Assembly (NCBI GenBank): GCA_023663805.1
Contig: JAMPGR010000002.1
Coordinates: 1 to 64,000, forward strand
From: Clostridium sp.
Lineage (GTDB): Bacteria; Bacteroidota; Bacteroidia; Bacteroidales; Muribaculaceae
DNA length: 64,000 nucleotides
Direction: 5' to 3'
Every line of letters starts with the position of its first letter. Position 1 is the first letter of the stretch. Position numbers and translations under genes: made by a program. This document shows, in pieces, positions 1 to 64,000 of the stretch. Under the pieces are notes generated by a model. It saw only the letters and a list, made by a program, of their open reading frames with translations, made no database searches and was not told where the DNA came from.

Positions 1-348
1 CATCTGGAGAGTGTTGTATTTGTGGCTGAGATACATGTTGGTGATTCCGGTGCGCCGGGCAGTGTGGCTCGTGACACATTCGTAGCGCGGCACTATCACA
101 TTGCCGTTCAAGTCGTATTCGGGTTCTTTGCCGGCTTTCATAAATGCCTCCTTCTGCTTCATTGTCAGCTTGGTCACCACCTTCTCTTTCAGCGTCGGCA
201 CTGTCTCAGACAAATCTTTCAAAATCCCTTTGATATATCGGTTCAGCACTTGCTCGTTGGCTTTCGGTATGTTGTAGCCATATTTCTCGCAGATAGCAAT
301 GAGGTTATCATTCAGCACCGGAATGATAACACAGATAGCAGCGAGTCT
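1..348 (-). pseudogene. Tyrosine recombinase (integrase), C-terminal remnant, continues past the left edge
   Basis: Reading leftward from 348, an open frame without a start codon runs to the window edge. It encodes the middle and catalytic part of a Bacteroidota tyrosine recombinase: a helical stretch with NEQVLNRYIKGIL, then SHTARRTGITNMYLSH, which matches the HxxR box of the family (active-site His and Arg). The tyrosine nucleophile would lie beyond base 1. The frame is closed upstream by TAA at 349-351, exactly where a palindromic repeat begins (351-402), and no SAM-like N-terminal domain is seen further up. Base composition is clearly more AT-rich than the neighbours, which suggests transferred DNA. 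I read it as the broken 5' end of an integrase from a past element. A frameshifted continuation outside what I can see is not excluded. Confidence 0.75.
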
Positions 349-350
349 TT

Positions 351-402
351 AATCGCAGATTACGCAGAAAATTGTTTGCGAAATTTAGACCAATTCGCGA
401 TT
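351..402. repeat. Imperfect palindrome at the integrase breakpoint
   Basis: AATCGC at 351-356 is mirrored by GCGATT at 397-402, and the interior carries AGATTACGCAGA and TTTGCGAAATTT. The 12-mer AGATTACGCAGA occurs again near 31523, next to the large palindrome at 31542-31609. It appears to be a second, degenerate copy of that repeat family. Confidence 0.5.
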
Positions 403-463
403 AAACAGGCATGTTCCACCAGAATGGGAACATGCCTTCGAAATCGTTTTTCAGGATGTAGGG

Positions 464-856
464 TCAGGCGGTGACGACCGACTCGAGACGGCGGAGGGAG
501 GGATCGAGACGGGCACGGTCGGCGTCGATGACGACGCACTCTTTCAGCGTTTCGGGGAGGTCGACTCCGTCGAAACGCATGACGACAATCTTCTTGCCCG
601 AGCGGCATGCTTTCGCGAGGAGTTCCTCGTCAGAGGGATCGCGGAGCGAATTCTCTGTCAGGACATAGACCATCTGGCGGCTGGCGGCCAGAGCATCATC
701 TTCCGACAGCGTTTCGGCGTCGGTCACCGGCAGACGGTCGACACTGCGGTCGAAAGTTGTCATGCCGCGGTCGCGGAGATACTGCGAGATATACGAAACG
801 AGGTAGGTATCCTCGGCGTTCAGGTTGAAAAAAATATCGAAATCGTTGTGTTTCAT
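464..856 (-). CDS. Small stand-alone TIR-like domain protein
   Basis: 130 residues, essentially one domain. The start FDIFFNLNAEDTYLVSYI and LRDRGMTTF follow the TIR pattern (D-x-F-I-S-x-S-x-x-D, then helix and LRxxGxxVF). A middle strand, RQMVYVLTENSL, is followed by SDEELLAKA, where the catalytic glutamate of NAD-cleaving TIR domains would lie, and GKKIVVMRFDGVDLP matches the late TIR strand. No partner domain or membrane segment is present. It lies 43 bases downstream of murU on the same strand and may be read from that operon. On its other side is the integrase remnant. TIR domains cleave NAD+ or act as protein adaptors; with no attached sensor, the role here is open. The assignment rests on pattern recognition and the sequence is divergent. 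Confidence 0.6.
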   Translation of the reverse strand: MKHNDFDIFFNLNAEDTYLVSYISQYLRDRGMTTFDRSVDRLPVTDAETLSEDDALAASRQMVYVLTENSLRDPSDEELLAKACRSGKKIVVMRFDGVDLPETLKECVVIDADRARLDPSLRRLESVVTA

Positions 857-899
857 ACCGGTGGTATTTTTTTATATATTACCAACAATCGAAACCGCG

Positions 900-1646
900 C
901 TATTGTTCGCACGCCTCGCGCGCCGCCCTGAGCGACTCCGGGCGGCCGATATCGAACCAGCGGTAGCGCTCCCACCACTGCAGGTAACTGCCGATTATCA
1001 GACTGTTGCAATTCGCGATATAGAAGTCCATTATCGAGAACGCCTCCCCCGGCTTCCACAACGCGATCTTGTCGAGCACATCGCGGTTGATTATATGAAC
1101 ACCGCCGAAAGCCCAGGGGGTCAGTCGCGAAGTGTCGGTCAGCGTCGGGGGACGCACCTCTGAGGTTGTCATGTTTTTCCAGCCGCGCATCCGGTTCGGA
1201 ATCTCGAACAACAGACGGCGGGAGGAATCGCGTGAATCGACAAGGAGGGTCACGTCGCGACAGAGTTCCGTTTCGTGGGCGCGGATCATTTCGCGCAACG
1301 AGACATCGGTCAGGATGTCGGCGTTGTGGAGCAGTATCGGGCCATATTCGCCGCGGAACAGCGGGGCGGCGGCTGCGAGTCCCCCGCCGGTATCGAGAAG
1401 ACGGTCTGTCTCGTCGCTGACGGTGACCTTCAGACCCGTAAAACGGTTGCTGTCGAGCCAGTCGCGGATCATCTGGCCGTGGTGGTGGACATTGACGACC
1501 GCCTCTGTAATTCCGGCATCTCTAAGATTCCGGAGAACATGTCCGAGCACGGGCTCTCCGCCGACTTCGATCAGAGCCTTCGGACAGGTGTCGGTCAGCG
1601 GACGCAGGCGCGACCCGACCCCGGCGGCAAAAACCATTGCTTTCAC
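900..1646 (-). CDS. murU: Sugar-1-phosphate nucleotidyltransferase, MurU-like (MurNAc-1-P uridylyltransferase)
   Basis: 248 residues. The N-terminus MKAMVFAAGVGSRLRPLT is the nucleotide-binding signature (GxGxR) of sugar nucleotidyltransferases, followed by PKALIEVGGEPVL (substrate Lys) and LLHNADILTD (metal-binding Asp region). Length fits the MurU group rather than the longer GlmU or RfbA types. It overlaps by 4 bases the upstream gene, which encodes an AmgK-like kinase. In Pseudomonas and Tannerella, AmgK phosphorylates MurNAc at the anomeric carbon and MurU converts the product to UDP-MurNAc, recycling cell wall and bypassing de novo synthesis. The pairing is the main reason for choosing MurU over a mannose-1-phosphate guanylyltransferase. 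Expected in the cytoplasm. Confidence 0.75.
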   Translation of the reverse strand: MKAMVFAAGVGSRLRPLTDTCPKALIEVGGEPVLGHVLRNLRDAGITEAVVNVHHHGQMIRDWLDSNRFTGLKVTVSDETDRLLDTGGGLAAAAPLFRGEYGPILLHNADILTDVSLREMIRAHETELCRDVTLLVDSRDSSRRLLFEIPNRMRGWKNMTTSEVRPPTLTDTSRLTPWAFGGVHIINRDVLDKIALWKPGEAFSIMDFYIANCNSLIIGSYLQWWERYRWFDIGRPESLRAAREACEQ

Positions 1647-3121
1647 AGCAGTTCGAATATATCTTGTTCACGATGGATCAGGCGGACCGAGACACGGCGT
1701 CCGCTGACCGCCCGGGCTAGACGGCGGGCGAGCAGGTCGGCGCAGTAGACCGAGCGGTGGCGTCCGCCCGTACAGCCGAAAGCAATCTGAAGTCTTGTGA
1801 AACCCCGTTCGAGATAGCGTTCGACCGACGGGGAAACCATAGCCAGGGCGCCGTCGACGAAGCGGTCACACTCGCCGTTGTCACACAGGAACGCGATGAC
1901 CTCGCTGTCGCGTCCGGTCAGCGGTTTGAAACGGTCGTAGCGGCCCGGATTGTGCATCGCCCGGCAGTCGAACACAAACCCTCCTCCGTTTCCGGAGAAA
2001 TCGACCGGGACACCTTTTCTATAGGAGAAACTGATGACGTCGACCGTCAGCCCGACGGAATCGGCCGGAGGAACGGCCTGGGGGTTGCGGCGCCGGAAGT
2101 TCTCCGCGACACGTTCCAGAGCCCCCCGCACGATCGGAAAATGACCGAGCACATCGGCCGGGAGCGACGCGAGCGACCCGACGGCCGCGGGTATGACCGA
2201 CAGGAAACGCGCCTTCCGCTCGACCAGGCCGCGGAAGCCGTAGGCACCGAGCACCTGGAGCGTCCGGAAGAGACGGTTCAGACCGACACCGGCGCGGAAC
2301 TCCCCTTCGGTCATTCCAGGCAGATATTCAGCCAGAGCGTCGCGGTAGGTTTCCATCAACTCGCGGCGCAACGCCCCGGGGAACGCCGCGCGGGTCTGGA
2401 AGACAAACGAAACGGCGTCGTAGAACGGCGAGCCCAGGCGCGCCCCCTGGAAGTCAATCAGCGTCAGGCGTCCGTCGTCACCGACCATCAGGTTACGGCT
2501 CTGATAGTCGCGCATGATCAGCGACTTCGGCGCATAGTCGTCTGCAAGCATATCGGCCAGGCGGGAGAACTCGTTTTCGAGGTCATCCTCGTCGAAGCCG
2601 TCGTCGAAGACCTTCAGGAACTCATATTTGAAATAATTCAGGTCCCACATAACACACCGATTGTCCATCGCCTCGCGGGGATAGCAGAGGCTCGTGTCGA
2701 GACCGTCGAGGCCGTCGAACTGAAATCGCGGGAGCATCGCGACAGCGTCCCTCAGCAGGGGCCGGATACCCTCCAGAGCGGAGTCGCCGCCACGGCGCGC
2801 CTCCTCGATCAGGTCGAAGAGCGAGCGTCGTCCGGCATCGGTCTGGAGATATGCCCGGCCGTCGGCCGACACTGCCAGCACTTCCGGCACCGGCAACTGT
2901 TTCGACCGGAAATGGCGGCTGAGGCGGATAAACGCCCCGTTCTCCTCGAAATTGTCGCCGAATGTCGCCACGACGGTCGTTCCGTCGGCCAGCGCGACAC
3001 GGCGGTAGCGGCGGGATGATCCCGCCTGACTGATTTTCTCTATCGAACAGATCGGGCCGTGGCTGAGGGTCAGGCCCGCCTGGCCACACAACTCCCGGAT
3101 CGTCGTTTCTTCCTGTTCCAT
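1643..3121 (-). CDS. amgK: AmgK-like sugar kinase fused to a RapZ C-terminal domain
   Basis: 492 residues in two parts. Residues about 1-345 are an aminoglycoside-phosphotransferase fold: catalytic loop MRDYQSRNLM (Asp near 205) and metal-binding LIDFQGA (Asp near 223), as in the MurNAc/GlcNAc anomeric kinase AmgK. Residues about 357-492 match the C-terminal domain of RapZ: FSYRKGVP, DCRAMHNPGRY, and FGCTGGRHRSVY near the end. In E. coli that domain binds the small RNA GlmZ and senses glucosamine-6-phosphate. The fusion places an amino-sugar kinase and an amino-sugar sensor in one chain. It is the first gene of an operon with murU (4-base overlap). A divergent promoter region shared with aroE lies just upstream; a CAAAATAA at 3148-3155 could be its -7 box. 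Confidence 0.8.
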   Translation of the reverse strand: MEQEETTIRELCGQAGLTLSHGPICSIEKISQAGSSRRYRRVALADGTTVVATFGDNFEENGAFIRLSRHFRSKQLPVPEVLAVSADGRAYLQTDAGRRSLFDLIEEARRGGDSALEGIRPLLRDAVAMLPRFQFDGLDGLDTSLCYPREAMDNRCVMWDLNYFKYEFLKVFDDGFDEDDLENEFSRLADMLADDYAPKSLIMRDYQSRNLMVGDDGRLTLIDFQGARLGSPFYDAVSFVFQTRAAFPGALRRELMETYRDALAEYLPGMTEGEFRAGVGLNRLFRTLQVLGAYGFRGLVERKARFLSVIPAAVGSLASLPADVLGHFPIVRGALERVAENFRRRNPQAVPPADSVGLTVDVISFSYRKGVPVDFSGNGGGFVFDCRAMHNPGRYDRFKPLTGRDSEVIAFLCDNGECDRFVDGALAMVSPSVERYLERGFTRLQIAFGCTGGRHRSVYCADLLARRLARAVSGRRVSVRLIHREQDIFELL

Positions 3122-3143
3122 TCTATTGTCGTTTCTGTTTTAT

Positions 3144-3175
3144 TTTGCAAAATAAACAAAAAAGATGTAATTTCG
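3144..3175 (+). promoter_or_regulatory. Bacteroidota -33/-7 promoter for aroE
   Basis: TTTG at 3144-3147, 20 bases, then TAATTTCG at 3168-3175, one mismatch from TAnnTTTG. The aroE start lies 18 bases further. The -33 box overlaps the probable -7 box of the divergent amgK-murU operon. Confidence 0.5.
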
Positions 3176-3193
3176 CAACCCTATCGACAATCT

Positions 3194-3967
3194 ATGGACC
3201 ATAACCAAAAGACCTACGGCCTCCTGGGCCGCAAACTCGGCCACTCCTTCTCCCGCCGGTTCTTCGCTGACAAATTCCGCCGCGAAAATATCGACGCACG
3301 CTATCTGAATTTCGAACTCGGGGATATCTCTTCTGTCAGGAATCTCGTCGCGTCTGACCCCTCGCTTTCGGGGCTGAACGTAACGATCCCATACAAGGAG
3401 ACGGTCATCCCATATCTCGATTCGCTCAGCGAAACGGCCCGGCGCGTAGGTGCCGTCAACACGATAATAATTGACCGGAAGTCTGACGGAGAAATCAGTC
3501 TTTGCGGCGACAACACCGACATCACCGGGTTCCGTATCGCACTGAAAAAAATTATCTTAGAAGCGGGATTCACGCCCGCCGAAGCAATCGTACTAGGCTC
3601 CGGCGGCGCCTCGAAAGCGGTCGTATATGCCCTGGCGCAGTCCGGTATCAAGTCGGCCGTCGTTTCGCGGATGCCCCGCGCCGGACAGACCGGATATGAC
3701 TCGATCGACCCCGGGACTGTTGACCGCTGTGGGCTCGTCGTCAACACGACTCCCTGCGGGATGTGGCCCGACACGGAGACCGCACCCCCCTTCCCCTACC
3801 CGCTCCTTTCCGGGCGACCCCACATCTGCTTCGACCTCGTCTACAACCCGGAGGTCACCCGCTTTATGGAACTATGCGCGGCCGAAGGCGCCGTAGTCTC
3901 GAACGGACTCGAAATGCTCCGACAGCAGGCTGTCGCATCGTGGCGACTCTGGAACGGCCGAACCTGA
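3194..3967 (+). CDS. aroE: Shikimate dehydrogenase
   Basis: 257 residues. AroE reduces 3-dehydroshikimate to shikimate with NADPH in aromatic amino acid synthesis. Seen: the substrate-binding start YGLLGRKLGHSFSRRFF, NVTIPYKETV with the catalytic lysine, GAVNTII, the NADP Rossmann turn VLGSGGASKAVVYAL, and NTTPCGM. I start at the ATG at 3194 because the protein then begins at the conserved core, just after a recognisable promoter. A longer in-frame start at 3059 would run into the divergent amgK gene. Single gene, no obvious operon partner. Confidence 0.93.
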   Translation: MDHNQKTYGLLGRKLGHSFSRRFFADKFRRENIDARYLNFELGDISSVRNLVASDPSLSGLNVTIPYKETVIPYLDSLSETARRVGAVNTIIIDRKSDGEISLCGDNTDITGFRIALKKIILEAGFTPAEAIVLGSGGASKAVVYALAQSGIKSAVVSRMPRAGQTGYDSIDPGTVDRCGLVVNTTPCGMWPDTETAPPFPYPLLSGRPHICFDLVYNPEVTRFMELCAAEGAVVSNGLEMLRQQAVASWRLWNGRT

Positions 3968-4171
3968 CGGCGAAAACCTTTTCGCGAGACAGGCGTTATA
4001 TTTTCAAACAACGGGACGGATTGCCACCCCGGCTACTAAAAAACACATTTATGACATAGAACAACGACAGAAAGAAAAACACAATTTAACAAGAGAGAGA
4101 TAGTTATTTACTGCAACCTCCGCGTTTCAGACTTAACTTGGTCATTTATCAACGTTAAAAAACTATTCAAG

Positions 4172-5323
4172 ATGAAAAAACTATTTGTTTTAGGTGCAGC
4201 AGTCATGGTCGGTATCTTCTCGGCCAGCGCACAACAGGAAGCGTTAGCGCGCACGAACTTCGGATCTAACTGGTCAGTCGGCGTTGAAGGCGGTGTCGCA
4301 ACCCCGATGAGCCACCATGCTTTCTTCGGCTCGATGAGAGGAGTCGTCGGTGTGAACGTCCACAAACAGATATCACCGACCTTCGGCCTCGGCGTCGAGG
4401 GACAGTTCGGAATCAACACCTCGTCGTGGTCACCCGTCAAGAGTTCGACGGCGTTTGACGCCAGTTACGTAGGGCTTTATGGAACAGCCAACCTCTTCAA
4501 CCTCTTCGGAGGATATCAGTGCGGCGGACGTGTCTTCGACATCGATCTCGTTGCCGGCGCAGGATGGGGCCACGACTACTACAACAAGGGTGCGGGTACA
4601 GACGACAACTACTTCGCAACCCGTACGGGTCTCAACTTCAACTTCAACGTCTCGCAGAACCTGACAATCGCCGTCAAACCCGCTGTCGTATGGGCCATGA
4701 CCAGCCACGGCTACAACTTCGACGGAATCAAGCAGACTTCCGCAGGCTATAACCGCAACAACGCCGCATTCGAAGTCATGGTCGGCCTGAAATATCGCTT
4801 CGGCGACGGTTTCCAGTGTGTCGAACCATACAACCAGGCTGAAATCGACGCCCTGAATGCCCGAATCAACGAACTCCGCGGCGACGTCGACGCTTCTGTC
4901 GCAGCCCTCGCCGCAAGCCAGGCCGAGGCCGCCGCACTCGCCGCACAACTCCAGGCATGCCAGAGCCGTCCGACCACTGTCGTCAAAGAGACAACCAACA
5001 CCCTGAGCAGCGTCCGCTATGTCTTCTTCAAGATCGGATCGTCGAAGATCACGGCTGACCAGATGCCTAACGTCGAGATGGTCGCCGCATATCTGAAGAA
5101 CCACCCGAACTCGAAGGTCGTCGTCAAGGGTTATGCATCGCCCGACGGAAACTATGATTTCAATGTCAAACTCGCTGCCGCACGTGCCGAATCGGTCAAG
5201 AACTCCCTGATCAAGAAATATGGAATCAAGGCCGACCGTATCACAGCCGAGGGCGAAGGCATAGGAAATATGTTCGCCGAAGAATCATGGAACCGCGTTT
5301 CGATCTGTACGATCGAAGACTGA
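4172..5323 (+). CDS. OmpA-family outer membrane protein, barrel plus peptidoglycan-binding domain
   Basis: 383 residues. Signal peptide MKKLFVLGAAVMVGIFSASA. Residues about 25-215 alternate polar and hydrophobic residues with many aromatics, as in an outer-membrane beta-barrel. Residues about 222-265 form an Ala-rich helix (IDALNARINELRGDVDAS). From about 275 there is an OmpA C-terminal domain: YVFFKIGSSKIT, VVVKGYASPDG, NFNVKLAAARAESVKNSL, TAEGEGIG. That domain holds peptidoglycan, so the protein should tether outer membrane to cell wall. The 204-base leader (3968-4171) holds no other gene that I can see. A strong terminator follows at 5421. Likely highly expressed. Confidence 0.9.
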   Translation: MKKLFVLGAAVMVGIFSASAQQEALARTNFGSNWSVGVEGGVATPMSHHAFFGSMRGVVGVNVHKQISPTFGLGVEGQFGINTSSWSPVKSSTAFDASYVGLYGTANLFNLFGGYQCGGRVFDIDLVAGAGWGHDYYNKGAGTDDNYFATRTGLNFNFNVSQNLTIAVKPAVVWAMTSHGYNFDGIKQTSAGYNRNNAAFEVMVGLKYRFGDGFQCVEPYNQAEIDALNARINELRGDVDASVAALAASQAEAAALAAQLQACQSRPTTVVKETTNTLSSVRYVFFKIGSSKITADQMPNVEMVAAYLKNHPNSKVVVKGYASPDGNYDFNVKLAAARAESVKNSLIKKYGIKADRITAEGEGIGNMFAEESWNRVSICTIED

Positions 5324-5420
5324 CGCCGGGCGCCATATCTGATGAAAAACACACAACCAAGCACAAAAAGCGCAATTTCAAAGAAAGACAAATTACATCT
5401 CTTGATTAAATAACGAAGGC

Positions 5421-5467
5421 GTTCCTGCTTCGACAGCCGGCCGGCAGTCGAAGCAGGAACTTTTTTT
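5421..5467 (+). terminator. Rho-independent terminator after the OmpA-family gene
   Basis: A perfect 14-base stem, GTTCCTGCTTCGAC (5421-5434) with its complement at 5447-5460, is followed directly by seven T (5461-5467). The T run also forms part of the -33 box of the uvrD promoter. Confidence 0.92.
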
Positions 5468-5496
5468 GTCGTCACGCAAAAAAATCGCTACTTTTG
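5465..5496 (+). promoter_or_regulatory. Bacteroidota promoter for the uvrD operon, almost leaderless
   Basis: TTTG at 5465-5468, 20 bases, TACTTTTG at 5489-5496: a perfect consensus. The uvrD ATG at 5505 is only 8 bases past the -7 box, so the expected transcript has almost no leader. Confidence 0.75.
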
Positions 5497-5504
5497 CATC
5501 ACCA

Positions 5505-7811
5505 ATGGAAAATTATCTCGACCAACTGAATCAGCAGCAACGCGAGGCAGTCGAATATCTCGACGGCGCCGAACTCGTCATCGCAGGGGCGGGCTCGGGA
5601 AAGACCCGCGTGCTGACCTACAAGATACTCCACCTGCTACACCAGGGCTACGAACCCTGGCGTATCCTCGCGCTGACATTCACGAACAAAGCCGCCCGCG
5701 AAATCCGCGAACGAATCGAAGCGATGCTCGGCCCGAACACCGCCCGCAACATCTGGATGGGGACGTTCCACTCGGTCTTCGCCCGCATTCTCCGCGCCCA
5801 CGCCGACCGTCTCGGTTTCAAACCGACCTTTACGATCTACGACACCGCCGACAGCCGCTCGCTGATAAAGATAATTCTCCGCGAACTCGGCCTCGACATA
5901 AAGACCTATCCGGTCTCGGCCGTCCACTCGACGATCTCGAAGGCAAAAAACCGCCTCGTCACCCCCGCCGACTACGCCGCCTCGGCCGACTGCGCCCGCG
6001 TCGACGCTAAAGCGCGCCGTCCACGAATGGCCGAAATCTACGCTATGTATGCCGAACGCTGTCATGTCGCCGACTCTCTCGATTTCGACGACCTGCTGCT
6101 CTACACCTGGAAACTCTTCCGCGACAACCCCGACATTCTCGAGCAATACCGGACCCACTTCCGCTATGTCCTCGTCGACGAATACCAGGACACGAACTAC
6201 GCCCAGAGCCAGATTATCGCCCAGCTGACCGAGGGGCGCCGCAACCTCTGCGTCGTCGGCGACGACGCCCAGAGCATCTACTCCTTCCGCGGGGCGAACA
6301 TCCGGAACATCCTCGACATGGAACGCCTTTACCCCGAGTTGAAGCAGTTCAAACTCGAACAGAACTACCGCTCGACCCAGAATATCATCAACGCCGCCAA
6401 CTCCCTGATCGACAAAAATAAAGACCAGATTCGCAAAACGATTTTCTCCCGGAACGACGTCGGCGAGAAGATACGCGTCGTCCGTTGTACGAACGACATC
6501 GAGGAGAGCGAGACCGTCGCCAACGCGATATTCCGCCGCCGCCACCAGACCCACGACTCGCTCGACGAGTTCGCCATCCTCTACCGTACGAACGCCCAGA
6601 GCCGCATGCTCGAGGAGAATCTCCGGAACCTGAACCTTCCCTACAGGATCTGGGGGGGCACATCCTTCTACCAGCGAAAGGAGATCAAGGACGCGCTCGC
6701 CTATTTCCGCCTCGTTGTCAACCCCGACGACGACGAGTCGCTCCGGCGGATAATCAACTACCCCCTGCGCGGAATCGGCGACACGACCCTCGGGCGGCTC
6801 GGCGAAGCGGCCGTCGAAAACCGGGTCTCGATATGGAGCGTCATCTCCGATCCCGCGAAATATGACTGGGCGGGAATACGGCAGGCCGCATGGCGAAAGA
6901 TCACCCCCTTCCGCGACATGATCTCCCGGCTCTCGTCCCGCGCCGGAGCCGACGGCGGGGATGCCTTCGAACTCGCAAAAGATATCCTCGACCACAGCGG
7001 AATGATCCAGGAGTTCGATTCAGAAACAACGCCCGAGAACATCTCCCGCCGCGAGAATCTCTCGGAACTTCTGAACGGCGTCCGCCAGTATGTCGACAAC
7101 CCCGCGACCGAAGACACGACCCTCGCAGGATTCCTCGGCCAGGCATCGCTCGCGACCGACCAGGACACCGACGGCCAGCAGGGTGAGCGGATTACCCTGA
7201 TGACCGTCCACGCCGCAAAAGGACTCGAGTTCACCAACGTCTATATCGTCGGGGTCGAGGACGAATACTTCCCCTCGCTGATGAGCTGGGATTCGATCGC
7301 GGCGATCGAGGAGGAAAGGCGGTTGCTCTACGTCGCGATGACCCGCGCGAAGAAATACTGCATGATGACCTACACGACGAAACGAAGCCGGAACGGACAG
7401 ATCGTCGAAGCCAATCCCTCGCGCTTCCTGACAGACATCGACCGCAGTCTGCTCGACGCTCCGCGGAATCTCGGAAGAGAAGGCCGGACCGCCCCGCTGC
7501 GACACTCCTCCGGCGGCTTCTCATCCGGACCCCGGATCCGGTTCCCCGAACCGGTACACAACCCCCTCCCCGCCGCACCCGCCGCACCCTCGATGCCCGC
7601 TCCCGAACCGATAGGCGGCGGCCGCTTCGAAATCCACGACATCAGCGAACTGGCCCCGGACATGCGGATCATCCACAACCGCTTCGGCGCCGGAACGATC
7701 CTCAGTCTCGACCCCGACCTGACCCCGGCGCGAATCACGGTCGCTTTCGACAACAGCGACACGAAGGTCCTGATCCTCAGTTTCTCACGTTTTCAAATCA
7801 TCCCGAAGTGA
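5505..7811 (+). CDS. uvrD: UvrD/PcrA-type 3'-5' DNA helicase (superfamily 1A)
   Basis: 768 residues from the ATG at 5505; an in-frame ATG at 5466 would lie inside the terminator and promoter. Motifs in order: Q motif LNQQQREAVEY, Walker A AGAGSGKTRVLTYKI, LTFTNKAAREIRER (Ia), VLVDEYQDTN (II), VVGDDAQSIYSFRGA (III), LEQNYRST (IV), MTVHAAKGLEF (V), LLYVAMTRAKK (VI). The C-terminus has a proline-rich linker and a short beta domain (HNRFGAGTILSLD), as in PcrA, where it touches RNA polymerase. It would unwind DNA in repair and remove blocks to replication. First gene of a seven-gene run; its stop overlaps the nspC start. Confidence 0.95.
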   Translation: MENYLDQLNQQQREAVEYLDGAELVIAGAGSGKTRVLTYKILHLLHQGYEPWRILALTFTNKAAREIRERIEAMLGPNTARNIWMGTFHSVFARILRAHADRLGFKPTFTIYDTADSRSLIKIILRELGLDIKTYPVSAVHSTISKAKNRLVTPADYAASADCARVDAKARRPRMAEIYAMYAERCHVADSLDFDDLLLYTWKLFRDNPDILEQYRTHFRYVLVDEYQDTNYAQSQIIAQLTEGRRNLCVVGDDAQSIYSFRGANIRNILDMERLYPELKQFKLEQNYRSTQNIINAANSLIDKNKDQIRKTIFSRNDVGEKIRVVRCTNDIEESETVANAIFRRRHQTHDSLDEFAILYRTNAQSRMLEENLRNLNLPYRIWGGTSFYQRKEIKDALAYFRLVVNPDDDESLRRIINYPLRGIGDTTLGRLGEAAVENRVSIWSVISDPAKYDWAGIRQAAWRKITPFRDMISRLSSRAGADGGDAFELAKDILDHSGMIQEFDSETTPENISRRENLSELLNGVRQYVDNPATEDTTLAGFLGQASLATDQDTDGQQGERITLMTVHAAKGLEFTNVYIVGVEDEYFPSLMSWDSIAAIEEERRLLYVAMTRAKKYCMMTYTTKRSRNGQIVEANPSRFLTDIDRSLLDAPRNLGREGRTAPLRHSSGGFSSGPRIRFPEPVHNPLPAAPAAPSMPAPEPIGGGRFEIHDISELAPDMRIIHNRFGAGTILSLDPDLTPARITVAFDNSDTKVLILSFSRFQIIPK

Positions 7812-8950
7812 ACACCCTCCCACCGACCCCCTGCTATATCGTCTACGAAGAGCGCCTGCGCCGCAATCTCGAACTGATCACGGACGTCGCCCGCCGCGCC
7901 GGAGTCCGGATAATCATGGCCTTCAAGGCCAACGCCCTCTGGCGGACATTCGGAATCATCGCCGAATATAACCGCGACTTCACCGCCAGTTCGCTAAACG
8001 AACTCCGCCTCGGAAACGAGACCCTCGGCGGCGAGGCCCACAGTTACTGCCCCGTCTACACCGACGCGACGATCGACGAGTTTATCTCGCGAAGCTCCCA
8101 CATCACCTTCAACTCGCTCGACCAGGCACACCGCTACGGCACCCGCGCCGCGGCAGCCGGAGTATCCTGCGGACTCAGGGTCAACCCCCGCTGCTCGGTC
8201 ATCGAGACAGACATCTACAACCCTGCCCTCCCCGGATCGCGCTTCGGGGTGAGAGCTGACCGTCTCTCCGTCGAGACACTTCCCGAAGACATCGAGGGAC
8301 TCCACTTCCACGCCCTCTGCGAGTCAGACAGCCACGATCTCGAACGCGTACTCGGAGCATTCGAACAACAGTTCGGCGCGGTTATCGACAGCGGCCGGAT
8401 ACGCTGGGTCAACATGGGCGGAGGCCACCTGATGACGCGCCGGGGATATGACACCGGTCACCTTGTCGCCCTGCTGACCTCGTTCAAGGAGCGTCACCCC
8501 GGCGTCGAGGTCATTCTCGAGCCGGGAAGCGCATGGACCTGGCGGACAGGCGACCTCCATGTCTCGGTTCTCGACCTCGTCGAGAACGACGGAATCCGGA
8601 CGGCCGTCATCGACGCCTCCTTCGCCTGCCATATGCCCGACTGCCTCGAGATGCCCTACAAACCGGCGATCACCGAAGCGCTCCCCGACGACACGTCCGA
8701 CACCCCCTTCCGCTACCGCCTCGGGGGGAATTCCTGCCTCAGCGGCGACTGGGTCGGCGACTGGGTCTTCGACCGCGCCCTCGAGCCGGGCCGGCGCCTG
8801 ACGCTCGAGGATATGAACCACTACACAACCGTCAAGACAACGATGTTCAACGGAATCCAGCATCCGTCGATCTATCTGGTCGACAGCCGCGGAGAAGTCC
8901 GCCTGCTGAGAGAATACACCTTCGAAGACTACAAATCGAGAATGTCATGA
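7808..8950 (+). CDS. nspC: Carboxynorspermidine/carboxyspermidine decarboxylase
   Basis: 380 residues, PLP-dependent alanine-racemase fold. NspC decarboxylates carboxyspermidine or carboxynorspermidine, the last step of the alternative polyamine route used by Bacteroidota. Seen: TPCYIVYEERLRRNLE at the start, IIMAFKANALW (PLP lysine), SSLNELRLG, GLRVNPR, NMGGGHLMT, and the C-terminal half-site LGGNSCLSGDW with the cysteine that completes the active site in the dimer. It starts with GTG at 7808, overlapping the uvrD stop by 4 bases (GTGA), so translation is probably coupled. Its partner, carboxynorspermidine dehydrogenase, is not in the window. Confidence 0.92.
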   Translation: MNTLPPTPCYIVYEERLRRNLELITDVARRAGVRIIMAFKANALWRTFGIIAEYNRDFTASSLNELRLGNETLGGEAHSYCPVYTDATIDEFISRSSHITFNSLDQAHRYGTRAAAAGVSCGLRVNPRCSVIETDIYNPALPGSRFGVRADRLSVETLPEDIEGLHFHALCESDSHDLERVLGAFEQQFGAVIDSGRIRWVNMGGGHLMTRRGYDTGHLVALLTSFKERHPGVEVILEPGSAWTWRTGDLHVSVLDLVENDGIRTAVIDASFACHMPDCLEMPYKPAITEALPDDTSDTPFRYRLGGNSCLSGDWVGDWVFDRALEPGRRLTLEDMNHYTTVKTTMFNGIQHPSIYLVDSRGEVRLLREYTFEDYKSRMS

Positions 8951-9993
8951 ACCCGCAACCAGACAACACCTCCCCCCGCCCCCGCCGTTTCGGCGTGATC
9001 GTCCCGGTCTACAACCGCGTCGACGAAGTCCGCGACCTTCTCGAGAGCCTCCTCGGGCAGAAGGATGACGACTTCGAGGTCATCATTGTCGAGGACGGCT
9101 CGAGCCAGCCCTGCGGCGAGATCTGCGAACAATACCGCTGCCGGGGACTCGACGTCCGCTACTACTATAAGGAGAACGAGGGGCGATCAATCGCCCGCAA
9201 CTACGGAATCGAACGCTGCGACGCCGACTGGCTCCTCTTCTTCGACAGCGACTGTGTCATCCCCGACGGATATTTCCGACGCCTCGGCACCCGCCTCGAC
9301 GCCGAACCGCTCGACTGTTTCGGCGGCCCCGACGCGGCCAACGATTCGTTCACGACGACCCAGAAGGCGATCAACTTCGCGATGACCTCCTTTCTGACGA
9401 CAGGCGGAATCCGAGGCGGAAAGGTCAGTATGGAGAAATTCACCCCGCGGACCTTCAACATGGGGTTCTCGCGGAGGGTCTACGAACGGGTCGGCGGATT
9501 CCGCGAGATGTTCAGCGAGGATATCGACATGTCGACCCGCATACGTCTGGCCGGATTCCGCACAGGCCTCGTCCGCGACGCCTTCGTCTACCACAAACGC
9601 CGCGTCGGTTTCCGGAAATTCTTCCGCCAGGTCTATGTCTTCGGGATGTCGCGCATATCGCTCCACCTGCTCTATCCAGGCTCGATGAAGCCGGTCCATA
9701 TGCTCCCGGCTTTCGCCGTCATCGCCGCAGTCGCGATGCTCGCGATGGCTCTGGCGGTGTCGCCCTGGTGGCTCCTGCCCTTCGGACTGTGGATACTCGC
9801 AATCTTTGTCTCGGCCCTCGCCGAGTCTCGCTCGCTGACGATTGCGTTGAAAGCGGTTCCGGCATCCGTGATCCAGATTGGAGGCTACGGCCTCGGATTC
9901 ATCAACGCCTTCACCCGGAAGATACTCCTCGGCCGGGGCCGCGACATCGAAGAAGAAATTGAAATCCGAAAAGGGAAAAATGAACAACTCTGA
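8947..9993 (+). CDS. Family 2 glycosyltransferase with C-terminal membrane segments
   Basis: 348 residues starting at an ATG that overlaps the nspC stop (ATGA). GT-A core: FGVIVPVYNRVDEVRDLLES at the N-terminus, IIVEDGSS, NEGRSIARNYGIE, WLLFFDSDCVIPDG (metal-binding DxD), then FNMGFSRRVYERVGGF and SEDIDMSTRIRLAG (catalytic ED). Two hydrophobic segments near residues 255-300 (AFAVIAAVAMLAMALAVS and the following WLLPFGLWILAIF) place it at the inner membrane. It would add a sugar to a lipid-linked or surface glycan; donor and acceptor cannot be told. Its 3' end overlaps radC by 14 bases. Confidence 0.88.
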   Translation: MNPQPDNTSPRPRRFGVIVPVYNRVDEVRDLLESLLGQKDDDFEVIIVEDGSSQPCGEICEQYRCRGLDVRYYYKENEGRSIARNYGIERCDADWLLFFDSDCVIPDGYFRRLGTRLDAEPLDCFGGPDAANDSFTTTQKAINFAMTSFLTTGGIRGGKVSMEKFTPRTFNMGFSRRVYERVGGFREMFSEDIDMSTRIRLAGFRTGLVRDAFVYHKRRVGFRKFFRQVYVFGMSRISLHLLYPGSMKPVHMLPAFAVIAAVAMLAMALAVSPWWLLPFGLWILAIFVSALAESRSLTIALKAVPASVIQIGGYGLGFINAFTRKILLGRGRDIEEEIEIRKGKNEQL

Positions 9994-10681
9994 AACACCC
10001 CGCCGCGTCTCCGACATGGCCTCGGACGACCGTCCGCGCGAAAAGGCCCTCCAATACGGTGTCGAGTCGCTGACCGATACCGAACTGATAGCGATTGCTC
10101 TCGGAAGCGGAATCGTCGGCAAATCTGTTATCGATGTCAGCCGCGAGATACTCGCCTCGGTCGGCGACAATCCCGCCCTGCTCCGCCGCATGACACTCCA
10201 GAAACTCCAGAAACAGTTCAAGGGAATCGGTCCGGCAAAGGCAGTCCAGCTTCTGGCCGCAATCGAGCTCGGCGTTCGCGTCCAGTCGAGAGCCTCCTAC
10301 GAGAGTTTCCGCCCTATCAGTTCGTCGAAAGATATCCACGCAATCATGCAGGCGAACGGCAACAAACCGGTAGAGGAGATGTGGGCCCTACTGCTCGACC
10401 GGCGTAACCGTCTGATCCGGCGCGAGATGATCAGCCGAGGCGGCACAGCAGCGACCGTTGTCGACATGAAAGTCATTTTCGCCCACGCGCTCGACCACCT
10501 CGCCAACGGAATCATTCTCGTCCACAACCACCCCTCCGGCAACCTGCGCCCCAGCCCCGAGGATGACCGCCTGACACGCCGCGCAGCCGATGCGGCCAAA
10601 CTCCTCGACATGCGCCTCTTCGACCATCTGATCGTCACGGAAGAGGGATACTACAGCTATGCCGATGAAGGACGCCTCTGA
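9980..10681 (+). CDS. radC: RadC/YicR family JAB-domain protein
   Basis: 233 residues from the ATG at 9980. N-terminal part: RPREKALQYGVESLTDTEL and a helix-hairpin-helix-like stretch (LQKQFKGIGPAKAVQLLA) near residue 75. C-terminal JAB/MPN+ metalloenzyme fold with VHNHPSGNLRPSPEDDRLT, supplying the His-x-His and Asp ligands, and LLDMRLFDHLIVTEEGYYSY. The family was named for a repair role in E. coli that later work did not support; its substrate is unknown. It overlaps the GT2 gene upstream by 14 bases and trmN6 downstream by 23. Confidence 0.92.
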   Translation: MNNSETPRRVSDMASDDRPREKALQYGVESLTDTELIAIALGSGIVGKSVIDVSREILASVGDNPALLRRMTLQKLQKQFKGIGPAKAVQLLAAIELGVRVQSRASYESFRPISSSKDIHAIMQANGNKPVEEMWALLLDRRNRLIRREMISRGGTAATVVDMKVIFAHALDHLANGIILVHNHPSGNLRPSPEDDRLTRRAADAAKLLDMRLFDHLIVTEEGYYSYADEGRL

Positions 10682-11399
10682 CAACCGCCGACAGACTTCG
10701 TTCCGCTTCAAACGGTTCGCCGTCGCCGACAGCCGTTCGGCGATGAAGATCGGGACAGACGGCGTCCTGCTCGGCGCCTGGGCGACGGTCGAAGAGGGTG
10801 TCGAGGCCTGGGATGTCGGCGCGGGTTCTGGTGTAATCTCCCTGATGCTGGCCCAGCGCGGGGCTGCCACGGTCACTGCCGTCGAGATCGACCCCGGAGC
10901 GGCAGCCGACCTTCGCGACAACGCCGCCGCCTCCCCGTGGCCCGGAAGAATCCTGTCAGTCGAAGGTGACTTCCGACGTCTCTGGCACGAACTGCCCGCG
11001 CCCGGTCTGATTGTCAGCAATCCCCCCTTCTTCGACGAGGCTCTCCGCTCCCCAGACCCCGGCCGAGCCGCCGCACGTCACGAGGGGAGCCTGACCTTCG
11101 CCGACATTTTCCGTGCTGCCGGCCAGCGGCTCCCGGAGGGGGGACGCCTCTCCCTCGCCGCCCCCTTCCGCCGGCTCGACGACCTCGTTTTCGAAGCGGA
11201 ACTCTCGAGGCTCCGCCCCGAGCGGATCGCCCGCGTCGTGACGACCGAAGGGAAACCCGCGCGTCGGGTCCTGATCGAATTCCGGAAGAGCGCGGTCGCG
11301 ATCGCCGCGGCCGAAGAGACCCTGACAATCCGCCTCGCCGACGGTTCTTTCTCCGACAGATACCACCAATTGTGTAACGAATTCTATCTCAAATTATGA
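10659..11399 (+). CDS. trmN6: tRNA1(Val) (adenine-37-N6)-methyltransferase
   Basis: 246 residues (245 or 244 from inner starts). SAM-dependent methyltransferase of the YfiC/TrmN6 group, which methylates A37 of tRNA1(Val). Seen: FRFKRFAVADSRSAMKIGTDGVLLGAWA at the start (quoted in parts: FKRFAV, MKIGTDGVLLGAW), SAM-binding DVGAGSGVISLMLAQ, the acidic VEIDPGAAAD, and the N6-adenine signature SNPPFF. The start overlaps radC by 23 bases and the stop overlaps the CPBP gene by 4 (ATGA). Confidence 0.85.
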   Translation: MPMKDASDNRRQTSFRFKRFAVADSRSAMKIGTDGVLLGAWATVEEGVEAWDVGAGSGVISLMLAQRGAATVTAVEIDPGAAADLRDNAAASPWPGRILSVEGDFRRLWHELPAPGLIVSNPPFFDEALRSPDPGRAAARHEGSLTFADIFRAAGQRLPEGGRLSLAAPFRRLDDLVFEAELSRLRPERIARVVTTEGKPARRVLIEFRKSAVAIAAAEETLTIRLADGSFSDRYHQLCNEFYLKL

Positions 11400-12304
11400 A
11401 CAACAATAATCCGCTTCTGCAGCCCGGGCCCGCCGCGACCTCCGGCCCGTATTGTTTTACCGTCCCGTTCGCCAGACGAATCCTCTTTTTCATCCTGATT
11501 GCCGCCGCCTCGCTGCTTGTCATGGCCCTGGCAATGATCCCCTTCGCCGGGGAGACTACGGTCCGGTCGCTCCGCGTCATGACCGTCATCCAGGATCTTT
11601 TCCTCTTTATCCTCCCCCCGGTCGCGACAGCCGTTGTCATCTCGCGCCGCCCGGCGTCGCTACTGGCCGTCGACCGCGGCGTCGGCCCCCTGACGCTGCT
11701 GCTGGCTGCCGCCGGACTGATTGTCTCGATTCCGGCGATGAACATGATCGTCGAATGGAACGAATCGCTGACGCTTCCCGAGTCGCTAGCCGGCCTCGAG
11801 GAGCGGTTGCGCGCGATGGAAGAAGCCGCCCGCGACGCGGTCCTTCTTCTGATGGGTGACCATAACGCCGGATCGTTCATAATGGCCGTGCTGATTATGG
11901 GGATCATGGCCGGACTGAGCGAGGAACTCTTCTTCCGCGCCGGAATCCAGCGTCTGCTCTCGACCGGACCGGTCAACCCCCACGTTGCCATCTGGCTGAC
12001 GGCGTTCATCTTCAGCGCGATCCACATGCAGTTCTACGGCTTCGTCCCCCGCCTTCTGCTCGGAGCCTACTTCGGCTATCTGCTCTGGTGGAGCGGGTCG
12101 GTCTGGCTTCCCGTCGCGATCCACGCCCTGAACAACACGATGGTCATCATCGGCGAATTCACAGCCGGAGCCGACGGCACTAACGCTGTCGACACAATCG
12201 GAACCGGCGGGTCGTCGGCCGACATCCTGACGGTGTGCGCCAGTGTCGCCGCCTTCGCCGCGACAATACTTCTGCTCAGGCGGAGAGCACGCCGGTCGTC
12301 GTGA
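11396..12304 (+). CDS. CPBP-family intramembrane metalloprotease
   Basis: 302 residues with about seven hydrophobic helices. The family signature is complete: AGLSEELFFRAGIQRLL (EExxxR), FIFSAIHMQFYGFVPRLLLG (FxxxH), and AIHALNNTMV (HxxxN/D). These residues form the zinc-dependent active site in the Rce1-like ABI/CPBP family. Bacterial members process membrane peptides or are involved in bacteriocin self-immunity, but most have no known substrate, and none is suggested here. Its ATG overlaps the trmN6 stop. Confidence 0.88.
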   Translation: MNNNNPLLQPGPAATSGPYCFTVPFARRILFFILIAAASLLVMALAMIPFAGETTVRSLRVMTVIQDLFLFILPPVATAVVISRRPASLLAVDRGVGPLTLLLAAAGLIVSIPAMNMIVEWNESLTLPESLAGLEERLRAMEEAARDAVLLLMGDHNAGSFIMAVLIMGIMAGLSEELFFRAGIQRLLSTGPVNPHVAIWLTAFIFSAIHMQFYGFVPRLLLGAYFGYLLWWSGSVWLPVAIHALNNTMVIIGEFTAGADGTNAVDTIGTGGSSADILTVCASVAAFAATILLLRRRARRSS

Positions 12305-12360
12305 CGAACCATAGTCGCAGACAGATTGTTCTATCTGTGACCCCATGTTTCAACACGACT

Positions 12361-13764
12361 ATGCACGATACCGAACACAACACACCTTCGGCCCGGGAGC
12401 CAGAGCACAGCATTTTCTACGCTGCCCGCCAGACCCTGCGCCACTATGCCTCGGGAGGCAATGTATTGATGGCCGCAACACTGCTGGCCCTGATCGTAGC
12501 GAACATTCCCGGCCTGAACACCCTCTACGACGACTTCTGGCAGCAGGAGATCCGCCTCCAGGTCGGGTCGTTCAACCTCTTCAGCCACGACGGCCATCCG
12601 ATGTCGATGCTCGCGTTCATCAACGACGCCCTGATGGCGATATTCTTTTTTTCGATCGGCCTCGAGATCAAACGCGAGATTCTCGTCGGCGAACTCGCCT
12701 CGTTCCGCCAGGCACTGTTGCCGATCATGGGTGCGTTCGGCGGCATGGTCCTCCCGGTCGCGATCTTCTTTATGATGAGCAGCGGAACCGACTATTCCGA
12801 CGGAGCGGCAATTCCGATGGCGACCGACATCGCCTTCTCCCTCGGTGTTCTGGCGATTCTCGGCAGCCGCGTTCCGGTCAGCCTGAAGGTGTTCCTGACG
12901 ACCCTTGCGGTCGTTGACGACATCGGCGGAATAATCGTGATCGCCCTGTTCTACTCGGGCCATATCAACGCCCTCTACCTCCTTGTCGCCGCCGGACTGT
13001 TCGGCGTTCTCCTGCTCGGGTCGCGCATGAAGATAAAGAGCAAGATGTTCTACGTCGGGATCGGCGGTGTCATCTGGTTTCTCTTCCTCAACAGCGGAAT
13101 CCACCCGACGATAGCCGGCGTCCTCGTTGCCCTCTGCGTCCCGGCAACGCCGGTCTATCCCCCGAAAAAATACATAAAAAAAATTCGCCGGGCTATCTCT
13201 AATTTCCGGTCAGACGACGACGAGAGCCTCAGCGCACTGACAATTCTCGACAAGAACAAACTCGACTGGCTGAAACAGATCGAATCGGCTTCCGACAAGG
13301 TGATCTCCCCGCTCCAGGACATGGAAGACACGCTCCATCCGGTTGTCAACTATCTGATTGTCCCCCTCTTCGCCTTCGCCAACGCCGGAATCTGCCTCGC
13401 CGGTCTCGACCCGGCGTCGATCGTCGAGGGAATCTCGCTGGCGATTATCCTCGGCCTCGTCGTCGGGAAATTCGTCGGGATTCTCGGATTCTCCTGGCTG
13501 ACGGTCCGCCTCGGATGGGCTCCGATGCCCGAGCGCTGCGACTGGCGGATGATGGCATCCGTCTCCCTTCTCGGCGGCATCGGCTTCACGGTCTCGCTGT
13601 TCATCGCGAACCTGACGTTCGTCTCCGGTGGCGCGGCAGCGGCTGCGCTCCTCGGCCAGGCCAAACTCGGAATTATCGTCGGATCGCTTCTCGCCGGGGT
13701 CGGCGGGTTCGTTCTTCTGAACCGTTTTCTGCCTCGCGAACCCCAGGTCGAACCCGAAGACTGA
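12361..13764 (+). CDS. nhaA: Na+/H+ antiporter NhaA
   Basis: 467 residues from the ATG at 12361, 56 bases after the CPBP gene and probably the last gene of the uvrD run. Inner-membrane antiporter exchanging Na+ for protons. Seen: NDALMAIFFFSIGLEIKREI, GAAIPMATDIAFSLGVLAILG, TLAVVDDIGGIIVIALFYS (the paired Asp-Asp of the ion-binding site), NSGIHPTIAGVLVAL and FANAGICLAG. A charged loop of about 55 residues (KKYIKKIRRAISNFRSDDDE) is longer than in E. coli NhaA, as is common in Bacteroidota. Confidence 0.93.
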   Translation: MHDTEHNTPSAREPEHSIFYAARQTLRHYASGGNVLMAATLLALIVANIPGLNTLYDDFWQQEIRLQVGSFNLFSHDGHPMSMLAFINDALMAIFFFSIGLEIKREILVGELASFRQALLPIMGAFGGMVLPVAIFFMMSSGTDYSDGAAIPMATDIAFSLGVLAILGSRVPVSLKVFLTTLAVVDDIGGIIVIALFYSGHINALYLLVAAGLFGVLLLGSRMKIKSKMFYVGIGGVIWFLFLNSGIHPTIAGVLVALCVPATPVYPPKKYIKKIRRAISNFRSDDDESLSALTILDKNKLDWLKQIESASDKVISPLQDMEDTLHPVVNYLIVPLFAFANAGICLAGLDPASIVEGISLAIILGLVVGKFVGILGFSWLTVRLGWAPMPERCDWRMMASVSLLGGIGFTVSLFIANLTFVSGGAAAAALLGQAKLGIIVGSLLAGVGGFVLLNRFLPREPQVEPED

Positions 13765-13944
13765 AGTTTTAACAACAAATAACAGGGCGAAATGTTAATT
13801 TTATCACAATTTTTTGTTAATTTTGACCTTTGAATTGGAAAGGATGCCGAAAGCGGCATTCCGACCCAACAATTGACCCCCTCCGGGCGTTAACATAGTA
13901 TAATAATTTTTAACGGCTCGACGTAGCCTGCGAAACGACTGATA

Positions 13945-15411
13945 ATGAAGAAATCGACAATCTGGTTTTTAACCGTAATCATGGCTCTGACGCTGACCGG
14001 CCTGCTTTATATGCAGATCAGTTACATGAAGAACATGATCAGGATGCGCGAGGACCAATTCACCGAAGGGGTCCGGCGCAGTCTGTGGATGGTCGTGTCG
14101 TCGCTCGAGCAGGACGAGACGAAACACTATCTCGAGACCGACTTCTCGATGCTCGAGACCAGCGTCCTGCCGAAAATCGAGGCCCCCGGAATCGGAGGAA
14201 TCGACAACTCCCGGACAAATTCTCCCGAACTGTCGCTCGACCGTTCGGCCGCCCGCTACCGCTCGATGCAGGATGTGCTCCGGAGCCAGTATCTCTACCA
14301 GCGCGGGTTGTTGAACGAAGTTATCCTGAATATACTGAACCAGTCGCGCAACCGCCCGGTTCGCGAACGCGCCGACTCTGCCAGCGTCGAACACTATCTC
14401 GAGGAGGCCCTCTCGAACAACGGCCTCGACATCCCCTTCGAGTTTGCGGTAGTCAGCCGGAACGGAACCCCCTTCTACCAGACCGCCGGCTACGACCAGG
14501 CCGCCGCAACCCGCAGCGAGGTCTACACCCAGACCCTCTTCCCGAACGACGTCCAACCCCGCCTGAACTCCCTGCGAATCTGGTTCCCGACGAAGAAAGA
14601 CTATATCTACTCGTCGATCCGCTTCATGATTCCGTCGTTCCTGTTCAGTTTCATCCTCCTGCTGATGTTCATCTACACGATCGTCGTCGCTTTCCGCCAG
14701 AAGAAACTGACCGAGATGAAGAACGACTTCATCAACAACATGACCCACGAGTTCAAGACCCCGATATCGAGCATATCGCTCGCCGCCCAGATGCTCGAGG
14801 ACAACTCTGTCAGGAAATCGCCGGCGATGCTCCAGCATATCTCGACGGTCATCAACGACGAGACGAAACGCCTGCGGTTCCAGGTCGAGAAGGTCCTCCA
14901 GATGTCGATGTTCGACCGCCAGAGGGCGACCCTGCGCCTCCAGGTCATCGACGCCAACGTCGCGATCGCGAACATAACCCACACCTTCAAACTGAAAGTC
15001 GAAAAATACGGCGGCAGCATCGACGCAGTTCTCGACGCCGAGGATGCCGAGGTCAACGTCGACGAGATGCACTTTACGAACGTTATCTTCAACCTCCTCG
15101 ACAACGCCGTCAAATATCGCCGCGAGGATGTCCCCCTGAAACTGGTCGTCACCTCCAGGGACCTCCCCGACCGCCGTCTCCAGATCACAATCGAAGACAA
15201 CGGAATCGGAATCCGGAAGGATGACCTGAAAAAAATATTCGAGAAATTCTATCGCGTCCCGACTGGGAACCGCCACGATGTCAAAGGATTCGGCCTCGGC
15301 CTGGCTTATGTCAGGAAGATGGTCGGCGAACTCGGCGGCGAAATCTCGGTCGAAAGCGAACTCAATGTCGGAACAAAATTCAAAATCATACTACCACTCA
15401 CTAAAAACTGA
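13945..15411 (+). CDS. rprX: Sensor histidine kinase, RprX-like
   Basis: 488 residues. A membrane segment near the N-terminus (TIWFLTVIMALTLTGLLYMQ), a periplasmic domain of about 200 residues, and a second segment (FLFSFILLLMFIYTIVVAF, near 235-253). Then HisKA with MTHEFKTPISSISLAAQML (phospho-acceptor His) and HATPase_c with NLLDNAVKYR (N box), IEDNGIGI (G1), FEKFYRV and GFGLGLAYV (G2). Membrane layout and the following regulator match RprX/RprY of Bacteroides and Porphyromonas, linked to stress and nutrient response. Stimulus unknown. A TAATTTTG at 13818-13825 could be the -7 box of a long-leader promoter. Confidence 0.85.
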   Translation: MKKSTIWFLTVIMALTLTGLLYMQISYMKNMIRMREDQFTEGVRRSLWMVVSSLEQDETKHYLETDFSMLETSVLPKIEAPGIGGIDNSRTNSPELSLDRSAARYRSMQDVLRSQYLYQRGLLNEVILNILNQSRNRPVRERADSASVEHYLEEALSNNGLDIPFEFAVVSRNGTPFYQTAGYDQAAATRSEVYTQTLFPNDVQPRLNSLRIWFPTKKDYIYSSIRFMIPSFLFSFILLLMFIYTIVVAFRQKKLTEMKNDFINNMTHEFKTPISSISLAAQMLEDNSVRKSPAMLQHISTVINDETKRLRFQVEKVLQMSMFDRQRATLRLQVIDANVAIANITHTFKLKVEKYGGSIDAVLDAEDAEVNVDEMHFTNVIFNLLDNAVKYRREDVPLKLVVTSRDLPDRRLQITIEDNGIGIRKDDLKKIFEKFYRVPTGNRHDVKGFGLGLAYVRKMVGELGGEISVESELNVGTKFKIILPLTKN

Positions 15412-15416
15412 AAATT

Positions 15417-16124
15417 ATGGAAGACCGTTTGCGTATATTGTTGTGTGAGGATGACGAAAATCTCGGCATGCTCCTCCGCGAATATCTCCAGGCGAAAGGC
15501 TACAACGCCGATCTCTTCGCCGACGGTGACAGTGGCTACAAGGCTTTCCTGAAAGGAAAATACGACCTCTGTGTGCTCGATGTCATGATGCCGAAGAAAG
15601 ACGGCTTCGCTCTGGCCCAGGAAATCCGCACAGTCAACTCCGAAGTGCCGATCATCTTCCTGACGGCCAAGTCGCTCAAAGACGACATCCTCGAGGGGTT
15701 CAAGATCGGAGCCGACGACTACATCACGAAGCCCTTCTCGATGGAGGAACTCGTGTTCCGTATCGAAGCGATCCTGCGCCGTGTCAAAGGTAAGAAAGGT
15801 AAAGAAATCACGATGTACAAGATCGGAAAGTTCACCTTCGACACCCAGAAACAGGTTCTGATGATCGACGACAAGGTAACGAAACTGACAACAAAGGAGT
15901 CGGAACTCCTGAGCCTTCTCTGCGCCCATGTCAACGAAATCCTCGAACGCAACTTCGCCCTGAAGACAATCTGGATCGACGACAACTACTTCAACGCCCG
16001 CAGCATGGATGTCTACATCACGAAACTGCGCAAGCACCTGAAGGATGACCCTTCGATCGAGATCATCAACATCCACGGCAAGGGCTACAAACTGATTGCC
16101 CCCGACGTCGAAGCTGAAGGCTGA
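15417..16124 (+). CDS. rprY: OmpR-family response regulator, RprY-like
   Basis: 235 residues, 5 bases after rprX. Receiver domain: LLCEDDENLGMLLREYL (acidic pocket), LCVLDVMMPKKDG (phospho-acceptor Asp), IIFLTAKS and DDYITKPFS (conserved Lys). C-terminal winged helix from about residue 130: LTTKESELLSLLC and SMDVYITKLRKHLKDDPSIE (recognition helix). It should be phosphorylated by the upstream kinase and bind promoter DNA. A strong terminator follows at 16156. Confidence 0.9.
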   Translation: MEDRLRILLCEDDENLGMLLREYLQAKGYNADLFADGDSGYKAFLKGKYDLCVLDVMMPKKDGFALAQEIRTVNSEVPIIFLTAKSLKDDILEGFKIGADDYITKPFSMEELVFRIEAILRRVKGKKGKEITMYKIGKFTFDTQKQVLMIDDKVTKLTTKESELLSLLCAHVNEILERNFALKTIWIDDNYFNARSMDVYITKLRKHLKDDPSIEIINIHGKGYKLIAPDVEAEG

Positions 16125-16155
16125 CACAACGACATCGCCATACCCCCCCCATTTT

Positions 16156-16188
16156 CTCCCCGGCGCTGTGGCGCCGGGGAGATTTTTT
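16156..16188 (+). terminator. Terminator of rprX-rprY
   Basis: CTCCCCGGCGC (16156-16166), four-base loop, GCGCCGGGGAG (16171-16181), then A and six T. A perfect 11-base stem. Confidence 0.92.
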
Positions 16189-16217
16189 AGGGCTACTTCT
16201 GACAAACAACATTGTTG

Positions 16218-16957
16218 TTACTCAATCAACAGATAATTCGCACTTCTGCCACCTTCGCCGCTGTCGCGAAGCATTCCCTTTCGGATCAGATCGTTTATGT
16301 CGCGCAGGGCTGTATCCTGGGAACAGCGGCAAATTTTCGCCCATTTGGAGGTTGTCAACTTCCCTTCGAACCCGTCCCAAAGACGGTTCAAAACCTTACG
16401 CTGGCGCTCGTTTACGGCGACAGCACGGAAGCGGTCCCACCAGGCCGCTTTCCGAAGTATACGCTCGATGGTCGCTGACGTTCTGACGACTGCATCTTCC
16501 AGCGTCCCGAGAAACCATAGTATCCATTCGGTTATATCGAGATTTCCTTTCTGGGTTCGTTCGAGAATATCGTAATACCCTTTTTTATTACGGTTTATCT
16601 CAGCCGACATGCTGTAATAACGGGGCGATCCATCATCCATACGCGAAAGGAGCATATCCGCCAGGGTCCGGCTTGTCCGGCCGTTGCCGTCGTCGAAGGG
16701 ATGGATCGTGACAAACCACAGATGGACAACTGCAGCCATTACAACAGGCGACAGCCGGGCCGTGTTGCACCAGTCAATCAAACGCGTTCATACTGTCCGC
16801 GCTGGTCGAACCCGAGCATCGACATCCGGCCGGTCAACTGCCCGTGGAGCATCGCGAGTCGTCCAAAAGGCTCGAGGAGCGACTCTGAATCCCATCGGAA
16901 TTCAGGCCAGTCGCTTCGCTGCCATATATATGTTCTGTGATTTTCCGTGCGTCTCAT
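16218..16957 (-). pseudogene. Fic-family protein gene with internal deletion and frameshift
   Basis: The 5' piece (ATG at 16957 to TGA at 16778-16780, 59 codons) encodes the start of a DUF4172-type Fic N-domain (YIWQRSDWPEFRWDSESLL). A second frame (16781 to 16218, 187 codons from a TTG) resumes at a helix just before the Fic core and includes the motif HPFDDGNGRTSRT (HPFx[DE]GNGRxxR), then a C-terminal winged helix (SQDTALRDINDLIRKGMLR). The roughly 130 residues normally between these pieces are missing, including the inhibitory-helix motif ([ST]xxxEG) that keeps Fic AMP-transferases quiet. The TTG overlaps the TGA (TTGA), so a restarted short Fic protein is possible. Most likely a decaying gene. 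Confidence 0.8.
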
Positions 16958-16961
16958 GGCG

Positions 16962-16993
16962 CAAAATTAGCGGTTTGCGGCGAAAAAAGCAAA
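16962..16993 (-). promoter_or_regulatory. Promoter of the broken fic gene
   Basis: On the minus strand: TTTG (complement of 16990-16993), 20 bases, TAATTTTG (complement of 16962-16969). The ATG at 16957 begins 4 bases after the -7 box, so transcription should start at or within the start codon. Confidence 0.65.
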
Positions 16994-17029
16994 TATTCAC
17001 CGCAAATTTACGGCGAATAGGCCCCGAAT

Positions 17030-17752
17030 TCACCGCATTCTGCCCATTTGATTGGCGAGACGGCGGTAGGTTTTCGTCGACATGAAGGCCTCGATCGCGT
17101 CGGCGTGGCGGTGGTTGTGGAGATCCGTGGCGACAAAATCGACCATACCCCGTTCAAGAAGTTTTTCGGCGACATTGCGCTCACGCTTTCCGTAGTAGCC
17201 CGCGAAACTCAGTATGTTACACTGGAACAACAGACCCCGGCCGTGGAGTTCCTCGTAGCGGGAGAAGCGGTTATGGTAGTAGCCGTAGCGCTCGGGATGG
17301 GCCATGACCGGCGTGTACCCCTTAAGCCTCAGTTCGTAGAGAAGCGAATCGAGCCCCAGCGGCTCCATATAGAAGGAATTCTCGACGAGGATGCGGCGGT
17401 CAGGCATGGCGACGAGTGCTCCGTCGGCGAAACGCTGGAGGAACAGGTCGTCGATACGGTTCTCGGCCCAGTATTCAACGCGGAAGTCGTCGCCGGCGTC
17501 GGCCAGAGCATCGTTGACGGCGGCGAGAGCGGGCTCGATCGTCGCCGGTTCGTTCAGATAGACCTCGTCGGTCACATGGGGGGAGGCGACAATCCGTTCC
17601 AGCCCCCATGAGCGCATCCGCCCGATCAGTTCGAGCGAAGTCGCCAGATCGGGCGATCCGTCGTCGATCGCGGGGAGGATATGGCAGTGGATGTCGGTCG
17701 TGAAGAAGAGCCGCGGCGGCTCTTTTCGGGTCTTTCTGAAGGGGTTCCACAT
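17030..17752 (-). CDS. CpsB/YwqE-type PHP tyrosine phosphatase
   Basis: 240 residues from the ATG at 17752, chosen because it sits 23 bases after a consensus promoter; upstream in-frame ATGs lie inside prfC's leader. PHP-fold metal site: FTTDIHCHILPAIDDGS, ASPHVT, and MAHPERYGYY, with VATDLHNHRHADA near the end. Proteins of this family dephosphorylate the tyrosine kinase that controls capsule and exopolysaccharide length. No capsule genes are adjacent, so the partner must lie elsewhere. Divergent from prfC. Confidence 0.85.
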   Translation of the reverse strand: MWNPFRKTRKEPPRLFFTTDIHCHILPAIDDGSPDLATSLELIGRMRSWGLERIVASPHVTDEVYLNEPATIEPALAAVNDALADAGDDFRVEYWAENRIDDLFLQRFADGALVAMPDRRILVENSFYMEPLGLDSLLYELRLKGYTPVMAHPERYGYYHNRFSRYEELHGRGLLFQCNILSFAGYYGKRERNVAEKLLERGMVDFVATDLHNHRHADAIEAFMSTKTYRRLANQMGRMR

Positions 17753-17775
17753 AGCAGTATGTCTTATTCGGGGAA

Positions 17776-17807
17776 CAAAAGTAGCAAATTCTCCGCTAAT
17801 CGGCAAA
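17776..17807 (-). promoter_or_regulatory. Promoter for the PHP phosphatase gene
   Basis: Minus strand TTTG (complement of 17804-17807), 20 bases, TACTTTTG (complement of 17776-17783). Perfect consensus, 23 bases before the start codon. Confidence 0.7.
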
Positions 17808-17837
17808 CGCCCGGGTGGCCGTGTCCGAAAAAATATG

Positions 17838-17845
17838 TAACTTTG
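17838..17845 (+). promoter_or_regulatory. -7 box for prfC
   Basis: TAACTTTG, 32 bases before the prfC ATG. I see no good TTTG at the matching -33 position, so only the -7 element is called. Confidence 0.45.
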
Positions 17846-17877
17846 CAAAAAGAATGTAACAGAACGAATAGAAAGAA

Positions 17878-19458
17878 ATGAGCCAACTGACCGATGAAAT
17901 AGCGCGCCGGCGCACATTCGCCATCATATCACACCCCGACGCAGGCAAGACGACCCTGACCGAGAAACTCCTGCTGTTCGGCGGCGCGATACATGTCGCC
18001 GGGGCTGTCAAATCGAACAAGATAAAGAAGACGGCGACGAGCGACTGGATGGAGATCGAGAAACAGCGCGGAATCTCCGTCGCGACCTCCGTCATGGGTT
18101 TCAACTACGGCGACTATAAAATCAACATCCTCGACACCCCTGGCCACCAGGACTTCGCCGAAGACACATATCGGACGCTGACCGCCGTCGACAGTGTCAT
18201 CATCGTCGTCGACGTCGCCAAGGGTGTCGAGATGCAGACGCGCAAACTGATGGAAGTCTGCCGCATGCGCAACACCCCGGTAATCATCTTCGTCAACAAG
18301 CTCGACCGCGAGGGGCGCGACCCCTTCGATATCCTCGACGAACTCGAGCAGGAACTGAAAATCAGCGTTCGCCCCCTGAGCTGGCCGATCAACATCGGCG
18401 AGAAATTCAAAGGGGTCTACAATATCTACGAGCACTCGCTCGACCTCTTCACCCCGAACAAGCAGAAAGTAACCGAACGAATCGAAATAACCGATATCGA
18501 CGACCCGGCGATCGACGCCAGCGTCGGCGAGGCCGACGCCGCCAAACTCCGCGAGGATCTCGAACTGATCGAGGGGGTCTACCCCGACTTCGACGTCGAT
18601 GAGTATCTCGCCGGGCGGGTCGCGCCGGTCTTCTTCGGCTCGGCCCTGAACACCTTCGGCGTCAAGGAACTGCTCGACTGTTTCGTCAAGATTGCCCCCG
18701 CGCCGCGCCCGACCGTCGCCGAAGAGCGGGAAATTCGCCCCGAGGAGGAAGCCTTCAGCGGCTTCGTCTTCAAGATCCACGCCAATATGGACCCGAACCA
18801 CCGCTCCTGCATAGCCTTCGTCAAGATTTGCTCCGGCAAATTCGAGCGCAACGCCCCCTATCGCCATATCCGCTCGGGGAAGACCCTGAAATTCGCCGCC
18901 CCGACCGCCTTCATGGCCCAGAAAAAGAACATCGTCGACGAGGCATACCCCGGCGACATCGTCGGAATCCCCGACACCGGCAACTTCAAGATCGGCGACA
19001 CACTGACCTCCGGCGAACTGATCCATTTCAAAGGGCTCCCGAGTTTCTCCCCGGAGATGTTCAAGTATATCGAGAATACAGACCCGATGAAGTCGAAACA
19101 ACTCGAAAAGGGTATCCAGCAACTGATGGACGAGGGTGTCGCGCAGTTGTTCACCAACCAGTTCAACGGACGGAAACTGATCGGCACGGTCGGCCAGCTC
19201 CAGTTCGAGGTGATCCAGTACAGGCTGCTCCACGAATACGGGGCGCAGTGCCGCTGGGAACCGATTTCGCTTTACAAGGCGTGCTGGATCGAAAGCGACA
19301 ACCAGGCCGCGCTCGACGCCTTCAAGAAACGGAAATACCAGTTCATGGCGACCGACCGCGAGGGGCGCGACGTCTTTCTGGCCGACTCGAACTATGTTCT
19401 CCAGATGGCCCAGAACGACTTCCCCGACATCCGGTTCCACTTCACCAGCGAATTCTGA
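17878..19458 (+). CDS. prfC: Peptide chain release factor 3
   Basis: 526 residues, translational GTPase that removes RF1/RF2 from the ribosome after termination. G1 [19 protein letters not shown], switch [17 protein letters not shown]3 [19 protein letters not shown]4 [12 protein letters not shown]; domain II from about 290 ([19 protein letters not shown]) and domain III with [13 protein letters not shown]. Length and DAGKTT/NKLDRE match PrfC rather than EF-G. It faces the PHP phosphatase gene; lysC follows 56 bases later. Confidence 0.95.
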
Positions 19459-19514
19459 CCCGGACAACCTGTTGAACCATCAACCCCTCCCCTCCCTGCC
19501 AACAACCACAGAGA

Positions 19515-20897
19515 ATGAAAGTCATGAAATTCGGCGGGACCTCTGTCGGCACAGCCGAGAGTCTCGCGAATGTTAAGAAAATAGTCGAAGCGGTCGACGA
19601 ACCCGCGATTGTTGTCGTCTCGGCCCTCGGCGGAATAACAGACCGCCTGATTGCCGCAGCCCGCCTGGCCGAAGCCGGCGAAGACTGGCGCGGCGAATTC
19701 GGCTTCATAACCGAACGCCACCACAGCGTCATCAGCGGCATCGTCCCCGAAGCTAAACAGCCCGCCGTTACGGCCGAAGTCGACGTTCTGCTGGCCGAAC
19801 TCGAACGGCTCTACACCGGCGTCGCCCTCCTGAACGACCTCTCCGAAAAGGTTCTCGACCGAATCGTCAGTTTCGGCGAACGGATGTCGACGGCAATTGT
19901 CGGCTCGATTATCGAAGGAATACGCCGCGTCTACTCCCCCGACTTTATCCGGACCGTGCGCCGCTACGGCCGCAACCGCCTCGACAGCGCGGCGACCGAC
20001 GCTCTTATTGCCCGCTGTCTCGAAGGAGCCGACCGCGATGGATCTCTGATTCTGACCGCCGGATTCATCTCGGCCGACGCCGACGGAACGATCACAAACC
20101 TCGGCCGCGGCGGCAGCGACTACACTGCGGCAATCCTCGCCGCCGCCTTCGACGCCGACCTCCTCGAGATATGGACCGATGTCGACGGTTTCATGACCGC
20201 CGACCCGCGAAAAATCCCCGAAGCGTCGATCATCGACGAGATGACCTTCGTCGAGGCGATGGAACTCTGTAACTTCGGCGCGAAGGTTGTCTATCCCCCG
20301 ACGATCTATCCGGTTTTCCACAAATCGATTCCGATTGACATCCGGAACACATTCAACCCATCGGCCCCCGGAACGCGTATCTACGACTCGCGCGACTGCC
20401 GCCACCCCCTCGGCGGGGTGACCGGAATATCGTCGCTGAACGCCTGCGCGATGATCCCGGTCTGCGGCAGCGGCGCGTCATCCTTCGCCGGTCGCGCCTT
20501 TAACGCCCTGGCGCGCAAGGGAATCGACATCTACCTGTCGGGGAACACTCCGGATGACGACACGATCGGACTGACGGTTCGCAGCGCCGACCTGACATCC
20601 GCCGTCGAGGAACTGACGCTCGAATTCCAGCCCGAACTCCAGAGCGGAGCCTTGACCCTCCCCGAGCCGACGACCGACCTGGCAATCATCGCCGCCGTCG
20701 GCGAGAACCTGACCGACCAGGCGTCGCTCCACGAGTCGGTCTGCCGCGCCCTCGCCGGCGCCGGAATCCGCGTCATCGCCTCGACCGAGGGAACCTCGGG
20801 GAGCAATGTCGCCGCCGTCGTCGGGATGGCCGACGAAACCGCCGCGCTGAAGACTCTCCACGCCCTGGCAATCCCGTCGAAACAGAAACCCCAATAA
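19515..20897 (+). CDS. lysC: Aspartate kinase (monofunctional)
   Basis: 460 residues. Phosphorylates aspartate, opening the Lys, Thr, Met and diaminopimelate pathways. N-terminal kinase: MKVMKFGGTSVG, IVVVSALGGITD, SFGERMST, NLGRGGSDYTAAILAAAFDA, WTDVDGFMTADPR, SYDEM-equivalent IDEMTFVEAMEL. Two ACT domains follow from about residue 300 (ARKGIDIYLSGNTPDD; AIIAAVGENLTD), which bind end-product amino acids for feedback control. No homoserine dehydrogenase part, so not a ThrA-type fusion. Confidence 0.93.
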   Translation: MKVMKFGGTSVGTAESLANVKKIVEAVDEPAIVVVSALGGITDRLIAAARLAEAGEDWRGEFGFITERHHSVISGIVPEAKQPAVTAEVDVLLAELERLYTGVALLNDLSEKVLDRIVSFGERMSTAIVGSIIEGIRRVYSPDFIRTVRRYGRNRLDSAATDALIARCLEGADRDGSLILTAGFISADADGTITNLGRGGSDYTAAILAAAFDADLLEIWTDVDGFMTADPRKIPEASIIDEMTFVEAMELCNFGAKVVYPPTIYPVFHKSIPIDIRNTFNPSAPGTRIYDSRDCRHPLGGVTGISSLNACAMIPVCGSGASSFAGRAFNALARKGIDIYLSGNTPDDDTIGLTVRSADLTSAVEELTLEFQPELQSGALTLPEPTTDLAIIAAVGENLTDQASLHESVCRALAGAGIRVIASTEGTSGSNVAAVVGMADETAALKTLHALAIPSKQKPQ

Positions 20898-20914
20898 CCA
20901 AATATATAAAAGCC

Positions 20915-21274
20915 ATGTCAAGCAAACGTAATCTCAAAAAAGCGATCCGCTACACCTGCGGCGACGTTGCAGCCGAGTGTCTGATCGCCCGTAACTACGT
21001 CGAAAACATCGACGCCGATGCGATGAACGCGATCATCTGCAAACTCGCCGATCTCCAGACCAAAACGCTCCCCCACTGCTCCGTGTCGTTCGACCACGTC
21101 CCCTCCGACTTCGCCAACCGCCACGAATACCGCAAGGCACTCCGCGCATTCCGCCGCCAGGCCTACGGAAAACTTCGCGGGGAATTCAACAATTCGCTCG
21201 CCGCGATTGTTAAGGAGATGAACGAGCAGTTGCCCCAGGCCCAGAAAGAGGCCAACAAAAAGGCTGCCCGCTAA
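20915..21274 (+). CDS. Conserved small basic protein of unknown function
   Basis: 119 residues, not recognised. Predicted mostly helical, soluble, with a basic start (MSSKRNLKKAIRYTCGDVAAE) split here as MSSKRNLKKAIRY and a basic end (QKEANKKAAR). Codon use matches the neighbours and there is a proper gap of 17 bases after lysC, so I take it as a real resident gene. No signal peptide or membrane helix. It is probably in the lysC transcript; no function is suggested by the context. Confidence 0.75.
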   Translation: MSSKRNLKKAIRYTCGDVAAECLIARNYVENIDADAMNAIICKLADLQTKTLPHCSVSFDHVPSDFANRHEYRKALRAFRRQAYGKLRGEFNNSLAAIVKEMNEQLPQAQKEANKKAAR

Positions 21275-21283
21275 GACTCCGGA

Positions 21284-21835
21284 ATGAACTTCTGTCGCTG
21301 GATACTGAAACTCTTCGGCTGGAAAGTCGATATTACGCTTCCCGATTACCCAAAGTGCATTATCTGTGTCGCGCCACACACGAGCAACTGGGACTTCATA
21401 ATCGGGAAGTTGGCCTATGCCTCAGTCGGAAGGAAGGCCGGATTCCTGATGAAGGAGACCTGGTTCTTCTTTCCGCTCGGAATTCTGTTCCGGGCAATAG
21501 GCGGGGTTCCCGTGCCCCGCGGCCGCAGCCGCGATTCGCGCGGTTCGCTCGTCGAATATCTTGTCGAACGGTTCCGTAGTTCAGACCATCTCGTTCTGGC
21601 AATCACCCCCGAGGGGACGCGCTCACGGACATCACGCTGGCACACCGGCTTCCTGCGCATCGCCGCCGAGGCCGGCGTTCCTGTCGCTCTCGGCGTTCTC
21701 GACTTCCGAAACCGGCGCGTCATTATCCGCGACCGTCTCGAACTGACCGGCGATATCGAGGCCGATCTCCGCCGCGTCAAGGAATACTACCGCGGATATG
21801 AGGGTCGGTATCCCGACAAATTCACAACCGACTGA
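21284..21835 (+). CDS. PlsC-family acyltransferase, short form
   Basis: 183 residues. The acyltransferase signature is present: CVAPHTSNWDFIIG (HxxxxD catalytic pair), AIGGVPVPRGRS (block II), and ITPEGTRS (block III, EGTRS). It is shorter than PlsC (about 240) and begins almost at the catalytic core. It should transfer an acyl chain to a glycerol-type acceptor at the inner membrane face. 9 bases after the previous gene. A second family member is at 61581-62312. Confidence 0.85.
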   Translation: MNFCRWILKLFGWKVDITLPDYPKCIICVAPHTSNWDFIIGKLAYASVGRKAGFLMKETWFFFPLGILFRAIGGVPVPRGRSRDSRGSLVEYLVERFRSSDHLVLAITPEGTRSRTSRWHTGFLRIAAEAGVPVALGVLDFRNRRVIIRDRLELTGDIEADLRRVKEYYRGYEGRYPDKFTTD

Positions 21836-21852
21836 CATCACCACATCCCCAT

Positions 21853-22662
21853 ATGCCTTCAGAACCTCTGCGCGTCGCCGCCATCCCGCTTGCCCCGGCT
21901 GAAGGGGAGGTCGATCTTAATCTCGCCGCCGCACGCGAGGCAGTCGCCCGCGCCGCCGCCGACGGATGCGACCTCGCCGTCCTCCCGGAGATGTTCAACT
22001 CCGCCTTTACCGAAAACGAGGCGTTCCTCCGCCGTATCGCCGAGCCCGATGACGGCCCGACGATGACCGCCGTCGCCGGACTCGCCGCCGAGTTCGACCT
22101 GGCCGTTGCCGGAAGTTTCACGGCTGTCGACCCAGCGACCGGCCGGCTCTATAACCGCGGATTCATCCGTCTCCCCGACGGCCCGGTCTCCTTCTACGAC
22201 AAACGCCATCTCTTTATTATCGGAGGGGAGCGGAAGGTTCTGACAGCCGGAACGGCTCTGGCTCCGGTCGTCGGATTCCGCTCGTGGCGCCTCAGGCTGT
22301 CGATCTGCTACGACATCCGCTTCCCGGTCTGGAACCGCCGCGTCGCCTCGGGTCCCGATGACTACGACCTGCTGATCGTTCCGGCCAACTGGCCCGTCTC
22401 GCGCAGTTACGCCTGGCGCCAGATGCTGATTGCCCGCGCGATTGAGAACCAGGTGTGTGTCGTCGGCGCCGACCGCTCCGGCAGCGACGTCTACGGGTCG
22501 TATGCCCCCGCCGACACCGTCATCTACGACCAGGCGGGAACCCCCGTCGGAACCGACGACGGCGGAATTGTCCGCGCAACCCTAGATCCGGTCCGCCTCG
22601 AGAAATACCGGAACCACTTCCCGGTCTGGCACGACGCCGACCGTTTCTCGATCGAATATTGA
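21853..22662 (+). CDS. Nitrilase-superfamily omega-amidase
   Basis: 269 residues. The Glu-Lys-Cys catalytic triad of carbon-nitrogen hydrolases is visible: AVLPEMFNSAF (Glu), SFYDKRHLF (Lys), LRLSICYDIRFPVWNR (Cys). DIRFPV fits the omega-amidase/YafV branch, which hydrolyses alpha-ketoglutaramate or alpha-ketosuccinamate, or repairs deaminated glutathione. Exact substrate not decided. Follows the acyltransferase by 17 bases on the same strand. Confidence 0.85.
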   Translation: MPSEPLRVAAIPLAPAEGEVDLNLAAAREAVARAAADGCDLAVLPEMFNSAFTENEAFLRRIAEPDDGPTMTAVAGLAAEFDLAVAGSFTAVDPATGRLYNRGFIRLPDGPVSFYDKRHLFIIGGERKVLTAGTALAPVVGFRSWRLRLSICYDIRFPVWNRRVASGPDDYDLLIVPANWPVSRSYAWRQMLIARAIENQVCVVGADRSGSDVYGSYAPADTVIYDQAGTPVGTDDGGIVRATLDPVRLEKYRNHFPVWHDADRFSIEY

Positions 22663-22726
22663 TACATTTTGAACAGATTGTTCGTCGGCAAATTGCGAAC
22701 TTCGCAATCTAAACAGAAATATATCG

Positions 22727-23568
22727 ATGAAACATATCTGCCATATCCCGCTACTGGCTGCCTGCGCTCTCGCCGCGTCAGCCCGGACCCCTGGCAGAGC
22801 GAATACCCGACCCTCGAACAGGTCCGAAAGGCTTCGATCGCCCCGGGCGACGACAACTACACGATGCCCTGGGTCTTCCGAAAGGGGGATATGTACTATA
22901 TGTGCGCCCAGTCCTTCCCCTTCGGCCAGGAGATGATAATCATGCGCTCAGAAAATCCCTGGGGTCCGTTCGTCGACCGCCGCGTCCTGATCTCCTTCCC
23001 GAATCCGCTCGACGAACTCCAGCACGACAAATATGGCGACAAATACCGTTTCCTCTATATGCTTAATCTCCATCCGGCTCTGTCGCGCAGCGGCGAACTG
23101 GTCATATCGACAAACACCGACGCGACCGACGACGGCCCCGGAACATTCTGGCGCAACTTCAACGAACCGGGCTCCTGCGACTGGTACCGCCCGTTCTTCT
23201 ACCGTGTCTACGGCTAGGAGAATCTCTACGGCGGCGAGGCGATGGCAGGCCAGATGAGCCGTATTGAGTTTGTCCCCGCCGACTCCTCTGCGGCGATCGC
23301 TCCGGGCGAGTATCGCTTTGTCTGCGAAGAGGGTGTATTCGGTAACGAGGAATATGAAACCAGCGGTTTCGCCGAAGGTCGCCACAACGACCGTATCGAG
23401 GTCCGTTTCACGGTCGCGGGAACGACTGCGATCGACCGGGTCCGGACCGGAACCGGGGGCCGTACGGTTCGTTATTTCGACCTCAGCGGCGCTGAACTCC
23501 TCGCCCCGGCCACGGGCTCCATCACAATCGAGACCGACGGTCTGACAACGCGTAAAACCCTCCGCTAA
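22727..23568 (+). pseudogene. Decayed secreted protein gene, GH43-like propeller with T9SS-type tail
   Basis: Three pieces of one former gene. An ATG at 22727 gives a signal peptide (MKHICHIPLLAACALAASA) but runs into a wrong frame near 22785. In the next frame the body reads APGDDNYTMPWVFRKGDMYY and RSENPWGPFVDRRVL, resembling a glycosidase-type five-bladed propeller. TAG at 23215-23217 interrupts it, after which the same frame continues (GGEAMAGQMSRIEFVPADS) and ends at 23568 with a tail like a secretion sorting domain (TVRYFDLSGAELLAPATGS, TTRKTLR). At least one frameshift, one stop and probably internal loss. Family naming is tentative; the broken state is plain. Confidence 0.75.
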
Positions 23569-23598
23569 ACTCAACAACAGAATCTATCCTTAATTTTA

Positions 23599-23627
23599 TT
23601 GAAATAGAAAAATTATTATTAATTTTG
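23599..23627 (+). promoter_or_regulatory. Promoter for the NVEALA peptide gene
   Basis: TAATTTTG at 23620-23627 with a TTG at 23599-23601, 18 bases apart, in a very AT-rich stretch. The start codon follows at 23673. Confidence 0.5.
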
Positions 23628-23672
23628 CAACACAAACAAAAGTTCCAGACATCAATCAAAAGCATCTCATAT

Positions 23673-23897
23673 ATGAAAATTAAATTTTTCACATTATCTT
23701 TTTGTATTTCTATTATGGCCATAATTGCCTTACTAGAATATAACAAATTGAGTGCTCAAAAATCAGACCTTGTACTCGCTAATATCGAGGCACTGAGCCA
23801 GACAGAATCCCCAATTATCGATTGCCCTCCGGGAAACGATATCGAATGTGCCCGTATTCTTCAAGGCAATACTGTTCATATTTTCTACCGGAAATAG
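23673..23897 (+). CDS. NVEALA-family exported small peptide
   Basis: 74 residues from the ATG at 23673. Hydrophobic leader of about 28 residues (FFTLSFCISIMAIIALL), then LVLANIEALSQTES, a variant of the NVEALA motif that names the family, then a short mature part with two cysteines (Cys51, Cys59: DCPPGNDIECARIL) and end VHIFYRK. Base composition is far more AT-rich than the neighbours. The following gene is a BF3164-type lipoprotein, a known neighbour of NVEALA genes in Bacteroides. Function of the family is not established; a processed extracellular peptide is inferred from the leader. Confidence 0.75.
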   Translation: MKIKFFTLSFCISIMAIIALLEYNKLSAQKSDLVLANIEALSQTESPIIDCPPGNDIECARILQGNTVHIFYRK

Positions 23898-23975
23898 ACA
23901 ACCATTGTATGATATGATATTTGATGGAATATACTCCGTCAAATATCATATTCAGCATGATTCATCTTTGATCAA

Positions 23976-25016
23976 ATGCGAACAATTTGTTTATTGATAT
24001 TAAGAGCAATTATCGGAGTTTTAGTCCTTGGGGCAAGCAGTTGTCGCGAAGAACTCGCCCGGGAAGCAAAGTATCTGGATTTTGACATAATCGCCACAAA
24101 CAATATTGTAGGCATCCCATCAGATATAATTCTTTATGAAGATTCGCTTCTGGTCAATCAATCTTATGGAGAAACATTTCTTTGTTGGTTCTCCATAGAT
24201 AACGGGAAACTTCTTAAAAACGCAATTCCAAAAGGGGACGGTAAAAACGAAATGATCGGTCCATTAAAAGTAAGCAAGTTTTCTGACAGTCTTTTGATTT
24301 ATGACAAGCCGAGATTTCAACTATTTAAATCAGACTTTAGATGTGATACTCTAATACCTTACGCTGACATCTTGCCATTTTGGGTTACTAAGGTTTTTCC
24401 TTTTGATAATGGAAATCTATTAGTTTCAAAGATTCCATTCGGCGTAAAAGACAAAGAATTGGCATCTGCCAGATTTGCAATTATGGCTGGAGATTCGATT
24501 TTATATCATTTTGGAGAATACCCTAATTTAAGTAATTCGGATAATCACAGCAACCCTGAAATATTGGCTCAATTCCACCAAGTTCGTGGCTTTACAGAAC
24601 TGCCGAACAGCAGTTTCGCTGTCGTTACATCTCATGTTCTGAGCATCTATGAAGATTCCCCAGAGGGTTATAGCCTCGCGAAAGAAATAGCAATTGCCCC
24701 ATATGAATATGATTATGAAGGCTCAACATCAACCCACTCTGCTATAACAACACTAAAAACCGGATATAGTCCGGGGACGACTGTCGGACTTGTTTATTAC
24801 GATGGTAAAATCTATCTGCCATTTCAAGAAACGGAACAAGACGGAATTGTCATATTAGAATATGACCTTAATCTGAATTTAATCTCTACAATCAGGCCTA
24901 CTATGTCGATTGATGCACCATTCACAATAGATAAAACGGGCCATATAATATCTCTTAAGGAGGACAAAAACGAAACAAAAATTTGTATTTCAAAAGCCCC
25001 CATTAGTGAGATTTGA
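23976..25016 (+). CDS. BF3164-type TolB-like propeller lipoprotein
   Basis: 346 residues. Lipoprotein signal ending at a cysteine (LVLGASSCREEL). The rest reads as repeated beta-sheet blades (IILYEDSLLVNQSY, DNGNLLVSKIPF, TTVGLVYYDGKIYLPF), as in the six-bladed propeller family found beside NVEALA genes. Probably surface or periplasmic. It shares the AT-rich composition of the peptide gene, and both lie between the decayed gene and a terminator, suggesting arrival as a unit. No catalytic motif is seen. Confidence 0.75.
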   Translation: MRTICLLILRAIIGVLVLGASSCREELAREAKYLDFDIIATNNIVGIPSDIILYEDSLLVNQSYGETFLCWFSIDNGKLLKNAIPKGDGKNEMIGPLKVSKFSDSLLIYDKPRFQLFKSDFRCDTLIPYADILPFWVTKVFPFDNGNLLVSKIPFGVKDKELASARFAIMAGDSILYHFGEYPNLSNSDNHSNPEILAQFHQVRGFTELPNSSFAVVTSHVLSIYEDSPEGYSLAKEIAIAPYEYDYEGSTSTHSAITTLKTGYSPGTTVGLVYYDGKIYLPFQETEQDGIVILEYDLNLNLISTIRPTMSIDAPFTIDKTGHIISLKEDKNETKICISKAPISEI

Positions 25017-25059
25017 TTCGACTTAAAAAGTCGTTCGAATTCTGACTCCGACCTTTCAA

Positions 25060-25097
25060 CGCCGGAAAGCGCCATCAGTTTTCCGGCGCGTTTTTTT
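25060..25097 (+). terminator. Terminator after the propeller lipoprotein
   Basis: CGCCGGAAA (25060-25068) pairs with TTTCCGGCG (25080-25088), followed by CG and seven T. Confidence 0.88.
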
Positions 25098-25130
25098 GCC
25101 TTGCAACGCAATTATTATAAAAATAATAAT

Positions 25131-25138
25131 TAACTTTG
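25131..25138 (+). promoter_or_regulatory. -7 box for the phosphoglycerol transferase gene
   Basis: TAACTTTG, 27 bases before the ATG at 25166; no convincing -33 box. Confidence 0.4.
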
Positions 25139-25165
25139 CAATAATCATAAACACAACGGCTTGTT

Positions 25166-26839
25166 ATGAATCGCTCGAATCATATGTCGCCTCCGGACCG
25201 GAGCGTGACATTCTTTTTCGCCGCCCTGGCGTGTCTCGCCCTGCAGTGGCTCGCGTTCCTGAAACTCTGCCCCGCTCCAGACTATCGCCCCTGGACACTC
25301 TTCGCCGCCGGATTCCCCGAGACGCTGATTCTGCTTCTCCCCTACTGGCTGATCACGCCGCGCCTGCGCCCGACGATTTTCATACCGCTCTCCCTGTCGG
25401 CTCTCTGGCTTCTGGCCAACAGCCTCTATTTCCGGAATTTCGGCGATGTGCTGTCAGTCGATGCATTCGGTATGACCGACAACCTCGGACGGATTGTCGT
25501 CGACAGTGCAGTCAACTCGTTCCGCCCCTGCGACCTACTTCTGTTTATGCCGACCGTTGTTCTCGCCTTGATCTACCCGTTCTGTTTCGGCCGGAGGGTC
25601 ACGGCTCCCCGGACGCGGTTCAGACGCCGGACCAGGGTAGCCGCCCTGGCGGCTACAGCATTTGTCGCGATTCTCTGGCAAGGGTTCCTCTTCTTCCGCG
25701 ACTTCCGCGACGGGATCCTGCCGAGAGAACACGCCGGGGAGTTCGCCCGGACAAGCCGAAGCGGCTACATACGCTCCTATGGCTATCTCCAGTTCCTCCT
25801 CTCCGACCTGCGTAACTCGCTAAAATCGCCATACCGTCAGCTGAACGACAGCGAACTGGCCGAAATCGCCCGGTTTACAGACCGTCAGCGCGAACTCCTC
25901 CGGGACGGGACCGACAGTTGCCGGACTGCGCCGCCGAATCTGATTCTGATTATCGTCGAGTCGCTCAATTCAGACGCTCTGACCTCAGCCGCTCCGAACC
26001 TCCGTCGGCTGCTCGCCGACACCGCCGGCGTGTTCCGCGCCCTGAATGTCAAGCCTCAGATCGGAATCGGACGATCCAGCGACGGCCAGTTCATCTACAA
26101 CACGGGGTTGCTCCCGACCGAAGACCGTGTCACGGCGTTCACCTACGTCCCGGCCGATTATCCGTCGCTGGCGAAGGCATTCGGCCACAGGGCCGAGGAG
26201 ATTATCGGCGAGGGGGCATCGCTCTGGAACCACAACGCGACATCCCTCAGTTTCGGCTACGACGCTCTCCACGACATCCGCGAACTCCCCGACTACCGTA
26301 AGCCTGTGGCCGACAGCGTTATCTTCGACCGGGCGATCGCATTTGTCGATACTGTAAGGCAGCCATTTATGCTCGAGATTACAACCCTGTCGATGCACCA
26401 GCCCTACCTCGAAAGCGATTATACTCCCGGAGCCCTGCGCCGCGCGCTCGGCAATAGCGAGAAGACCTATTATCTCGAGTCTGTCAACTACTTCGACCGC
26501 CATCTTGGTAGGTTTCTCGACCATCTCCGGTCGACAGATCTGCTCGACTCCTGCGTCGTCGCGATTGCTTCGGATCATAACGCTCCGCTTCGTCTGACAG
26601 ACTCAGAAACTGCCGATGATATCGCCTTCATTATCCTGAACGGTCCGCGCGGCGGGAGTGCCGAAGGCATAGTCGTACAGGCCGATCTCTATCCGACGCT
26701 GCTCCATGCGACTGGCCGGGGCGATTATTCCTGGCCCGGAGTAGGCCGTAATCTTTTTGATCCCGATGCTCCGGAGATATCCGGAGACACTGGCCGCCGG
26801 ATATCCGACCTGATTGTCCGCGGGGGATATTTCCGATAA
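25166..26839 (+). CDS. LtaS/MdoB-like sulfatase-fold phosphoglycerol transferase
   Basis: 557 residues. N-terminal half carries about five membrane helices (FFFAALACLALQWLAFL, TLILLLPYWLI, LLFMPTVVLALIYPF, VAALAATAFVAILWQGFLFF). The C-terminal catalytic domain starts at NLILIIVESLNSDAL (metal-binding Glu), has GIGRSSDGQFIYN at the nucleophile position (Thr in LtaS, Ser here), and IASDHNAPLRL with the Asp-His metal ligands. LtaS and MdoB transfer glycerol phosphate from phosphatidylglycerol to a glycan or chain outside the membrane. Gram-negative cells do not make lipoteichoic acid, so the acceptor is likely a periplasmic or surface glycan. A GDPD gene follows 16 bases later. Confidence 0.8.
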   Translation: MNRSNHMSPPDRSVTFFFAALACLALQWLAFLKLCPAPDYRPWTLFAAGFPETLILLLPYWLITPRLRPTIFIPLSLSALWLLANSLYFRNFGDVLSVDAFGMTDNLGRIVVDSAVNSFRPCDLLLFMPTVVLALIYPFCFGRRVTAPRTRFRRRTRVAALAATAFVAILWQGFLFFRDFRDGILPREHAGEFARTSRSGYIRSYGYLQFLLSDLRNSLKSPYRQLNDSELAEIARFTDRQRELLRDGTDSCRTAPPNLILIIVESLNSDALTSAAPNLRRLLADTAGVFRALNVKPQIGIGRSSDGQFIYNTGLLPTEDRVTAFTYVPADYPSLAKAFGHRAEEIIGEGASLWNHNATSLSFGYDALHDIRELPDYRKPVADSVIFDRAIAFVDTVRQPFMLEITTLSMHQPYLESDYTPGALRRALGNSEKTYYLESVNYFDRHLGRFLDHLRSTDLLDSCVVAIASDHNAPLRLTDSETADDIAFIILNGPRGGSAEGIVVQADLYPTLLHATGRGDYSWPGVGRNLFDPDAPEISGDTGRRISDLIVRGGYFR

Positions 26840-26855
26840 AAATCTGCCACGCGAT

Positions 26856-27626
26856 ATGAAACGAATAACAATCATTGTAATCCTGATCGGCATCCTCTGT
26901 CTCGTCGTCTACGACAGAATCCACTACGATCGCCCCGAGTTCGAGGAGACAATCTATATCGCCCACGCCGGAGGCGCGATCGACGGCTACACACAGACCA
27001 ATGTCCTCGAAGCGATCGAGAACGCGATCCGGAAAGGATATGACTACATAGAACTCGACCTGATTCTGACTGCCGACTCGGCGCTGGTCGCCTGCCACGA
27101 CTGGGAGACCTACAACGAGTACACCGGTCGTCCGGCCGGCACCCCGCCGCCGACCCTCGCCGAGTTCCTCGCGACTCCGATTCTCGGGAAGTATACTCCG
27201 GTGACAGCGGAGATGATCGATACGATTATGGCCGAAAATCCATCGCTGACGCTGGTGACCGACAAGACCGACGACGCAAAACTGCTGAAACAGTTCTTCT
27301 GGGTGCCGACCCGTAATCGAATGATTGTCGAGACCTTTTCCGATACGGCATGTCTCTCGATCGACGCATCGCCCTGCCGGGAAGGGATGATCAATACGCG
27401 CGGGCCGGAGAAAGATCTGATTCACGCCCTGATCTTTATGAATGAAGAGTATTACAAGGAGCGGACGGTGACCGTTCCGCTCAGCCTGACCTCGCAGCGG
27501 AAGTTCCGTCTGGTGAACGCCCTGCTGAACCGACCGCTGGCTGTCTACACTGCCCGCGACCGGCACCAGGCCGACAGCATCCGCGAAGCTCTCCATCCCC
27601 GCTTTATCTATGTCGACGAACTCTGA
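26856..27626 (+). CDS. Glycerophosphodiester phosphodiesterase family protein
   Basis: 256 residues from the ATG at 26856. One N-terminal membrane helix (ITIIVILIGILCLVVY). Then the GDPD pattern: YIAHAGGAIDG (usual HRG replaced by HAGG), TQTNVLEAIENAIRKGYDYIELDL (quoted in parts: NVLEAIENAI, YIELDL) with the paired acidic metal ligands, and LVACHDWET with the second His. The change at the HRG motif and the weak C-terminal half make activity less sure. The active domain should face the periplasm. Probably co-transcribed with the phosphoglycerol transferase. Confidence 0.75.
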   Translation: MKRITIIVILIGILCLVVYDRIHYDRPEFEETIYIAHAGGAIDGYTQTNVLEAIENAIRKGYDYIELDLILTADSALVACHDWETYNEYTGRPAGTPPPTLAEFLATPILGKYTPVTAEMIDTIMAENPSLTLVTDKTDDAKLLKQFFWVPTRNRMIVETFSDTACLSIDASPCREGMINTRGPEKDLIHALIFMNEEYYKERTVTVPLSLTSQRKFRLVNALLNRPLAVYTARDRHQADSIREALHPRFIYVDEL

Positions 27627-27795
27627 TGATTCCAGATCGAAGTGCAATGCCAAGGTCGGAATTCGATTGTAGATTCAAGGATTATGGTTAACTTTGCCCC
27701 GTGGGTCGAAGAGGAAGCGAGCTCTGCTGAGGAGCAACTCGCCAGCAATAGACTCATCCGCCAAGCTGAAATCGTGGAAACGACACGGGGTTGCC

Positions 27796-27912
27796 ATGCG
27801 CAGCCTCGTTTTACAATTTTAGATGGCGGCAATGGCTAGATGTCCTTGTCGGTGGAACTGCATTATCCTTGCAATTAGACACACGCGAAAGCGAATATCT
27901 GGATTTCATCGG
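27796..27912 (+). pseudogene. Possible AbiEii-type nucleotidyltransferase fragment
   Basis: In the 279-base gap between the GDPD gene and coaE, one frame reads LDVLVGGTALSLQLDTRES followed by EYLDFIG. This resembles the LVGGTALALQLGHRxSxDLDFF core of AbiEii/AbiGii toxins. No start codon, only about 30 recognisable residues, and the second Asp of the catalytic DxD appears lost. Composition is more AT-rich than the flanks. A TAACTTTG at 27689-27696 may be the -7 box of the old gene. Recognition is from a short stretch only. Confidence 0.35.
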
Positions 27913-28493
27913 AGCAACTCGAGAATCCGGGGGAGGAGCGGAGCGACACCGTCGTTCGGGATAAGTTCGATATGGGGATGCGGAGTCGAGGTGACTGTAC
28001 GCCGCTGCGCCTCGATGCGGGCGCGGGCCTCGGAGGGTGTCATCGCTCCGCCGCTGCGGCTGACGATCCGCCCGACGCGGACCTCCTCGGGCGCCGTGAC
28101 GAGCCACACGTCGTCGACCATACGGTCGAGCCCGCTCTCATAGAGTATCGCCGTCTCGACAAACACGCGGTTCGCGCCGCCGGTCTCCTCGCCGGAGACC
28201 CAGCGGAGGATATCCTCCCGGACAGCGCCGTGGACTATCCCGTTCAGTCGCGCCAGCGCCGCGGCGTCGGCAAACACGACCTTCGAGAGGCGCCGACGGT
28301 CGATCGAGCCGTCACGGCATATCGACTCCAGGTCGATTTCGTCGGCGATCCGGCGTTTTATCGCGTCGCTATGGTCCATCAGCTGTTTCGCCCGGCTGTC
28401 GCAGTCGTAGACCGGATAGCCCATCGACGCGACTATCCGCGCGACAAAACTTTTGCCCGATCCGATTCCTCCGGCTATCGCTGTCAGTCTCAT
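27906..28493 (-). CDS. coaE: Dephospho-CoA kinase
   Basis: 195 residues. Last step of coenzyme A synthesis: ATP-dependent phosphorylation of the 3'-hydroxyl of dephospho-CoA. P-loop AIAGGIGSGKSFVARIV at the N-terminus, YDCDSRAKQLM (substrate Asp), and ETAILYESGLDRMVDDVWLV. Last gene of the nusB-yajC-ybbR-coaE operon, 12 bases after the ybbR-like gene. Confidence 0.92.
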   Translation of the reverse strand: MRLTAIAGGIGSGKSFVARIVASMGYPVYDCDSRAKQLMDHSDAIKRRIADEIDLESICRDGSIDRRRLSKVVFADAAALARLNGIVHGAVREDILRWVSGEETGGANRVFVETAILYESGLDRMVDDVWLVTAPEEVRVGRIVSRSGGAMTPSEARARIEAQRRTVTSTPHPHIELIPNDGVAPLLPRILELLR

Positions 28494-28505
28494 CGCCAGT
28501 GTACG

Positions 28506-29507
28506 TCAGTCGCGGTCAATTATATATTCGACACTGTCCTGGGAGAGGGTTACATGCTGCATCGAGTGGGGCAGCAGCGAGAGATGCACCCTGAGGTGTG
28601 ACCGTCCGGAACGGATCTCGTTGTAGTCGACATAGGCTTCGACCGGATCGTTGTCCTTGAAGCGGCTGATCGGAACGAGATATGAGATCTCGACTTTCGA
28701 AGGGAACGTCAGCAGGTTGCAGTTCTCCGGGACATTTTCGGTCTCGATCCTTATCTCCTGTTTCTTCAGCGTCAGCGCTTCGACAGGGATACATACGCGG
28801 ACGCGGTCGGGAATCAGACGCACACCGGGAACCGAACGGAGTTTTACCTCGACATAGGTCGTGTCCTTCAGGTCGCGCCTGACGATACGGTCGGTCTCGA
28901 CCGAGGAGAGCGGAGCGGTCTGCTCGGGAGAGTAGGCGAAGACCGAGTCGAAGTTCGCGGTCAGATCGCCGCTCAAGATATACTCGAGATTGGTCGTAAT
29001 GTCCGAGACGATATTGACCTTTACGCGCTCGCCCGGGAGGGTCGTGTAGACGACATTAAGCGAATCGGGACGGATCGAATTGATCATCACGCCGTTTCCG
29101 AAGTAGTCGCGGACGCGCGACTCGAGTTTGTTCGGAGGGAGTTTCCAGTCGTTGTCGTCGACGACATAGTCCTCGAAGTTGATCTTCATCGTTCCGAGGT
29201 GGCCCCACGAATACTGGAGCAACTGCGATCCCTTCGCCTGGACGCCGACATTGATCGTCGGGGGGACGGTGCTGATAAACGTGACGCTGTCCGGAACATT
29301 CTCGATCGCCAGCGGAACGTCGTAGTCGCGCTGAACCTCGGTGTCGAGCGACAGAAGGAGCCAGAACACAAAAGCGATACAGACAAAGAGAAGATAGAGC
29401 AGCACATCCTTTCCGCGCGACGAATGGACCGCGCCCGAGATGCGCCGCTTCAGGTCACTGAGCCAGGCGGAGAATGTTTTCGGTTGTTCGGATTGTTCAG
29501 ACAGCAT
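28506..29507 (-). CDS. YbbR/CdaR-like domain protein
   Basis: 333 residues. One membrane helix near residues 35-53 (VLLYLLFVCIAFVFWLLLSL), then periplasmic YbbR-type beta domains (DYDVPLAIENVPDSVTF; NVVYTTLPGERVKVNIVSDI split as YTTLPGERVKV). In Firmicutes the related CdaR regulates the diadenylate cyclase CdaA, but no cyclase gene is here. In Bacteroidota this gene usually sits between yajC and coaE, as it does here. Role unknown. Confidence 0.82.
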   Translation of the reverse strand: MLSEQSEQPKTFSAWLSDLKRRISGAVHSSRGKDVLLYLLFVCIAFVFWLLLSLDTEVQRDYDVPLAIENVPDSVTFISTVPPTINVGVQAKGSQLLQYSWGHLGTMKINFEDYVVDDNDWKLPPNKLESRVRDYFGNGVMINSIRPDSLNVVYTTLPGERVKVNIVSDITTNLEYILSGDLTANFDSVFAYSPEQTAPLSSVETDRIVRRDLKDTTYVEVKLRSVPGVRLIPDRVRVCIPVEALTLKKQEIRIETENVPENCNLLTFPSKVEISYLVPISRFKDNDPVEAYVDYNEIRSGRSHLRVHLSLLPHSMQHVTLSQDSVEYIIDRD

Positions 29508-29596
29508 ATCGCTTTGTGTTTGTTATGGCCGTTTGTTAAGGGAGAGAGTTCGGCGGCGGCGTTCCGTCCGGAAGGGGGAGCGCCGTCGCCCGGTGA

Positions 29597-29950
29597 TCAT
29601 GCCTCGGTTTTCGGAGACTCCTCCTGCGAGGGTTGCTGGCGGTTGTCAGCCTTCCCGCCTTCGCGGGGATAGACCGAGTTACGGTCGACTTCGAGATGGA
29701 CATTCTTGTCGACTTCGATGACGAACGAATTTTCTTTTGTCTGGCGGACTGTGCCGTAGATTCCGCCGGCGGTGACGACGCGGTCGCCGCGGGTGATTGC
29801 GTCGCGCTGTTTCTGGAGTTCTTTCTGTTTCTTCTGCTGGGGGCGGATCATCAGGAAATAGAAGATGGCGAAAAGCGCCACGATCATGATAATCGTTTCC
29901 CAGCCGCTTCCTCCGGCCGCAGCCTCGAGCATAATAAACGCTGTGTTCAT
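29597..29950 (-). CDS. yajC: Preprotein translocase subunit YajC
   Basis: 117 residues. One membrane helix followed by the family signature (IMIVALFAIFYFLMIRPQQK, then KKQKELQ), then GDRVVTAGGIYGTVRQTKEN, and a polar C-terminal tail. Auxiliary component of the Sec translocon with SecDF. 29 bases after nusB in the same operon. Confidence 0.92.
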   Translation of the reverse strand: MNTAFIMLEAAAGGSGWETIIMIVALFAIFYFLMIRPQQKKQKELQKQRDAITRGDRVVTAGGIYGTVRQTKENSFVIEVDKNVHLEVDRNSVYPREGGKADNRQQPSQEESPKTEA

Positions 29951-29979
29951 GTCTATGGATTATTTTTTTGGGTTATAAG

Positions 29980-31413
29980 TTATTTTTTCAGGAGTTTGCC
30001 CTCCTCGTTCAGTTTTCTGACGATCGACGAAAGCATTCCGTTGACGAACTGGCCGCTTTTCGCCGTACTGTAGCAGTTGGCGATCTCGACATATTCGTTG
30101 ACGGTCACGGCGACCGGAATCTCGGGGAAACCGAGGAGTTCGGAAATCGCGATGCAGATGACGACCACATCCATCAGAGCCAGACGCTCCGGCTCCCATG
30201 TCTCGCTGATCATCGAATCGACCAGACGTCGGTAGGTCTCGTAGTTCGCTACGGCGTCTTTCAGCAGGGCGGGCCCGAAGCGGCGATCCTCGTCATCCTT
30301 GAATTTCGGCATCAGCGCAACCTTCTTTCCTTCGGGGGTTGCGGCGAAGCGCTTGATTGTCTTGACAACGAAATCGCCGACGATGTCGAGGTCGTCGTTC
30401 CAGTAGACCGACTTCGATTCGAGTGCCTCGGCAAGTTCGTCGGAGGGGAGTATGATATTCTTGAACGCCCGTCGCCAGAAGTCGCAGTCGGTCGCCCAGT
30501 CGTCGGCCGGGGAGTCGCAGTAGTCGCGGTAGATCTCGCTGCCAAGGATGCTGTCGAGCAGACGGCGGAGGAGCACCTCGTCCTCGTGGGTCAGATTGCG
30601 GGGATTCGCTTCGATGTAGTCAGCCAGTTCGCTGTTGGCCCGGAGGGCGGCAACGAAACGGTTGTCGACAAGGCGCATGTTCGGATTCAGGTCGTCGACA
30701 GTCGGGATATATTTGTGGCGGGCGTTGTCGAGGCGGCGGTCGTGGAGGTCGGTCAGTTCGACCATCAGCCAGAGCAAGCGGTTATAGAGTTCGTAGGCTT
30801 TGTCGAACGAATGGTCAAGAGCCTTGAGACTTTCGGCCAGGAGGGAGCGGTTCTCCGAGAATCCATCGAGCGAGCGGCACGCCATCGCGAATGCGCGCTC
30901 ATATCCGGCGTGGGTGAATTCGTCGCTGGTGCGGGCGGCCTCGAGCAGGTCTGCGTCGCGGGCGAGAATCGATTCGATGATGACGGTCCAGAAAGCCGAA
31001 TCGCTCTTCAGATCGTGGTTCTTCGTGCGGACATAACTGCGGTAGACTGCCGACGATTCGATTTTTTCGAGCAACGCGGGGAGCACGGCGGCGAAGCGGG
31101 CCGAGTCGTTGTTTTCGCGGTTGATAATCAGGCGCATGTCGTCGCTGGCTAGCAGAGCCTTGACCATCTTGTTGTCGGCGAGTCGCGGGTTGCGCGAGAC
31201 GGTTCCGGAGACAGCTCCGGGGCGAACGGGGCGAACATCGTAGCCCGAAAGCTCGAGGATAATCAGCAGCAGGTCGATATACATCCGCCGGGCATACCGG
31301 CTGTCTTTCGAAGTTTCATCCGTCGCGGCGTCGATACGGAATTCGCTGCGGTTCAACAGATAACTGTAGAGCATCTGGACTACCTTGATTCGGATCAGCA
31401 CTCGGTTTATCAT
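29980..31413 (-). CDS. nusB: NusB antitermination factor with duplicated N-terminal helical region
   Basis: 477 residues; the usual Bacteroidota form is about 310. Start MINRVLIRIKVVQMLYSYLL and C-terminal NusB RNA-binding domain (residues about 365-477: ALMDVVVICIAISELLGFPE, VTVNEYVEIANCYST, FVNGMLSSIV). Between them a helical unit appears twice, about residues 35-185 and 200-357: RYARRMYIDLLLIILEL versus DKAYELYNRLLWLMVEL; NPRLADNKMVKALLAS versus NPNMRLVDNRFVAALRAN; SAVYRSYV versus SEIYRDYC; SDSAFW versus TDCDFW. The second copy looks like the normal one. NusB with NusE binds boxA RNA in rRNA antitermination. First gene of the operon. Confidence 0.88.
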   Translation of the reverse strand: MINRVLIRIKVVQMLYSYLLNRSEFRIDAATDETSKDSRYARRMYIDLLLIILELSGYDVRPVRPGAVSGTVSRNPRLADNKMVKALLASDDMRLIINRENNDSARFAAVLPALLEKIESSAVYRSYVRTKNHDLKSDSAFWTVIIESILARDADLLEAARTSDEFTHAGYERAFAMACRSLDGFSENRSLLAESLKALDHSFDKAYELYNRLLWLMVELTDLHDRRLDNARHKYIPTVDDLNPNMRLVDNRFVAALRANSELADYIEANPRNLTHEDEVLLRRLLDSILGSEIYRDYCDSPADDWATDCDFWRRAFKNIILPSDELAEALESKSVYWNDDLDIVGDFVVKTIKRFAATPEGKKVALMPKFKDDEDRRFGPALLKDAVANYETYRRLVDSMISETWEPERLALMDVVVICIAISELLGFPEIPVAVTVNEYVEIANCYSTAKSGQFVNGMLSSIVRKLNEEGKLLKK

Positions 31414-31459
31414 ATGACAAAGTTCTCTTTTTGTTTTGTTCGTTCTATCGTTTGAGCGA

Positions 31460-31490
31460 CAAAATTAGCGAATTTTCGCGACACGTCAAA
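31460..31490 (-). promoter_or_regulatory. Promoter of the nusB operon
   Basis: Minus strand TTTG (complement of 31487-31490), 19 bases, TAATTTTG (complement of 31460-31467), 46 bases before the nusB start. Confidence 0.7.
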
Positions 31491-31541
31491 AAAAATCGAC
31501 CGCCGGAACGCATTCCAATCCCAGATTACGCAGATAAATAA

Positions 31542-31609
31542 AATCGCAAATTACGCAAATTACGCAAATTACGCCTACCGGGTTTGCGTAATTTGCGTAA
31601 TTTGCGATT
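31542..31609. repeat. 27-base perfect inverted repeat built from CAAATTACG units
   Basis: Left arm 31542-31568 is the exact complement of right arm 31583-31609, with a 14-base loop. The arms consist of repeated CAAATTACG units. It lies between the divergent nusB and spoT-like promoters, not inside either. A related degenerate copy is at 351-402; the 12-mer AGATTACGCAGA just left of this palindrome (near 31523) occurs in that copy too. Confidence 0.9.
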
Positions 31610-31634
31610 AAAAATTTTGCTCTGACTAGTTATT

Positions 31635-31666
31635 TTTGGAGAAATCAGGGAAATTTGCTAAATTTG
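31635..31666 (+). promoter_or_regulatory. Promoter of the spoT-like gene
   Basis: TTTG at 31635-31638, 20 bases, TAAATTTG at 31659-31666; start codon 38 bases later. Confidence 0.75.
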
Positions 31667-31704
31667 CGGTTTATTCGCAAAGAAAAAGACAAACGACGAC
31701 AATT

Positions 31705-33573
31705 ATGGAAAAGAACTACGACAAAATAATCGAACAGCAGGCAGAACACCTCTTCGAGGTGATGGCCCGGCGCGTCTCCGACGAGGACCTCCGGCGCCTG
31801 CGCGACGCTTTCGAACTCGCCCGCGAAGCCCACGCCCCCCAGAAACGTAGAACCGGCGAACCTTATATTCTCCACCCCATAGCGGTCGCAACCATCGCCG
31901 GCGAAGAACTGATGCTCGGGACAAATCCCGTCATCGCTGCCTTCCTCCACGATGTCGTCGAAGACACCGACCATACACTCGACGAAATCCGCGAGCGGTT
32001 CGGCGACGATGTCGCTTTCCTTGTCGACGTCGTGACGAAAAAGAAAAAAGACCATTACGTTATGTCGCGCCAGCTCGACAATTTCAAACAGATGCTCGAG
32101 TCGGTCCAGCGCGACATCCGCCCGCTCCTCGTCAAACTCGCCGACCGGCTCCACAATATGCGGACACTCTCGTCGATGCGCCCCGACAAACAGATGAAGA
32201 TCGCCGGAGAAACCGACTATTTCTACGCTCCGCTGGCCAACCGCCTCGGGTTCTACAACGTCAAGACCGAACTCGAGAATCTCAGTTTCCGCTTCCGCTG
32301 CCCCCACGACTACGAGGAACTCGCGACCCTGACTGCCCGCGACGAGGAGGCGCAGCGCGAACGCCTCCAGCGTTTCTGCGACCAGATCAGAAAGGTGCTC
32401 GCCGACGGAGGCATCGAGGCAAAGATCGAGATAGAATATCGCCACCCCTACAATATCTGGCGGAAGATGCACAAATTCGGCGACGACTTCAACCACCTGA
32501 AATACCGCCACTTCACCGAAATCACCTTCCATACTCCCGAGGGTATGACCGAGAAGCAGCGCGCGCTCGAGATCTACTCGCTCCTGACCGACCACTTCAA
32601 GGAGAAACCGGGCGGCATCACGAACTATATCGACTCCCCGAAGGAGAACGGCTACCGCAGTTTCCACCTGAAACTCCTCGCCGACTTCGGCCGCTGGCAG
32701 GAGGTCCACATCAGCAGCGAACAGATGGTCCGCGACTCCCAGCTCGGCTGTCTGGCCGAACGCTCCGACGACAACATCCAGCGCTGGATCGAGAAATTCC
32801 GCGGGGTGCTCCGCGACATCGACTCGAACAACCCTAACGGTTCGAACTATTTCGAAAATGTCGTCACGTCGTTCTACAACGACGACATCATGACTTTCAC
32901 CCCGAAAGGCCGCCCGGTCGTGCTACCCCAGAAGTCGACCGTGCTCGACTTCGCCTACGAGGTCTCCCCCGAGCTCGGCGAAAAGGCGAAGTATGCGCGT
33001 ATCAACAACTTCCTCGCGACAATCAAATCGCCCCTGCGCCGCGGCGACGTCGTCGAGATATTTACAGACGACGAATGCCATCCCCGCCCCGACTGGCTCG
33101 AGAGCGTCGTCACGTTCAAAGCCAAGAACGCGATCCGTAACTATCTCGACACCCTCCCCCGCTCGCCGTTCCGCCTCTGCGACTGCTGCGACCCGATTCC
33201 CGGCGACGAGGTGATCGGCTTCAAAGACGGCACAGACCGGATCATAGTCCACAAGCGGGAGTGTCCGACGGCGATACGCCTGGCGTCGCAGATGGGCGAC
33301 AACATCACCTCTGTCGACTTCCAGGCCGACGACACGCTCTATCCCGTCACGATCGAGATCAAGGCCGTCGACCGCTACCATCTGTTTATCGACCTTGTCG
33401 ACCGGATTACGAACGACCTGAATCTCTCGATGGACAGTTTCAACACATCGACAGTCGATTCGATCGTCACGATCACTATCTCCTTCTCGGTCCACTCCGC
33501 CGACGAACTCCAGTCGATCATCCGCCATATCCTCGCGACCCCCGGCGTCGACGAGGTCAAGAGAAAACGATGA
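31705..33573 (+). CDS. RelA/SpoT homologue, hydrolase intact, synthetase motifs degenerate
   Basis: 622 residues from the ATG at 31705. N-terminal HD hydrolase: HPIAVATIAGEE and AAFLHDVVEDTDHTL (HDxxED), then LVKLADRLHNMRTL. The synthetase-like region follows (YNIWRKMHKFGDDFNHL, SPKENGYRSFHLKLL), but where SpoT has a DxxAFR-type strand this reads KYRHFTEITF, and where the ExQIRT motif should be it reads QEVHISS. TGS domain near residues 395-455 (DDIMTFTPKGRPVVLPQ), a Cys-rich DCCDPIPGDEVIGF segment and a C-terminal ACT. I infer a (p)ppGpp hydrolase, possibly with a separate synthetase elsewhere. Stop overlaps the next start (ATGA). Confidence 0.88.
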   Translation: MEKNYDKIIEQQAEHLFEVMARRVSDEDLRRLRDAFELAREAHAPQKRRTGEPYILHPIAVATIAGEELMLGTNPVIAAFLHDVVEDTDHTLDEIRERFGDDVAFLVDVVTKKKKDHYVMSRQLDNFKQMLESVQRDIRPLLVKLADRLHNMRTLSSMRPDKQMKIAGETDYFYAPLANRLGFYNVKTELENLSFRFRCPHDYEELATLTARDEEAQRERLQRFCDQIRKVLADGGIEAKIEIEYRHPYNIWRKMHKFGDDFNHLKYRHFTEITFHTPEGMTEKQRALEIYSLLTDHFKEKPGGITNYIDSPKENGYRSFHLKLLADFGRWQEVHISSEQMVRDSQLGCLAERSDDNIQRWIEKFRGVLRDIDSNNPNGSNYFENVVTSFYNDDIMTFTPKGRPVVLPQKSTVLDFAYEVSPELGEKAKYARINNFLATIKSPLRRGDVVEIFTDDECHPRPDWLESVVTFKAKNAIRNYLDTLPRSPFRLCDCCDPIPGDEVIGFKDGTDRIIVHKRECPTAIRLASQMGDNITSVDFQADDTLYPVTIEIKAVDRYHLFIDLVDRITNDLNLSMDSFNTSTVDSIVTITISFSVHSADELQSIIRHILATPGVDEVKRKR

Positions 33574-34202
33574 GACGCCTGCTGCCTTTGATAATGCTTG
33601 CCGGTTTGCTTTCCGGCGCCTCATGTTCCAGTTCGAAGGAGCCGGAATCCACCCCCGACAGCCCTATCGAACTCTTCAGCGAACTCCACGACATCCAGCG
33701 TCTCGAGCTGGCGAGCATGACCGTCAACAAAGTCGGGACTATCAGCGATCTTCGCCCGGAGGATGCACGCAGTTTCGGCGAACGGGCCCGGACGCTGATG
33801 AACAAACTGAAAATCGGCGACCGAATCGGAGTCTACTCTTTCGACACCCATATCTCGGCCTACATCGACCTGACAACGCTCAGGCCGGGCGATGTCGATC
33901 TCGACACCGCCGCACGGGCCTTGCGCGTCATCCTTCCGCCGGTCAGTGTCTCGATCGACGGCCGCGACGCGACCCTGACCGAACTCCACCATCGCGTCAG
34001 CGGCCTCCGCTCGGAACTGACTCCCGAGGAGCGCGCCTTGCTGAAGGAGCAGATGAGTGCCCGGCTTCTCGAAGAGATCCGAGGCGACAGTGCGTTGCTG
34101 AACCGGCTGAAACTGACGGCCGAGTCGAAGGCGCGCGCCCTGGTGACGGCAATGGCGGTCGCCCGCGGCTATTCGGCCGAAGTTTCGTTCGACGACAACT
34201 AA
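33570..34202 (+). CDS. DUF4230 lipoprotein, first copy
   Basis: 210 residues; the ATG at 33570 overlaps the spoT-like stop. Lipoprotein signal with LAGLLSGASCSSSKEPE. The rest shows the DUF4230 pattern: a strand-rich region (LELASMTVNKVG), IGVYSFDTHISAYIDLTTL, RVILPPVSVSID, and an amphipathic C-terminal helix (RLLEEIRGDSALLNRLKLTA, split here for length). Function of the family is unknown. Probably co-transcribed with the next gene, its paralogue. Confidence 0.78.
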   Translation: MRRLLPLIMLAGLLSGASCSSSKEPESTPDSPIELFSELHDIQRLELASMTVNKVGTISDLRPEDARSFGERARTLMNKLKIGDRIGVYSFDTHISAYIDLTTLRPGDVDLDTAARALRVILPPVSVSIDGRDATLTELHHRVSGLRSELTPEERALLKEQMSARLLEEIRGDSALLNRLKLTAESKARALVTAMAVARGYSAEVSFDDN

Positions 34203-34215
34203 TTGCGGAATCACA

Positions 34216-34800
34216 ATGAAATTCAAAACGAAATATCCAGTCATCATCATTATCGTCATCCTGCTGGCCGCAGCGGGACTCTGGCTCTGGCTTAGACCGA
34301 CAACCTCGGATCCACTTCCGCGGCAGTTCACGCTCGAACCGGCGAGGGTGACAGCTCTGAAAGAGGTCGCCCGACTCTCGACGGTCGAGATTATAGAGGA
34401 TGTCCCGGTTTCTGGAGAAATCGACGGAAAAGGGATCTTCGCGACCTCGCGAATGAAGGGACGCATCTTCTTCGACCTCGACAGCATCGCCGTTGTCGGT
34501 GTCGCCGAAGATTCGATATGGGTGCGCCTGCCGGAACCGCGAATCGAGATTCTCGAATCGGCTGAGCCTGGCGCCTGGCGTATCCACGACACATGGGACT
34601 CCCGCCGCCGACTCTTCACACGCCATCTGACCGCCGCCGAAGAGAATGCTATTAAAGACTCGGCCGTCAGAGAATTCGAAGCCGGCATACGCCGCCGCGG
34701 CCTCCCGGAACACGCACGCCGTCAGGCCGCCGGGGCGCTCCGCGCCCTCGGGGTCATCGTCGTCGATACAATCCCGCGCTTCCGCCCTCTCGACCGCTGA
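34216..34800 (+). CDS. DUF4230 membrane-anchored protein, second copy
   Basis: 194 residues. One N-terminal membrane helix (YPVIIIIVILLAAAGLWLWL) instead of a lipoprotein signal. Shares the layout of the previous gene: RVTALKEVARLSTVEII, GRIFFDLDSIAVVGV, WVRLPEPRIEILES, and a C-terminal Arg-rich helix (ARRQAAGALRALGVIVV). 13 bases after its paralogue. The pair might form a hetero-oligomer in the periplasm, but that is a guess. Confidence 0.78.
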   Translation: MKFKTKYPVIIIIVILLAAAGLWLWLRPTTSDPLPRQFTLEPARVTALKEVARLSTVEIIEDVPVSGEIDGKGIFATSRMKGRIFFDLDSIAVVGVAEDSIWVRLPEPRIEILESAEPGAWRIHDTWDSRRRLFTRHLTAAEENAIKDSAVREFEAGIRRRGLPEHARRQAAGALRALGVIVVDTIPRFRPLDR

Positions 34801-34835
34801 CACTCAATACCGTCAATATAATCATCCTAATAATC

Positions 34836-37337
34836 ATGAGAACCGCCCGATTCATCATACCTTCGCTTCTCGCGTTCCTGCTGACCGGAACCGAAGCCGG
34901 GGCCCGTACGCTCGACCCCGCGGAAGCCTGGAGCCGCCTTGCCGAGACGAAATCCGCAATAACGTCGACCGTCGCCCGCGCTCCGGCGATGCGTCCCGAA
35001 CTGGTCTACACCGAAACTACTGCCGGCCAGCCGAGTGTCTATCTCTTCGCTGAACGACAGTCGGGAAGATACTTTTTAGTCGCTGCCGACGACTGCGCCG
35101 ACGCGCTGCTTGGCTACACCGACGCCGACACGCCTGTAGACCCCGACAATCTCCCGCCGAATTTCGAGGCATGGCTCGACGAAACAGGCCGTCAGATCTC
35201 GACTGCCGCTGCGGAGGGTAGAACGGTCGGTTCATCCCTGCCGACAGACCTTCTCGAATCGGTCGTGCCGATAATGACAACAAAGTGGAACCAGGATGCG
35301 CCCTACAACAACCGTTGCCCGAAGGTCGGCGACGCACGGAGTTACACGGGGTGTGTCGCGACGGCTGCTGCCCAGATTCTGAAGACCTATGAATACCCGA
35401 CCCGCGGAGAAGGCAGTTACAGTTACGATTGGAACGGTACCACACTCAGTTTCGACTACGACAAGACAACCTTCCACTGGTCTCAGATGACCGACACCTA
35501 CGACGAAACGTCGACGAACAACCAGAAAACCGCCGTCGCGACCCTGATGTACGCGATCGGCGTCGCTTCGAATATGAACTATTCCCCCTCGGCGAGCGGC
35601 GCGACGACAATCAACCTATGCCGCGCCCTGATACGCAACTTCGGCTACGACCGGTCGCTCAACATGAAGATGCGGAACTACTATCCGCTCGAACAGTGGC
35701 GCTCGATGCTCCACGACGAACTGTCGGCCGGGTATCCCGTCTACTACGAAGGCTCCGGAACCGGCACCCACGCCTTTGTTCTCGACGGATATGACGCCGA
35801 GACCGGATTCTTCCATGTCAACTGGGGATGGGGCGGGTCGAGCAACGGCTATTTCCAGATCACGACTCTCGAACCGGGATCGCAGGGGATCGGCGGAAGC
35901 ACCGCCGGATACAGCAACAGCCAGATCGCTGTTTTCAGCCTCCGTAAGCCTGTCGAAGGGTCCGAGCCGACTCCGTATCTCGTGCTGAACAACGACCTGA
36001 CGACCAACGAACCGGTTTATACACGCGACCGGAGCGTCACCCTCCTCGGCGGAGAGACAAACACCGGAATCTACAGTTACTCGGTCGAGTCGCTGAAATA
36101 TGAGTTCGGTCTCGAACTGACCGACGCGACCGGAAACATCTCCTATGTATGGTCGGTCTACGCCCCCCTCGGACTCGAAGCCTATTACGGCTACACAGGA
36201 CTCGATTTCAACGCCTCATCTTTCCCGGCCGAAGGGACTTATCGTGCAACGATGGTCATTCGCTGCAACGGCCGGATTGTTCCGGTTCCCGCGCCGCTCG
36301 GATGCGCCTCGGCGATGACTGTCGAATGCACGCCGGAGCGTCTGACTTTCACCCCGGTAACCAACCGGTCGGAAATAGCGGCGACCGACCCTGAATTCAT
36401 AACGCCTCTGTATGTCGGTAAAAGCGCGATAGCGACCGCGACAGTTTCGAACGCCGGGGCTGAATACTATGGAGAAATCAAACTCGGATTCGTCGCTCCG
36501 GGCGACACCCGCGCCGAAAATATCCTTCTGCTCTTCGAAAACACGGCGAGCATCGATATCCTCGGGGGAGAGACGGCCGAAGTCTCGCTCCGCGGTACAA
36601 TCCGCGGCCTTTCGGCAGGAGACTATCTCGCCGGAGTGTTCGACAACCGCCGGCAGTTGATTTCCGAACTGGTTCCCGTCCATATCAATCCCGAACCGCA
36701 GGGAGCGGCATCGGTTTCGATCGAGAGTATCAAGTTCCCCGACGCTCTCGGCGGAACAGGCACCCGCGAGGATCCTTATATCCTCTATCGCGACATCGTC
36801 GACTTCGACCTGACGATGCGTTGCAACAGCGGTTACTTCGACGACGGCGTGACGGCTTGGGTCTACAACCCGGGAATCGATTCGCCGATTCTCGGTATCA
36901 ACGGACGCTTCGATCCGTTCGACGCCGGACACAGCGAGACAATCCGTTTCTCCGGCGAGGTCTCGAAACTCGACGCCGGACACACCTATGTTTTCCTTAT
37001 CTATAACTCCACCCGGGGACAGTGGATCAACGCCTCGGGCTACTACTTCAGCCTCGTCGACCGGGCAACCGGAATCAGTTCCGTCGCCGAAGTCGCAGTC
37101 ACCCCCCGCCTTGTCGTGTCGCCGAACCCGGCGGCTGACTTCGCCGAGGTCTGGATGTCCGGCACCGGACTCCGAGACCTGACGCTCTACAATCTGACCG
37201 GAGCGCCCCTGCGGCATATCTCCTGCGACGGCTCGACTGCAACGATAGACCTGCGGGCTCTGCCGTCGGGCCACTATATCCTCCGGGCCTCGACATCAGA
37301 AGGCACTCCTCTGACAGCCCGCATAATAAAACGATAA
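34836..37337 (+). CDS. Secreted C10 (streptopain-type) cysteine peptidase with T9SS sorting domain
   Basis: 833 residues. Signal peptide (FIIPSLLAFLLTGTEAGA), propeptide to about 145 (FLVAADDCADALLGYTD), and the C10 catalytic domain: Cys173 in RSYTGCVATAAAQILK, His312 in GTHAFVLDGYDAETGF, and FHVNWGWGGSSNGYF. Then beta-sandwich regions (375-745) and a C-terminal T9SS type A domain of about 75 residues (VSPNPAADFAEVWM; LPSGHYILRAST; final RIIKR). Active-site residues are intact. It should be exported, matured by removal of the propeptide, and attached to the cell surface or released. Starts 35 bases after the DUF4230 gene; the STAND gene follows after 25 bases. Confidence 0.9.
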   Translation: MRTARFIIPSLLAFLLTGTEAGARTLDPAEAWSRLAETKSAITSTVARAPAMRPELVYTETTAGQPSVYLFAERQSGRYFLVAADDCADALLGYTDADTPVDPDNLPPNFEAWLDETGRQISTAAAEGRTVGSSLPTDLLESVVPIMTTKWNQDAPYNNRCPKVGDARSYTGCVATAAAQILKTYEYPTRGEGSYSYDWNGTTLSFDYDKTTFHWSQMTDTYDETSTNNQKTAVATLMYAIGVASNMNYSPSASGATTINLCRALIRNFGYDRSLNMKMRNYYPLEQWRSMLHDELSAGYPVYYEGSGTGTHAFVLDGYDAETGFFHVNWGWGGSSNGYFQITTLEPGSQGIGGSTAGYSNSQIAVFSLRKPVEGSEPTPYLVLNNDLTTNEPVYTRDRSVTLLGGETNTGIYSYSVESLKYEFGLELTDATGNISYVWSVYAPLGLEAYYGYTGLDFNASSFPAEGTYRATMVIRCNGRIVPVPAPLGCASAMTVECTPERLTFTPVTNRSEIAATDPEFITPLYVGKSAIATATVSNAGAEYYGEIKLGFVAPGDTRAENILLLFENTASIDILGGETAEVSLRGTIRGLSAGDYLAGVFDNRRQLISELVPVHINPEPQGAASVSIESIKFPDALGGTGTREDPYILYRDIVDFDLTMRCNSGYFDDGVTAWVYNPGIDSPILGINGRFDPFDAGHSETIRFSGEVSKLDAGHTYVFLIYNSTRGQWINASGYYFSLVDRATGISSVAEVAVTPRLVVSPNPAADFAEVWMSGTGLRDLTLYNLTGAPLRHISCDGSTATIDLRALPSGHYILRASTSEGTPLTARIIKR

Positions 37338-37362
37338 TTTACAGCCAATTTATCTGAACGCT

Positions 37363-40300
37363 ATGAGAACCATCTCGATATTCCTCTCGTCGTCGCTCAA
37401 ACACCCCGACGAGCGCCAGGCCTTTCTCCGCGGCTTCAAAGCCGAGGAGACCGACGACCTGCGCTTCAACCTCTATATCCACGAAGAGAACGGCGTAATG
37501 GCCATCACCGTCGGATCCGACTCACAGGTGGCGATTAACGCCGCCGCGCTCGGATGCGACGCGTTCATACTCTTCGCCGGAGACAAAATCGGCGCCGCGA
37601 CAATCGAGGAGTTCAATCATGAAGTCTCCAGCGCCCGCTCGCTCTTCAAGTTCCTCTATGTCGTCCACCAGCCGGGAATCCTCCCCGACTCGGCCGACTC
37701 CTCGCGCTATGCCGACTATTTCGATGGATTCGAGCGTCCATATCTCGAAGGAACCCCGCTGAAACAGTATGCGACCAATCTGCGCCCCGTCCCCGAGGGC
37801 ATGACAGACCCCGAAGAACGGAAGAAATTCGTTCTCGACAATATCGAAGAGAAGGCCCGCGCAATCGCCCGCGAACTCCGCGGCAAGACGATCGCCGAAC
37901 TCTATCCCCCGATGCTCGAATACCGGAAAGTCATCTCCGACGGCCAGACAGAATACCGCGACGCGACCTCGTTCTACTACCGCCGCCAGATCGACGACGA
38001 CCTGGCCGTTGCGCTGGCCGGGGATGCGGGTGTGCCGCTGGTGCTCGTCAGCGGCACATCCCTGGCGGGAAAGACACGCGCCGTGACTGAGGCGATCCGG
38101 CAGATCGACGAGCCCGGGGTGCATGTCCACCTGATGCAGTATCACGCCGGCTCCGCCGCAGCGCTGCTCGACCTGAATCCCGAACTCCAGTTCCGACGGG
38201 AGTTCCGCAACATCTTCTTTATCGACGAGGTCGACCGTATCACCCGTAACCCCGAAGTGACCCACAAATTCATCGAAATATGCCGGCTGGCTGCCCGCGA
38301 CCCCCGGCGGCTGACAGTCGTCGCGACCTCGATACTCCCCGGGGAGGCGTTCCGCGAGCGCCTGCTCGACGAGGGGAGCGCCGACCGGTGGACCCGCCAG
38401 AGCCGCTACCTGACGATCCCGCCGCTATCAACCAAGGATATCCGCTTGCTGGTCGGGCGTCTGCGCCGCGCGGGGATAATCGGTCAGACAAACGGGCTGA
38501 AGATCGCCAACGGAATGCCCCTCGGCGCGATCTTCATCGACCTCGACAAGATGAGGAATCTCTACGAGACCGCCCTGAGGGAGTACTCCTGGATGGCGCG
38601 GCTGTCAGACGCGGTCAAGACCCTGTGGATATGGAAGGTCGAGTCGCGCGGCGACATATGGCAGTTGATTGACTTCTATAACAATGCCTATCCCGCCCCG
38701 CCGAGGCCGAAGCATCTGAAAAACGCCCCTGCCGCAGCGGAGCCAATCGATGCCGACCGTCTATGGGAGATGTTCCATCTGATTGCGGAGTTCGTCACGG
38801 TCGAAGGTGACGGCGACGATTTCTCCTTCTCGATTGAGGATATTCTCGTCGACGAGGTGTTCCGCTTCTCGAAGGGTAACGACGAGTTCAAGGCCATCAG
38901 GCGTATCGTCGACTATATTCGAGACAACCTGTCGAATCCGTTCGAGAACTATACCAAACTGCTGACGCGGCTCGCCACCCGCGGACGACAGAATCTGGCG
39001 GCCACAGCCGCCGGATATATTCTCGAGCTGTTCCCGATTGACCGAATTGTCAGCGAAGGTCTTCGCGAGGAGGAGCAGACTTTCGGGGATGTTCCTCTCG
39101 ACTGGGTTGCCAATTTTCTCGGCGCAATAGCAACCGTGAAGGCCGAGACCGGAGCGTTCGACGAGGTCCGCGACCTCTGGGAGCGTACGCGTCTCGACCA
39201 GGTACTTGAGCCTCTCCTGAAGATGGCCCGCCAGCGCGGAGATATTTCCGAAACCCTCCGGTATTTGCGCAATCGCGACAGCCTGTTAGAGCAGCATTTC
39301 GCTGCGACAGCAAACTACCGGCTTATTAACGAAATCGCTACTGCGCTCCCCTTCTCCCAGGCTCTCCAGATTATCGGAAGCATTGACTTCCGGAGGGTGG
39401 CAGATTGTAATTCTGTCACAGATGACTCGAAGTCCGACGAAGAGAACCAGTTCTACATAGCCAGACGCCATAAAACCTTCGCCGGATGGACAATCCGCCA
39501 GCTCGTCTCGAGGGTCCAGACAACCGGCGAATTCGACCGGGTCATATCGCTGGCCGACGAAATGAACCGGAAGTACAGCAACGCGCTCTTCGGTTCGAAG
39601 GCCGAACTCTACTTCGACATAATCGGCAAGGGAACCTGGAAGACAATCGCCGGACGACTGCCGTCATCGGCGCTTCTGGCTCTTTTCCGCGAACTCCGGA
39701 GTTCCGATCGCGATGCCGGATCGGAGTTCGACCGGGAAAACTATATGATCCAGAAGTCTGCGTGTCTGAACGCCCTGATGAACAAGATGGAAGAGGTCGA
39801 CGCCCGCGTGGCATGGGATGAACTCGGACCGCTCCAGGATTCCTTCTCTCTCAGGAGTATCGTCGATAAATCATGCGACTTTCCCCAGGCAAAAGGAATT
39901 ATCGACACCTTTCTCGAGAGCGAACAAGGGAAAGATACGGTTCTGAACCGTGAAGTTCTGAATACGCTTCTCGGACGATGCTCGACAGAGAAAGACCGTC
40001 TGGAATGCACCGAAATTTACCGCCGATACGGAAAGATAAGGCCTGGTGAAGACCTTTTCTCGATTCCCGACCCATATCTACAGGGGACGATTGTCAATTT
40101 GGATTTCGTTTCATTCCATACAAAGACAGAAATACTCCGCCGCCACCGTCCGGCCGATCCCGAATCGGTCAGACCTCAGCCAACCTATGTACCGATAGTC
40201 AAATTCGTCGATGGATTCGATTCGACCCGCGATCTGATTTTCTCAGACACATGCCCGTCGTTCCTGACTCCGGCCGAACAACGCGAACTTCGCTACAACC

Positions 40301-41904
40301 CAATCGCTATCTCGAATCTTTTCGACAAGGCAAGGACTCCGGATGAAAGAATCAGCGCATTATCGCTGCTCGACCGCCTTTTCGAGCAGGAAGATCCCGG
40401 CGAACCTTTACTGTCGAACGTCGAGAACCACATCGTAACGAAGATAATCCAAAACCGGACAATCTTCCCGACAATCACAGAAGTGCAGCAATTCGTCGGC
40501 CGTCTGACATCCACCTTCCCGACCTTTTCGCTCGAAGGCTTTCCGGAATTTGCACTGATGGAACGTATCGTCGACGAACCGGAGTTGGCAAATCGACCCG
40601 AAACTGTCGAAATGATTAACCGCCTGGTTATCCGAAATGCCGGAGGGAGTCTCGAAAGAGCGCGGCGTGCTGTTAAAATCAGAATCATGGCCTGCGGCAA
40701 CAACTCTCCTTCAGGCTGGGTCCGGGACGAAAGCAAATCAGATTTCCCACTCTTCAACGACGATGGGGAACTGACCGTCATGACAACCACGCCCCGGCGC
40801 TTCGCCCGCAATATGCTGGACCACGCTCTGCTCCATCCCTACCACCTCGAAAATCTTCTGACCGACGCCCTCGAGAATTCCGATAATCCTGCGCAAGCGA
40901 TCCGCGATATCGTCGACAAAGCTTTCCGGACGAAGACCTATATCGACCACAAACGGTTTATCAAACTTCGTAAGAGTTTTGACAAACAGGGACTTCGCAA
41001 CACGAATATATACCTAATTGCGAAAAACTATTCCATAATCAAGGATATCGCTCTCCGGCTCCATGCCGATGAGATAACCGTCGCTGAGGCTGAAGAGGAA
41101 ATAGATGTCTACGAGAAGATGAACAGAATACGTGTACACCGTACGAACCGATTCTGGGACGCGGTTATAAAGCGTATGACGAATGACCGGAATGAGTCGG
41201 TCGATTCAATCCTCCGGTTCATCGACTCGCTCCCCGACTACCGTCTCGACAACGAGCGCCGCTATTTTCTTCTTCATGCCGTCAGATCCCTTTCAGACTA
41301 CGGGACGCTGTCACATCTGTTCGGCAATATGACAAGCATGGAACTCCAGGCGCTGATGAAGGCTATGGGGAAATGCGAGCCGAAAGTGCGCCATCAGATT
41401 ATGGAACGCGTCATGCCGGTTCTCGATTCGAAGGCCGACGATTCGGCGGCGGTCGGCGACGATGTCCTGATGGGGCTGCTCAGATACCGTCGCGGGGCGT
41501 CGGTCGATTCGAGCCTGGAGTATTTCGCCCTCCACGGCCGCGGACTTTCCGACAGCACTGCCTTTGGCAATCTGCTCGAGCAGATCGCCTCGACGACCGA
41601 CTACGACAAAGCCGTCGCAAGTTATACAGGCGGCAATCTCGAACCGAAGCACCTGAAAATGATTTTCCGCAGTATGATTATCTACCCCGACTTCGTCGTC
41701 AACGGTCTTCTGTTTGAGAAATTCAACAACCGCCGCTATATCGATCTCTGGCGCCCGGTCGCCGAAAAAGACTCTAAGGGCCTGGTCCGCGAGACCTACG
41801 ACAAGTTCATCAAGACCATCAAACACCGCGAGAAAGCCTATGGGCAACCACGCGACTACCAGACCAGGCGCTTCATCGCCTTCTGGCGCCAGATCCTGAA
41901 GTAA
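37363..41904 (+). CDS. Giant DUF4062/TIR-like - STAND NTPase - helical solenoid protein
   Basis: 1513 residues, cytoplasmic (no signal or membrane segment). N-terminal domain about 1-165: TISIFLSSSLKHPDERQAFL and GCDAFILFAGDKIGAATIEE resemble DUF4062/TIR-type folds at the head of immune NTPases. NTPase core about 205-400: Walker A GTSLAGKTRAV (231-241), Walker B NIFFIDEVDRIT (283-294), sensor strand LTVVATSILPG, and IPPLSTKDIRLLVGRLRRAG as in STAND proteins. The remaining 1100 residues are helical, with solenoid-like pairs recalling PPR/TPR repeats (CLNALMNKMEEVDARVAWDE; RFWDAVIKRMTNDRNESVDS). This is the plan of Avs- or NLR-like sensors, but I know no described family with this exact tail. 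GC content is host-like. Confidence 0.8.
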   Translation: MRTISIFLSSSLKHPDERQAFLRGFKAEETDDLRFNLYIHEENGVMAITVGSDSQVAINAAALGCDAFILFAGDKIGAATIEEFNHEVSSARSLFKFLYVVHQPGILPDSADSSRYADYFDGFERPYLEGTPLKQYATNLRPVPEGMTDPEERKKFVLDNIEEKARAIARELRGKTIAELYPPMLEYRKVISDGQTEYRDATSFYYRRQIDDDLAVALAGDAGVPLVLVSGTSLAGKTRAVTEAIRQIDEPGVHVHLMQYHAGSAAALLDLNPELQFRREFRNIFFIDEVDRITRNPEVTHKFIEICRLAARDPRRLTVVATSILPGEAFRERLLDEGSADRWTRQSRYLTIPPLSTKDIRLLVGRLRRAGIIGQTNGLKIANGMPLGAIFIDLDKMRNLYETALREYSWMARLSDAVKTLWIWKVESRGDIWQLIDFYNNAYPAPPRPKHLKNAPAAAEPIDADRLWEMFHLIAEFVTVEGDGDDFSFSIEDILVDEVFRFSKGNDEFKAIRRIVDYIRDNLSNPFENYTKLLTRLATRGRQNLAATAAGYILELFPIDRIVSEGLREEEQTFGDVPLDWVANFLGAIATVKAETGAFDEVRDLWERTRLDQVLEPLLKMARQRGDISETLRYLRNRDSLLEQHFAATANYRLINEIATALPFSQALQIIGSIDFRRVADCNSVTDDSKSDEENQFYIARRHKTFAGWTIRQLVSRVQTTGEFDRVISLADEMNRKYSNALFGSKAELYFDIIGKGTWKTIAGRLPSSALLALFRELRSSDRDAGSEFDRENYMIQKSACLNALMNKMEEVDARVAWDELGPLQDSFSLRSIVDKSCDFPQAKGIIDTFLESEQGKDTVLNREVLNTLLGRCSTEKDRLECTEIYRRYGKIRPGEDLFSIPDPYLQGTIVNLDFVSFHTKTEILRRHRPADPESVRPQPTYVPIVKFVDGFDSTRDLIFSDTCPSFLTPAEQRELRYNPIAISNLFDKARTPDERISALSLLDRLFEQEDPGEPLLSNVENHIVTKIIQNRTIFPTITEVQQFVGRLTSTFPTFSLEGFPEFALMERIVDEPELANRPETVEMINRLVIRNAGGSLERARRAVKIRIMACGNNSPSGWVRDESKSDFPLFNDDGELTVMTTTPRRFARNMLDHALLHPYHLENLLTDALENSDNPAQAIRDIVDKAFRTKTYIDHKRFIKLRKSFDKQGLRNTNIYLIAKNYSIIKDIALRLHADEITVAEAEEEIDVYEKMNRIRVHRTNRFWDAVIKRMTNDRNESVDSILRFIDSLPDYRLDNERRYFLLHAVRSLSDYGTLSHLFGNMTSMELQALMKAMGKCEPKVRHQIMERVMPVLDSKADDSAAVGDDVLMGLLRYRRGASVDSSLEYFALHGRGLSDSTAFGNLLEQIASTTDYDKAVASYTGGNLEPKHLKMIFRSMIIYPDFVVNGLLFEKFNNRRYIDLWRPVAEKDSKGLVRETYDKFIKTIKHREKAYGQPRDYQTRRFIAFWRQILK

Positions 41905-42290
41905 CCGGTCTCCCGCCCCCCCTATCAGCCCCCCGACCCCCTGATGGGAGAGTTGCCATATTGCTGATAATCCATAGGGGGACGCGCTTATGCGGTCCGC
42001 CTATGCGGTCTATATTCCGCTGCTACACACCACGTTAGCGGTGTCAAGACAGTAGCCGTGGGCAAAGCCCACGGCTTTCATACCGATATGATTCAGACCA
42101 CGTTAGTGGTCGAATAACAACACACATAGCGCATGTCTGTGTAGAACGAGGTTGTTTCCGACCGCAGTGGGAACCCACGCCTGGCGCAGACGCGGGCGGG
42201 GACGCCCGCTAACTACTTCGATACCGAGCGCCCCTCAACAGTTCCAGCAACGGATCATCATATCGGTTTACTACTGACCAATCACCACCT
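41905..42290. repeat. Intergenic block of palindromic elements (copy A)
   Basis: 386 bases without a gene. Contains ACACC/GGTGT (42027-42044), the 10-base stem AGCCGTGGGC/GCCCACGGCT (42054-42076), GACCACGTTAGTGGTC (42096-42111), and later GGACGCCCGCTAACTACTTC near 42200-42219. The same motifs, in the same order and spacing, recur at 52667-52808. It follows the STAND gene's stop and precedes the convergent AI-2E-type permease gene; individual hairpins could act in termination, but no T run follows them. Confidence 0.85.
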
Positions 42291-43403
42291 TCAGGGGGTT
42301 GGGGGGCTGGGACTGGGGCTTGCTTCGGGCGCGGCCGGGTCGTCGTGGAGGATATAGCGTTCGTAGTATGACAGAATCAGGGTCGTCATCGGCAGGGCGA
42401 TAATCATGCCGAGCAGACCGAGCAGCGTGCCCCAGACCGACAGCGACAGAAGGATAATCGCCGGATTCAGCCCGAGTGCCTTCCCCATGATTTTCGGAGT
42501 CAGGACATAGTCGCAGACACACTGACTGATTACATAGACCAGGATACACTTCCCGAGTTCGGGCCAGAACTCTACCGAACCGTCCATCGATGTGATATAG
42601 CAGATCGCGATAATCGGTATCAGCGTAACATACTGGAAATAGGGAATCATATAAAGCACACCGACAATGACACCCATGACCAGCGCCAGCGGAATCCCGA
42701 CAATCGAGAAACCGATACAGTAGAACACCGCCGCGCAGAGGGCGATCAGCGCCTGGCCGCGGAAATAGCGGTTCATGCTGTCTTTTATGTCGTCGAAGAC
42801 GCGGTAGGTCTGCTTGCGGTATTTCGGCGGCACGAGTTTGCGGAATCCGCGCATCAGTTTCCGGTAGTCAATCAGGATAAATATGACATAGATAAAGGTC
42901 AGAAGCCATTCGATCGTATGCATGACTAACCCGACCGAGGTCGATATCAGGGTCGTTCCCTTGTTCAGGATCGTTTCGAGGCGCGAGCCCGACAACATCT
43001 CTTTCAGTTGCTCGGCGTTCAGGTTGTTATAGATGAAATCGTGGACCTCCTTCGGGATAAACGGAACGGCCGCTCCCCCACCCGACTTCGATGCCTTGTT
43101 TATTAAATCTGACATCTGGCTGATTTCCGACGTGATCGACGGCACGATGAAATACGCTATCAGCGCAACGAGAAAGGCTACCTCCGAGAGCGTCAGGAAG
43201 ATCGCGAGTCCGCGGCGCTTCAGACGGAGAACCGACTGATTCAGTTCGACCAGCGGTTCGAGAATATAGGCCAGCAGACAGGCGACGCAAAAAGGCAACA
43301 GGACATCCTTCAGGATGTCAATCAGCCATATGGCGGCAAAGATTGCGGCGGCTGCGAGGAAGAGCCGGACGACGCGGTCGAGTGTGAATGGGCGGGAAAA
43401 CAT
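42291..43403 (-). CDS. AI-2E-type transporter family protein
   Basis: 370 residues. PF01594 permease: paired N-terminal helices (LFLAAAAIFAAIWLIDIL; LLPFCVACLLAYILEPLVEL), a cytoplasmic middle region, and a C-terminal cluster with GIPLALVMGVIVGVLYMIPY and PKIMGKALGLNPAIILLSLS (family signature region). Members export AI-2, or exchange Na+ or Li+ for protons; substrate not decided. Ends in a short Pro/Ser tail (PEASPSPSPPTP). 46 bases after yihY on the minus strand, likely one operon. Confidence 0.87.
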   Translation of the reverse strand: MFSRPFTLDRVVRLFLAAAAIFAAIWLIDILKDVLLPFCVACLLAYILEPLVELNQSVLRLKRRGLAIFLTLSEVAFLVALIAYFIVPSITSEISQMSDLINKASKSGGGAAVPFIPKEVHDFIYNNLNAEQLKEMLSGSRLETILNKGTTLISTSVGLVMHTIEWLLTFIYVIFILIDYRKLMRGFRKLVPPKYRKQTYRVFDDIKDSMNRYFRGQALIALCAAVFYCIGFSIVGIPLALVMGVIVGVLYMIPYFQYVTLIPIIAICYITSMDGSVEFWPELGKCILVYVISQCVCDYVLTPKIMGKALGLNPAIILLSLSVWGTLLGLLGMIIALPMTTLILSYYERYILHDDPAAPEASPSPSPPTP

Positions 43404-43449
43404 AATGGTCTGCAGATGAATGTGGTTGGAGAAATTATGAAGATACCAG

Positions 43450-44862
43450 TCAGGAGTTGTCGGACGCCGGATCCTCGAATCCTTCGAGATCGAGGTCGGT
43501 CAGCAGAATGTCCGACGCGGATCCGATCAGGCTGGTCTCTAGTTGGTCGAGACGGACGACAACGCCGGGAAAATGAACCTGGAAATCGGGGATGAATCCG
43601 CGGTAGCCTTTGTGGTAAATCTTGTCGAGAAGGAATCCGAGGGTCAGCGAGGCGAGGTCGACAGCGGGTTGTACGCCGGTTATTTTGACCCCGTCCGGAC
43701 TCCCCGTTCCGGCGACATTGACGAGAATGCCGTCGGCGATCAGGCGGTTGACAATCCGCTCGGTCAGCGTCAGCGGAAGATGGTAACGCTGGCTGATTTT
43801 CAGGCTGTTCAGGTCGGGAAGCCCGCGCTGGAAGCGTTTGGCCACTATCGCCGTGACGGCAACGACACATTTGTGGTAGTAGTCGAGCGAGATCCCGTCG
43901 ACCTGTTTCTGGAAATTGAACCGGTCGAAATTCTGGGAGGCGTAGCAGACGGTCGCGCCGGTGAAGGTGAACATCCAGACAAGCTGGAGCCAGATGAGCA
44001 GCAACGGAAGGAATGAGAAACTGCCGTAGATCGCGTTATATTTCGAGACATAGACCTGGCCGCTGACGAAGAGCCACTGGAGAACGAGATAGGCCGTACC
44101 GGCGAGCGCCCCGGCGAAAAACGCGTTCTTGAACTTCACCTTCGTACAAGGTATCAGCATATACGCTCCGGCGAAGAAGAGCCATGTCAATACGACCGAC
44201 AGGCACTCGAACCCGAACGAAATCGCCGGGGTCAGTCCTTCGAACGGCAGGAGTTTCTTCAGGGTCGTATCGAGGATAATCATTATGCCGCTGCTGCAGA
44301 TTATCAGTGTAGGAAGGACGATGAAGATTCCGAGATAGTCGGTCACCTTGCGCCAGAGCGTCCGGCCCTGTTTGACATTCCAGATTATATTGAACGACTC
44401 CTCGACACTCCCGAGCAGCGAGATGACTGTCCACAAAAGGAAGACGATGCCGACCCCAACGAAGACCCCCTCCGAGGCCTGCTCGAGATAGGAGTCGACG
44501 AAACGCATCGCCGTCGACATCGCTTTCTCCTGCGACGGAACGAGTGTTGTCAGTTCCGACGTCAGCAGACTCTCGAATCCGAACCCGCGGCAGACGGCGA
44601 ACAACAGTGCGAGCATCGGGACGACGGCCAGGACAGTCCGGTAGGTCATCGCCGCCGAGAGATTCTGAAAATCGGGATTCATAAAGGAGCGGACCGTCAG
44701 GTTGACGGTCTTGACGATTGTGACTTTCCAGTTTCGGCGGGTGTCGGTCCAGACCCCGTCGACACAGTAGTCATAGATATTCAGTGCTTTCGTTTTCAGC
44801 CGTTCAATTCGCGACGGAGCCGACGCGGGCGCAGGGGATTTTTTCGGTGTCGTGTCATTCAT
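43450..44862 (-). CDS. YihY/BrkB family membrane protein with C-terminal extension
   Basis: 470 residues, longer than the typical 290. YihY core: SAAMTYRTVLAVVPMLALLF, FVGVGIVFLLWTVISLL, NVKQGRTLWRKVTDYL, LPLLLIWLQLVWMFTFTGA (helices 1-6, to about 330). The extra 140 residues look soluble: YHLPLTLTERIVNRLIADGI resembles a winged helix, and VQPAVDLASLTLGFLLD follows. Formerly called ribonuclease BN; that activity belongs to another protein. Role unknown. First gene of its minus-strand pair. Confidence 0.85.
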   Translation of the reverse strand: MNDTTPKKSPAPASAPSRIERLKTKALNIYDYCVDGVWTDTRRNWKVTIVKTVNLTVRSFMNPDFQNLSAAMTYRTVLAVVPMLALLFAVCRGFGFESLLTSELTTLVPSQEKAMSTAMRFVDSYLEQASEGVFVGVGIVFLLWTVISLLGSVEESFNIIWNVKQGRTLWRKVTDYLGIFIVLPTLIICSSGIMIILDTTLKKLLPFEGLTPAISFGFECLSVVLTWLFFAGAYMLIPCTKVKFKNAFFAGALAGTAYLVLQWLFVSGQVYVSKYNAIYGSFSFLPLLLIWLQLVWMFTFTGATVCYASQNFDRFNFQKQVDGISLDYYHKCVVAVTAIVAKRFQRGLPDLNSLKISQRYHLPLTLTERIVNRLIADGILVNVAGTGSPDGVKITGVQPAVDLASLTLGFLLDKIYHKGYRGFIPDFQVHFPGVVVRLDQLETSLIGSASDILLTDLDLEGFEDPASDNS

Positions 44863-45110
44863 GACAATATAACACCCTCTCCCACCGCTTTTGTTCTCTA
44901 CCGCTTTAATACACTAATGTGTCATCCGGCGGATATGGCGGATCCGGCCGTCGGCAACGACGGCGCGGATGTCAGTCGTGTATGTTAAACGACTAATGGA
45001 TTTGTTCCACGTCTGGGCGGACGCGGCAGGCCGAGTCCCTACGGTAAGCCACTATATATCAACCGTATGATCGATGAGTGTTTATTTGCCGATTAGCCAG
45101 TTGATTTACT
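44863..45110. other. 248-base intergenic stretch without a gene
   Basis: Lies between yihY and the end of the GT2 gene, both on the minus strand. It contains ACACTAATGTGT (a 12-base palindrome near 44909) and GC-rich runs, but no open frame I trust and no close match to the other palindromic blocks. Confidence 0.6.
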
Positions 45111-46163
45111 CTACTTCGGGAAGGAGAGGTCGCTGAAGCGGCGGCGACGAAGGAGGTAGTACTGGATCAGGATGTCGACTCCGGCGCAAGGGTCCTCTTC
45201 GAGCAGATTCAGACTGACGGCGGTACGCTCGATAGAACGTGCCATATGGCGGTAGTCGCGGTGGGCGCGCAGGACTGCCGCGGCATTGCCGAAATCGAAC
45301 GTCGCGACAAACTTAAGCCAGGCGACGGCGTCGAGCAGACGACGACGGAAGAGAACCCGCCGCCGGCAGTTGTCGGGCAGGTTTTTATCCATCATCAGCA
45401 GGTTGTTACGGAAATTCAGATAGGTCTTCCGCGGATTCGACGCCGGGAGGCTCCCTCCGCCGAGATGGTATACGGCCGAACCGGTCACGACATCGACTCC
45501 GTAGCCCGCGAGCCGTATACGCCAGCAGAGGTCGATCTCCTCCATATGGGCAAAGAACGACGCGTCGAGACCGCCGGTCGAGAGATAGACCTCGCGTCGC
45601 ACCATCAGGGCCGCCCCGCTCGCCCAGAACACCGGCGAACTCCCCGACGGATCGTCATACTGCCCGCAGTCTGTCTCGACATCGCCGAACAGTCGCCCAC
45701 GGCAGTAGGGATAGCCGTTCAGGTCGAGGAAGCCTCCGGCAGCGCCAGCATACTCGAACTTTTCCGGTTCCAGGAGCGAACGGATTTTCGGCTGGCAAGC
45801 TCCGCAACGCGGGCAGCGCTCCATATGGTCGTAGAGGGGCCGGAGCCAGTTGTCGCGGACTTCGACATCGGAGTTCAGCAGGAGGGTATACTTCGATTCG
45901 ACCAGCCCAATCGCGAGATTGTAGCCTTCGGCGAAACCGTGGTTGCGGTCGAAGGGGAGCAGTTCGACTTCGGGGAAACGTTCGCGAAGCATCGCGACAC
46001 TGTCGTCGTCGCTGCCGTTATCGGCGACGATGACGCGACCGATCTCCGGGTCGGTATGGGCGACGACCGACGGAAGATACTTCTCCATCAGGGCGCGTCC
46101 GTTCCAGTTCAGGATTATGACGGCGACCGGGCGGTCGCAGATGATTCGGTCGTTATTTTCCAT
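45111..46163 (-). CDS. Family 2 glycosyltransferase (rhamnosyltransferase-like)
   Basis: 350 residues. GT-A core: AVIILNWNGRALMEKYLPS, VIVADNGSDDDSVAML, YTLLLNSDVEVRDNWL (DxD equivalent), WASGAALMVRREVY, FAHMEEIDLCWRIRLAG (catalytic Asp region). This layout is typical of enzymes that build O-antigen or other surface glycans. No membrane helix. Last gene of the mtaB-acyltransferase-GT2 operon, overlapping the previous gene by 11 bases. Donor unknown. Confidence 0.88.
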   Translation of the reverse strand: MENNDRIICDRPVAVIILNWNGRALMEKYLPSVVAHTDPEIGRVIVADNGSDDDSVAMLRERFPEVELLPFDRNHGFAEGYNLAIGLVESKYTLLLNSDVEVRDNWLRPLYDHMERCPRCGACQPKIRSLLEPEKFEYAGAAGGFLDLNGYPYCRGRLFGDVETDCGQYDDPSGSSPVFWASGAALMVRREVYLSTGGLDASFFAHMEEIDLCWRIRLAGYGVDVVTGSAVYHLGGGSLPASNPRKTYLNFRNNLLMMDKNLPDNCRRRVLFRRRLLDAVAWLKFVATFDFGNAAAVLRAHRDYRHMARSIERTAVSLNLLEEDPCAGVDILIQYYLLRRRRFSDLSFPK

Positions 46164-47082
46164 CGGCTGTCGGTTCTGTCGGTTCGTTTTCGGGGAGCGT
46201 CACGGGGTGTTTCCAGCGTTTGTGGGTCCAGAGCCATATCGCCGGGTCGCGGCGTATTGTCTCCTCGAGCATCTGGGCATATCGGCGCGTTATCTCCATC
46301 GGGGGGAGCGACTGCGGGTCCTCGGTGATCATCCGCATGACGATCCGGTAGCGTCCGCGCGAGATCTTGTACATATCCATATACATGACTGCGTCGTTCA
46401 GTTTCCGCGCGACGGTCTCGGTTCCGGTGATCATCGCCGTCGGATGGTTCAGGAAGTTGACGACGAGCGTAGGGTCACCGTGGCTCGGTTTCTGGTCGCT
46501 CATGAAGCCTGTGATTGAGGTGATTCCGTCGCGGCGCAGCCTCATCAGACTGAGGAACACTGTCCGTTTCTGGAACGACAGCGACCCGAAGCGGGAGCGG
46601 AGTTTCAGGAACCACTCGTCGAGCCATTTGTTCTTCAGAGGGCGGTAGACCTGGCAGAAACGGATCCCGGGGCCGTCAGTCCGGAATGCGCTCCAGAGTG
46701 TGATCGACGGGGCGTACTCCCAGTTCCCGCAGTGGGCGAAGTAGCAGACAATCGATCGGCGCTGGATCATCGTGCAGTCGACCTCCTCGACATTGTCGAA
46801 GACCATACGGTTTTCCATCTCTCGGTCTGTCACGTCGGCGAGTTTGATTGTCTCGAAAATATAGTCGGAGAAATTGCGGTAGAACTCCCGCTCGATCCGT
46901 CTCAGTTCCTTCCGGCTCTTCTCGGGAAACGACTCTGCGAGATTCTTCCGGACAATCTTCAGTCGGTAGCGGACAACATAGTGGATAATCGGCGTCAGAA
47001 AATCCGACAGAAGGTACAGCACCTCGTAGTCGAGCCGGGCTACCTGCTCGAGAAACCAGATGACGACACGGCTCCACTTCAT
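46153..47082 (-). CDS. LpxL/HtrB-like lipid A acyltransferase
   Basis: 309 residues. Lysophospholipid acyltransferase fold of the LpxL group: N-terminal hydrophobic LYLLSDFLTPIIHYVVRYRL, FYRNFSDYIFETIKLAD, then the catalytic block CYFAHCGNWEYAPS (HxxxxE), VYRPLKNKWLD, FMSDQKPSHG. It would add a secondary acyl chain to lipid A or a related glycolipid on the inner membrane. Overlaps mtaB upstream by 4 bases and the GT2 downstream by 11. The neighbouring GT2 fits a role in the cell envelope. Confidence 0.87.
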   Translation of the reverse strand: MKWSRVVIWFLEQVARLDYEVLYLLSDFLTPIIHYVVRYRLKIVRKNLAESFPEKSRKELRRIEREFYRNFSDYIFETIKLADVTDREMENRMVFDNVEEVDCTMIQRRSIVCYFAHCGNWEYAPSITLWSAFRTDGPGIRFCQVYRPLKNKWLDEWFLKLRSRFGSLSFQKRTVFLSLMRLRRDGITSITGFMSDQKPSHGDPTLVVNFLNHPTAMITGTETVARKLNDAVMYMDMYKISRGRYRIVMRMITEDPQSLPPMEITRRYAQMLEETIRRDPAIWLWTHKRWKHPVTLPENEPTEPTADGK

Positions 47083-48383
47083 CCGGCAACCACTCCTTTC
47101 AGCGAGTCATCCTCCTCTTCGACCTGGCCGGAGAGGCGGACCGCGACGATCTTGTTGGCCAGCGACTCGTCGGCCGGAAGGGCGACGCGGATATAGTTGT
47201 CGGTAAAGCCGCTGATCTCGCCGTCGTGGATCGAATGCTCTACCAGGACGGGACGCTCGGTTCCGCTGTAGCGGTTGACGAAGCGGCTGAATTTCCGGGC
47301 CGAGAGTTCAGTCAGGCGCGCGGCGCGGCAGTGTTTCTCCTCCTGGGAGACGACCGGGGTTATCGCGAGTGCGCGCGTTCCGGGTCGCTCGCTATAGGGG
47401 AAGACATGGAGACGGGTGATGTCGAGGCTATCGATAAACGAGAGGGAGTTTTCGAACCGCCCGGGAGTTTCGCCGCGGGCTCCGGCGATCACATCGACTC
47501 CGATGAATGCGTCGGGTATCTCGCGGCGTATCCGTTCGATACGCTGGCGGAAGAGTGCGGTGTCGTAGTGGCGCCGCATCAGACGCAGCACCTCGTCATC
47601 ACCGGCCTGGAGGGGGATGTGGAAGTGGGGCATGAACCGCCGCGACGAGGCGACGAAGTCGATGGTCTCGTCGGTCAGCAGGTTCGGCTCAATCGAGGAG
47701 ATACGGTAGCGGTCGATTCCGTCGACGAGGTCGAGGGCGCGGACGAGGTCGATAAACCGCTCGCCGGTCTGTTTTCCGAAGTCACCGATATTGACGCCTG
47801 TGATAACGATTTCGCGTCCACCTTCGTCGGCGACGCGCCGGGCTGCGTCGGCCATCTCGGCAATTGTCCCCGAGCGGCTTCGACCGCGGGCGAAGGGGAT
47901 CGTACAATAACTGCAGAAGTAGTCACAGCCGTCCTGGACCTTCAGGAAGTAGCGCGTCCGGTCTCCGCGCGAGCAGGAGGGGGAGAATTCGCGGATATCC
48001 TTCGTCGGGGTGACGCGGCTGACCGCCTCACGGTTGGCGAGCCATCGGTCGACATATTCGGCTATCAGGAGTTTACGGTCGTTCCCGGCAACAATCGCGA
48101 CGCCGGGAAGTTGGGCGACCTCCTCGGGTTTCAACTGGGCGTAGCATCCGGTCGCGACGATAGCCGCCGAAGGCCATCGGCGAGCGTACGAGCGGATAGT
48201 CTGGCGGCATTTCTTGTCAGCGAGTTCCGTTACGCTGCATGTGTTGACGACAACCAGATCGGGCTGTTCGCCGGGCAAGGCCGCGACAATCCCTTTCCCG
48301 GCGAGCATATCGGCGATTGTCGCCGTCTCCGAGAAATTCAACTTGCAGCCGAAGGTATGATAATGTGCTTTTAACGTTTCCAT
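47079..48383 (-). CDS. mtaB: tRNA t6A37 methylthiotransferase MtaB
   Basis: 434 residues. N-terminal UPF0004 domain with cysteines (YHTFGCKLNFSET; VVNTCSVTELADKKCRQTI; VATGCYAQL), radical-SAM domain with DGCDYFCSYCTIPFARGRSR (CxxxCxxC), and C-terminal TRAM. It turns t6A37 into ms2t6A37 in tRNA. The first Cys motif GCKLN separates it from MiaB (GCQMN). First gene of the operon; a TAATTTTG box on the minus strand (complement of 48398-48405) lies 14 bases before the start. Confidence 0.93.
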   Translation of the reverse strand: METLKAHYHTFGCKLNFSETATIADMLAGKGIVAALPGEQPDLVVVNTCSVTELADKKCRQTIRSYARRWPSAAIVATGCYAQLKPEEVAQLPGVAIVAGNDRKLLIAEYVDRWLANREAVSRVTPTKDIREFSPSCSRGDRTRYFLKVQDGCDYFCSYCTIPFARGRSRSGTIAEMADAARRVADEGGREIVITGVNIGDFGKQTGERFIDLVRALDLVDGIDRYRISSIEPNLLTDETIDFVASSRRFMPHFHIPLQAGDDEVLRLMRRHYDTALFRQRIERIRREIPDAFIGVDVIAGARGETPGRFENSLSFIDSLDITRLHVFPYSERPGTRALAITPVVSQEEKHCRAARLTELSARKFSRFVNRYSGTERPVLVEHSIHDGEISGFTDNYIRVALPADESLANKIVAVRLSGQVEEEDDSLKGVVAG

Positions 48384-48425
48384 TATTTTTCAGACCGCAA
48401 AATTAGTGAAATTTTTCGGTTTTAT

Positions 48426-48456
48426 TTTGCCACATCAAATAAAATAACTAAATTTG
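48426..48456 (+). promoter_or_regulatory. Promoter of the L31 gene
   Basis: TTTG at 48426-48429, 19 bases, TAAATTTG at 48449-48456; the start codon is 72 bases later. Confidence 0.75.
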
Positions 48457-48528
48457 CACGCCATTACAGAAGGGCGCCTTACCAGCGCGATCAATCCTGA
48501 GTAATAACAAAAGAAATCAAACCCGAAA

Positions 48529-48786
48529 ATGAAAAAAGAGATCCATCCTTCAAACTATCGTGAAGTTGTGTTCAAAGACATGTCGAACGAAGAGATTTTC
48601 ATCACCCGTTCAACCGTCGCAACCAAGGAAACCATCGAGGTCGACGGCGTGACATACCCCCTGGTGAAACTCGAAATCACGAGCTCTTCGCACCCGTTCT
48701 TCACCGGCAAACAGAAGCTCGTCGACACCGCAGGCCGCGTCGACAAGTTCATGAGCCGCTACGGTGCGCGCAACAAGAAGAAATAA
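48529..48786 (+). CDS. rpmE2: 50S ribosomal protein L31, type B
   Basis: 85 residues. Reads [18 protein letters not shown], then [20 protein letters not shown] and [16 protein letters not shown]. The zinc-binding cysteines of type A L31 are absent, and the insertion around [14 protein letters not shown] marks type B, the zinc-independent form common in Bacteroidota. Own promoter and terminator. Confidence 0.95.
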
Positions 48787-48814
48787 AGTGAGATCTTTAT
48801 TCAAAGGAATTTGG

Positions 48815-48848
48815 AAAAAGGAGTAGAAATTTTTCTGCTCCTTTTTTT
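48815..48848 (+). terminator. Terminator of the L31 gene
   Basis: AAAAGGAGTAGAAA pairs with TTTCTGCTCCTTTT (one mismatch) around a short loop, with seven T at the end. The T run supplies part of the -33 box of the next promoter. Confidence 0.8.
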
Positions 48849-48877
48849 GCTACTTTCCCCGATACTTCCTAACTTTG
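48846..48877 (+). promoter_or_regulatory. Promoter of the lactonase-family lipoprotein gene
   Basis: TTTG at 48846-48849, 20 bases, TAACTTTG at 48870-48877; start codon at 48899. Confidence 0.72.
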
Positions 48878-48898
48878 GGGCATTCAAACCGACAAACA

Positions 48899-50056
48899 AT
48901 GGCAAATAACCGACATATCGCCCAGATTGCCGCTGTCACGCTACTCGCAGCCGCAGTTTCCTGCACCGGAAACCAGACCGGTCCGGCCGACACTCCGGCC
49001 GACACCGACGGCCGGCAACTCCTGCTCGTCGGCAGTTACTCACCCGCCGACCACGCCGGTATAAAACTCTACAGTTTCGACCCCGAAACCGCCGCGATGA
49101 CCCTCGTCGATTCCCTCGCCGGAATATCGAACCCTTCATACCAGGCCATCAGCGACGACGAGGTGACAATCTATTCAGTCGGCGAGGAGAACGGCGTATC
49201 CTCGACCGCAAACACGATCCGCCTCGACCGCGATTCGCTCCGGATGACTCTCGTCAACTCCGTCGCGACCGGTGGCGGCGCTCCTTGTTATATTAATACA
49301 AGCCCCGACGGACGATTTCTTCTGACAGCGAACTATCTCGGAGGGAGCGTCAGCATCTTCCCGCTCGATTCGGCCGGAACGATCGCCGGAGTCCCCGACG
49401 TCATCCCCTTCGCCGGAAACGGACCGGTCACCGACCGCCAGGAGCAACCCCACCTCCACTGCGTCGAATTCACCCCCGACGGGCGCTTCCTGCTCGCCGA
49501 CGACCTCGGAACCGACCGGATCCACATGTTCCCACTCTCGGCCGGAACCGATTCGACACTGACCGACCCCTCGGCGATGACCGACGTCACCCTCGAGCCC
49601 GGCTCCGGCCCGCGCCATATTGTCTTCGACAACTCCGGAAGCCACGCATATCTGATTAACGAAATCTCCGGGGCGGTAACGATGCTCGACTACGACGGAA
49701 AGACGCTCGTCGCGCGGCAATATATCCAGGCCGACACCGTCGGCGCCCAGGGGAGCGGCGACATACACCTCTCCCCCGACGGCCGATATCTCTACGCCTC
49801 GAACCGACTAAAGGCCGACGGAATCGCTATCTTCGCCGTCAACCCCGATGACGGCACCCTCTCCCGCGCCGGATATCAACCGACCGGTCCCCACCCACGT
49901 AACTTCGTCATCTCGCCCGACGGCCGGTGGCTCCTGGTCGCCTGCCGCGACTCCGACGAGATCGAGGTCTACAGCCGCGACCCGGAATCCGGCCTGCTGA
50001 CCCGCTCCGGTCAGACCATCGCGACACCCCGCCCCGTCTGTCTGAAATTCCTCTAA
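48899..50056 (+). CDS. Lactonase-family (Pgl-type) seven-bladed propeller lipoprotein
   Basis: 385 residues from the ATG at 48899. Lipoprotein signal with LLAAAVSCTGNQ. PF10282 propeller blades: LLVGSYSPADHAGIKLYSFD, PCYINTSPDGRFLLTANYLG, HLHCVEFTPDGRFLLADDLG, GSGPRHIVFDNSGSHAYLIN, HPRNFVISPDGRWLLVACRD. YbhE-type 6-phosphogluconolactonases share this fold, but those are cytoplasmic; with a lipid anchor this one probably works on another lactone or binds a ligand in the envelope. An OMP gene follows after 13 bases. Confidence 0.85.
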   Translation: MANNRHIAQIAAVTLLAAAVSCTGNQTGPADTPADTDGRQLLLVGSYSPADHAGIKLYSFDPETAAMTLVDSLAGISNPSYQAISDDEVTIYSVGEENGVSSTANTIRLDRDSLRMTLVNSVATGGGAPCYINTSPDGRFLLTANYLGGSVSIFPLDSAGTIAGVPDVIPFAGNGPVTDRQEQPHLHCVEFTPDGRFLLADDLGTDRIHMFPLSAGTDSTLTDPSAMTDVTLEPGSGPRHIVFDNSGSHAYLINEISGAVTMLDYDGKTLVARQYIQADTVGAQGSGDIHLSPDGRYLYASNRLKADGIAIFAVNPDDGTLSRAGYQPTGPHPRNFVISPDGRWLLVACRDSDEIEVYSRDPESGLLTRSGQTIATPRPVCLKFL

Positions 50057-50069
50057 AACAACATTCGCT

Positions 50070-50747
50070 ATGAGAAAGAAACTAATCCCGCTGGTCGCCG
50101 CAATCGTCGCGACAACCGTCACACTTTCGGCCCAGACCCCGTTCGACTCGGGGAATAACCATCCCCATTGGGGCGCGCGCATCGGTCTCGATGTCAGCCA
50201 TCCCGGCGATCTCTCGGTCGACAAGGTATCAATCGATATGTTCAACGCCGGAGCCGGCTTCTCCTTCGGCGCTGTCTACAATATGCCACTCGTCGCCAAT
50301 CTCTACCTCGAACCTGGCGCACTGTTCTACTACGACACCTTCGGCACCGATGTCCAGATTCTCGACGGCCCCCCTGAACAGCCTGGGCCGAAACTCGGCT
50401 TCAAACAGTTCGGCCTCCGAATCCCGGTCATGGTCGGCTACCACGTCGACCTTGCCCCCTGCAGCATCCACCTCTTCCTCGGCCCGGAATTCTCTATCGG
50501 GCTCCACGGACGCGCAACGGCCAGTTACAAATCAGGCTCGACGAACATCAGCGAATCGGAGAACTGCTATGAAGATGGAGGCCTGAAGCGATTCAACGCC
50601 GCTTTCCGCTTCGGCGCGGCCGTCGAAGTTGGTCACTACTATCTGTCGCTCAGCGAATCGATCGGCAGCAACATGCTCCGCGACTGGGGCAACGACGTCA
50701 GTTGCGGCCACCGGCTCTTCAACCTCTCACTCGGCTACAACTTCTGA
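50070..50747 (+). CDS. Outer membrane beta-barrel protein
   Basis: 225 residues. Signal peptide ([15 protein letters not shown]), then strands typical of a small PorT/OmpW-like barrel: [67 protein letters not shown], and a last strand [10 protein letters not shown] ending in Phe, as barrel proteins do. Function unknown; likely co-transcribed with the lactonase-family gene. Confidence 0.83.
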
Positions 50748-50757
50748 CACGCCACCC

Positions 50758-50802
50758 TTATAAATCTTATAAGTCGTATAACTCGTATAAGTCATATAAC
50801 TC
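50758..50802. repeat. Short tandem repeat of TATAAGTCG-like units
   Basis: About five units of 9-10 bases (TATAAATCT, TATAAGTCG, TATAACTCG, TATAAGTCA, TATAACTCG) directly after the OMP gene and before a terminator hairpin. Confidence 0.75.
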
Positions 50803-50803
50803 G

Positions 50804-50845
50804 GAGCCGGTTTCTTGTCGAAACCGGCTCTGGTTCGTTTTTTTT
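50804..50845 (+). terminator. Terminator after the OMP gene
   Basis: GAGCCGGTTTC (50804-50814), five-base loop, GAAACCGGCTC (50820-50830), seven bases, then eight T. Perfect 11-base stem, with the T run slightly displaced. Confidence 0.8.
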
Positions 50846-50853
50846 GAAAAAAC

Positions 50854-50885
50854 TTTGGCGGTTAGGGAGATATTGAGTAATTTTG
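50854..50885 (+). promoter_or_regulatory. Promoter of rplS
   Basis: TTTG at 50854-50857, 20 bases, TAATTTTG at 50878-50885. The start codon is 83 bases later, giving a leader of about 75 bases. Confidence 0.75.
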
Positions 50886-50968
50886 CACCCGATATCGCAA
50901 TCGCTGGCAGGACATGCAGCCTGTTATGTTGCGAATATTTTCTAACTATTAAACTATCAATCACGAAA

Positions 50969-51325
50969 ATGGATTTGATTAAAGTAGCCGAAGAGGCTTT
51001 CGCAACCGAAAAGAAAAATCATCCCGAATTCGGCCCGGGCGACACCATCACCGTTGCATACCGCATCAAAGAGGGTAACAAGGAACGTATCCAGCAGTAT
51101 CGCGGCGTTGTCATTCGCATCTCTGGCGAAGGTAACAAAAAACGCTTCACCGTCCGCAAGATGAGCGACAATATCGGCGTCGAGCGTATCTTCCCGATCG
51201 AATCGCCCTTCATCGACTCGATCACCGTCAACAAGTTCGGCAAGGTTCGCCGCGCAAAACTCTACTACCTGCGCAAACTGACCGGCAAGAAGGCCCGCAT
51301 CAAAGAGCGCCGCGTGACGAAATAA
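50969..51325 (+). CDS. rplS: 50S ribosomal protein L19
   Basis: 118 residues from the ATG at 50969. [80 protein letters not shown] are the L19 signature. It sits at the 30S-50S interface. Encoded alone here, without the rimM-trmD genes that accompany it in proteobacteria. Confidence 0.96.
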
Positions 51326-51680
51326 CCGTCGTCGCGTCCACACCCCTTGATTTGACGCTTCTGAGGCGTTTCGCCCCGAGCGATTCGCTACTACAGGAAA
51401 AAAACTCACAAGCGAAAGGAATCAAAACATATCTCCCGAAACGGAGAACTGCTTTATTCCTTTCGCTTTCTGTTTTTTCCAGACACCCTCCCGAACAACC
51501 CCTCCGCATCGTTCCCACCACTGACACCACATACACGGGACCGATGTTCCTTTCCCGAGAACCGACCATTCGATTATCGTATCATATCCCCTGTTTTCTC
51601 TCCGAACCTTTCTCTCCACGTTTACAATCACTATCACAGGCAGTTTCAATCCGCCGGAAAACTCACTGAAAAACGCTTTT
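51326..51680. other. 355-base region between rplS and the AraC gene
   Basis: No credible gene. It holds the nested hairpin described separately (51410-51480) and below it an AT/CT-rich leader of about 200 bases before the AraC start. I see no consensus promoter with good spacing. Confidence 0.6.
51410..51480 (+). terminator. Nested stem-loop downstream of rplS, probable terminator
   Basis: AAGCGAAAGGAAT (51410-51422) pairs perfectly with ATTCCTTTCGCTT (51456-51468). Within its 33-base loop a second hairpin, TCTCC/GGAGA (51432-51447), closes around CGAAAC. A T-rich run follows (51469-51478). The nested form is unusual for a plain terminator. Confidence 0.6.
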
Positions 51681-52538
51681 ATGGAAACACCGGAAGAGAC
51701 CAAAACGCTCCCCGAACATTTCGAAGAAGGGGAGAATTTTTCCGCCTCGCGTGTTGACGCCGAAATCGTCAACACCTATCTGCGCGGCATCGATTCGCGC
51801 GACACATCCTTTATCTTTGTCTACATTTCGAAAGGTAATGCAACAGTCAGTCTTGACTTCAAGGATGTCGAGATGAAATCCCAGACTGCGACAATCATAA
51901 CGCCAGGCCAGGTGTTCAACGTCGTGTCGGTCTCCGACGACGCCCAGGGATGGCTCGTCAAATTACCCGCCGACAAACTCTCGAAAACAGAGAACTGCCC
52001 GTTCCAATATCTGTTGCTCGACAGTTCTCCAATCGCGCTTGATCAGACCGAGACATTCGAACTGACAAAAATCTTCGATATGCTCGAGCGCCGCAGCGAC
52101 AATTCGCGCAGCGACACTCCGGGAGTCGTCCGGCTTATGTGCTACACCTTCGCCGCTATCATCCTCGAGGCTCTCGAACGCCGAACCCGAGAATTATTCC
52201 CCGACAAAATCGGACAGATCGAACTGATCGGCCAGCTCTACCATATGATTGACAAAGATATCACGAAGACACGATTCCCGTCGTACTACGCCGGGCTCCT
52301 CGGGATATCCCCTTCATATCTGAACGAAAAGTTCCGCCGTATTATGGGACAGAACATCAGTCTCTATATCCGCCGCGAATCGATACTCAGGGCCGCCCGC
52401 CGTATTGTGCTGACCTCCCTCCCCTTCCGCGACATCGCCCTCGAGGCGGGCTACGATGACCAAGCCTACTTCACTCGCCAGTTCACCAAAGTCACCGGTC
52501 TGACCCCTACCCAGTTCCGCAACAAATACTCCCGCTGA
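51681..52538 (+). CDS. AraC-family transcriptional regulator
   Basis: 285 residues. N-terminal ligand/cupin-like half (FIFVYISKGNATVSLDF; TATIITPGQVFNVVSVSD). C-terminal pair of helix-turn-helix motifs: YYAGLLGISPSYLNEKFRRI and FRDIALEAGYDDQAYFTRQF, with TGLTPTQFRNKYS at the end, the AraC signature. No adjacent target operon on this strand; a palindrome block and the convergent men genes follow. Regulated process unknown. Confidence 0.9.
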   Translation: METPEETKTLPEHFEEGENFSASRVDAEIVNTYLRGIDSRDTSFIFVYISKGNATVSLDFKDVEMKSQTATIITPGQVFNVVSVSDDAQGWLVKLPADKLSKTENCPFQYLLLDSSPIALDQTETFELTKIFDMLERRSDNSRSDTPGVVRLMCYTFAAIILEALERRTRELFPDKIGQIELIGQLYHMIDKDITKTRFPSYYAGLLGISPSYLNEKFRRIMGQNISLYIRRESILRAARRIVLTSLPFRDIALEAGYDDQAYFTRQFTKVTGLTPTQFRNKYSR

Positions 52539-52561
52539 AACCCCATCGATAGACTAGCATT

Positions 52562-52808
52562 GTTATTCGACCACTAACGTGGTCTGAACCAGTGGGAAAA
52601 CCGGACCATGGGCTTCGTCCACGGCTACTCTGTTTTGACCGCTACGCGGTCCATATTAGGCTTGGACACACCACGATAGTGGTGTCGAGACGGTAGCCGT
52701 GGGCGAAGCCCACGGTCCACCCAATGATATTATTCAGACCACGTTAGTGGTCTAATAATGCCATACACATACGTAGCAATTTGGACGCCCGCCAACTACT
52801 TCGATACC
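52562..52808. repeat. Intergenic block of palindromic elements (copy B, two units in inverted orientation)
   Basis: Left unit, inverted: ATTCGACCACTAACGTGGTC at 52565-52584, then an imperfect CCATGGGC/GTCCACGG hairpin and GACCGCTACGCGGTC. Right unit, same orientation as copy A: ACACCACGATAGTGGTGT (52668-52685), GCCGTGGGCGAAGCCCACGG (52696-52715), GACCACGTTAGTGGTC (52737-52752) and GGACGCCCGCCAACTACTTC (52783-52802). Fills most of the 294 bases between the AraC gene and menE. Confidence 0.88.
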
Positions 52809-52832
52809 CTCGCCTAAGGCCTCACGGATTTA

Positions 52833-53804
52833 TCACCTGCGGCGGAGTTTGCCGTTGGAGGTGCGCGGAAGAGTGTCGACTGCGATCCAGTCGACGGGGC
52901 ACTCGTAGCGGCTGAGCGAGGCGACGATTTCGTTGCGCAATGCCTCGCCGGGCATTGCACTGCGTTCGCAGACGCAGATGACCTCGACTCCCCAGCGGCC
53001 TCCGGGGCGGGAAGTTATATAGAACCGCCCGGCAGGGAGGAACCGGCTCATACGCCGCTCGATATCCTCGGGGTAGAGTTTGACACCGCCCGAATTGATT
53101 ACATTGTCGGCCCTGCCGATCCAGCGGAACCGGCGTTCATCGGCCAGTTCGACGACGTCGTTCGTCACGAGCCTCCGGAAACTCATCGACGGAGCCTCGA
53201 CAACGAGGCAGCCGCGGCTATCGGTCGCGAACGTGATACCGGGATTGGCTTCGTATTGGTCTCGTCCGAGGGGGCGGAGCGCGACATTGCTGCAGGTCTC
53301 GGTCATACCATAGGTCGCGTAACAATCTACGCCGGAAGAGAGCAGCATCCGTTCGGTCTCGGGCGAAAGCGGCGCACCGCCGACTATCGCCGTCGATACC
53401 TGCAGCCCGTTCTTCCTGACAGACTCGAGCATCCCCCCGGCCTGACCCGGGACTATGGCCGCAAGATCGATTCTCTGCGGCACATCCTCGGCGGCGAACG
53501 GGCGCGACGATGGTTCCTCGACCCAGAGGGTCGCTCCGGAAACAGCCGCCCGGACAACCATCATCTTCCCGGCGATATATCCGGCCGACAGAGGCAGTCC
53601 GAGGAGAGAACCGGGCCCGATCGCGAAGCGGCGACAAGTCGACTCGGCCGAGCGAATCATATCCTCTTTCAGCAGTTCGATCTGCTTCGGTTCGCCGGTA
53701 GATCCGGAGGTATGGGCTGTCACGAACGGCGACGGAGAACGCCACTGCCGCAGGAAACCGTCGAGTTCATCGGTCAGCCTGCCGATTATTCGGGGAGAAT
53801 CCAT
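52833..53804 (-). CDS. menE: O-succinylbenzoate-CoA ligase, short form
   Basis: 323 residues from the ATG at 53804, 19 bases inside the menC 3' end. Adenylate-forming enzyme: VTAHTSGSTGEPKQIELLK (ATP-binding P-loop), AIVGGAPLSPETE, CYATYGMTETCSNVALRP, RFRWIGRADNVINSGGVKLY and final LPRTSNGKLRRR with the catalytic Lys. Much shorter than the 450-490 residues of E. coli or Bacillus MenE because the N-terminal subdomain is missing; short versions are usual in Bacteroidota. Activates o-succinylbenzoate in menaquinone synthesis. Last gene of the men operon. Confidence 0.88.
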   Translation of the reverse strand: MDSPRIIGRLTDELDGFLRQWRSPSPFVTAHTSGSTGEPKQIELLKEDMIRSAESTCRRFAIGPGSLLGLPLSAGYIAGKMMVVRAAVSGATLWVEEPSSRPFAAEDVPQRIDLAAIVPGQAGGMLESVRKNGLQVSTAIVGGAPLSPETERMLLSSGVDCYATYGMTETCSNVALRPLGRDQYEANPGITFATDSRGCLVVEAPSMSFRRLVTNDVVELADERRFRWIGRADNVINSGGVKLYPEDIERRMSRFLPAGRFYITSRPGGRWGVEVICVCERSAMPGEALRNEIVASLSRYECPVDWIAVDTLPRTSNGKLRRR

Positions 53805-54841
53805 CTGACAGAATCGACAATGAGCCGGGCGGCTGGATCGTAGGACATCATCCCCCGGGCGAGACGCAGCGGCGAGGGGAAAATCCGCGTATATAGCGCG
53901 CCGGTCCCGAGACCCTGACAGGTATCGACCTGGAGCGCTCCGGCCCACTGCGCCAGCGCGTTCAGCCCGACATTGCTCTCGAGCGCCGAGGTAATCCACC
54001 AGCCGATATCGTTCTGTGCGGCCAGTTCAATCCATTTCGACGCCCCCGTCAGGCCACCGCAGAGCGACGGCTTCAGGACGATATACTTCGGAGCGATATA
54101 TTTCAGCATCTTCGCCATTTCGGCCGGATCCGTCACCCCAATCAACTCCTCGTCGAGCGCGACAGCCTGGGGGGAGTTCTCGCAGATATAGGCCATCCGG
54201 TCCCACCGTCCGGCCTTTATGGGCTGTTCGACCGAGTGGATGTCGAGCGGCTCGATACGGCGCAGGTTCGCCAGGGCCTCTTCGACATCGTAGGCACCGT
54301 TGGCATCGAGACGGATCTCGAGCCGGTCGGGACCGAAACGGAGGCGGAATTTGTCGATCATCTCGAGTTCACGATTGAAGTCGTGCTGTCCGATCTTGAA
54401 CTTGATGCACCGGAACCCCTGGCGGATTTTCTCCTCAGCCTGCTCGGTCATATGTTCGATCGAGTCCATCCAGACCAGTCCGTTCGTCGGGACGGAGCGG
54501 CGCCCTTCGGTGAAGTCTGAGGGGAAAAGGATTCCGCGGCCACCATTGTCGAAGTCGAGCGTCGCGCATTCGAGGCCGAAGCGGAGCGAACTGATCTTCG
54601 AGATGTCGGCCGTCTGTTCCCCGCGGTTCAGCGAGCGGCAGAGGTCGGCGAGACGCTCTTCGTAGTCGGGGGTATCCTCGCTGCTCAGTCCGCGGAACAG
54701 GGCGCATTCGCCGATCCCCTCACGACCCGTCTCGGGGTCGTCGATACGTATCAGGAAGGTCTCCTTCGAAGTCATCGACCCGCGCGAGGTCCGCGCCTCG
54801 AAACATAACGGAAGATCGAGGCGGGCGTATGAGAACCTCAT
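53786..54841 (-). CDS. menC: o-Succinylbenzoate synthase
   Basis: 351 residues, enolase superfamily. Dehydrates SHCHC to o-succinylbenzoate. FRCIKFKIGQHDFNRELEMI (KxK catalytic lysine), LEIRLDANGAYDVEEALANL (metal Asp), DIHSVEQPIKAGRW (metal Glu), AVALDEELIG (metal Asp/Glu), YIVLKPSLCGGLTG (second catalytic Lys). Family members can be dipeptide epimerases, but the position between menB and menE decides the role. Starts 3 bases after menB. Confidence 0.92.
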   Translation of the reverse strand: MRFSYARLDLPLCFEARTSRGSMTSKETFLIRIDDPETGREGIGECALFRGLSSEDTPDYEERLADLCRSLNRGEQTADISKISSLRFGLECATLDFDNGGRGILFPSDFTEGRRSVPTNGLVWMDSIEHMTEQAEEKIRQGFRCIKFKIGQHDFNRELEMIDKFRLRFGPDRLEIRLDANGAYDVEEALANLRRIEPLDIHSVEQPIKAGRWDRMAYICENSPQAVALDEELIGVTDPAEMAKMLKYIAPKYIVLKPSLCGGLTGASKWIELAAQNDIGWWITSALESNVGLNALAQWAGALQVDTCQGLGTGALYTRIFPSPLRLARGMMSYDPAARLIVDSVRWILPE

Positions 54842-54844
54842 TTT

Positions 54845-55666
54845 TTATCCGGGGAATTTCGGGAATTTGCCGAAGTCGGGGTCACGCTTCTCGAGGAACG
54901 CGTTCTTCCCCTCCTGGGCCTCCTCCATCAGATAGTACATCAGCGTCGCATCGCCGGCGAACTCCATCATACCGCGCTGGCCATCGAGTTCGGCATTCAG
55001 TGCGCGCTTTATCATACGGATCGCCATCGGGCTGCGCTTCAGGATCGTCTCGCACCATTCGACCGTCTCATCCTCGAGGCGGTCGAACGGAACGACCTTG
55101 TTGACCATCCCCATCGCCTCGGCCTCGCGGGCCGTATACTGGCGGCAGAGAAACCAGATTTCGCGGGCCTTCTTCTGGCCGACACACCGGGCGAGATATG
55201 ACGACCCGAAACCGGCGTCAAAACTGCCGACCTTCGGGCCGGTCTGTCCGAAGCGGGCGTTTTCCGACGCAATCGTCAGGTCGCAGACGACATGGAGCAC
55301 ATGGCCTCCGCCGATTGCGTAGCCGTTAACCATCGCGATGACCGGTTTCGGGATCGAGCGGATTGCTTTGTGGAGGTCGAGGACATTCAGGCGCGGAACA
55401 CCATTTTCGTCGATATAGCCGCCGATTCCCTTGACCTTCTGGTCGCCACCGGAGCAGAACGCCTTGTCGCCGGCGCCGGTCAGGATGATGACGCCGATTT
55501 CGGGCGACTCGCGGCAGTAGGCCATCGCGTCGAGCATTTCGCGGTTTGTCTGCGGACGGAAGGCGTTGTAGACCTGCGGACGGTTTATCGTTATCTTCGC
55601 GATCGCGCCGTGGCGCTCGAAGAGTATATCCTCATATTCTCGGATTGTTTCCCAGTTTCGTTCCAT
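54845..55666 (-). CDS. menB: 1,4-Dihydroxy-2-naphthoyl-CoA synthase
   Basis: 273 residues, crotonase fold. Closes the naphthoquinone ring of menaquinone. [19 protein letters not shown] at the start, [18 protein letters not shown] (oxyanion hole), [40 protein letters not shown] with the MenB-type catalytic region, and AKEIW-like [13 protein letters not shown]. 6 bases after menD. Confidence 0.95.
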
Positions 55667-55672
55667 TTATAT

Positions 55673-57400
55673 TCAGTTTAATCTGTTAATGTCTGTTTGT
55701 TTAAGCCGGCTGAAGATTTCGTCGTGGATGGCGACATCGCGCTCCGGGTCGGTCCTGACCAGCAGGATCGCGGCAGTCTCCCCCTGCCAGAAAGAGCCGA
55801 GTTGACAGATCAGCGCTTCGCCTGATTCAGCCTCGAAATATCTCATCGCGATAGCCGCGGCGATGTCGCGCCACGAAACCGAAGGCCTGGCGGCCAGAAT
55901 CGTTGCGACCGTCGGAAGCGAACGTGTCGCCGCGATATGGCGGAAAATCGCTCCGCCGCCATTGTCGAAGATGACCATCCGGAATCGGTTGTCGGCGAGG
56001 CCGCAGGAGAGTCCGCCGAGGTCGTATTGCGCACTAAGGTCGCCGCTCAGCAAAAGGGTCTTACCGCCACCGTAGGCTGTCGACGCACCGACAGACGTCG
56101 AGGTCGAACCGTCTATTCCGCTGACACCGCGGTTCGAGTCGACGCGGTGGAACCGCCGCCGTCCGAGAAGGTCGAAATAGCGGACGGTCATTCCGTTGGA
56201 CAACTGGATATTCGTCGACGCCGGAGCGAGTGACGCTATCATCCTCATAGCCGATACTGCCGACCAGCCGCCCTGGTCAATCGCGCCGTCGATGACGCTC
56301 CGGGCCTTCCTGGCGAGTGAACGCCAGAGCGTCTGATAGGGTGACTTGGCTTTGTGGGGTTGCATGGCCGAGGCGAGTTGCGGCATAAAGAGCGAAGGAT
56401 CGGCTTCGATCCTCAGGGTCAGACAACGGTAGGTGTCGACAGTCCGGCGAGTCAGGCCGACATGCCAGTGGCTCCGCGGTGACTGCGAGCGGAGCCAAGC
56501 CTTCAATCGACCGGAGACGATAGAGCCGCCAAGAGTAATCAGGCGGTCGGGGTTGCAGAGAGGCTGGCGCGATGCGAGCGCAACCAGCGCTTCGGCGCTT
56601 CCGAGCCAGGGGCCTTCCCCGAGATTCGCACCAGGCTCTGCGACAACGACGACATTTTCCAATGCGGCAAGCCGCGTCAACGCCCGGCGAAGGCGACTGT
56701 CGGGATCCATAAATCCGGCGACAATCAGGACCCGCTCGGGCGACGCCAGTTCGAGAGACATCCGGCGGACATCGCGAACCTGGAAGAGACATTCGGGGCG
56801 AATCGCGCTGATCAGTTTCGGCTCCGGGAGCGAAACCCGGTCAGTCAGACCGCTGAGTGGAGCCGAGAGAGGGATGTTCAGGTGGACCGGACCGCGCGGA
56901 GCCTCGGCCGCAAGCAGGAGGGCGTCGTTTATGTCGCGGGTGTCGCCCCAAAGGCGGTCGGGGGTGTCGGATTCGGTCAGAGCGTAACTCTGTTTGACGA
57001 TTTTCGACAATGCGCCGGGCTGCAGGAGCGTCTGCGAATCATCCTGTCCGATCCACTCGGCAGGGCGGTCGGCCGATATAACTATCAACGGGATATGGCG
57101 GTAGTATGCCTCGGCGACAGCGGGGGCGTAGTTATAGAGGGCTGTCCCGGATGTGCAGACCAGCGCGACCGGAGACCCCGAGGCCAAAGCGGCGCCGAGG
57201 GCGACAAACGCAGCCGAGCGTTCGTCGGCGACGACCGTCAGTTCGAGTGCTGGTTCAGCATCGAGGGCTGTTATGACCGGCGCGTTGCGGGTTCCGGGGG
57301 AGACGATGGCGCGCCTGACGCCGTGGGCAGCCAGTAGCCGCGCCATCACCGGGGGGAGCGTCTTGTCGGTTGTCGGTTTGGTCGGTTCGTCGGTTTTCAT
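55673..57400 (-). CDS. menD: SEPHCHC synthase (MenD)
   Basis: 575 residues. Thiamine-diphosphate enzyme adding alpha-ketoglutarate-derived succinyl semialdehyde to isochorismate, the first committed step of menaquinone synthesis. IVSPGTRNAPVITAL, VVADERSAAFVALGAALASG (catalytic Glu), PVALVCTSGTALYNYAPAVA, NRGVSGIDGSTSTSVGAS, and the ThDP site LLLSGDLSAQYDLGG. First gene of menD-B-C-E; menF and menH are not in the window. A TAATTTTG on the minus strand (complement of 57428-57435) lies 27 bases before the start. Confidence 0.93.
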   Translation of the reverse strand: MKTDEPTKPTTDKTLPPVMARLLAAHGVRRAIVSPGTRNAPVITALDAEPALELTVVADERSAAFVALGAALASGSPVALVCTSGTALYNYAPAVAEAYYRHIPLIVISADRPAEWIGQDDSQTLLQPGALSKIVKQSYALTESDTPDRLWGDTRDINDALLLAAEAPRGPVHLNIPLSAPLSGLTDRVSLPEPKLISAIRPECLFQVRDVRRMSLELASPERVLIVAGFMDPDSRLRRALTRLAALENVVVVAEPGANLGEGPWLGSAEALVALASRQPLCNPDRLITLGGSIVSGRLKAWLRSQSPRSHWHVGLTRRTVDTYRCLTLRIEADPSLFMPQLASAMQPHKAKSPYQTLWRSLARKARSVIDGAIDQGGWSAVSAMRMIASLAPASTNIQLSNGMTVRYFDLLGRRRFHRVDSNRGVSGIDGSTSTSVGASTAYGGGKTLLLSGDLSAQYDLGGLSCGLADNRFRMVIFDNGGGAIFRHIAATRSLPTVATILAARPSVSWRDIAAAIAMRYFEAESGEALICQLGSFWQGETAAILLVRTDPERDVAIHDEIFSRLKQTDINRLN

Positions 57401-57458
57401 CGGTCGGTCGGTCGAATTTTAGTTGTGCAAAATTACGAAATTTTCGAGATTTTGTCAT

Positions 57459-57466
57459 TATCTTTG
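57459..57466 (+). promoter_or_regulatory. -7 box for the Mfa2-like lipoprotein gene
   Basis: TATCTTTG, 19 bases before the ATG at 57486, in the space shared with the divergent menD gene. No clear -33 box. Confidence 0.45.
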
Positions 57467-57485
57467 TAGCATAGAAACGATCGGA

Positions 57486-58409
57486 ATGGAACGGCTACGG
57501 GCGATATATCTGGTTTTGGCTGCGGCGGCGCTGACGCTTCAGGGGTGTATCTACGATTATCCCCCCGAAGGGTGCGTCGACGCGTCGCGGCCGCTCGAGG
57601 TCAGTCTCGCCGTCGACAGCCGCCGCGACACGCTCCGCCATATGCTCGAATCTCGCTCCGGCAATACTCCCCTCCACCACTTCACCGCCGCCCTCGTCGA
57701 CCGCCGCTCGGGCCAGGTCGTCAGCCGGCAGACGCTGACATCGGCCGATAGCACCGCGACCCTGCGGTTCGACCACCCGGCCGGGACTCGGGAGGCGTAT
57801 GATATCGTCGGCGTCTGTCTGCGCTCCGACTCCGGACTCGCCGTCGGCGAACTGCCCTTCGACCTTAGCGAAATGCGCGACATAAAACTGACCGGCGACA
57901 TCCACCACGGCCGTCGCGACCTGAAGCAGATTTACACAGCGAGCGCGGTTACCGATCAGGGCGAATCGGTCGGACTTCGGCTTCCGCGGGCGATGGCTGA
58001 ATACCGCGTGATTGCGACCGATGCAGCGCCCGTCGCCACAGGGCTGACAGTGACGGTCCGCTACGCCGACTACAACCCGTCGGCCTACGATCCGGTCCGA
58101 CGCACTACGACCGACGCCGTCATAACCGAATTCGGGACGGCAGTCCGGGACCTCGGCTCCGGGGAATACCTTCTGGCGGAAGACGCTGTGTTTACCGCCT
58201 CGGACTCGACTGTCACGCGCCTGCGTATAGAGATTACAACTCCCGGCGGGGAGACAGTCAGCCGTACGCCCCTGCTGACCATACCGGTTCGCCGGGGCTC
58301 GGTTACCGAACTTCGCGGACCGTTCTTCTCGATGCACGACAGCGGCGGGGGCGGGGGTGTCACGATCGATCCCGACTTCTCCGGTACGTTCTGGATAATC
58401 GTCGACTGA
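57486..58409 (+). CDS. FimB/Mfa2- or DUF6562-like lipoprotein
   Basis: 307 residues from the ATG at 57486. Lipoprotein signal LAAAALTLQGCIYDYPPEGC, where the acylated Cys is followed by another Cys 9 residues on, as in Mfa2-type fimbrial anchors. The body is beta-rich (HHFTAALVDRRSGQVVSRQT; YRVIATDAAPVATGLTVTV), and the end GGGGGVTIDPDFSGTFWIIV is typical of this lipoprotein group. Such proteins anchor or cap short fimbriae; no fimbrillin gene is nearby, so it may be an orphan. Divergent from menD. Confidence 0.7.
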   Translation: MERLRAIYLVLAAAALTLQGCIYDYPPEGCVDASRPLEVSLAVDSRRDTLRHMLESRSGNTPLHHFTAALVDRRSGQVVSRQTLTSADSTATLRFDHPAGTREAYDIVGVCLRSDSGLAVGELPFDLSEMRDIKLTGDIHHGRRDLKQIYTASAVTDQGESVGLRLPRAMAEYRVIATDAAPVATGLTVTVRYADYNPSAYDPVRRTTTDAVITEFGTAVRDLGSGEYLLAEDAVFTASDSTVTRLRIEITTPGGETVSRTPLLTIPVRRGSVTELRGPFFSMHDSGGGGGVTIDPDFSGTFWIIVD

Positions 58410-58480
58410 ACAATCGGGCCGACGCGGTTGTTATATGGGCAGTTAACCCCGAATATCAACCATCCAAACAGCGAAGCAAC

Positions 58481-58714
58481 ATGGACATACAGAACATCCT
58501 GTCGGAACTGACCTCCCGATTCGGCGGCGGTTCATTCGACATCTCGGCAGTGACCGAACACCTCAAAGGTATCGATACCGGCAACCTTTCGATAACCGAA
58601 ATAATCGAGAAAGTCAAGAATTCCGGTCTGATCGGCGATCTCGACGGCGACGGCGTCAAAGAGAGCCTCATCGATGAGATCAAGGGGAAGATTGGCGGTA
58701 TCTTCGGAAAATAA
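58481..58714 (+). CDS. Small acidic protein with an EF-hand-like DxDGDG loop
   Basis: 77 residues, no signal or membrane helix. Two short helices (IQNILSELTSRFGGGSFDIS; ITEIIEKVKNSG), then GDLDGDGVKESLIDEIKGKI, a calcium-binding-type loop (DxDGDG...E), ending GGIFGK. Codon use matches the host and a perfect hairpin follows, so I take it as real. Not recognised as a named family. Confidence 0.75.
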   Translation: MDIQNILSELTSRFGGGSFDISAVTEHLKGIDTGNLSITEIIEKVKNSGLIGDLDGDGVKESLIDEIKGKIGGIFGK

Positions 58715-58723
58715 CAGCGAAGA

Positions 58724-58762
58724 CCGATGCCGGCGGCGCAATCTACCTGCCGCCGGCATCGG
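58724..58762 (+). terminator. Strong hairpin after the small acidic protein gene
   Basis: CCGATGCCGGCGGC (58724-58737) pairs with its exact complement at 58749-58762 around an 11-base loop. There is no T run, so it may stabilise the 3' end or terminate with help. Confidence 0.65.
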
Positions 58763-58790
58763 GATTAATTAAAACATTTGAAACGTGACT

Positions 58791-59012
58791 ATGAGCAACA
58801 CACTGTTTTGGATTGGAATCGGGATTTTCATCGTTGCGTTTATATTCAGACGTCTGGTGAAGAGCAAATACTATCAGGTCTACAAGACCTACGGGCGGAC
58901 GAATCTCCAGCGTCAGGAGATCCGGCGTATCTATCGTCCGAAATCGTTCATATGGATCGGCGTCGAAATCGTCGGGCTTATCATCAGTTCAGCCGTCCTC
59001 TGGCTCCGCTGA
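58791..59012 (+). CDS. Small membrane protein of unknown function
   Basis: 73 residues from the ATG at 58791 (a GTG two codons earlier is possible). Two membrane helices, LFWIGIGIFIVAFIFRRLV and WIGVEIVGLIISSAVLWL, flank a basic, Tyr-rich loop (KYYQVYKTYGRTNLQRQEI). No family recognised. Confidence 0.65.
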   Translation: MSNTLFWIGIGIFIVAFIFRRLVKSKYYQVYKTYGRTNLQRQEIRRIYRPKSFIWIGVEIVGLIISSAVLWLR

Positions 59013-59111
59013 TGTTAAAGACCAGACAGCCACAATGCCCATCTTTGGGATATGCCAACTCATGGTCAAATGCCATTATAGAAGCAAATAAGCAAATAAT
59101 CAACCCGCGGA

Positions 59112-59143
59112 TTTGCGAAATTCGGAGTTTATCCGTAATTTTG
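59112..59143 (+). promoter_or_regulatory. Promoter of the M18 aminopeptidase gene
   Basis: TTTG at 59112-59115, 20 bases, TAATTTTG at 59136-59143; start codon 29 bases later at 59173. Confidence 0.72.
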
Positions 59144-59172
59144 GGGATCAAACTGTTTTTAACCGAACCGAT

Positions 59173-60507
59173 ATGACTGACAACCACAATACAACGACCG
59201 CTCCCCTCGGCGAAGATGTCGTCGAAGACCTGATCGAATTCCTAAACGACTCCCCCGTCAACTTTTTCGCCATCGACTCGCTGACACGCCGCCTGAAGAG
59301 TTGCGGCTTCAACCGCCTCGACCAACGCGACGCCTGGCCGCAGATGCGCCCGGGACAGCGCTCGTTCATCGTCAAGAACGACTCCGCCTGCTTCGCATTC
59401 ATTGTCGGCACCGGCGCCCCCGACGCCGGATTCCGGATCATATCGGCCCACAGCGACTCCCCCGGCTTCCGCGTCAAGCCGAAGTCGGAGATGCCCCTGG
59501 TCGGGGGAGCGCTGAGACTGAACACGGAGGTCTACGGCGGCCCGATACTCTACACCTGGTTCGACCGGCCGCTGTCGCTCGTCGGCCGCGTCATACTCCG
59601 CAGCGACAATCCCCTCGCCCCGACAACGCGCCTCGTCCGCTTCCACAACCCTCTCCTGACCATTCCCCATCTGGCGATTCACTTCAACCGCGCCGTCAAC
59701 GACGGTAACAAACTCTCGAAACAGAAGGATATGCTCCCGGTCATCGCTTTGCTGAACGACAAACTCGAGGCGGAGGATTTCCTGCTCAGGATGATCGCCG
59801 AAAAACTCGGGGTCGACAAGAAGGAGATTCTCGATTTCGACATGATGCTCTACGACACGACTCCGGCGATGCTCGTCGGACCCCGACGCGAGATGCTGAC
59901 CTCGGGACGTATCGACGACCTCAGTATGGTCCACGCGGCGATGACCGCCCTGACCGAAGAGGCCGACACGGACTGCGCGATGACACGCGTCATCGCGATC
60001 TTCGACAACGAGGAGACCGGCAGCGGCACAAAGCAGGGGGCGGCATCACCGATCCTCGACCAGTTGCTTCGCCGTCTCGTCGCGCTCCAGGGGGGAACAG
60101 AAGAGGACTACATGCGCGCAATCGACCGATCTTTTATGGTCTCGGCCGACAATGCCCACGCAATCCATCCGAACTATGCCGACAAGCAGGATCCGACGAA
60201 CCATCCCCGTCTCGGCGGCGGTCCGGTCATAAAGTATAACGCGAACTGCAAGTATATGACCGACGCCGAAAGCGGCTCGGTTTTCAGGCGTATCTGTGAA
60301 CTTGCCGGAGTTCCGGTCCAGACCTTCGTCAACCACAGCGATGTCGCCGGAGGCTCGACCCTCGGGAACATACTGACGTCGCAGATTCCGCTTCGCGGCG
60401 TCGACATGGGTGCCGGAATCTGGGCGATGCATTCGGTCCGCGAGACCGCCTCGGCCGAAGACCACCGCTTGATAACCCGCGCCTTCCGCCAGTTCTTCGC
60501 CCTGTAA
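59173..60507 (+). CDS. M18-family (aspartyl/leucyl) metalloaminopeptidase
   Basis: 444 residues from the ATG at 59173. Di-zinc peptidase: FRIISAHSDSPGFRVKPK (His ligand), RIDDLSMVHAAMTAL (bridging Asp), IAIFDNEETGSGTKQGA (catalytic Glu and Glu ligand), FMVSADNAHAIHPNY, and TFVNHSDVAGGSTLGNI with the last His. Removes N-terminal residues, often acidic ones, from peptides in the cytoplasm. Complete and of normal length; own promoter. Confidence 0.93.
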   Translation: MTDNHNTTTAPLGEDVVEDLIEFLNDSPVNFFAIDSLTRRLKSCGFNRLDQRDAWPQMRPGQRSFIVKNDSACFAFIVGTGAPDAGFRIISAHSDSPGFRVKPKSEMPLVGGALRLNTEVYGGPILYTWFDRPLSLVGRVILRSDNPLAPTTRLVRFHNPLLTIPHLAIHFNRAVNDGNKLSKQKDMLPVIALLNDKLEAEDFLLRMIAEKLGVDKKEILDFDMMLYDTTPAMLVGPRREMLTSGRIDDLSMVHAAMTALTEEADTDCAMTRVIAIFDNEETGSGTKQGAASPILDQLLRRLVALQGGTEEDYMRAIDRSFMVSADNAHAIHPNYADKQDPTNHPRLGGGPVIKYNANCKYMTDAESGSVFRRICELAGVPVQTFVNHSDVAGGSTLGNILTSQIPLRGVDMGAGIWAMHSVRETASAEDHRLITRAFRQFFAL

Positions 60508-60571
60508 GGTCCACCCAGAAAACTTCATGAGATTTCGGGCATGTTCCATTTCCATAACCGTATAACTATAG

Positions 60572-60796
60572 ATGAATAAACGAGAAATTTTTGACCGGTT
60601 AGAATATGTTGTTGCATGTGTCGGCGCGTTCGCCCAGAAATACAATCTGTCGAACCCTCAGGCATACGCCTACCTGCGCCGATATACCGGCATAGATTTC
60701 CTACTTGACTGTTATACTGCGGAGCACACCCTCTCCATCGACGATGCTGTCTCAGATCTCCAACAAATTTGCCACCGTGAAGGAGGAAAGATATGA
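60572..60796 (+). CDS. DUF3791-family small protein
   Basis: 74 residues: FDRLEYVVACVGAFAQKYNL, PQAYAYLRRYTGIDFLLDCY, AVSDLQQICHREGG. Helical; matches the DUF3791 proteins commonly found directly before DUF3990 genes. Overlaps the next gene by 4 bases. Composition is more AT-rich than the housekeeping neighbours. Likely partner, perhaps antitoxin, of the DUF3990 protein. Confidence 0.75.
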   Translation: MNKREIFDRLEYVVACVGAFAQKYNLSNPQAYAYLRRYTGIDFLLDCYTAEHTLSIDDAVSDLQQICHREGGKI

Positions 60797-61281
60797 CACG
60801 CCTGTATTATGGTTCAAATTTAGCGATCCGACAGATCGATCTGTCACTCAGTAAGCGAGGGAAGGATTTCGGAAAAGGCTTCTACCTTAACGCCAATCCT
60901 GACCAGGCAATGACAATGGCTGTTCGAACCACCAGATTTCTAAACGAAGGTCAGCCTACATTATCATGTATTGATTTTGATGAAAAAGCGGCAGAGGTGT
61001 TAGGCCTACGTATAAAAATATTTCCAGACTACTCCGAGGAATGGGCTGAATTCGTCGTTATGAACCGACGAAACAATTCCGAAATTCCGGTGCATCCCTA
61101 CGATATTGTCATAGGTCCGATTGCTGATGACACGGTTGGTGTTCAGATACGTCGATACATTATGGGATATCTGTCAGCCTCATTGCTTGTAGAAGAGTTG
61201 AAATTCAAAGGGGATCACGCTGTACAATATTTCTTTGGGACACCCCAGGCCATCAAACTACTAACACGAGTTGATTTATGA
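60793..61281 (+). CDS. DUF3990-family protein, ADP-ribosyltransferase-like
   Basis: 162 residues. Start MTRLYYGSNLAIRQIDLSL, then GKDFGKGFYLNANPDQAMTM: the DUF3990 pattern (LYHGS ... RGxDFGKGFYxT), which is thought to belong to the ADP-ribosyltransferase fold, where His and Tyr of these two motifs bind NAD. Here the His is Tyr (YYGS), which may affect activity. Later DIVIGPIADDTVG and a helical end. Sandwiched between two small genes with 4-base overlaps on both sides. I infer a toxin-like or regulatory role within the cassette. Confidence 0.75.
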   Translation: MTRLYYGSNLAIRQIDLSLSKRGKDFGKGFYLNANPDQAMTMAVRTTRFLNEGQPTLSCIDFDEKAAEVLGLRIKIFPDYSEEWAEFVVMNRRNNSEIPVHPYDIVIGPIADDTVGVQIRRYIMGYLSASLLVEELKFKGDHAVQYFFGTPQAIKLLTRVDL

Positions 61282-61499
61282 CGCAGGATATACAGTTTCA
61301 GATTGAATGCCTCGCTGCTGAACTTGCCGGGATGCTGATCGAGGAATATGGCTGGGACATTCGTCGGGCGCTCGACGAACTCTACCAGTCATCGACCTTC
61401 ACCAAATTAAACGATCCCGAATGCGGTCTCTATTTTCAGGGGGCGGTCTACATCTTCCAGTTTCTCAAATCCGAAATCGAAACCGGCAAAATCGCATAA
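61278..61499 (+). CDS. Third small protein of the DUF3990 cassette
   Basis: 73 residues, helical and acidic: QIECLAAELAGMLIEEYGWD, RRALDELYQSSTFTKL, AVYIFQFLKSEIE. Overlaps the DUF3990 gene by 4 bases (ATGA). Similar to small proteins that follow DUF3990 genes elsewhere in Bacteroidota. It may be a second partner of the toxin-like protein; unproven. Confidence 0.65.
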   Translation: MTQDIQFQIECLAAELAGMLIEEYGWDIRRALDELYQSSTFTKLNDPECGLYFQGAVYIFQFLKSEIETGKIA

Positions 61500-61568
61500 T
61501 CCGCCAGACGAGAGCCCCCGGTAGAGATAATCGCTGGAATTTGACTGCGCTAACAGTTATAACGGGAG

Positions 61569-61596
61569 ATTATTCGACCACTAACGTGGTCTGAAT
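61569..61596. repeat. Single palindromic element (copy C) overlapping the end of plsC
   Basis: ATTCGACCACTAACGTGGTC at 61572-61591, identical to the left unit of copy B. The plsC stop codon (complement of 61581-61583) lies in its centre. Confidence 0.88.
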
Positions 61597-62312
61597 TTAT
61601 TGGGAATCAGAGCGGAGGCGATTGCGGCGGCGGACTGTTCTTTCAGGGTGTCGAGGTCGTAGCCGCCGGCCGGGGGGAGGATTGGCTCGTGGATCGTCAC
61701 GACGATATGGCCCGGACGGGGGAGTTTCGCCGTTCGGGGCATGACGCGGTAGGCACCGTCGATCGTCACCGGAACGACCGGCAGACGGAATTCGTCGGCC
61801 AGCAGGAAGGCCCCGCGACGGAACTGATGGATCTTCCCGTCGGGGGTCCGGGAGCCTTCGGGGAAGACGACGAGCGACATTCCGCCACTCAACTGCTGCT
61901 CGGCCCGCTCCATCGTTTTCTTCAGCGCGGCGCGCGACGATTTGTCGACGAATATCTGGCCGCACTTATAGCATGCATACCCGACGAAAGGTATCTTACG
62001 CAGGCTCTGCTTCATCATCCAGCGGAAATTGTGGCCGAGCCAGCCGTAGATCGCGAAGATGTCGTAGGCCCCCTGGTGGTTCGCAACGAAGACATAACTT
62101 GTTTTGGGATCGATATCGCCGCGGCGGCGGACAGTTACGCGTACGAACGCCATCCAGCACCACAGGCGCGCCCATATCTTCGGGGGGTAGTAGCCGAACC
62201 AGCGGCCTCCGCCGAAGGTAGAGCCGACGATTGTCACCAATGCGGTCAGGATCGTCAGGACGACCATGACCGGAACCATTACAAAAATCTGATAAATCCT
62301 GTATATAAACAT
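61581..62312 (-). CDS. plsC: 1-Acyl-sn-glycerol-3-phosphate acyltransferase
   Basis: 243 residues. One or two N-terminal helices (IFVMVPVMVVLTILTALVTI), then YVFVANHQGAYDIFAIYGWL (HxxxxD), KCGQIFVDKSSR, SLVVFPEGSRTPDG (EGSR) and VVPVTIDGAYRVMP. Converts lysophosphatidic to phosphatidic acid in phospholipid synthesis at the inner membrane. Its last residues NKFRPR and the stop are encoded by palindromic repeat copy C, so the tail was probably altered by the repeat. Confidence 0.9.
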   Translation of the reverse strand: MFIYRIYQIFVMVPVMVVLTILTALVTIVGSTFGGGRWFGYYPPKIWARLWCWMAFVRVTVRRRGDIDPKTSYVFVANHQGAYDIFAIYGWLGHNFRWMMKQSLRKIPFVGYACYKCGQIFVDKSSRAALKKTMERAEQQLSGGMSLVVFPEGSRTPDGKIHQFRRGAFLLADEFRLPVVPVTIDGAYRVMPRTAKLPRPGHIVVTIHEPILPPAGGYDLDTLKEQSAAAIASALIPNKFRPR

Positions 62313-62352
62313 AGCATCAAGGTATTAGCGCAATCTGTCAGGGCATCGGGGC

Positions 62353-63234
62353 TTACTCGACCCCGTTTCCGACGTTGTGTTCTAGTTTCAGCCGCTTCAT
62401 TTCGATTACGAGCGAACCCGACGAGTCGCGGAGTATCGCTCCGTTGTCGCCATCGCGTTCGGCGGTAACCGTTTGGTTCAGGGCATCGAGGAAGGCCTGT
62501 TCACGGGCGGGATTGTCGCAGGCCATCCGGGTCGTTATTATGTCGGCGAAGCGGAGCGAATGCTGCTGGTCGGGGTCGATTTCGATTTTCCCGTTCAGGA
62601 TGTTGCAACCGGTGTTGCCGTGAATCTTCATTTCGGGGATATCGATGACGAGTTCCATTCCGGCATCCTTGTCATAGACGACATCGCCGACGCGGGTTAC
62701 CGCCCAGGCGCCGTTAAAGAAGGATGAGTCGTCGCGGCGGAGCACCATCGACTGGTTCTTGTCCGATGAGTTCATATAGAGAAGATATTCGTTTCCGATT
62801 TTTTCGATACGGTATGACTTCAAGGTCTCGAGCACCATCGAAACGCCGATTTCATATTCGGCCTCGGGGCAGTATTTCAGCGTCGACAGATAGTCGGAGG
62901 CTTTCATCATCGAGCCTTTCGGGGTGACAGACACCTGGCCGTTCACGACGTTACAACCGTTGAACGCATAGAATTTCGACAGGAAGGGATTCGAGGCAAC
63001 CGAATCGAACTCGACATACGGACGGTCCTCGCCCGTTACGTTCTGCCCATTGACCGAGAGGACAGTCCAGCGGCCGTGGAGTATCTTGTTGACTTCGGCG
63101 ATATTGTCGGCGATATTGCGTTCGACAGGAGTCTCGGCGGGTTGTGTCGCGACGGTTTTCTTTATCGTTTTACATCCGGCGCCGGCGATGACGATCAGCA
63201 GGGTGGCCACCAGGAAGGAACTAATGTGTCTCAT
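62353..63234 (-). CDS. Lipoprotein with two META (HslJ-like) domains
   Basis: 293 residues. Lipoprotein signal with LIVIAGAGCKTIKKT. Two META domains: about 50-165 (LHGRWTVLSVNGQNVTGEDR; AFNGCNVVNGQVSV) and about 175-285 (NGAWAVTRVGDVVYDKDAG; HGNTGCNILNGKIEID; TTRMACDN). The paired NGCN/TGCN motifs are the META signature. E. coli HslJ has one domain and is linked to heat shock and novobiocin resistance. Envelope protein, function unknown. Confidence 0.85.
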   Translation of the reverse strand: MRHISSFLVATLLIVIAGAGCKTIKKTVATQPAETPVERNIADNIAEVNKILHGRWTVLSVNGQNVTGEDRPYVEFDSVASNPFLSKFYAFNGCNVVNGQVSVTPKGSMMKASDYLSTLKYCPEAEYEIGVSMVLETLKSYRIEKIGNEYLLYMNSSDKNQSMVLRRDDSSFFNGAWAVTRVGDVVYDKDAGMELVIDIPEMKIHGNTGCNILNGKIEIDPDQQHSLRFADIITTRMACDNPAREQAFLDALNQTVTAERDGDNGAILRDSSGSLVIEMKRLKLEHNVGNGVE

Positions 63235-63349
63235 ATCTTGTTCGGTTTTTGAATTTCGGTTATTTCTGACTAAATATCTTTATAATTTATAACCTCCGTG
63301 GAGGATTTAGGTTCACCGGCAGGTTCGCCAGGCGACGTTTTTTCCGGAG

Positions 63350-64000
63350 TCAGTCGAAAAGCAGGCGGAACGCCTCCTCGACCTTCCCGACCTCCTCGAT
63401 TCGGATCCGGAAGCGCGAGGTGTCGATCCCCTTCAGGTTGTTTCGGGGGATTATGATCCGCTCCATGCCGAGTTTTTCGGCCTCGACGATACGCTGTTCG
63501 ATACGCGTCACGGCGCGAAGTTCGCCCGAAAGGCCGATTTCGCCGGCGAAGCAGACGGTCCGGGGGATAATCATGTCGACGTTCGACGAAAGGATCGCGC
63601 ATGTGACTGCCAGATCGAGCGCCGGGTCATTGACCTTCAGGCCTCCGGCAATATTGAGGAAGACATCCTTCTGGGCGAGTTTGAAGCCGACGCGCTTCTC
63701 GAGGACAGCCAGGAGCATGTTCATACGCTTCGCGTCGAAGCCGGTCACAGAGCGTTGCGGCGTACCGTAGGCGGCGGTGCTGACGAGTGCCTGCACCTCG
63801 ATCAGGAAGGGACGTATCCCCTCGAGCGCACTCCCGACAGCCGACCCCGACAGAGCCTCGTCGGTCTGCGACAGGAGCATCTCCGAGGGATTCGTCACCT
63901 CGCGCAGGCCGCGCTGGCACATTTCGTAGATTCCGAGTTCGCTCGTCGAGCCGAAGCGGTTTTTGATTGAGCGGAGAATACGGTACATATAGTGGCGGTC
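63350..64000 (-). CDS. radA: DNA repair protein RadA, 3' part, cut by the right edge
   Basis: The C-terminal 217 or so residues are in the window; the zinc finger and RecA-like core would lie to the right. Seen: KNRFGSTSELGIYEM (the RadA-specific KNRFG motif) and the Lon-like domain (GFDAKRMNMLLAVLEKRVGF; DVFLNIAGGLKVNDPALDLA; GEIGLSGELRAVTRIEQRI). RadA drives branch migration in recombination. The last two bases of the frame at the edge are open. Confidence 0.93.
   Translation of the reverse strand, partial: DRHYMYRILRSIKNRFGSTSELGIYEMCQRGLREVTNPSEMLLSQTDEALSGSAVGSALEGIRPFLIEVQALVSTAAYGTPQRSVTGFDAKRMNMLLAVLEKRVGFKLAQKDVFLNIAGGLKVNDPALDLAVTCAILSSNVDMIIPRTVCFAGEIGLSGELRAVTRIEQRIVEAEKLGMERIIIPRNNLKGIDTSRFRIRIEEVGKVEEAFRLLFD

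What the first reader, a model, noticed from the sequence alone, without database searches (positions are those of the whole stretch)
37363..41904. 1513-residue DUF4062/TIR-like - STAND NTPase - solenoid protein, candidate immune sensor
One gene encodes a signalling-type N-terminal domain, an intact P-loop NTPase (GTSLAGKT, FFIDEVD) with STAND features, and about 1100 residues of helical solenoid with PPR/TPR-like periodicity. This is the architecture of Avs and bacterial NLR-like antiphage sensors: solenoid recognises, NTPase oligomerises, head domain acts. I do not recognise the solenoid as that of a described Avs family. The gene is host-like in GC and stands without a mobile element, so it may be a long-resident guard or regulator.
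Basis: partly seen in the sequence, partly recalled or inferred. Interest (0 to 1): 0.8.

Follow-up and report, generated by a model that had tools for sequence, protein, structure and literature searches.

The report
NADase-headed STAND sensor with PPR-type solenoid
A gut-type Bacteroidota bacterium carries one large stand-alone gene that looks like a bacterial counterpart of plant and animal immune receptors: a head expected to destroy the cofactor NAD+, a switch motor, and a long helical sensor arm of a type (PPR) best known from plant organelles, probably used to stop phage infection.

Summary
The gene is real and was read correctly: an intact 1513-aa frame at 37363-41904(+). Residues 1-105 belong to the DUF4062/TIR-like superfamily, reached through intermediates, and keep its catalytic-type Glu (E83) in all 19 heads aligned. 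Residues ~200-415 are an AAA+/STAND NTPase. The rest is an alpha-solenoid; residues ~775-1217 match pentatricopeptide-repeat (PPR) structures best, and a family profile finds two PPR units at 826-890. The same NTPase subfamily sits under a trypsin head with true PPRs elsewhere. Full-length relatives (27-29% identity) occur in 2 of 397 sampled family genomes, alone among different housekeeping genes, with a decayed remnant in a third. So it is an accessory, fast-evolving, single-gene immune-like sensor. Best reading: the solenoid senses a phage product, the NTPase assembles, the head hydrolyses NAD+. It works like Avs5 and Swarozyc but is neither: no SIR2 head, no portal-binding AUX domain. The combination DUF4062 + nSTAND3-like NTPase + PPR was not found described in the papers held. 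Antiphage and NADase activity are inferred, not shown. 'Long-resident guard' is not supported.

The parts
37363..41904 (+). whole gene, 1513 aa, single-gene STAND sensor candidate
   Evidence: open frame and full-length relatives
37363..37677 (+). residues 1-105: DUF4062/TIR-like head (predicted NADase effector)
   Evidence: hhalign 98% to a class of small DUF4062-like proteins that itself matches Pfam-validated DUF4062 at 97%; negative controls 0.1-0.2%; alternating strand/helix topology in the model
37609..37611 (+). codon of E83, position of the TIR/DUF4062 catalytic glutamate
   Evidence: invariant in 19 of 19 heads aligned; catalytic role of the corresponding Glu from PMC13174449
38053..38076 (+). 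Walker A, GTSLAGKT, residues 231-238
   Evidence: sequence; G231, S233, L234, G236, K237 and T238 invariant
38215..38235 (+). Walker B, FFIDEVD, residues 285-291
   Evidence: sequence; I287, D288 and E289 invariant in the three full-length relatives
37963..38607 (+). residues ~201-415: STAND/AAA+ NTPase, nSTAND3-like subfamily
   Evidence: Foldseek/VIA to ORC/Cdc6-type AAA+ (Z up to 13.7); hhalign 99.1% to NTPases of L019, L111 and L112, against 2.4% to NB-ARC
38512..38544 (+). GMPLGAIFIDL, residues 384-394, STAND-type G-x-P followed by a subfamily motif
   Evidence: shared in part with L017, L019, L111 and L112 NTPases
38830..39672 (+). residues ~490-770: first alpha-solenoid segment (HEAT/importin-like at best)
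   Evidence: AlphaFold2 model, mostly pLDDT 55-88; VIA Z up to 9.4 to CRM1
39685..41013 (+). residues ~775-1217: PPR-type solenoid, presumed ligand sensor
   Evidence: VIA top four rows are PPR structures, Z 14.3, 14.3, 12.7, 12.1; next class 9.4
39838..40032 (+). residues 826-890: two PPR-like units recognised by profile
   Evidence: hhalign score 28.9 against at most 17.3 in 100 column shuffles
41053..41901 (+). residues 1231-1513: poorly conserved, length-variable C-terminal part
   Evidence: 22-23% identity to relatives; insertions in relatives

Best explanation
A single-gene, accessory, immune-type STAND sensor, probably spread by horizontal transfer. Shown here: the anatomy (DUF4062/TIR-like head with the conserved Glu, nSTAND3-like NTPase, PPR-type alpha-solenoid) and the sporadic, fast-diverging distribution. 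Inferred: at rest the solenoid folds back on the NTPase; a phage-made ligand, most likely a protein, binds the solenoid; ATP-dependent assembly brings the heads together; [quoted passage not shown]
For: Head: transitive profile match to DUF4062 and invariant E83; DUF4062 proteins are NADases and antiphage effectors needing that Glu (PMC13174449). NTPase: intact Walker A and B, AAA+/STAND fold, 99% profile match to NTPases with swapped heads: trypsin plus a Trypco1 neighbour in L019, a known conflict-system pairing (PMC7159879). Sensor: PPR structures rank first, the family profile hits PPR units, and the more distant same-head relative L017 has a significant PPR match (E 1.1e-5). Avs5 has the same logic: NADase head, nSTAND3, helical repeats including PPR (PMC12931631). 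Distribution: 3 of 397 family genomes carry it full-length and one more holds a remnant, different neighbours each time, 27-29% identity while a RelA/SpoT-type protein keeps 61-62% in the same genomes.
Against: No phage, NADase or binding experiment. The gene does not lie in a defence island (one search finds no PADLOC hit in ten nearby genes). The head is not called directly by Pfam DUF4062 and its direct profile match is moderate (74%). Of the human proteins with DUF4062 next to a NACHT, NWD1, NWD2 and NPHP3 showed no NADase activity in PMC13174449 (only TEP1 did), so the fold does not guarantee activity. The head plus NTPase model is of moderate confidence (pLDDT 65), and the head was not tested alone.
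Confidence: 0.66

Rival explanations
1. A STAND signalling regulator or stress sensor of the cell's own physiology rather than an antiphage system: the same architecture senses an internal ligand and adjusts NAD+ or forms a scaffold.
For: Stand-alone among housekeeping genes, no defence neighbours; eukaryotic relatives with DUF4062 next to NACHT (NPHP3, NWD1) are not known as antiviral effectors (own knowledge).
Against: Absent from nearly all close relatives and fast-diverging, with a decayed copy in one; head swapping with a protease in the same NTPase subfamily is typical of conflict systems, not of core regulation.
Confidence: 0.2
2. PPR solenoid as an RNA sensor: the arm binds phage or damaged RNA and triggers the NADase head.
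For: Best fold match is PPR bound to RNA (designed PPRs and PPR10); related STAND proteins have PPR units with T/N/S and N/D at the positions that read bases in plants (L111).
Against: In the window protein the repeats are degenerate: it has no PPR hit of its own, and the base-reading positions are mostly non-polar or not conserved, by eye; PMC12931631 found a phage protein as trigger of Avs5.
Confidence: 0.08
3. A degenerate or inactive copy kept by chance.
For: A truncated remnant exists in one same-genus genome (G031, L009); the window gene is rare.
Against: Intact 1513-codon frame with Walker A and B, E83 and other invariant residues kept; GC3 0.70 against 0.71-0.81 in five neighbouring genes.
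Confidence: 0.06

Closest known systems
Avs5 (AVAST type 5), e.g. PaAvs5-1/2/3 (PMC12931631)
   Same: One protein: NAD+-hydrolysing head, nSTAND3-type NTPase, C-terminal helical repeats (TPR/Sel1 or, in PaAvs5-3, PPR).
   Different: Head is DUF4062/TIR-like, not SIR2; no PADLOC hit at all at E up to 10; a solenoid of about 1000 aa; nSTAND3 only reached through relatives, not called by Pfam in the window protein.
Swarozyc (DUF4062 antiphage NADase, PMC13174449)
   Same: N-terminal DUF4062/TIR-like domain with the conserved catalytic Glu; single gene; patchy distribution.
   Different: KpSwz senses the phage portal through a winged-helix AUX domain on helical stalks; here an NTPase and a PPR-type solenoid take that place.
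DUF4062-NACHT proteins TEP1, NWD1, NWD2, NPHP3 (eukaryotes) and large DUF4062 proteins of Bacteroidota (L063-L068)
   Same: DUF4062 head followed by a P-loop NTPase (eukaryotic members) and repeats.
   Different: NTPase of the NACHT class and WD40/TPR repeats in the eukaryotic proteins; the NTPase here is nearer nSTAND3 and the repeats are PPR-type.
PADLOC candidate PDC-S60 (DUF4062-like head plus NB-ARC-type STAND, e.g. L035)
   Same: Same class of head by profile.
   Different: L035 has an NB-ARC-type NTPase and weak TPR; the window protein itself gives no PDC-S60 hit.

Membership tests
Avs5 | SIR2-type NADase head | tested here: not met
   head matches DUF4062/TIR-like profiles; no SIR2 family in Pfam, NCBIfam or PADLOC scans
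Avs5 | nSTAND3 NTPase (PF20720) | tested here: inconclusive
   no Pfam call in the window protein; 99.1% profile match to L019/L111/L112 NTPases, of which L019 scores 26.5 bits against a cut-off of 27.2
Avs5 | C-terminal helical repeat sensor (TPR/Sel1/PPR) | tested here: met
   alpha-solenoid with PPR as best fold; sensing itself not tested
Avs5 | protection against phage with NAD+ loss | not testable with these tools
   needs a phage challenge
Swarozyc | DUF4062/TIR-like domain | tested here: met
   transitive profile match 98% then 97%, direct 74%; not called by Pfam's own model in this protein
Swarozyc | conserved catalytic Glu | tested here: met
   E83, 19 of 19 heads aligned
Swarozyc | winged-helix AUX domain binding the phage portal | tested here: not met
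   the head is followed by an NTPase and a long solenoid, not a short HTH/winged domain
STAND NTPases | P-loop NTPase with Walker A and B and AAA+/STAND fold, G-x-P motif | tested here: met
   GTSLAGKT, FFIDEVD, GMP 384-386; AAA+ fold matches
STAND NTPases | ligand-driven oligomerisation | not testable with these tools
   needs biochemistry
PPR proteins | PPR fold | tested here: met
   top four VIA rows are PPR, Z 12.1-14.3, next class 9.4; the tool warns that helical repeats can reach 13-14 by common arrangement
PPR proteins | recognisable PPR motif in the sequence | tested here: inconclusive
   none in the window sequence alone; family profile 826-890 above all 100 shuffles
PPR proteins | base-reading residues (positions 5 and last) | tested here: inconclusive
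   by eye: mostly absent; one unit keeps N (N867) in all three relatives

The most novel reading that the evidence does not exclude
A bacterial NLR-like receptor in which a PPR solenoid reads RNA and switches on a TIR-like NADase, i.e. an RNA-sensing abortive-infection receptor built from the plant-organelle RNA-binding fold.
Probability: 0.08. Interest if true: 0.88.

Novelty: new variant of a known kind. Interest (0 to 1): 0.55.

Why it matters
It joins two recent findings that were made apart: DUF4062 as a TIR-like NADase (Swarozyc, TEP1) and PPR-bearing nSTAND3 sensors (an Avs5 clade). It shows a related NTPase-plus-PPR module under different heads (TIR-like, trypsin), which argues for PPR as a regular sensor arm in bacterial immunity, and it makes a direct test possible: does a PPR arm of bacterial NLR-like proteins read protein or RNA? 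It is also a natural bacterial model of the DUF4062-NTPase layout of human TEP1.

Tried and rejected
Direct family calls: none at a curated cut-off from Pfam, NCBIfam or PADLOC on the window protein; PDB sequences gave only two chance-level hits, E 0.15 and 0.2. Relatives in viral contigs, phages and plasmids: none, so a prophage or plasmid origin was not shown. Empty-site comparison: the AI-2E transporter was found in 34 of 34 same-genus genomes, but in the ten loci inspected none of the other window flanking genes tested lay beside it, so no clean empty site could be defined. Weak family hits in G064 and G203 are taken as chance: their loci hold a glycosyltransferase and neighbours, and a Lon-type protease. 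A metabolic role of the head (nucleoside deoxyribosyltransferase-like) was considered; the DUF4062 intermediates and the STAND context speak for the TIR-like effector reading. VIA-align rows for the head were dominated by the NTPase, so the head was not tested alone by structure. Plant-type RNA reading by the window's PPR part was considered and judged unlikely.

Full report
Observation. The frame 37363-41904(+) is open for 1513 codons with an ATG start. Two full-length relatives, in G122 (L007:7376-12325:-, 1650 aa) and G263 (L008:3592-8190:-, 1533 aa), align from M-R-x-I to the end at 27-29% identity. The start is thus supported, and conservation over the whole length shows a real protein. 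The upstream gene, a C10 peptidase with Spi inhibitor domain, ends 25 bp before it. The relatives have other genes there (FKBP-type isomerase in G122, an outer-membrane-type protein in G263, named by eye), so no partner gene is conserved.

Head. No library names it at its cut-off. A profile of the head plus NTPase of four relatives (A2) found in Bacteroidota a class of small DUF4062-like proteins (L025-L043), several of which give weak Pfam DUF4062/NPHP3/TIR_2 hits; L025 and the L035 fusion give PADLOC PDC-S60 hits of 1e-9 and 5e-10. hhalign: window-family heads to this class 98%; this class to Pfam-validated DUF4062 97%; window-family heads directly 74%. Controls against NTPase and PPR profiles gave 0.1-0.2%. 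In an alignment of 19 heads, F7, S10, R18, Q55, G77, T80 and E83 never vary. E83 sits in 'T-x-E-E-F', where DUF4062/TIR place the catalytic Glu. The AlphaFold2 model of residues 1-446 (pLDDT 65) has the alternating strand/helix order expected of a TIR-like fold; the head was not tested alone. A 2026 preprint shows DUF4062 to be a TIR-like NADase that protects against phages and needs that Glu (PMC13174449).

NTPase. Walker A, Walker B and a G-M-P-[LI]-G-A-[IL]-F-[IV]-D-L motif are kept in the three full-length relatives. Foldseek and VIA-align give AAA+/ORC-type folds, Z up to 13.7. Profile comparison ties it to NTPases in L019, L111 and L112 (99.1%) and not to NB-ARC (2.4%). L019 is Trypsin_2 + NTPase (nSTAND3 26.5 bits, cut-off 27.2) + PPR, with a Trypco1 gene beside it, a pairing described for conflict systems (PMC7159879). 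L111 (G935) is NTPase + seven PPRs. L112 is NTPase with a hydrophobic N-terminus, and TPR in the overlapping loci L030 and L033 of this group.

Solenoid. AlphaFold2 on residues 416-1513 gives an almost all-helical solenoid, pLDDT mostly 70-90 between residues ~505 and 1265. VIA-align puts PPR structures in the first four places, Z 14.3, 14.3, 12.7 and 12.1, over residues ~775-1217 for the two best; the next class stands at 9.4. Foldseek ranks PPR10 fifth and sixth, with low TM-scores. A PPR profile made only from other Bacteroidota proteins hits the family alignment at 826-890 with score 28.9, against a maximum of 17.3 in 100 column shuffles; the window sequence alone has no significant hit, while the more distant same-head relative L017 has one (E 1.1e-5). 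So the arm is PPR-type but degenerate. In Bacteroidota PPRs are rare (3 of 198 genomes over the cut-off); of those three, one is fused to a STAND NTPase, one to a nucleotide-cyclase-like domain and one is PPR alone.

Distribution. Full-length in 3 of 397 sampled genomes of the family (own, G122, G263), with a remnant lacking the first ~917 residues next to rodA in G031; no match in viral contigs, phages and plasmids. The AI-2E neighbour was found in 34 of 34 same-genus genomes. Identity of 27-29% contrasts with 61-62% for a RelA/SpoT-type protein in G122 and G263. In the window protein's comparisons the head and NTPase are more conserved (30-39%) than residues 1001-1513 (21-23%), the pattern of a diverging sensor arm. 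GC3 is 0.698, against 0.712-0.81 in five neighbouring genes. No PADLOC hit in ten nearby genes.

Mechanism. Shown: anatomy, conserved active-site-type residues, sporadic distribution. Inferred from the characterised relatives: ligand on the solenoid, NTP-dependent assembly, NAD+ hydrolysis, abortive infection. It works like Avs5 (NADase head, nSTAND3, repeats including PPR; PMC12931631) with the executioner of Swarozyc, but is a member of neither by their defining features.

Noticed in passing
window 42030-42042, 42098-42110, 52570-52582, 52671-52683, 52739-52751, 61577-61589: Repeated element CCACGTTAGYGGT, 6 copies with up to 1 mismatch, mean 0.07 expected by chance; a perfect hairpin AGCCGTGGGC/GCCCACGGCT lies at 42054-42076 between two copies. 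Looks like a dispersed intergenic repeat family.
   Followed up: partly
L111:5006-7087 (G935): Open frame with a STAND NTPase and seven near-perfect 32-residue PPRs (VTYxTLI...), with T/S/N and N/D at the base-reading-type positions.
   Followed up: partly
L141:868-3150 (G847): A nucleotide-cyclase-like domain fused to about eleven almost identical 32-residue PPRs in a bacterium.
   Followed up: no
L064-L068 (G045): Six Pfam-called DUF4062 places in one same-family genome; large DUF4062 proteins of ~950-1580 aa at five of them, each between unrelated housekeeping genes.
   Followed up: no
L009:8878-10592: Truncated remnant of the gene next to rodA/mrdA in a same-genus genome.
   Followed up: yes
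   Followed up: no
window 34836-37337: C10 (streptopain-type) peptidase with Spi inhibitor domain and a weak Por secretion tail directly upstream.
   Followed up: no
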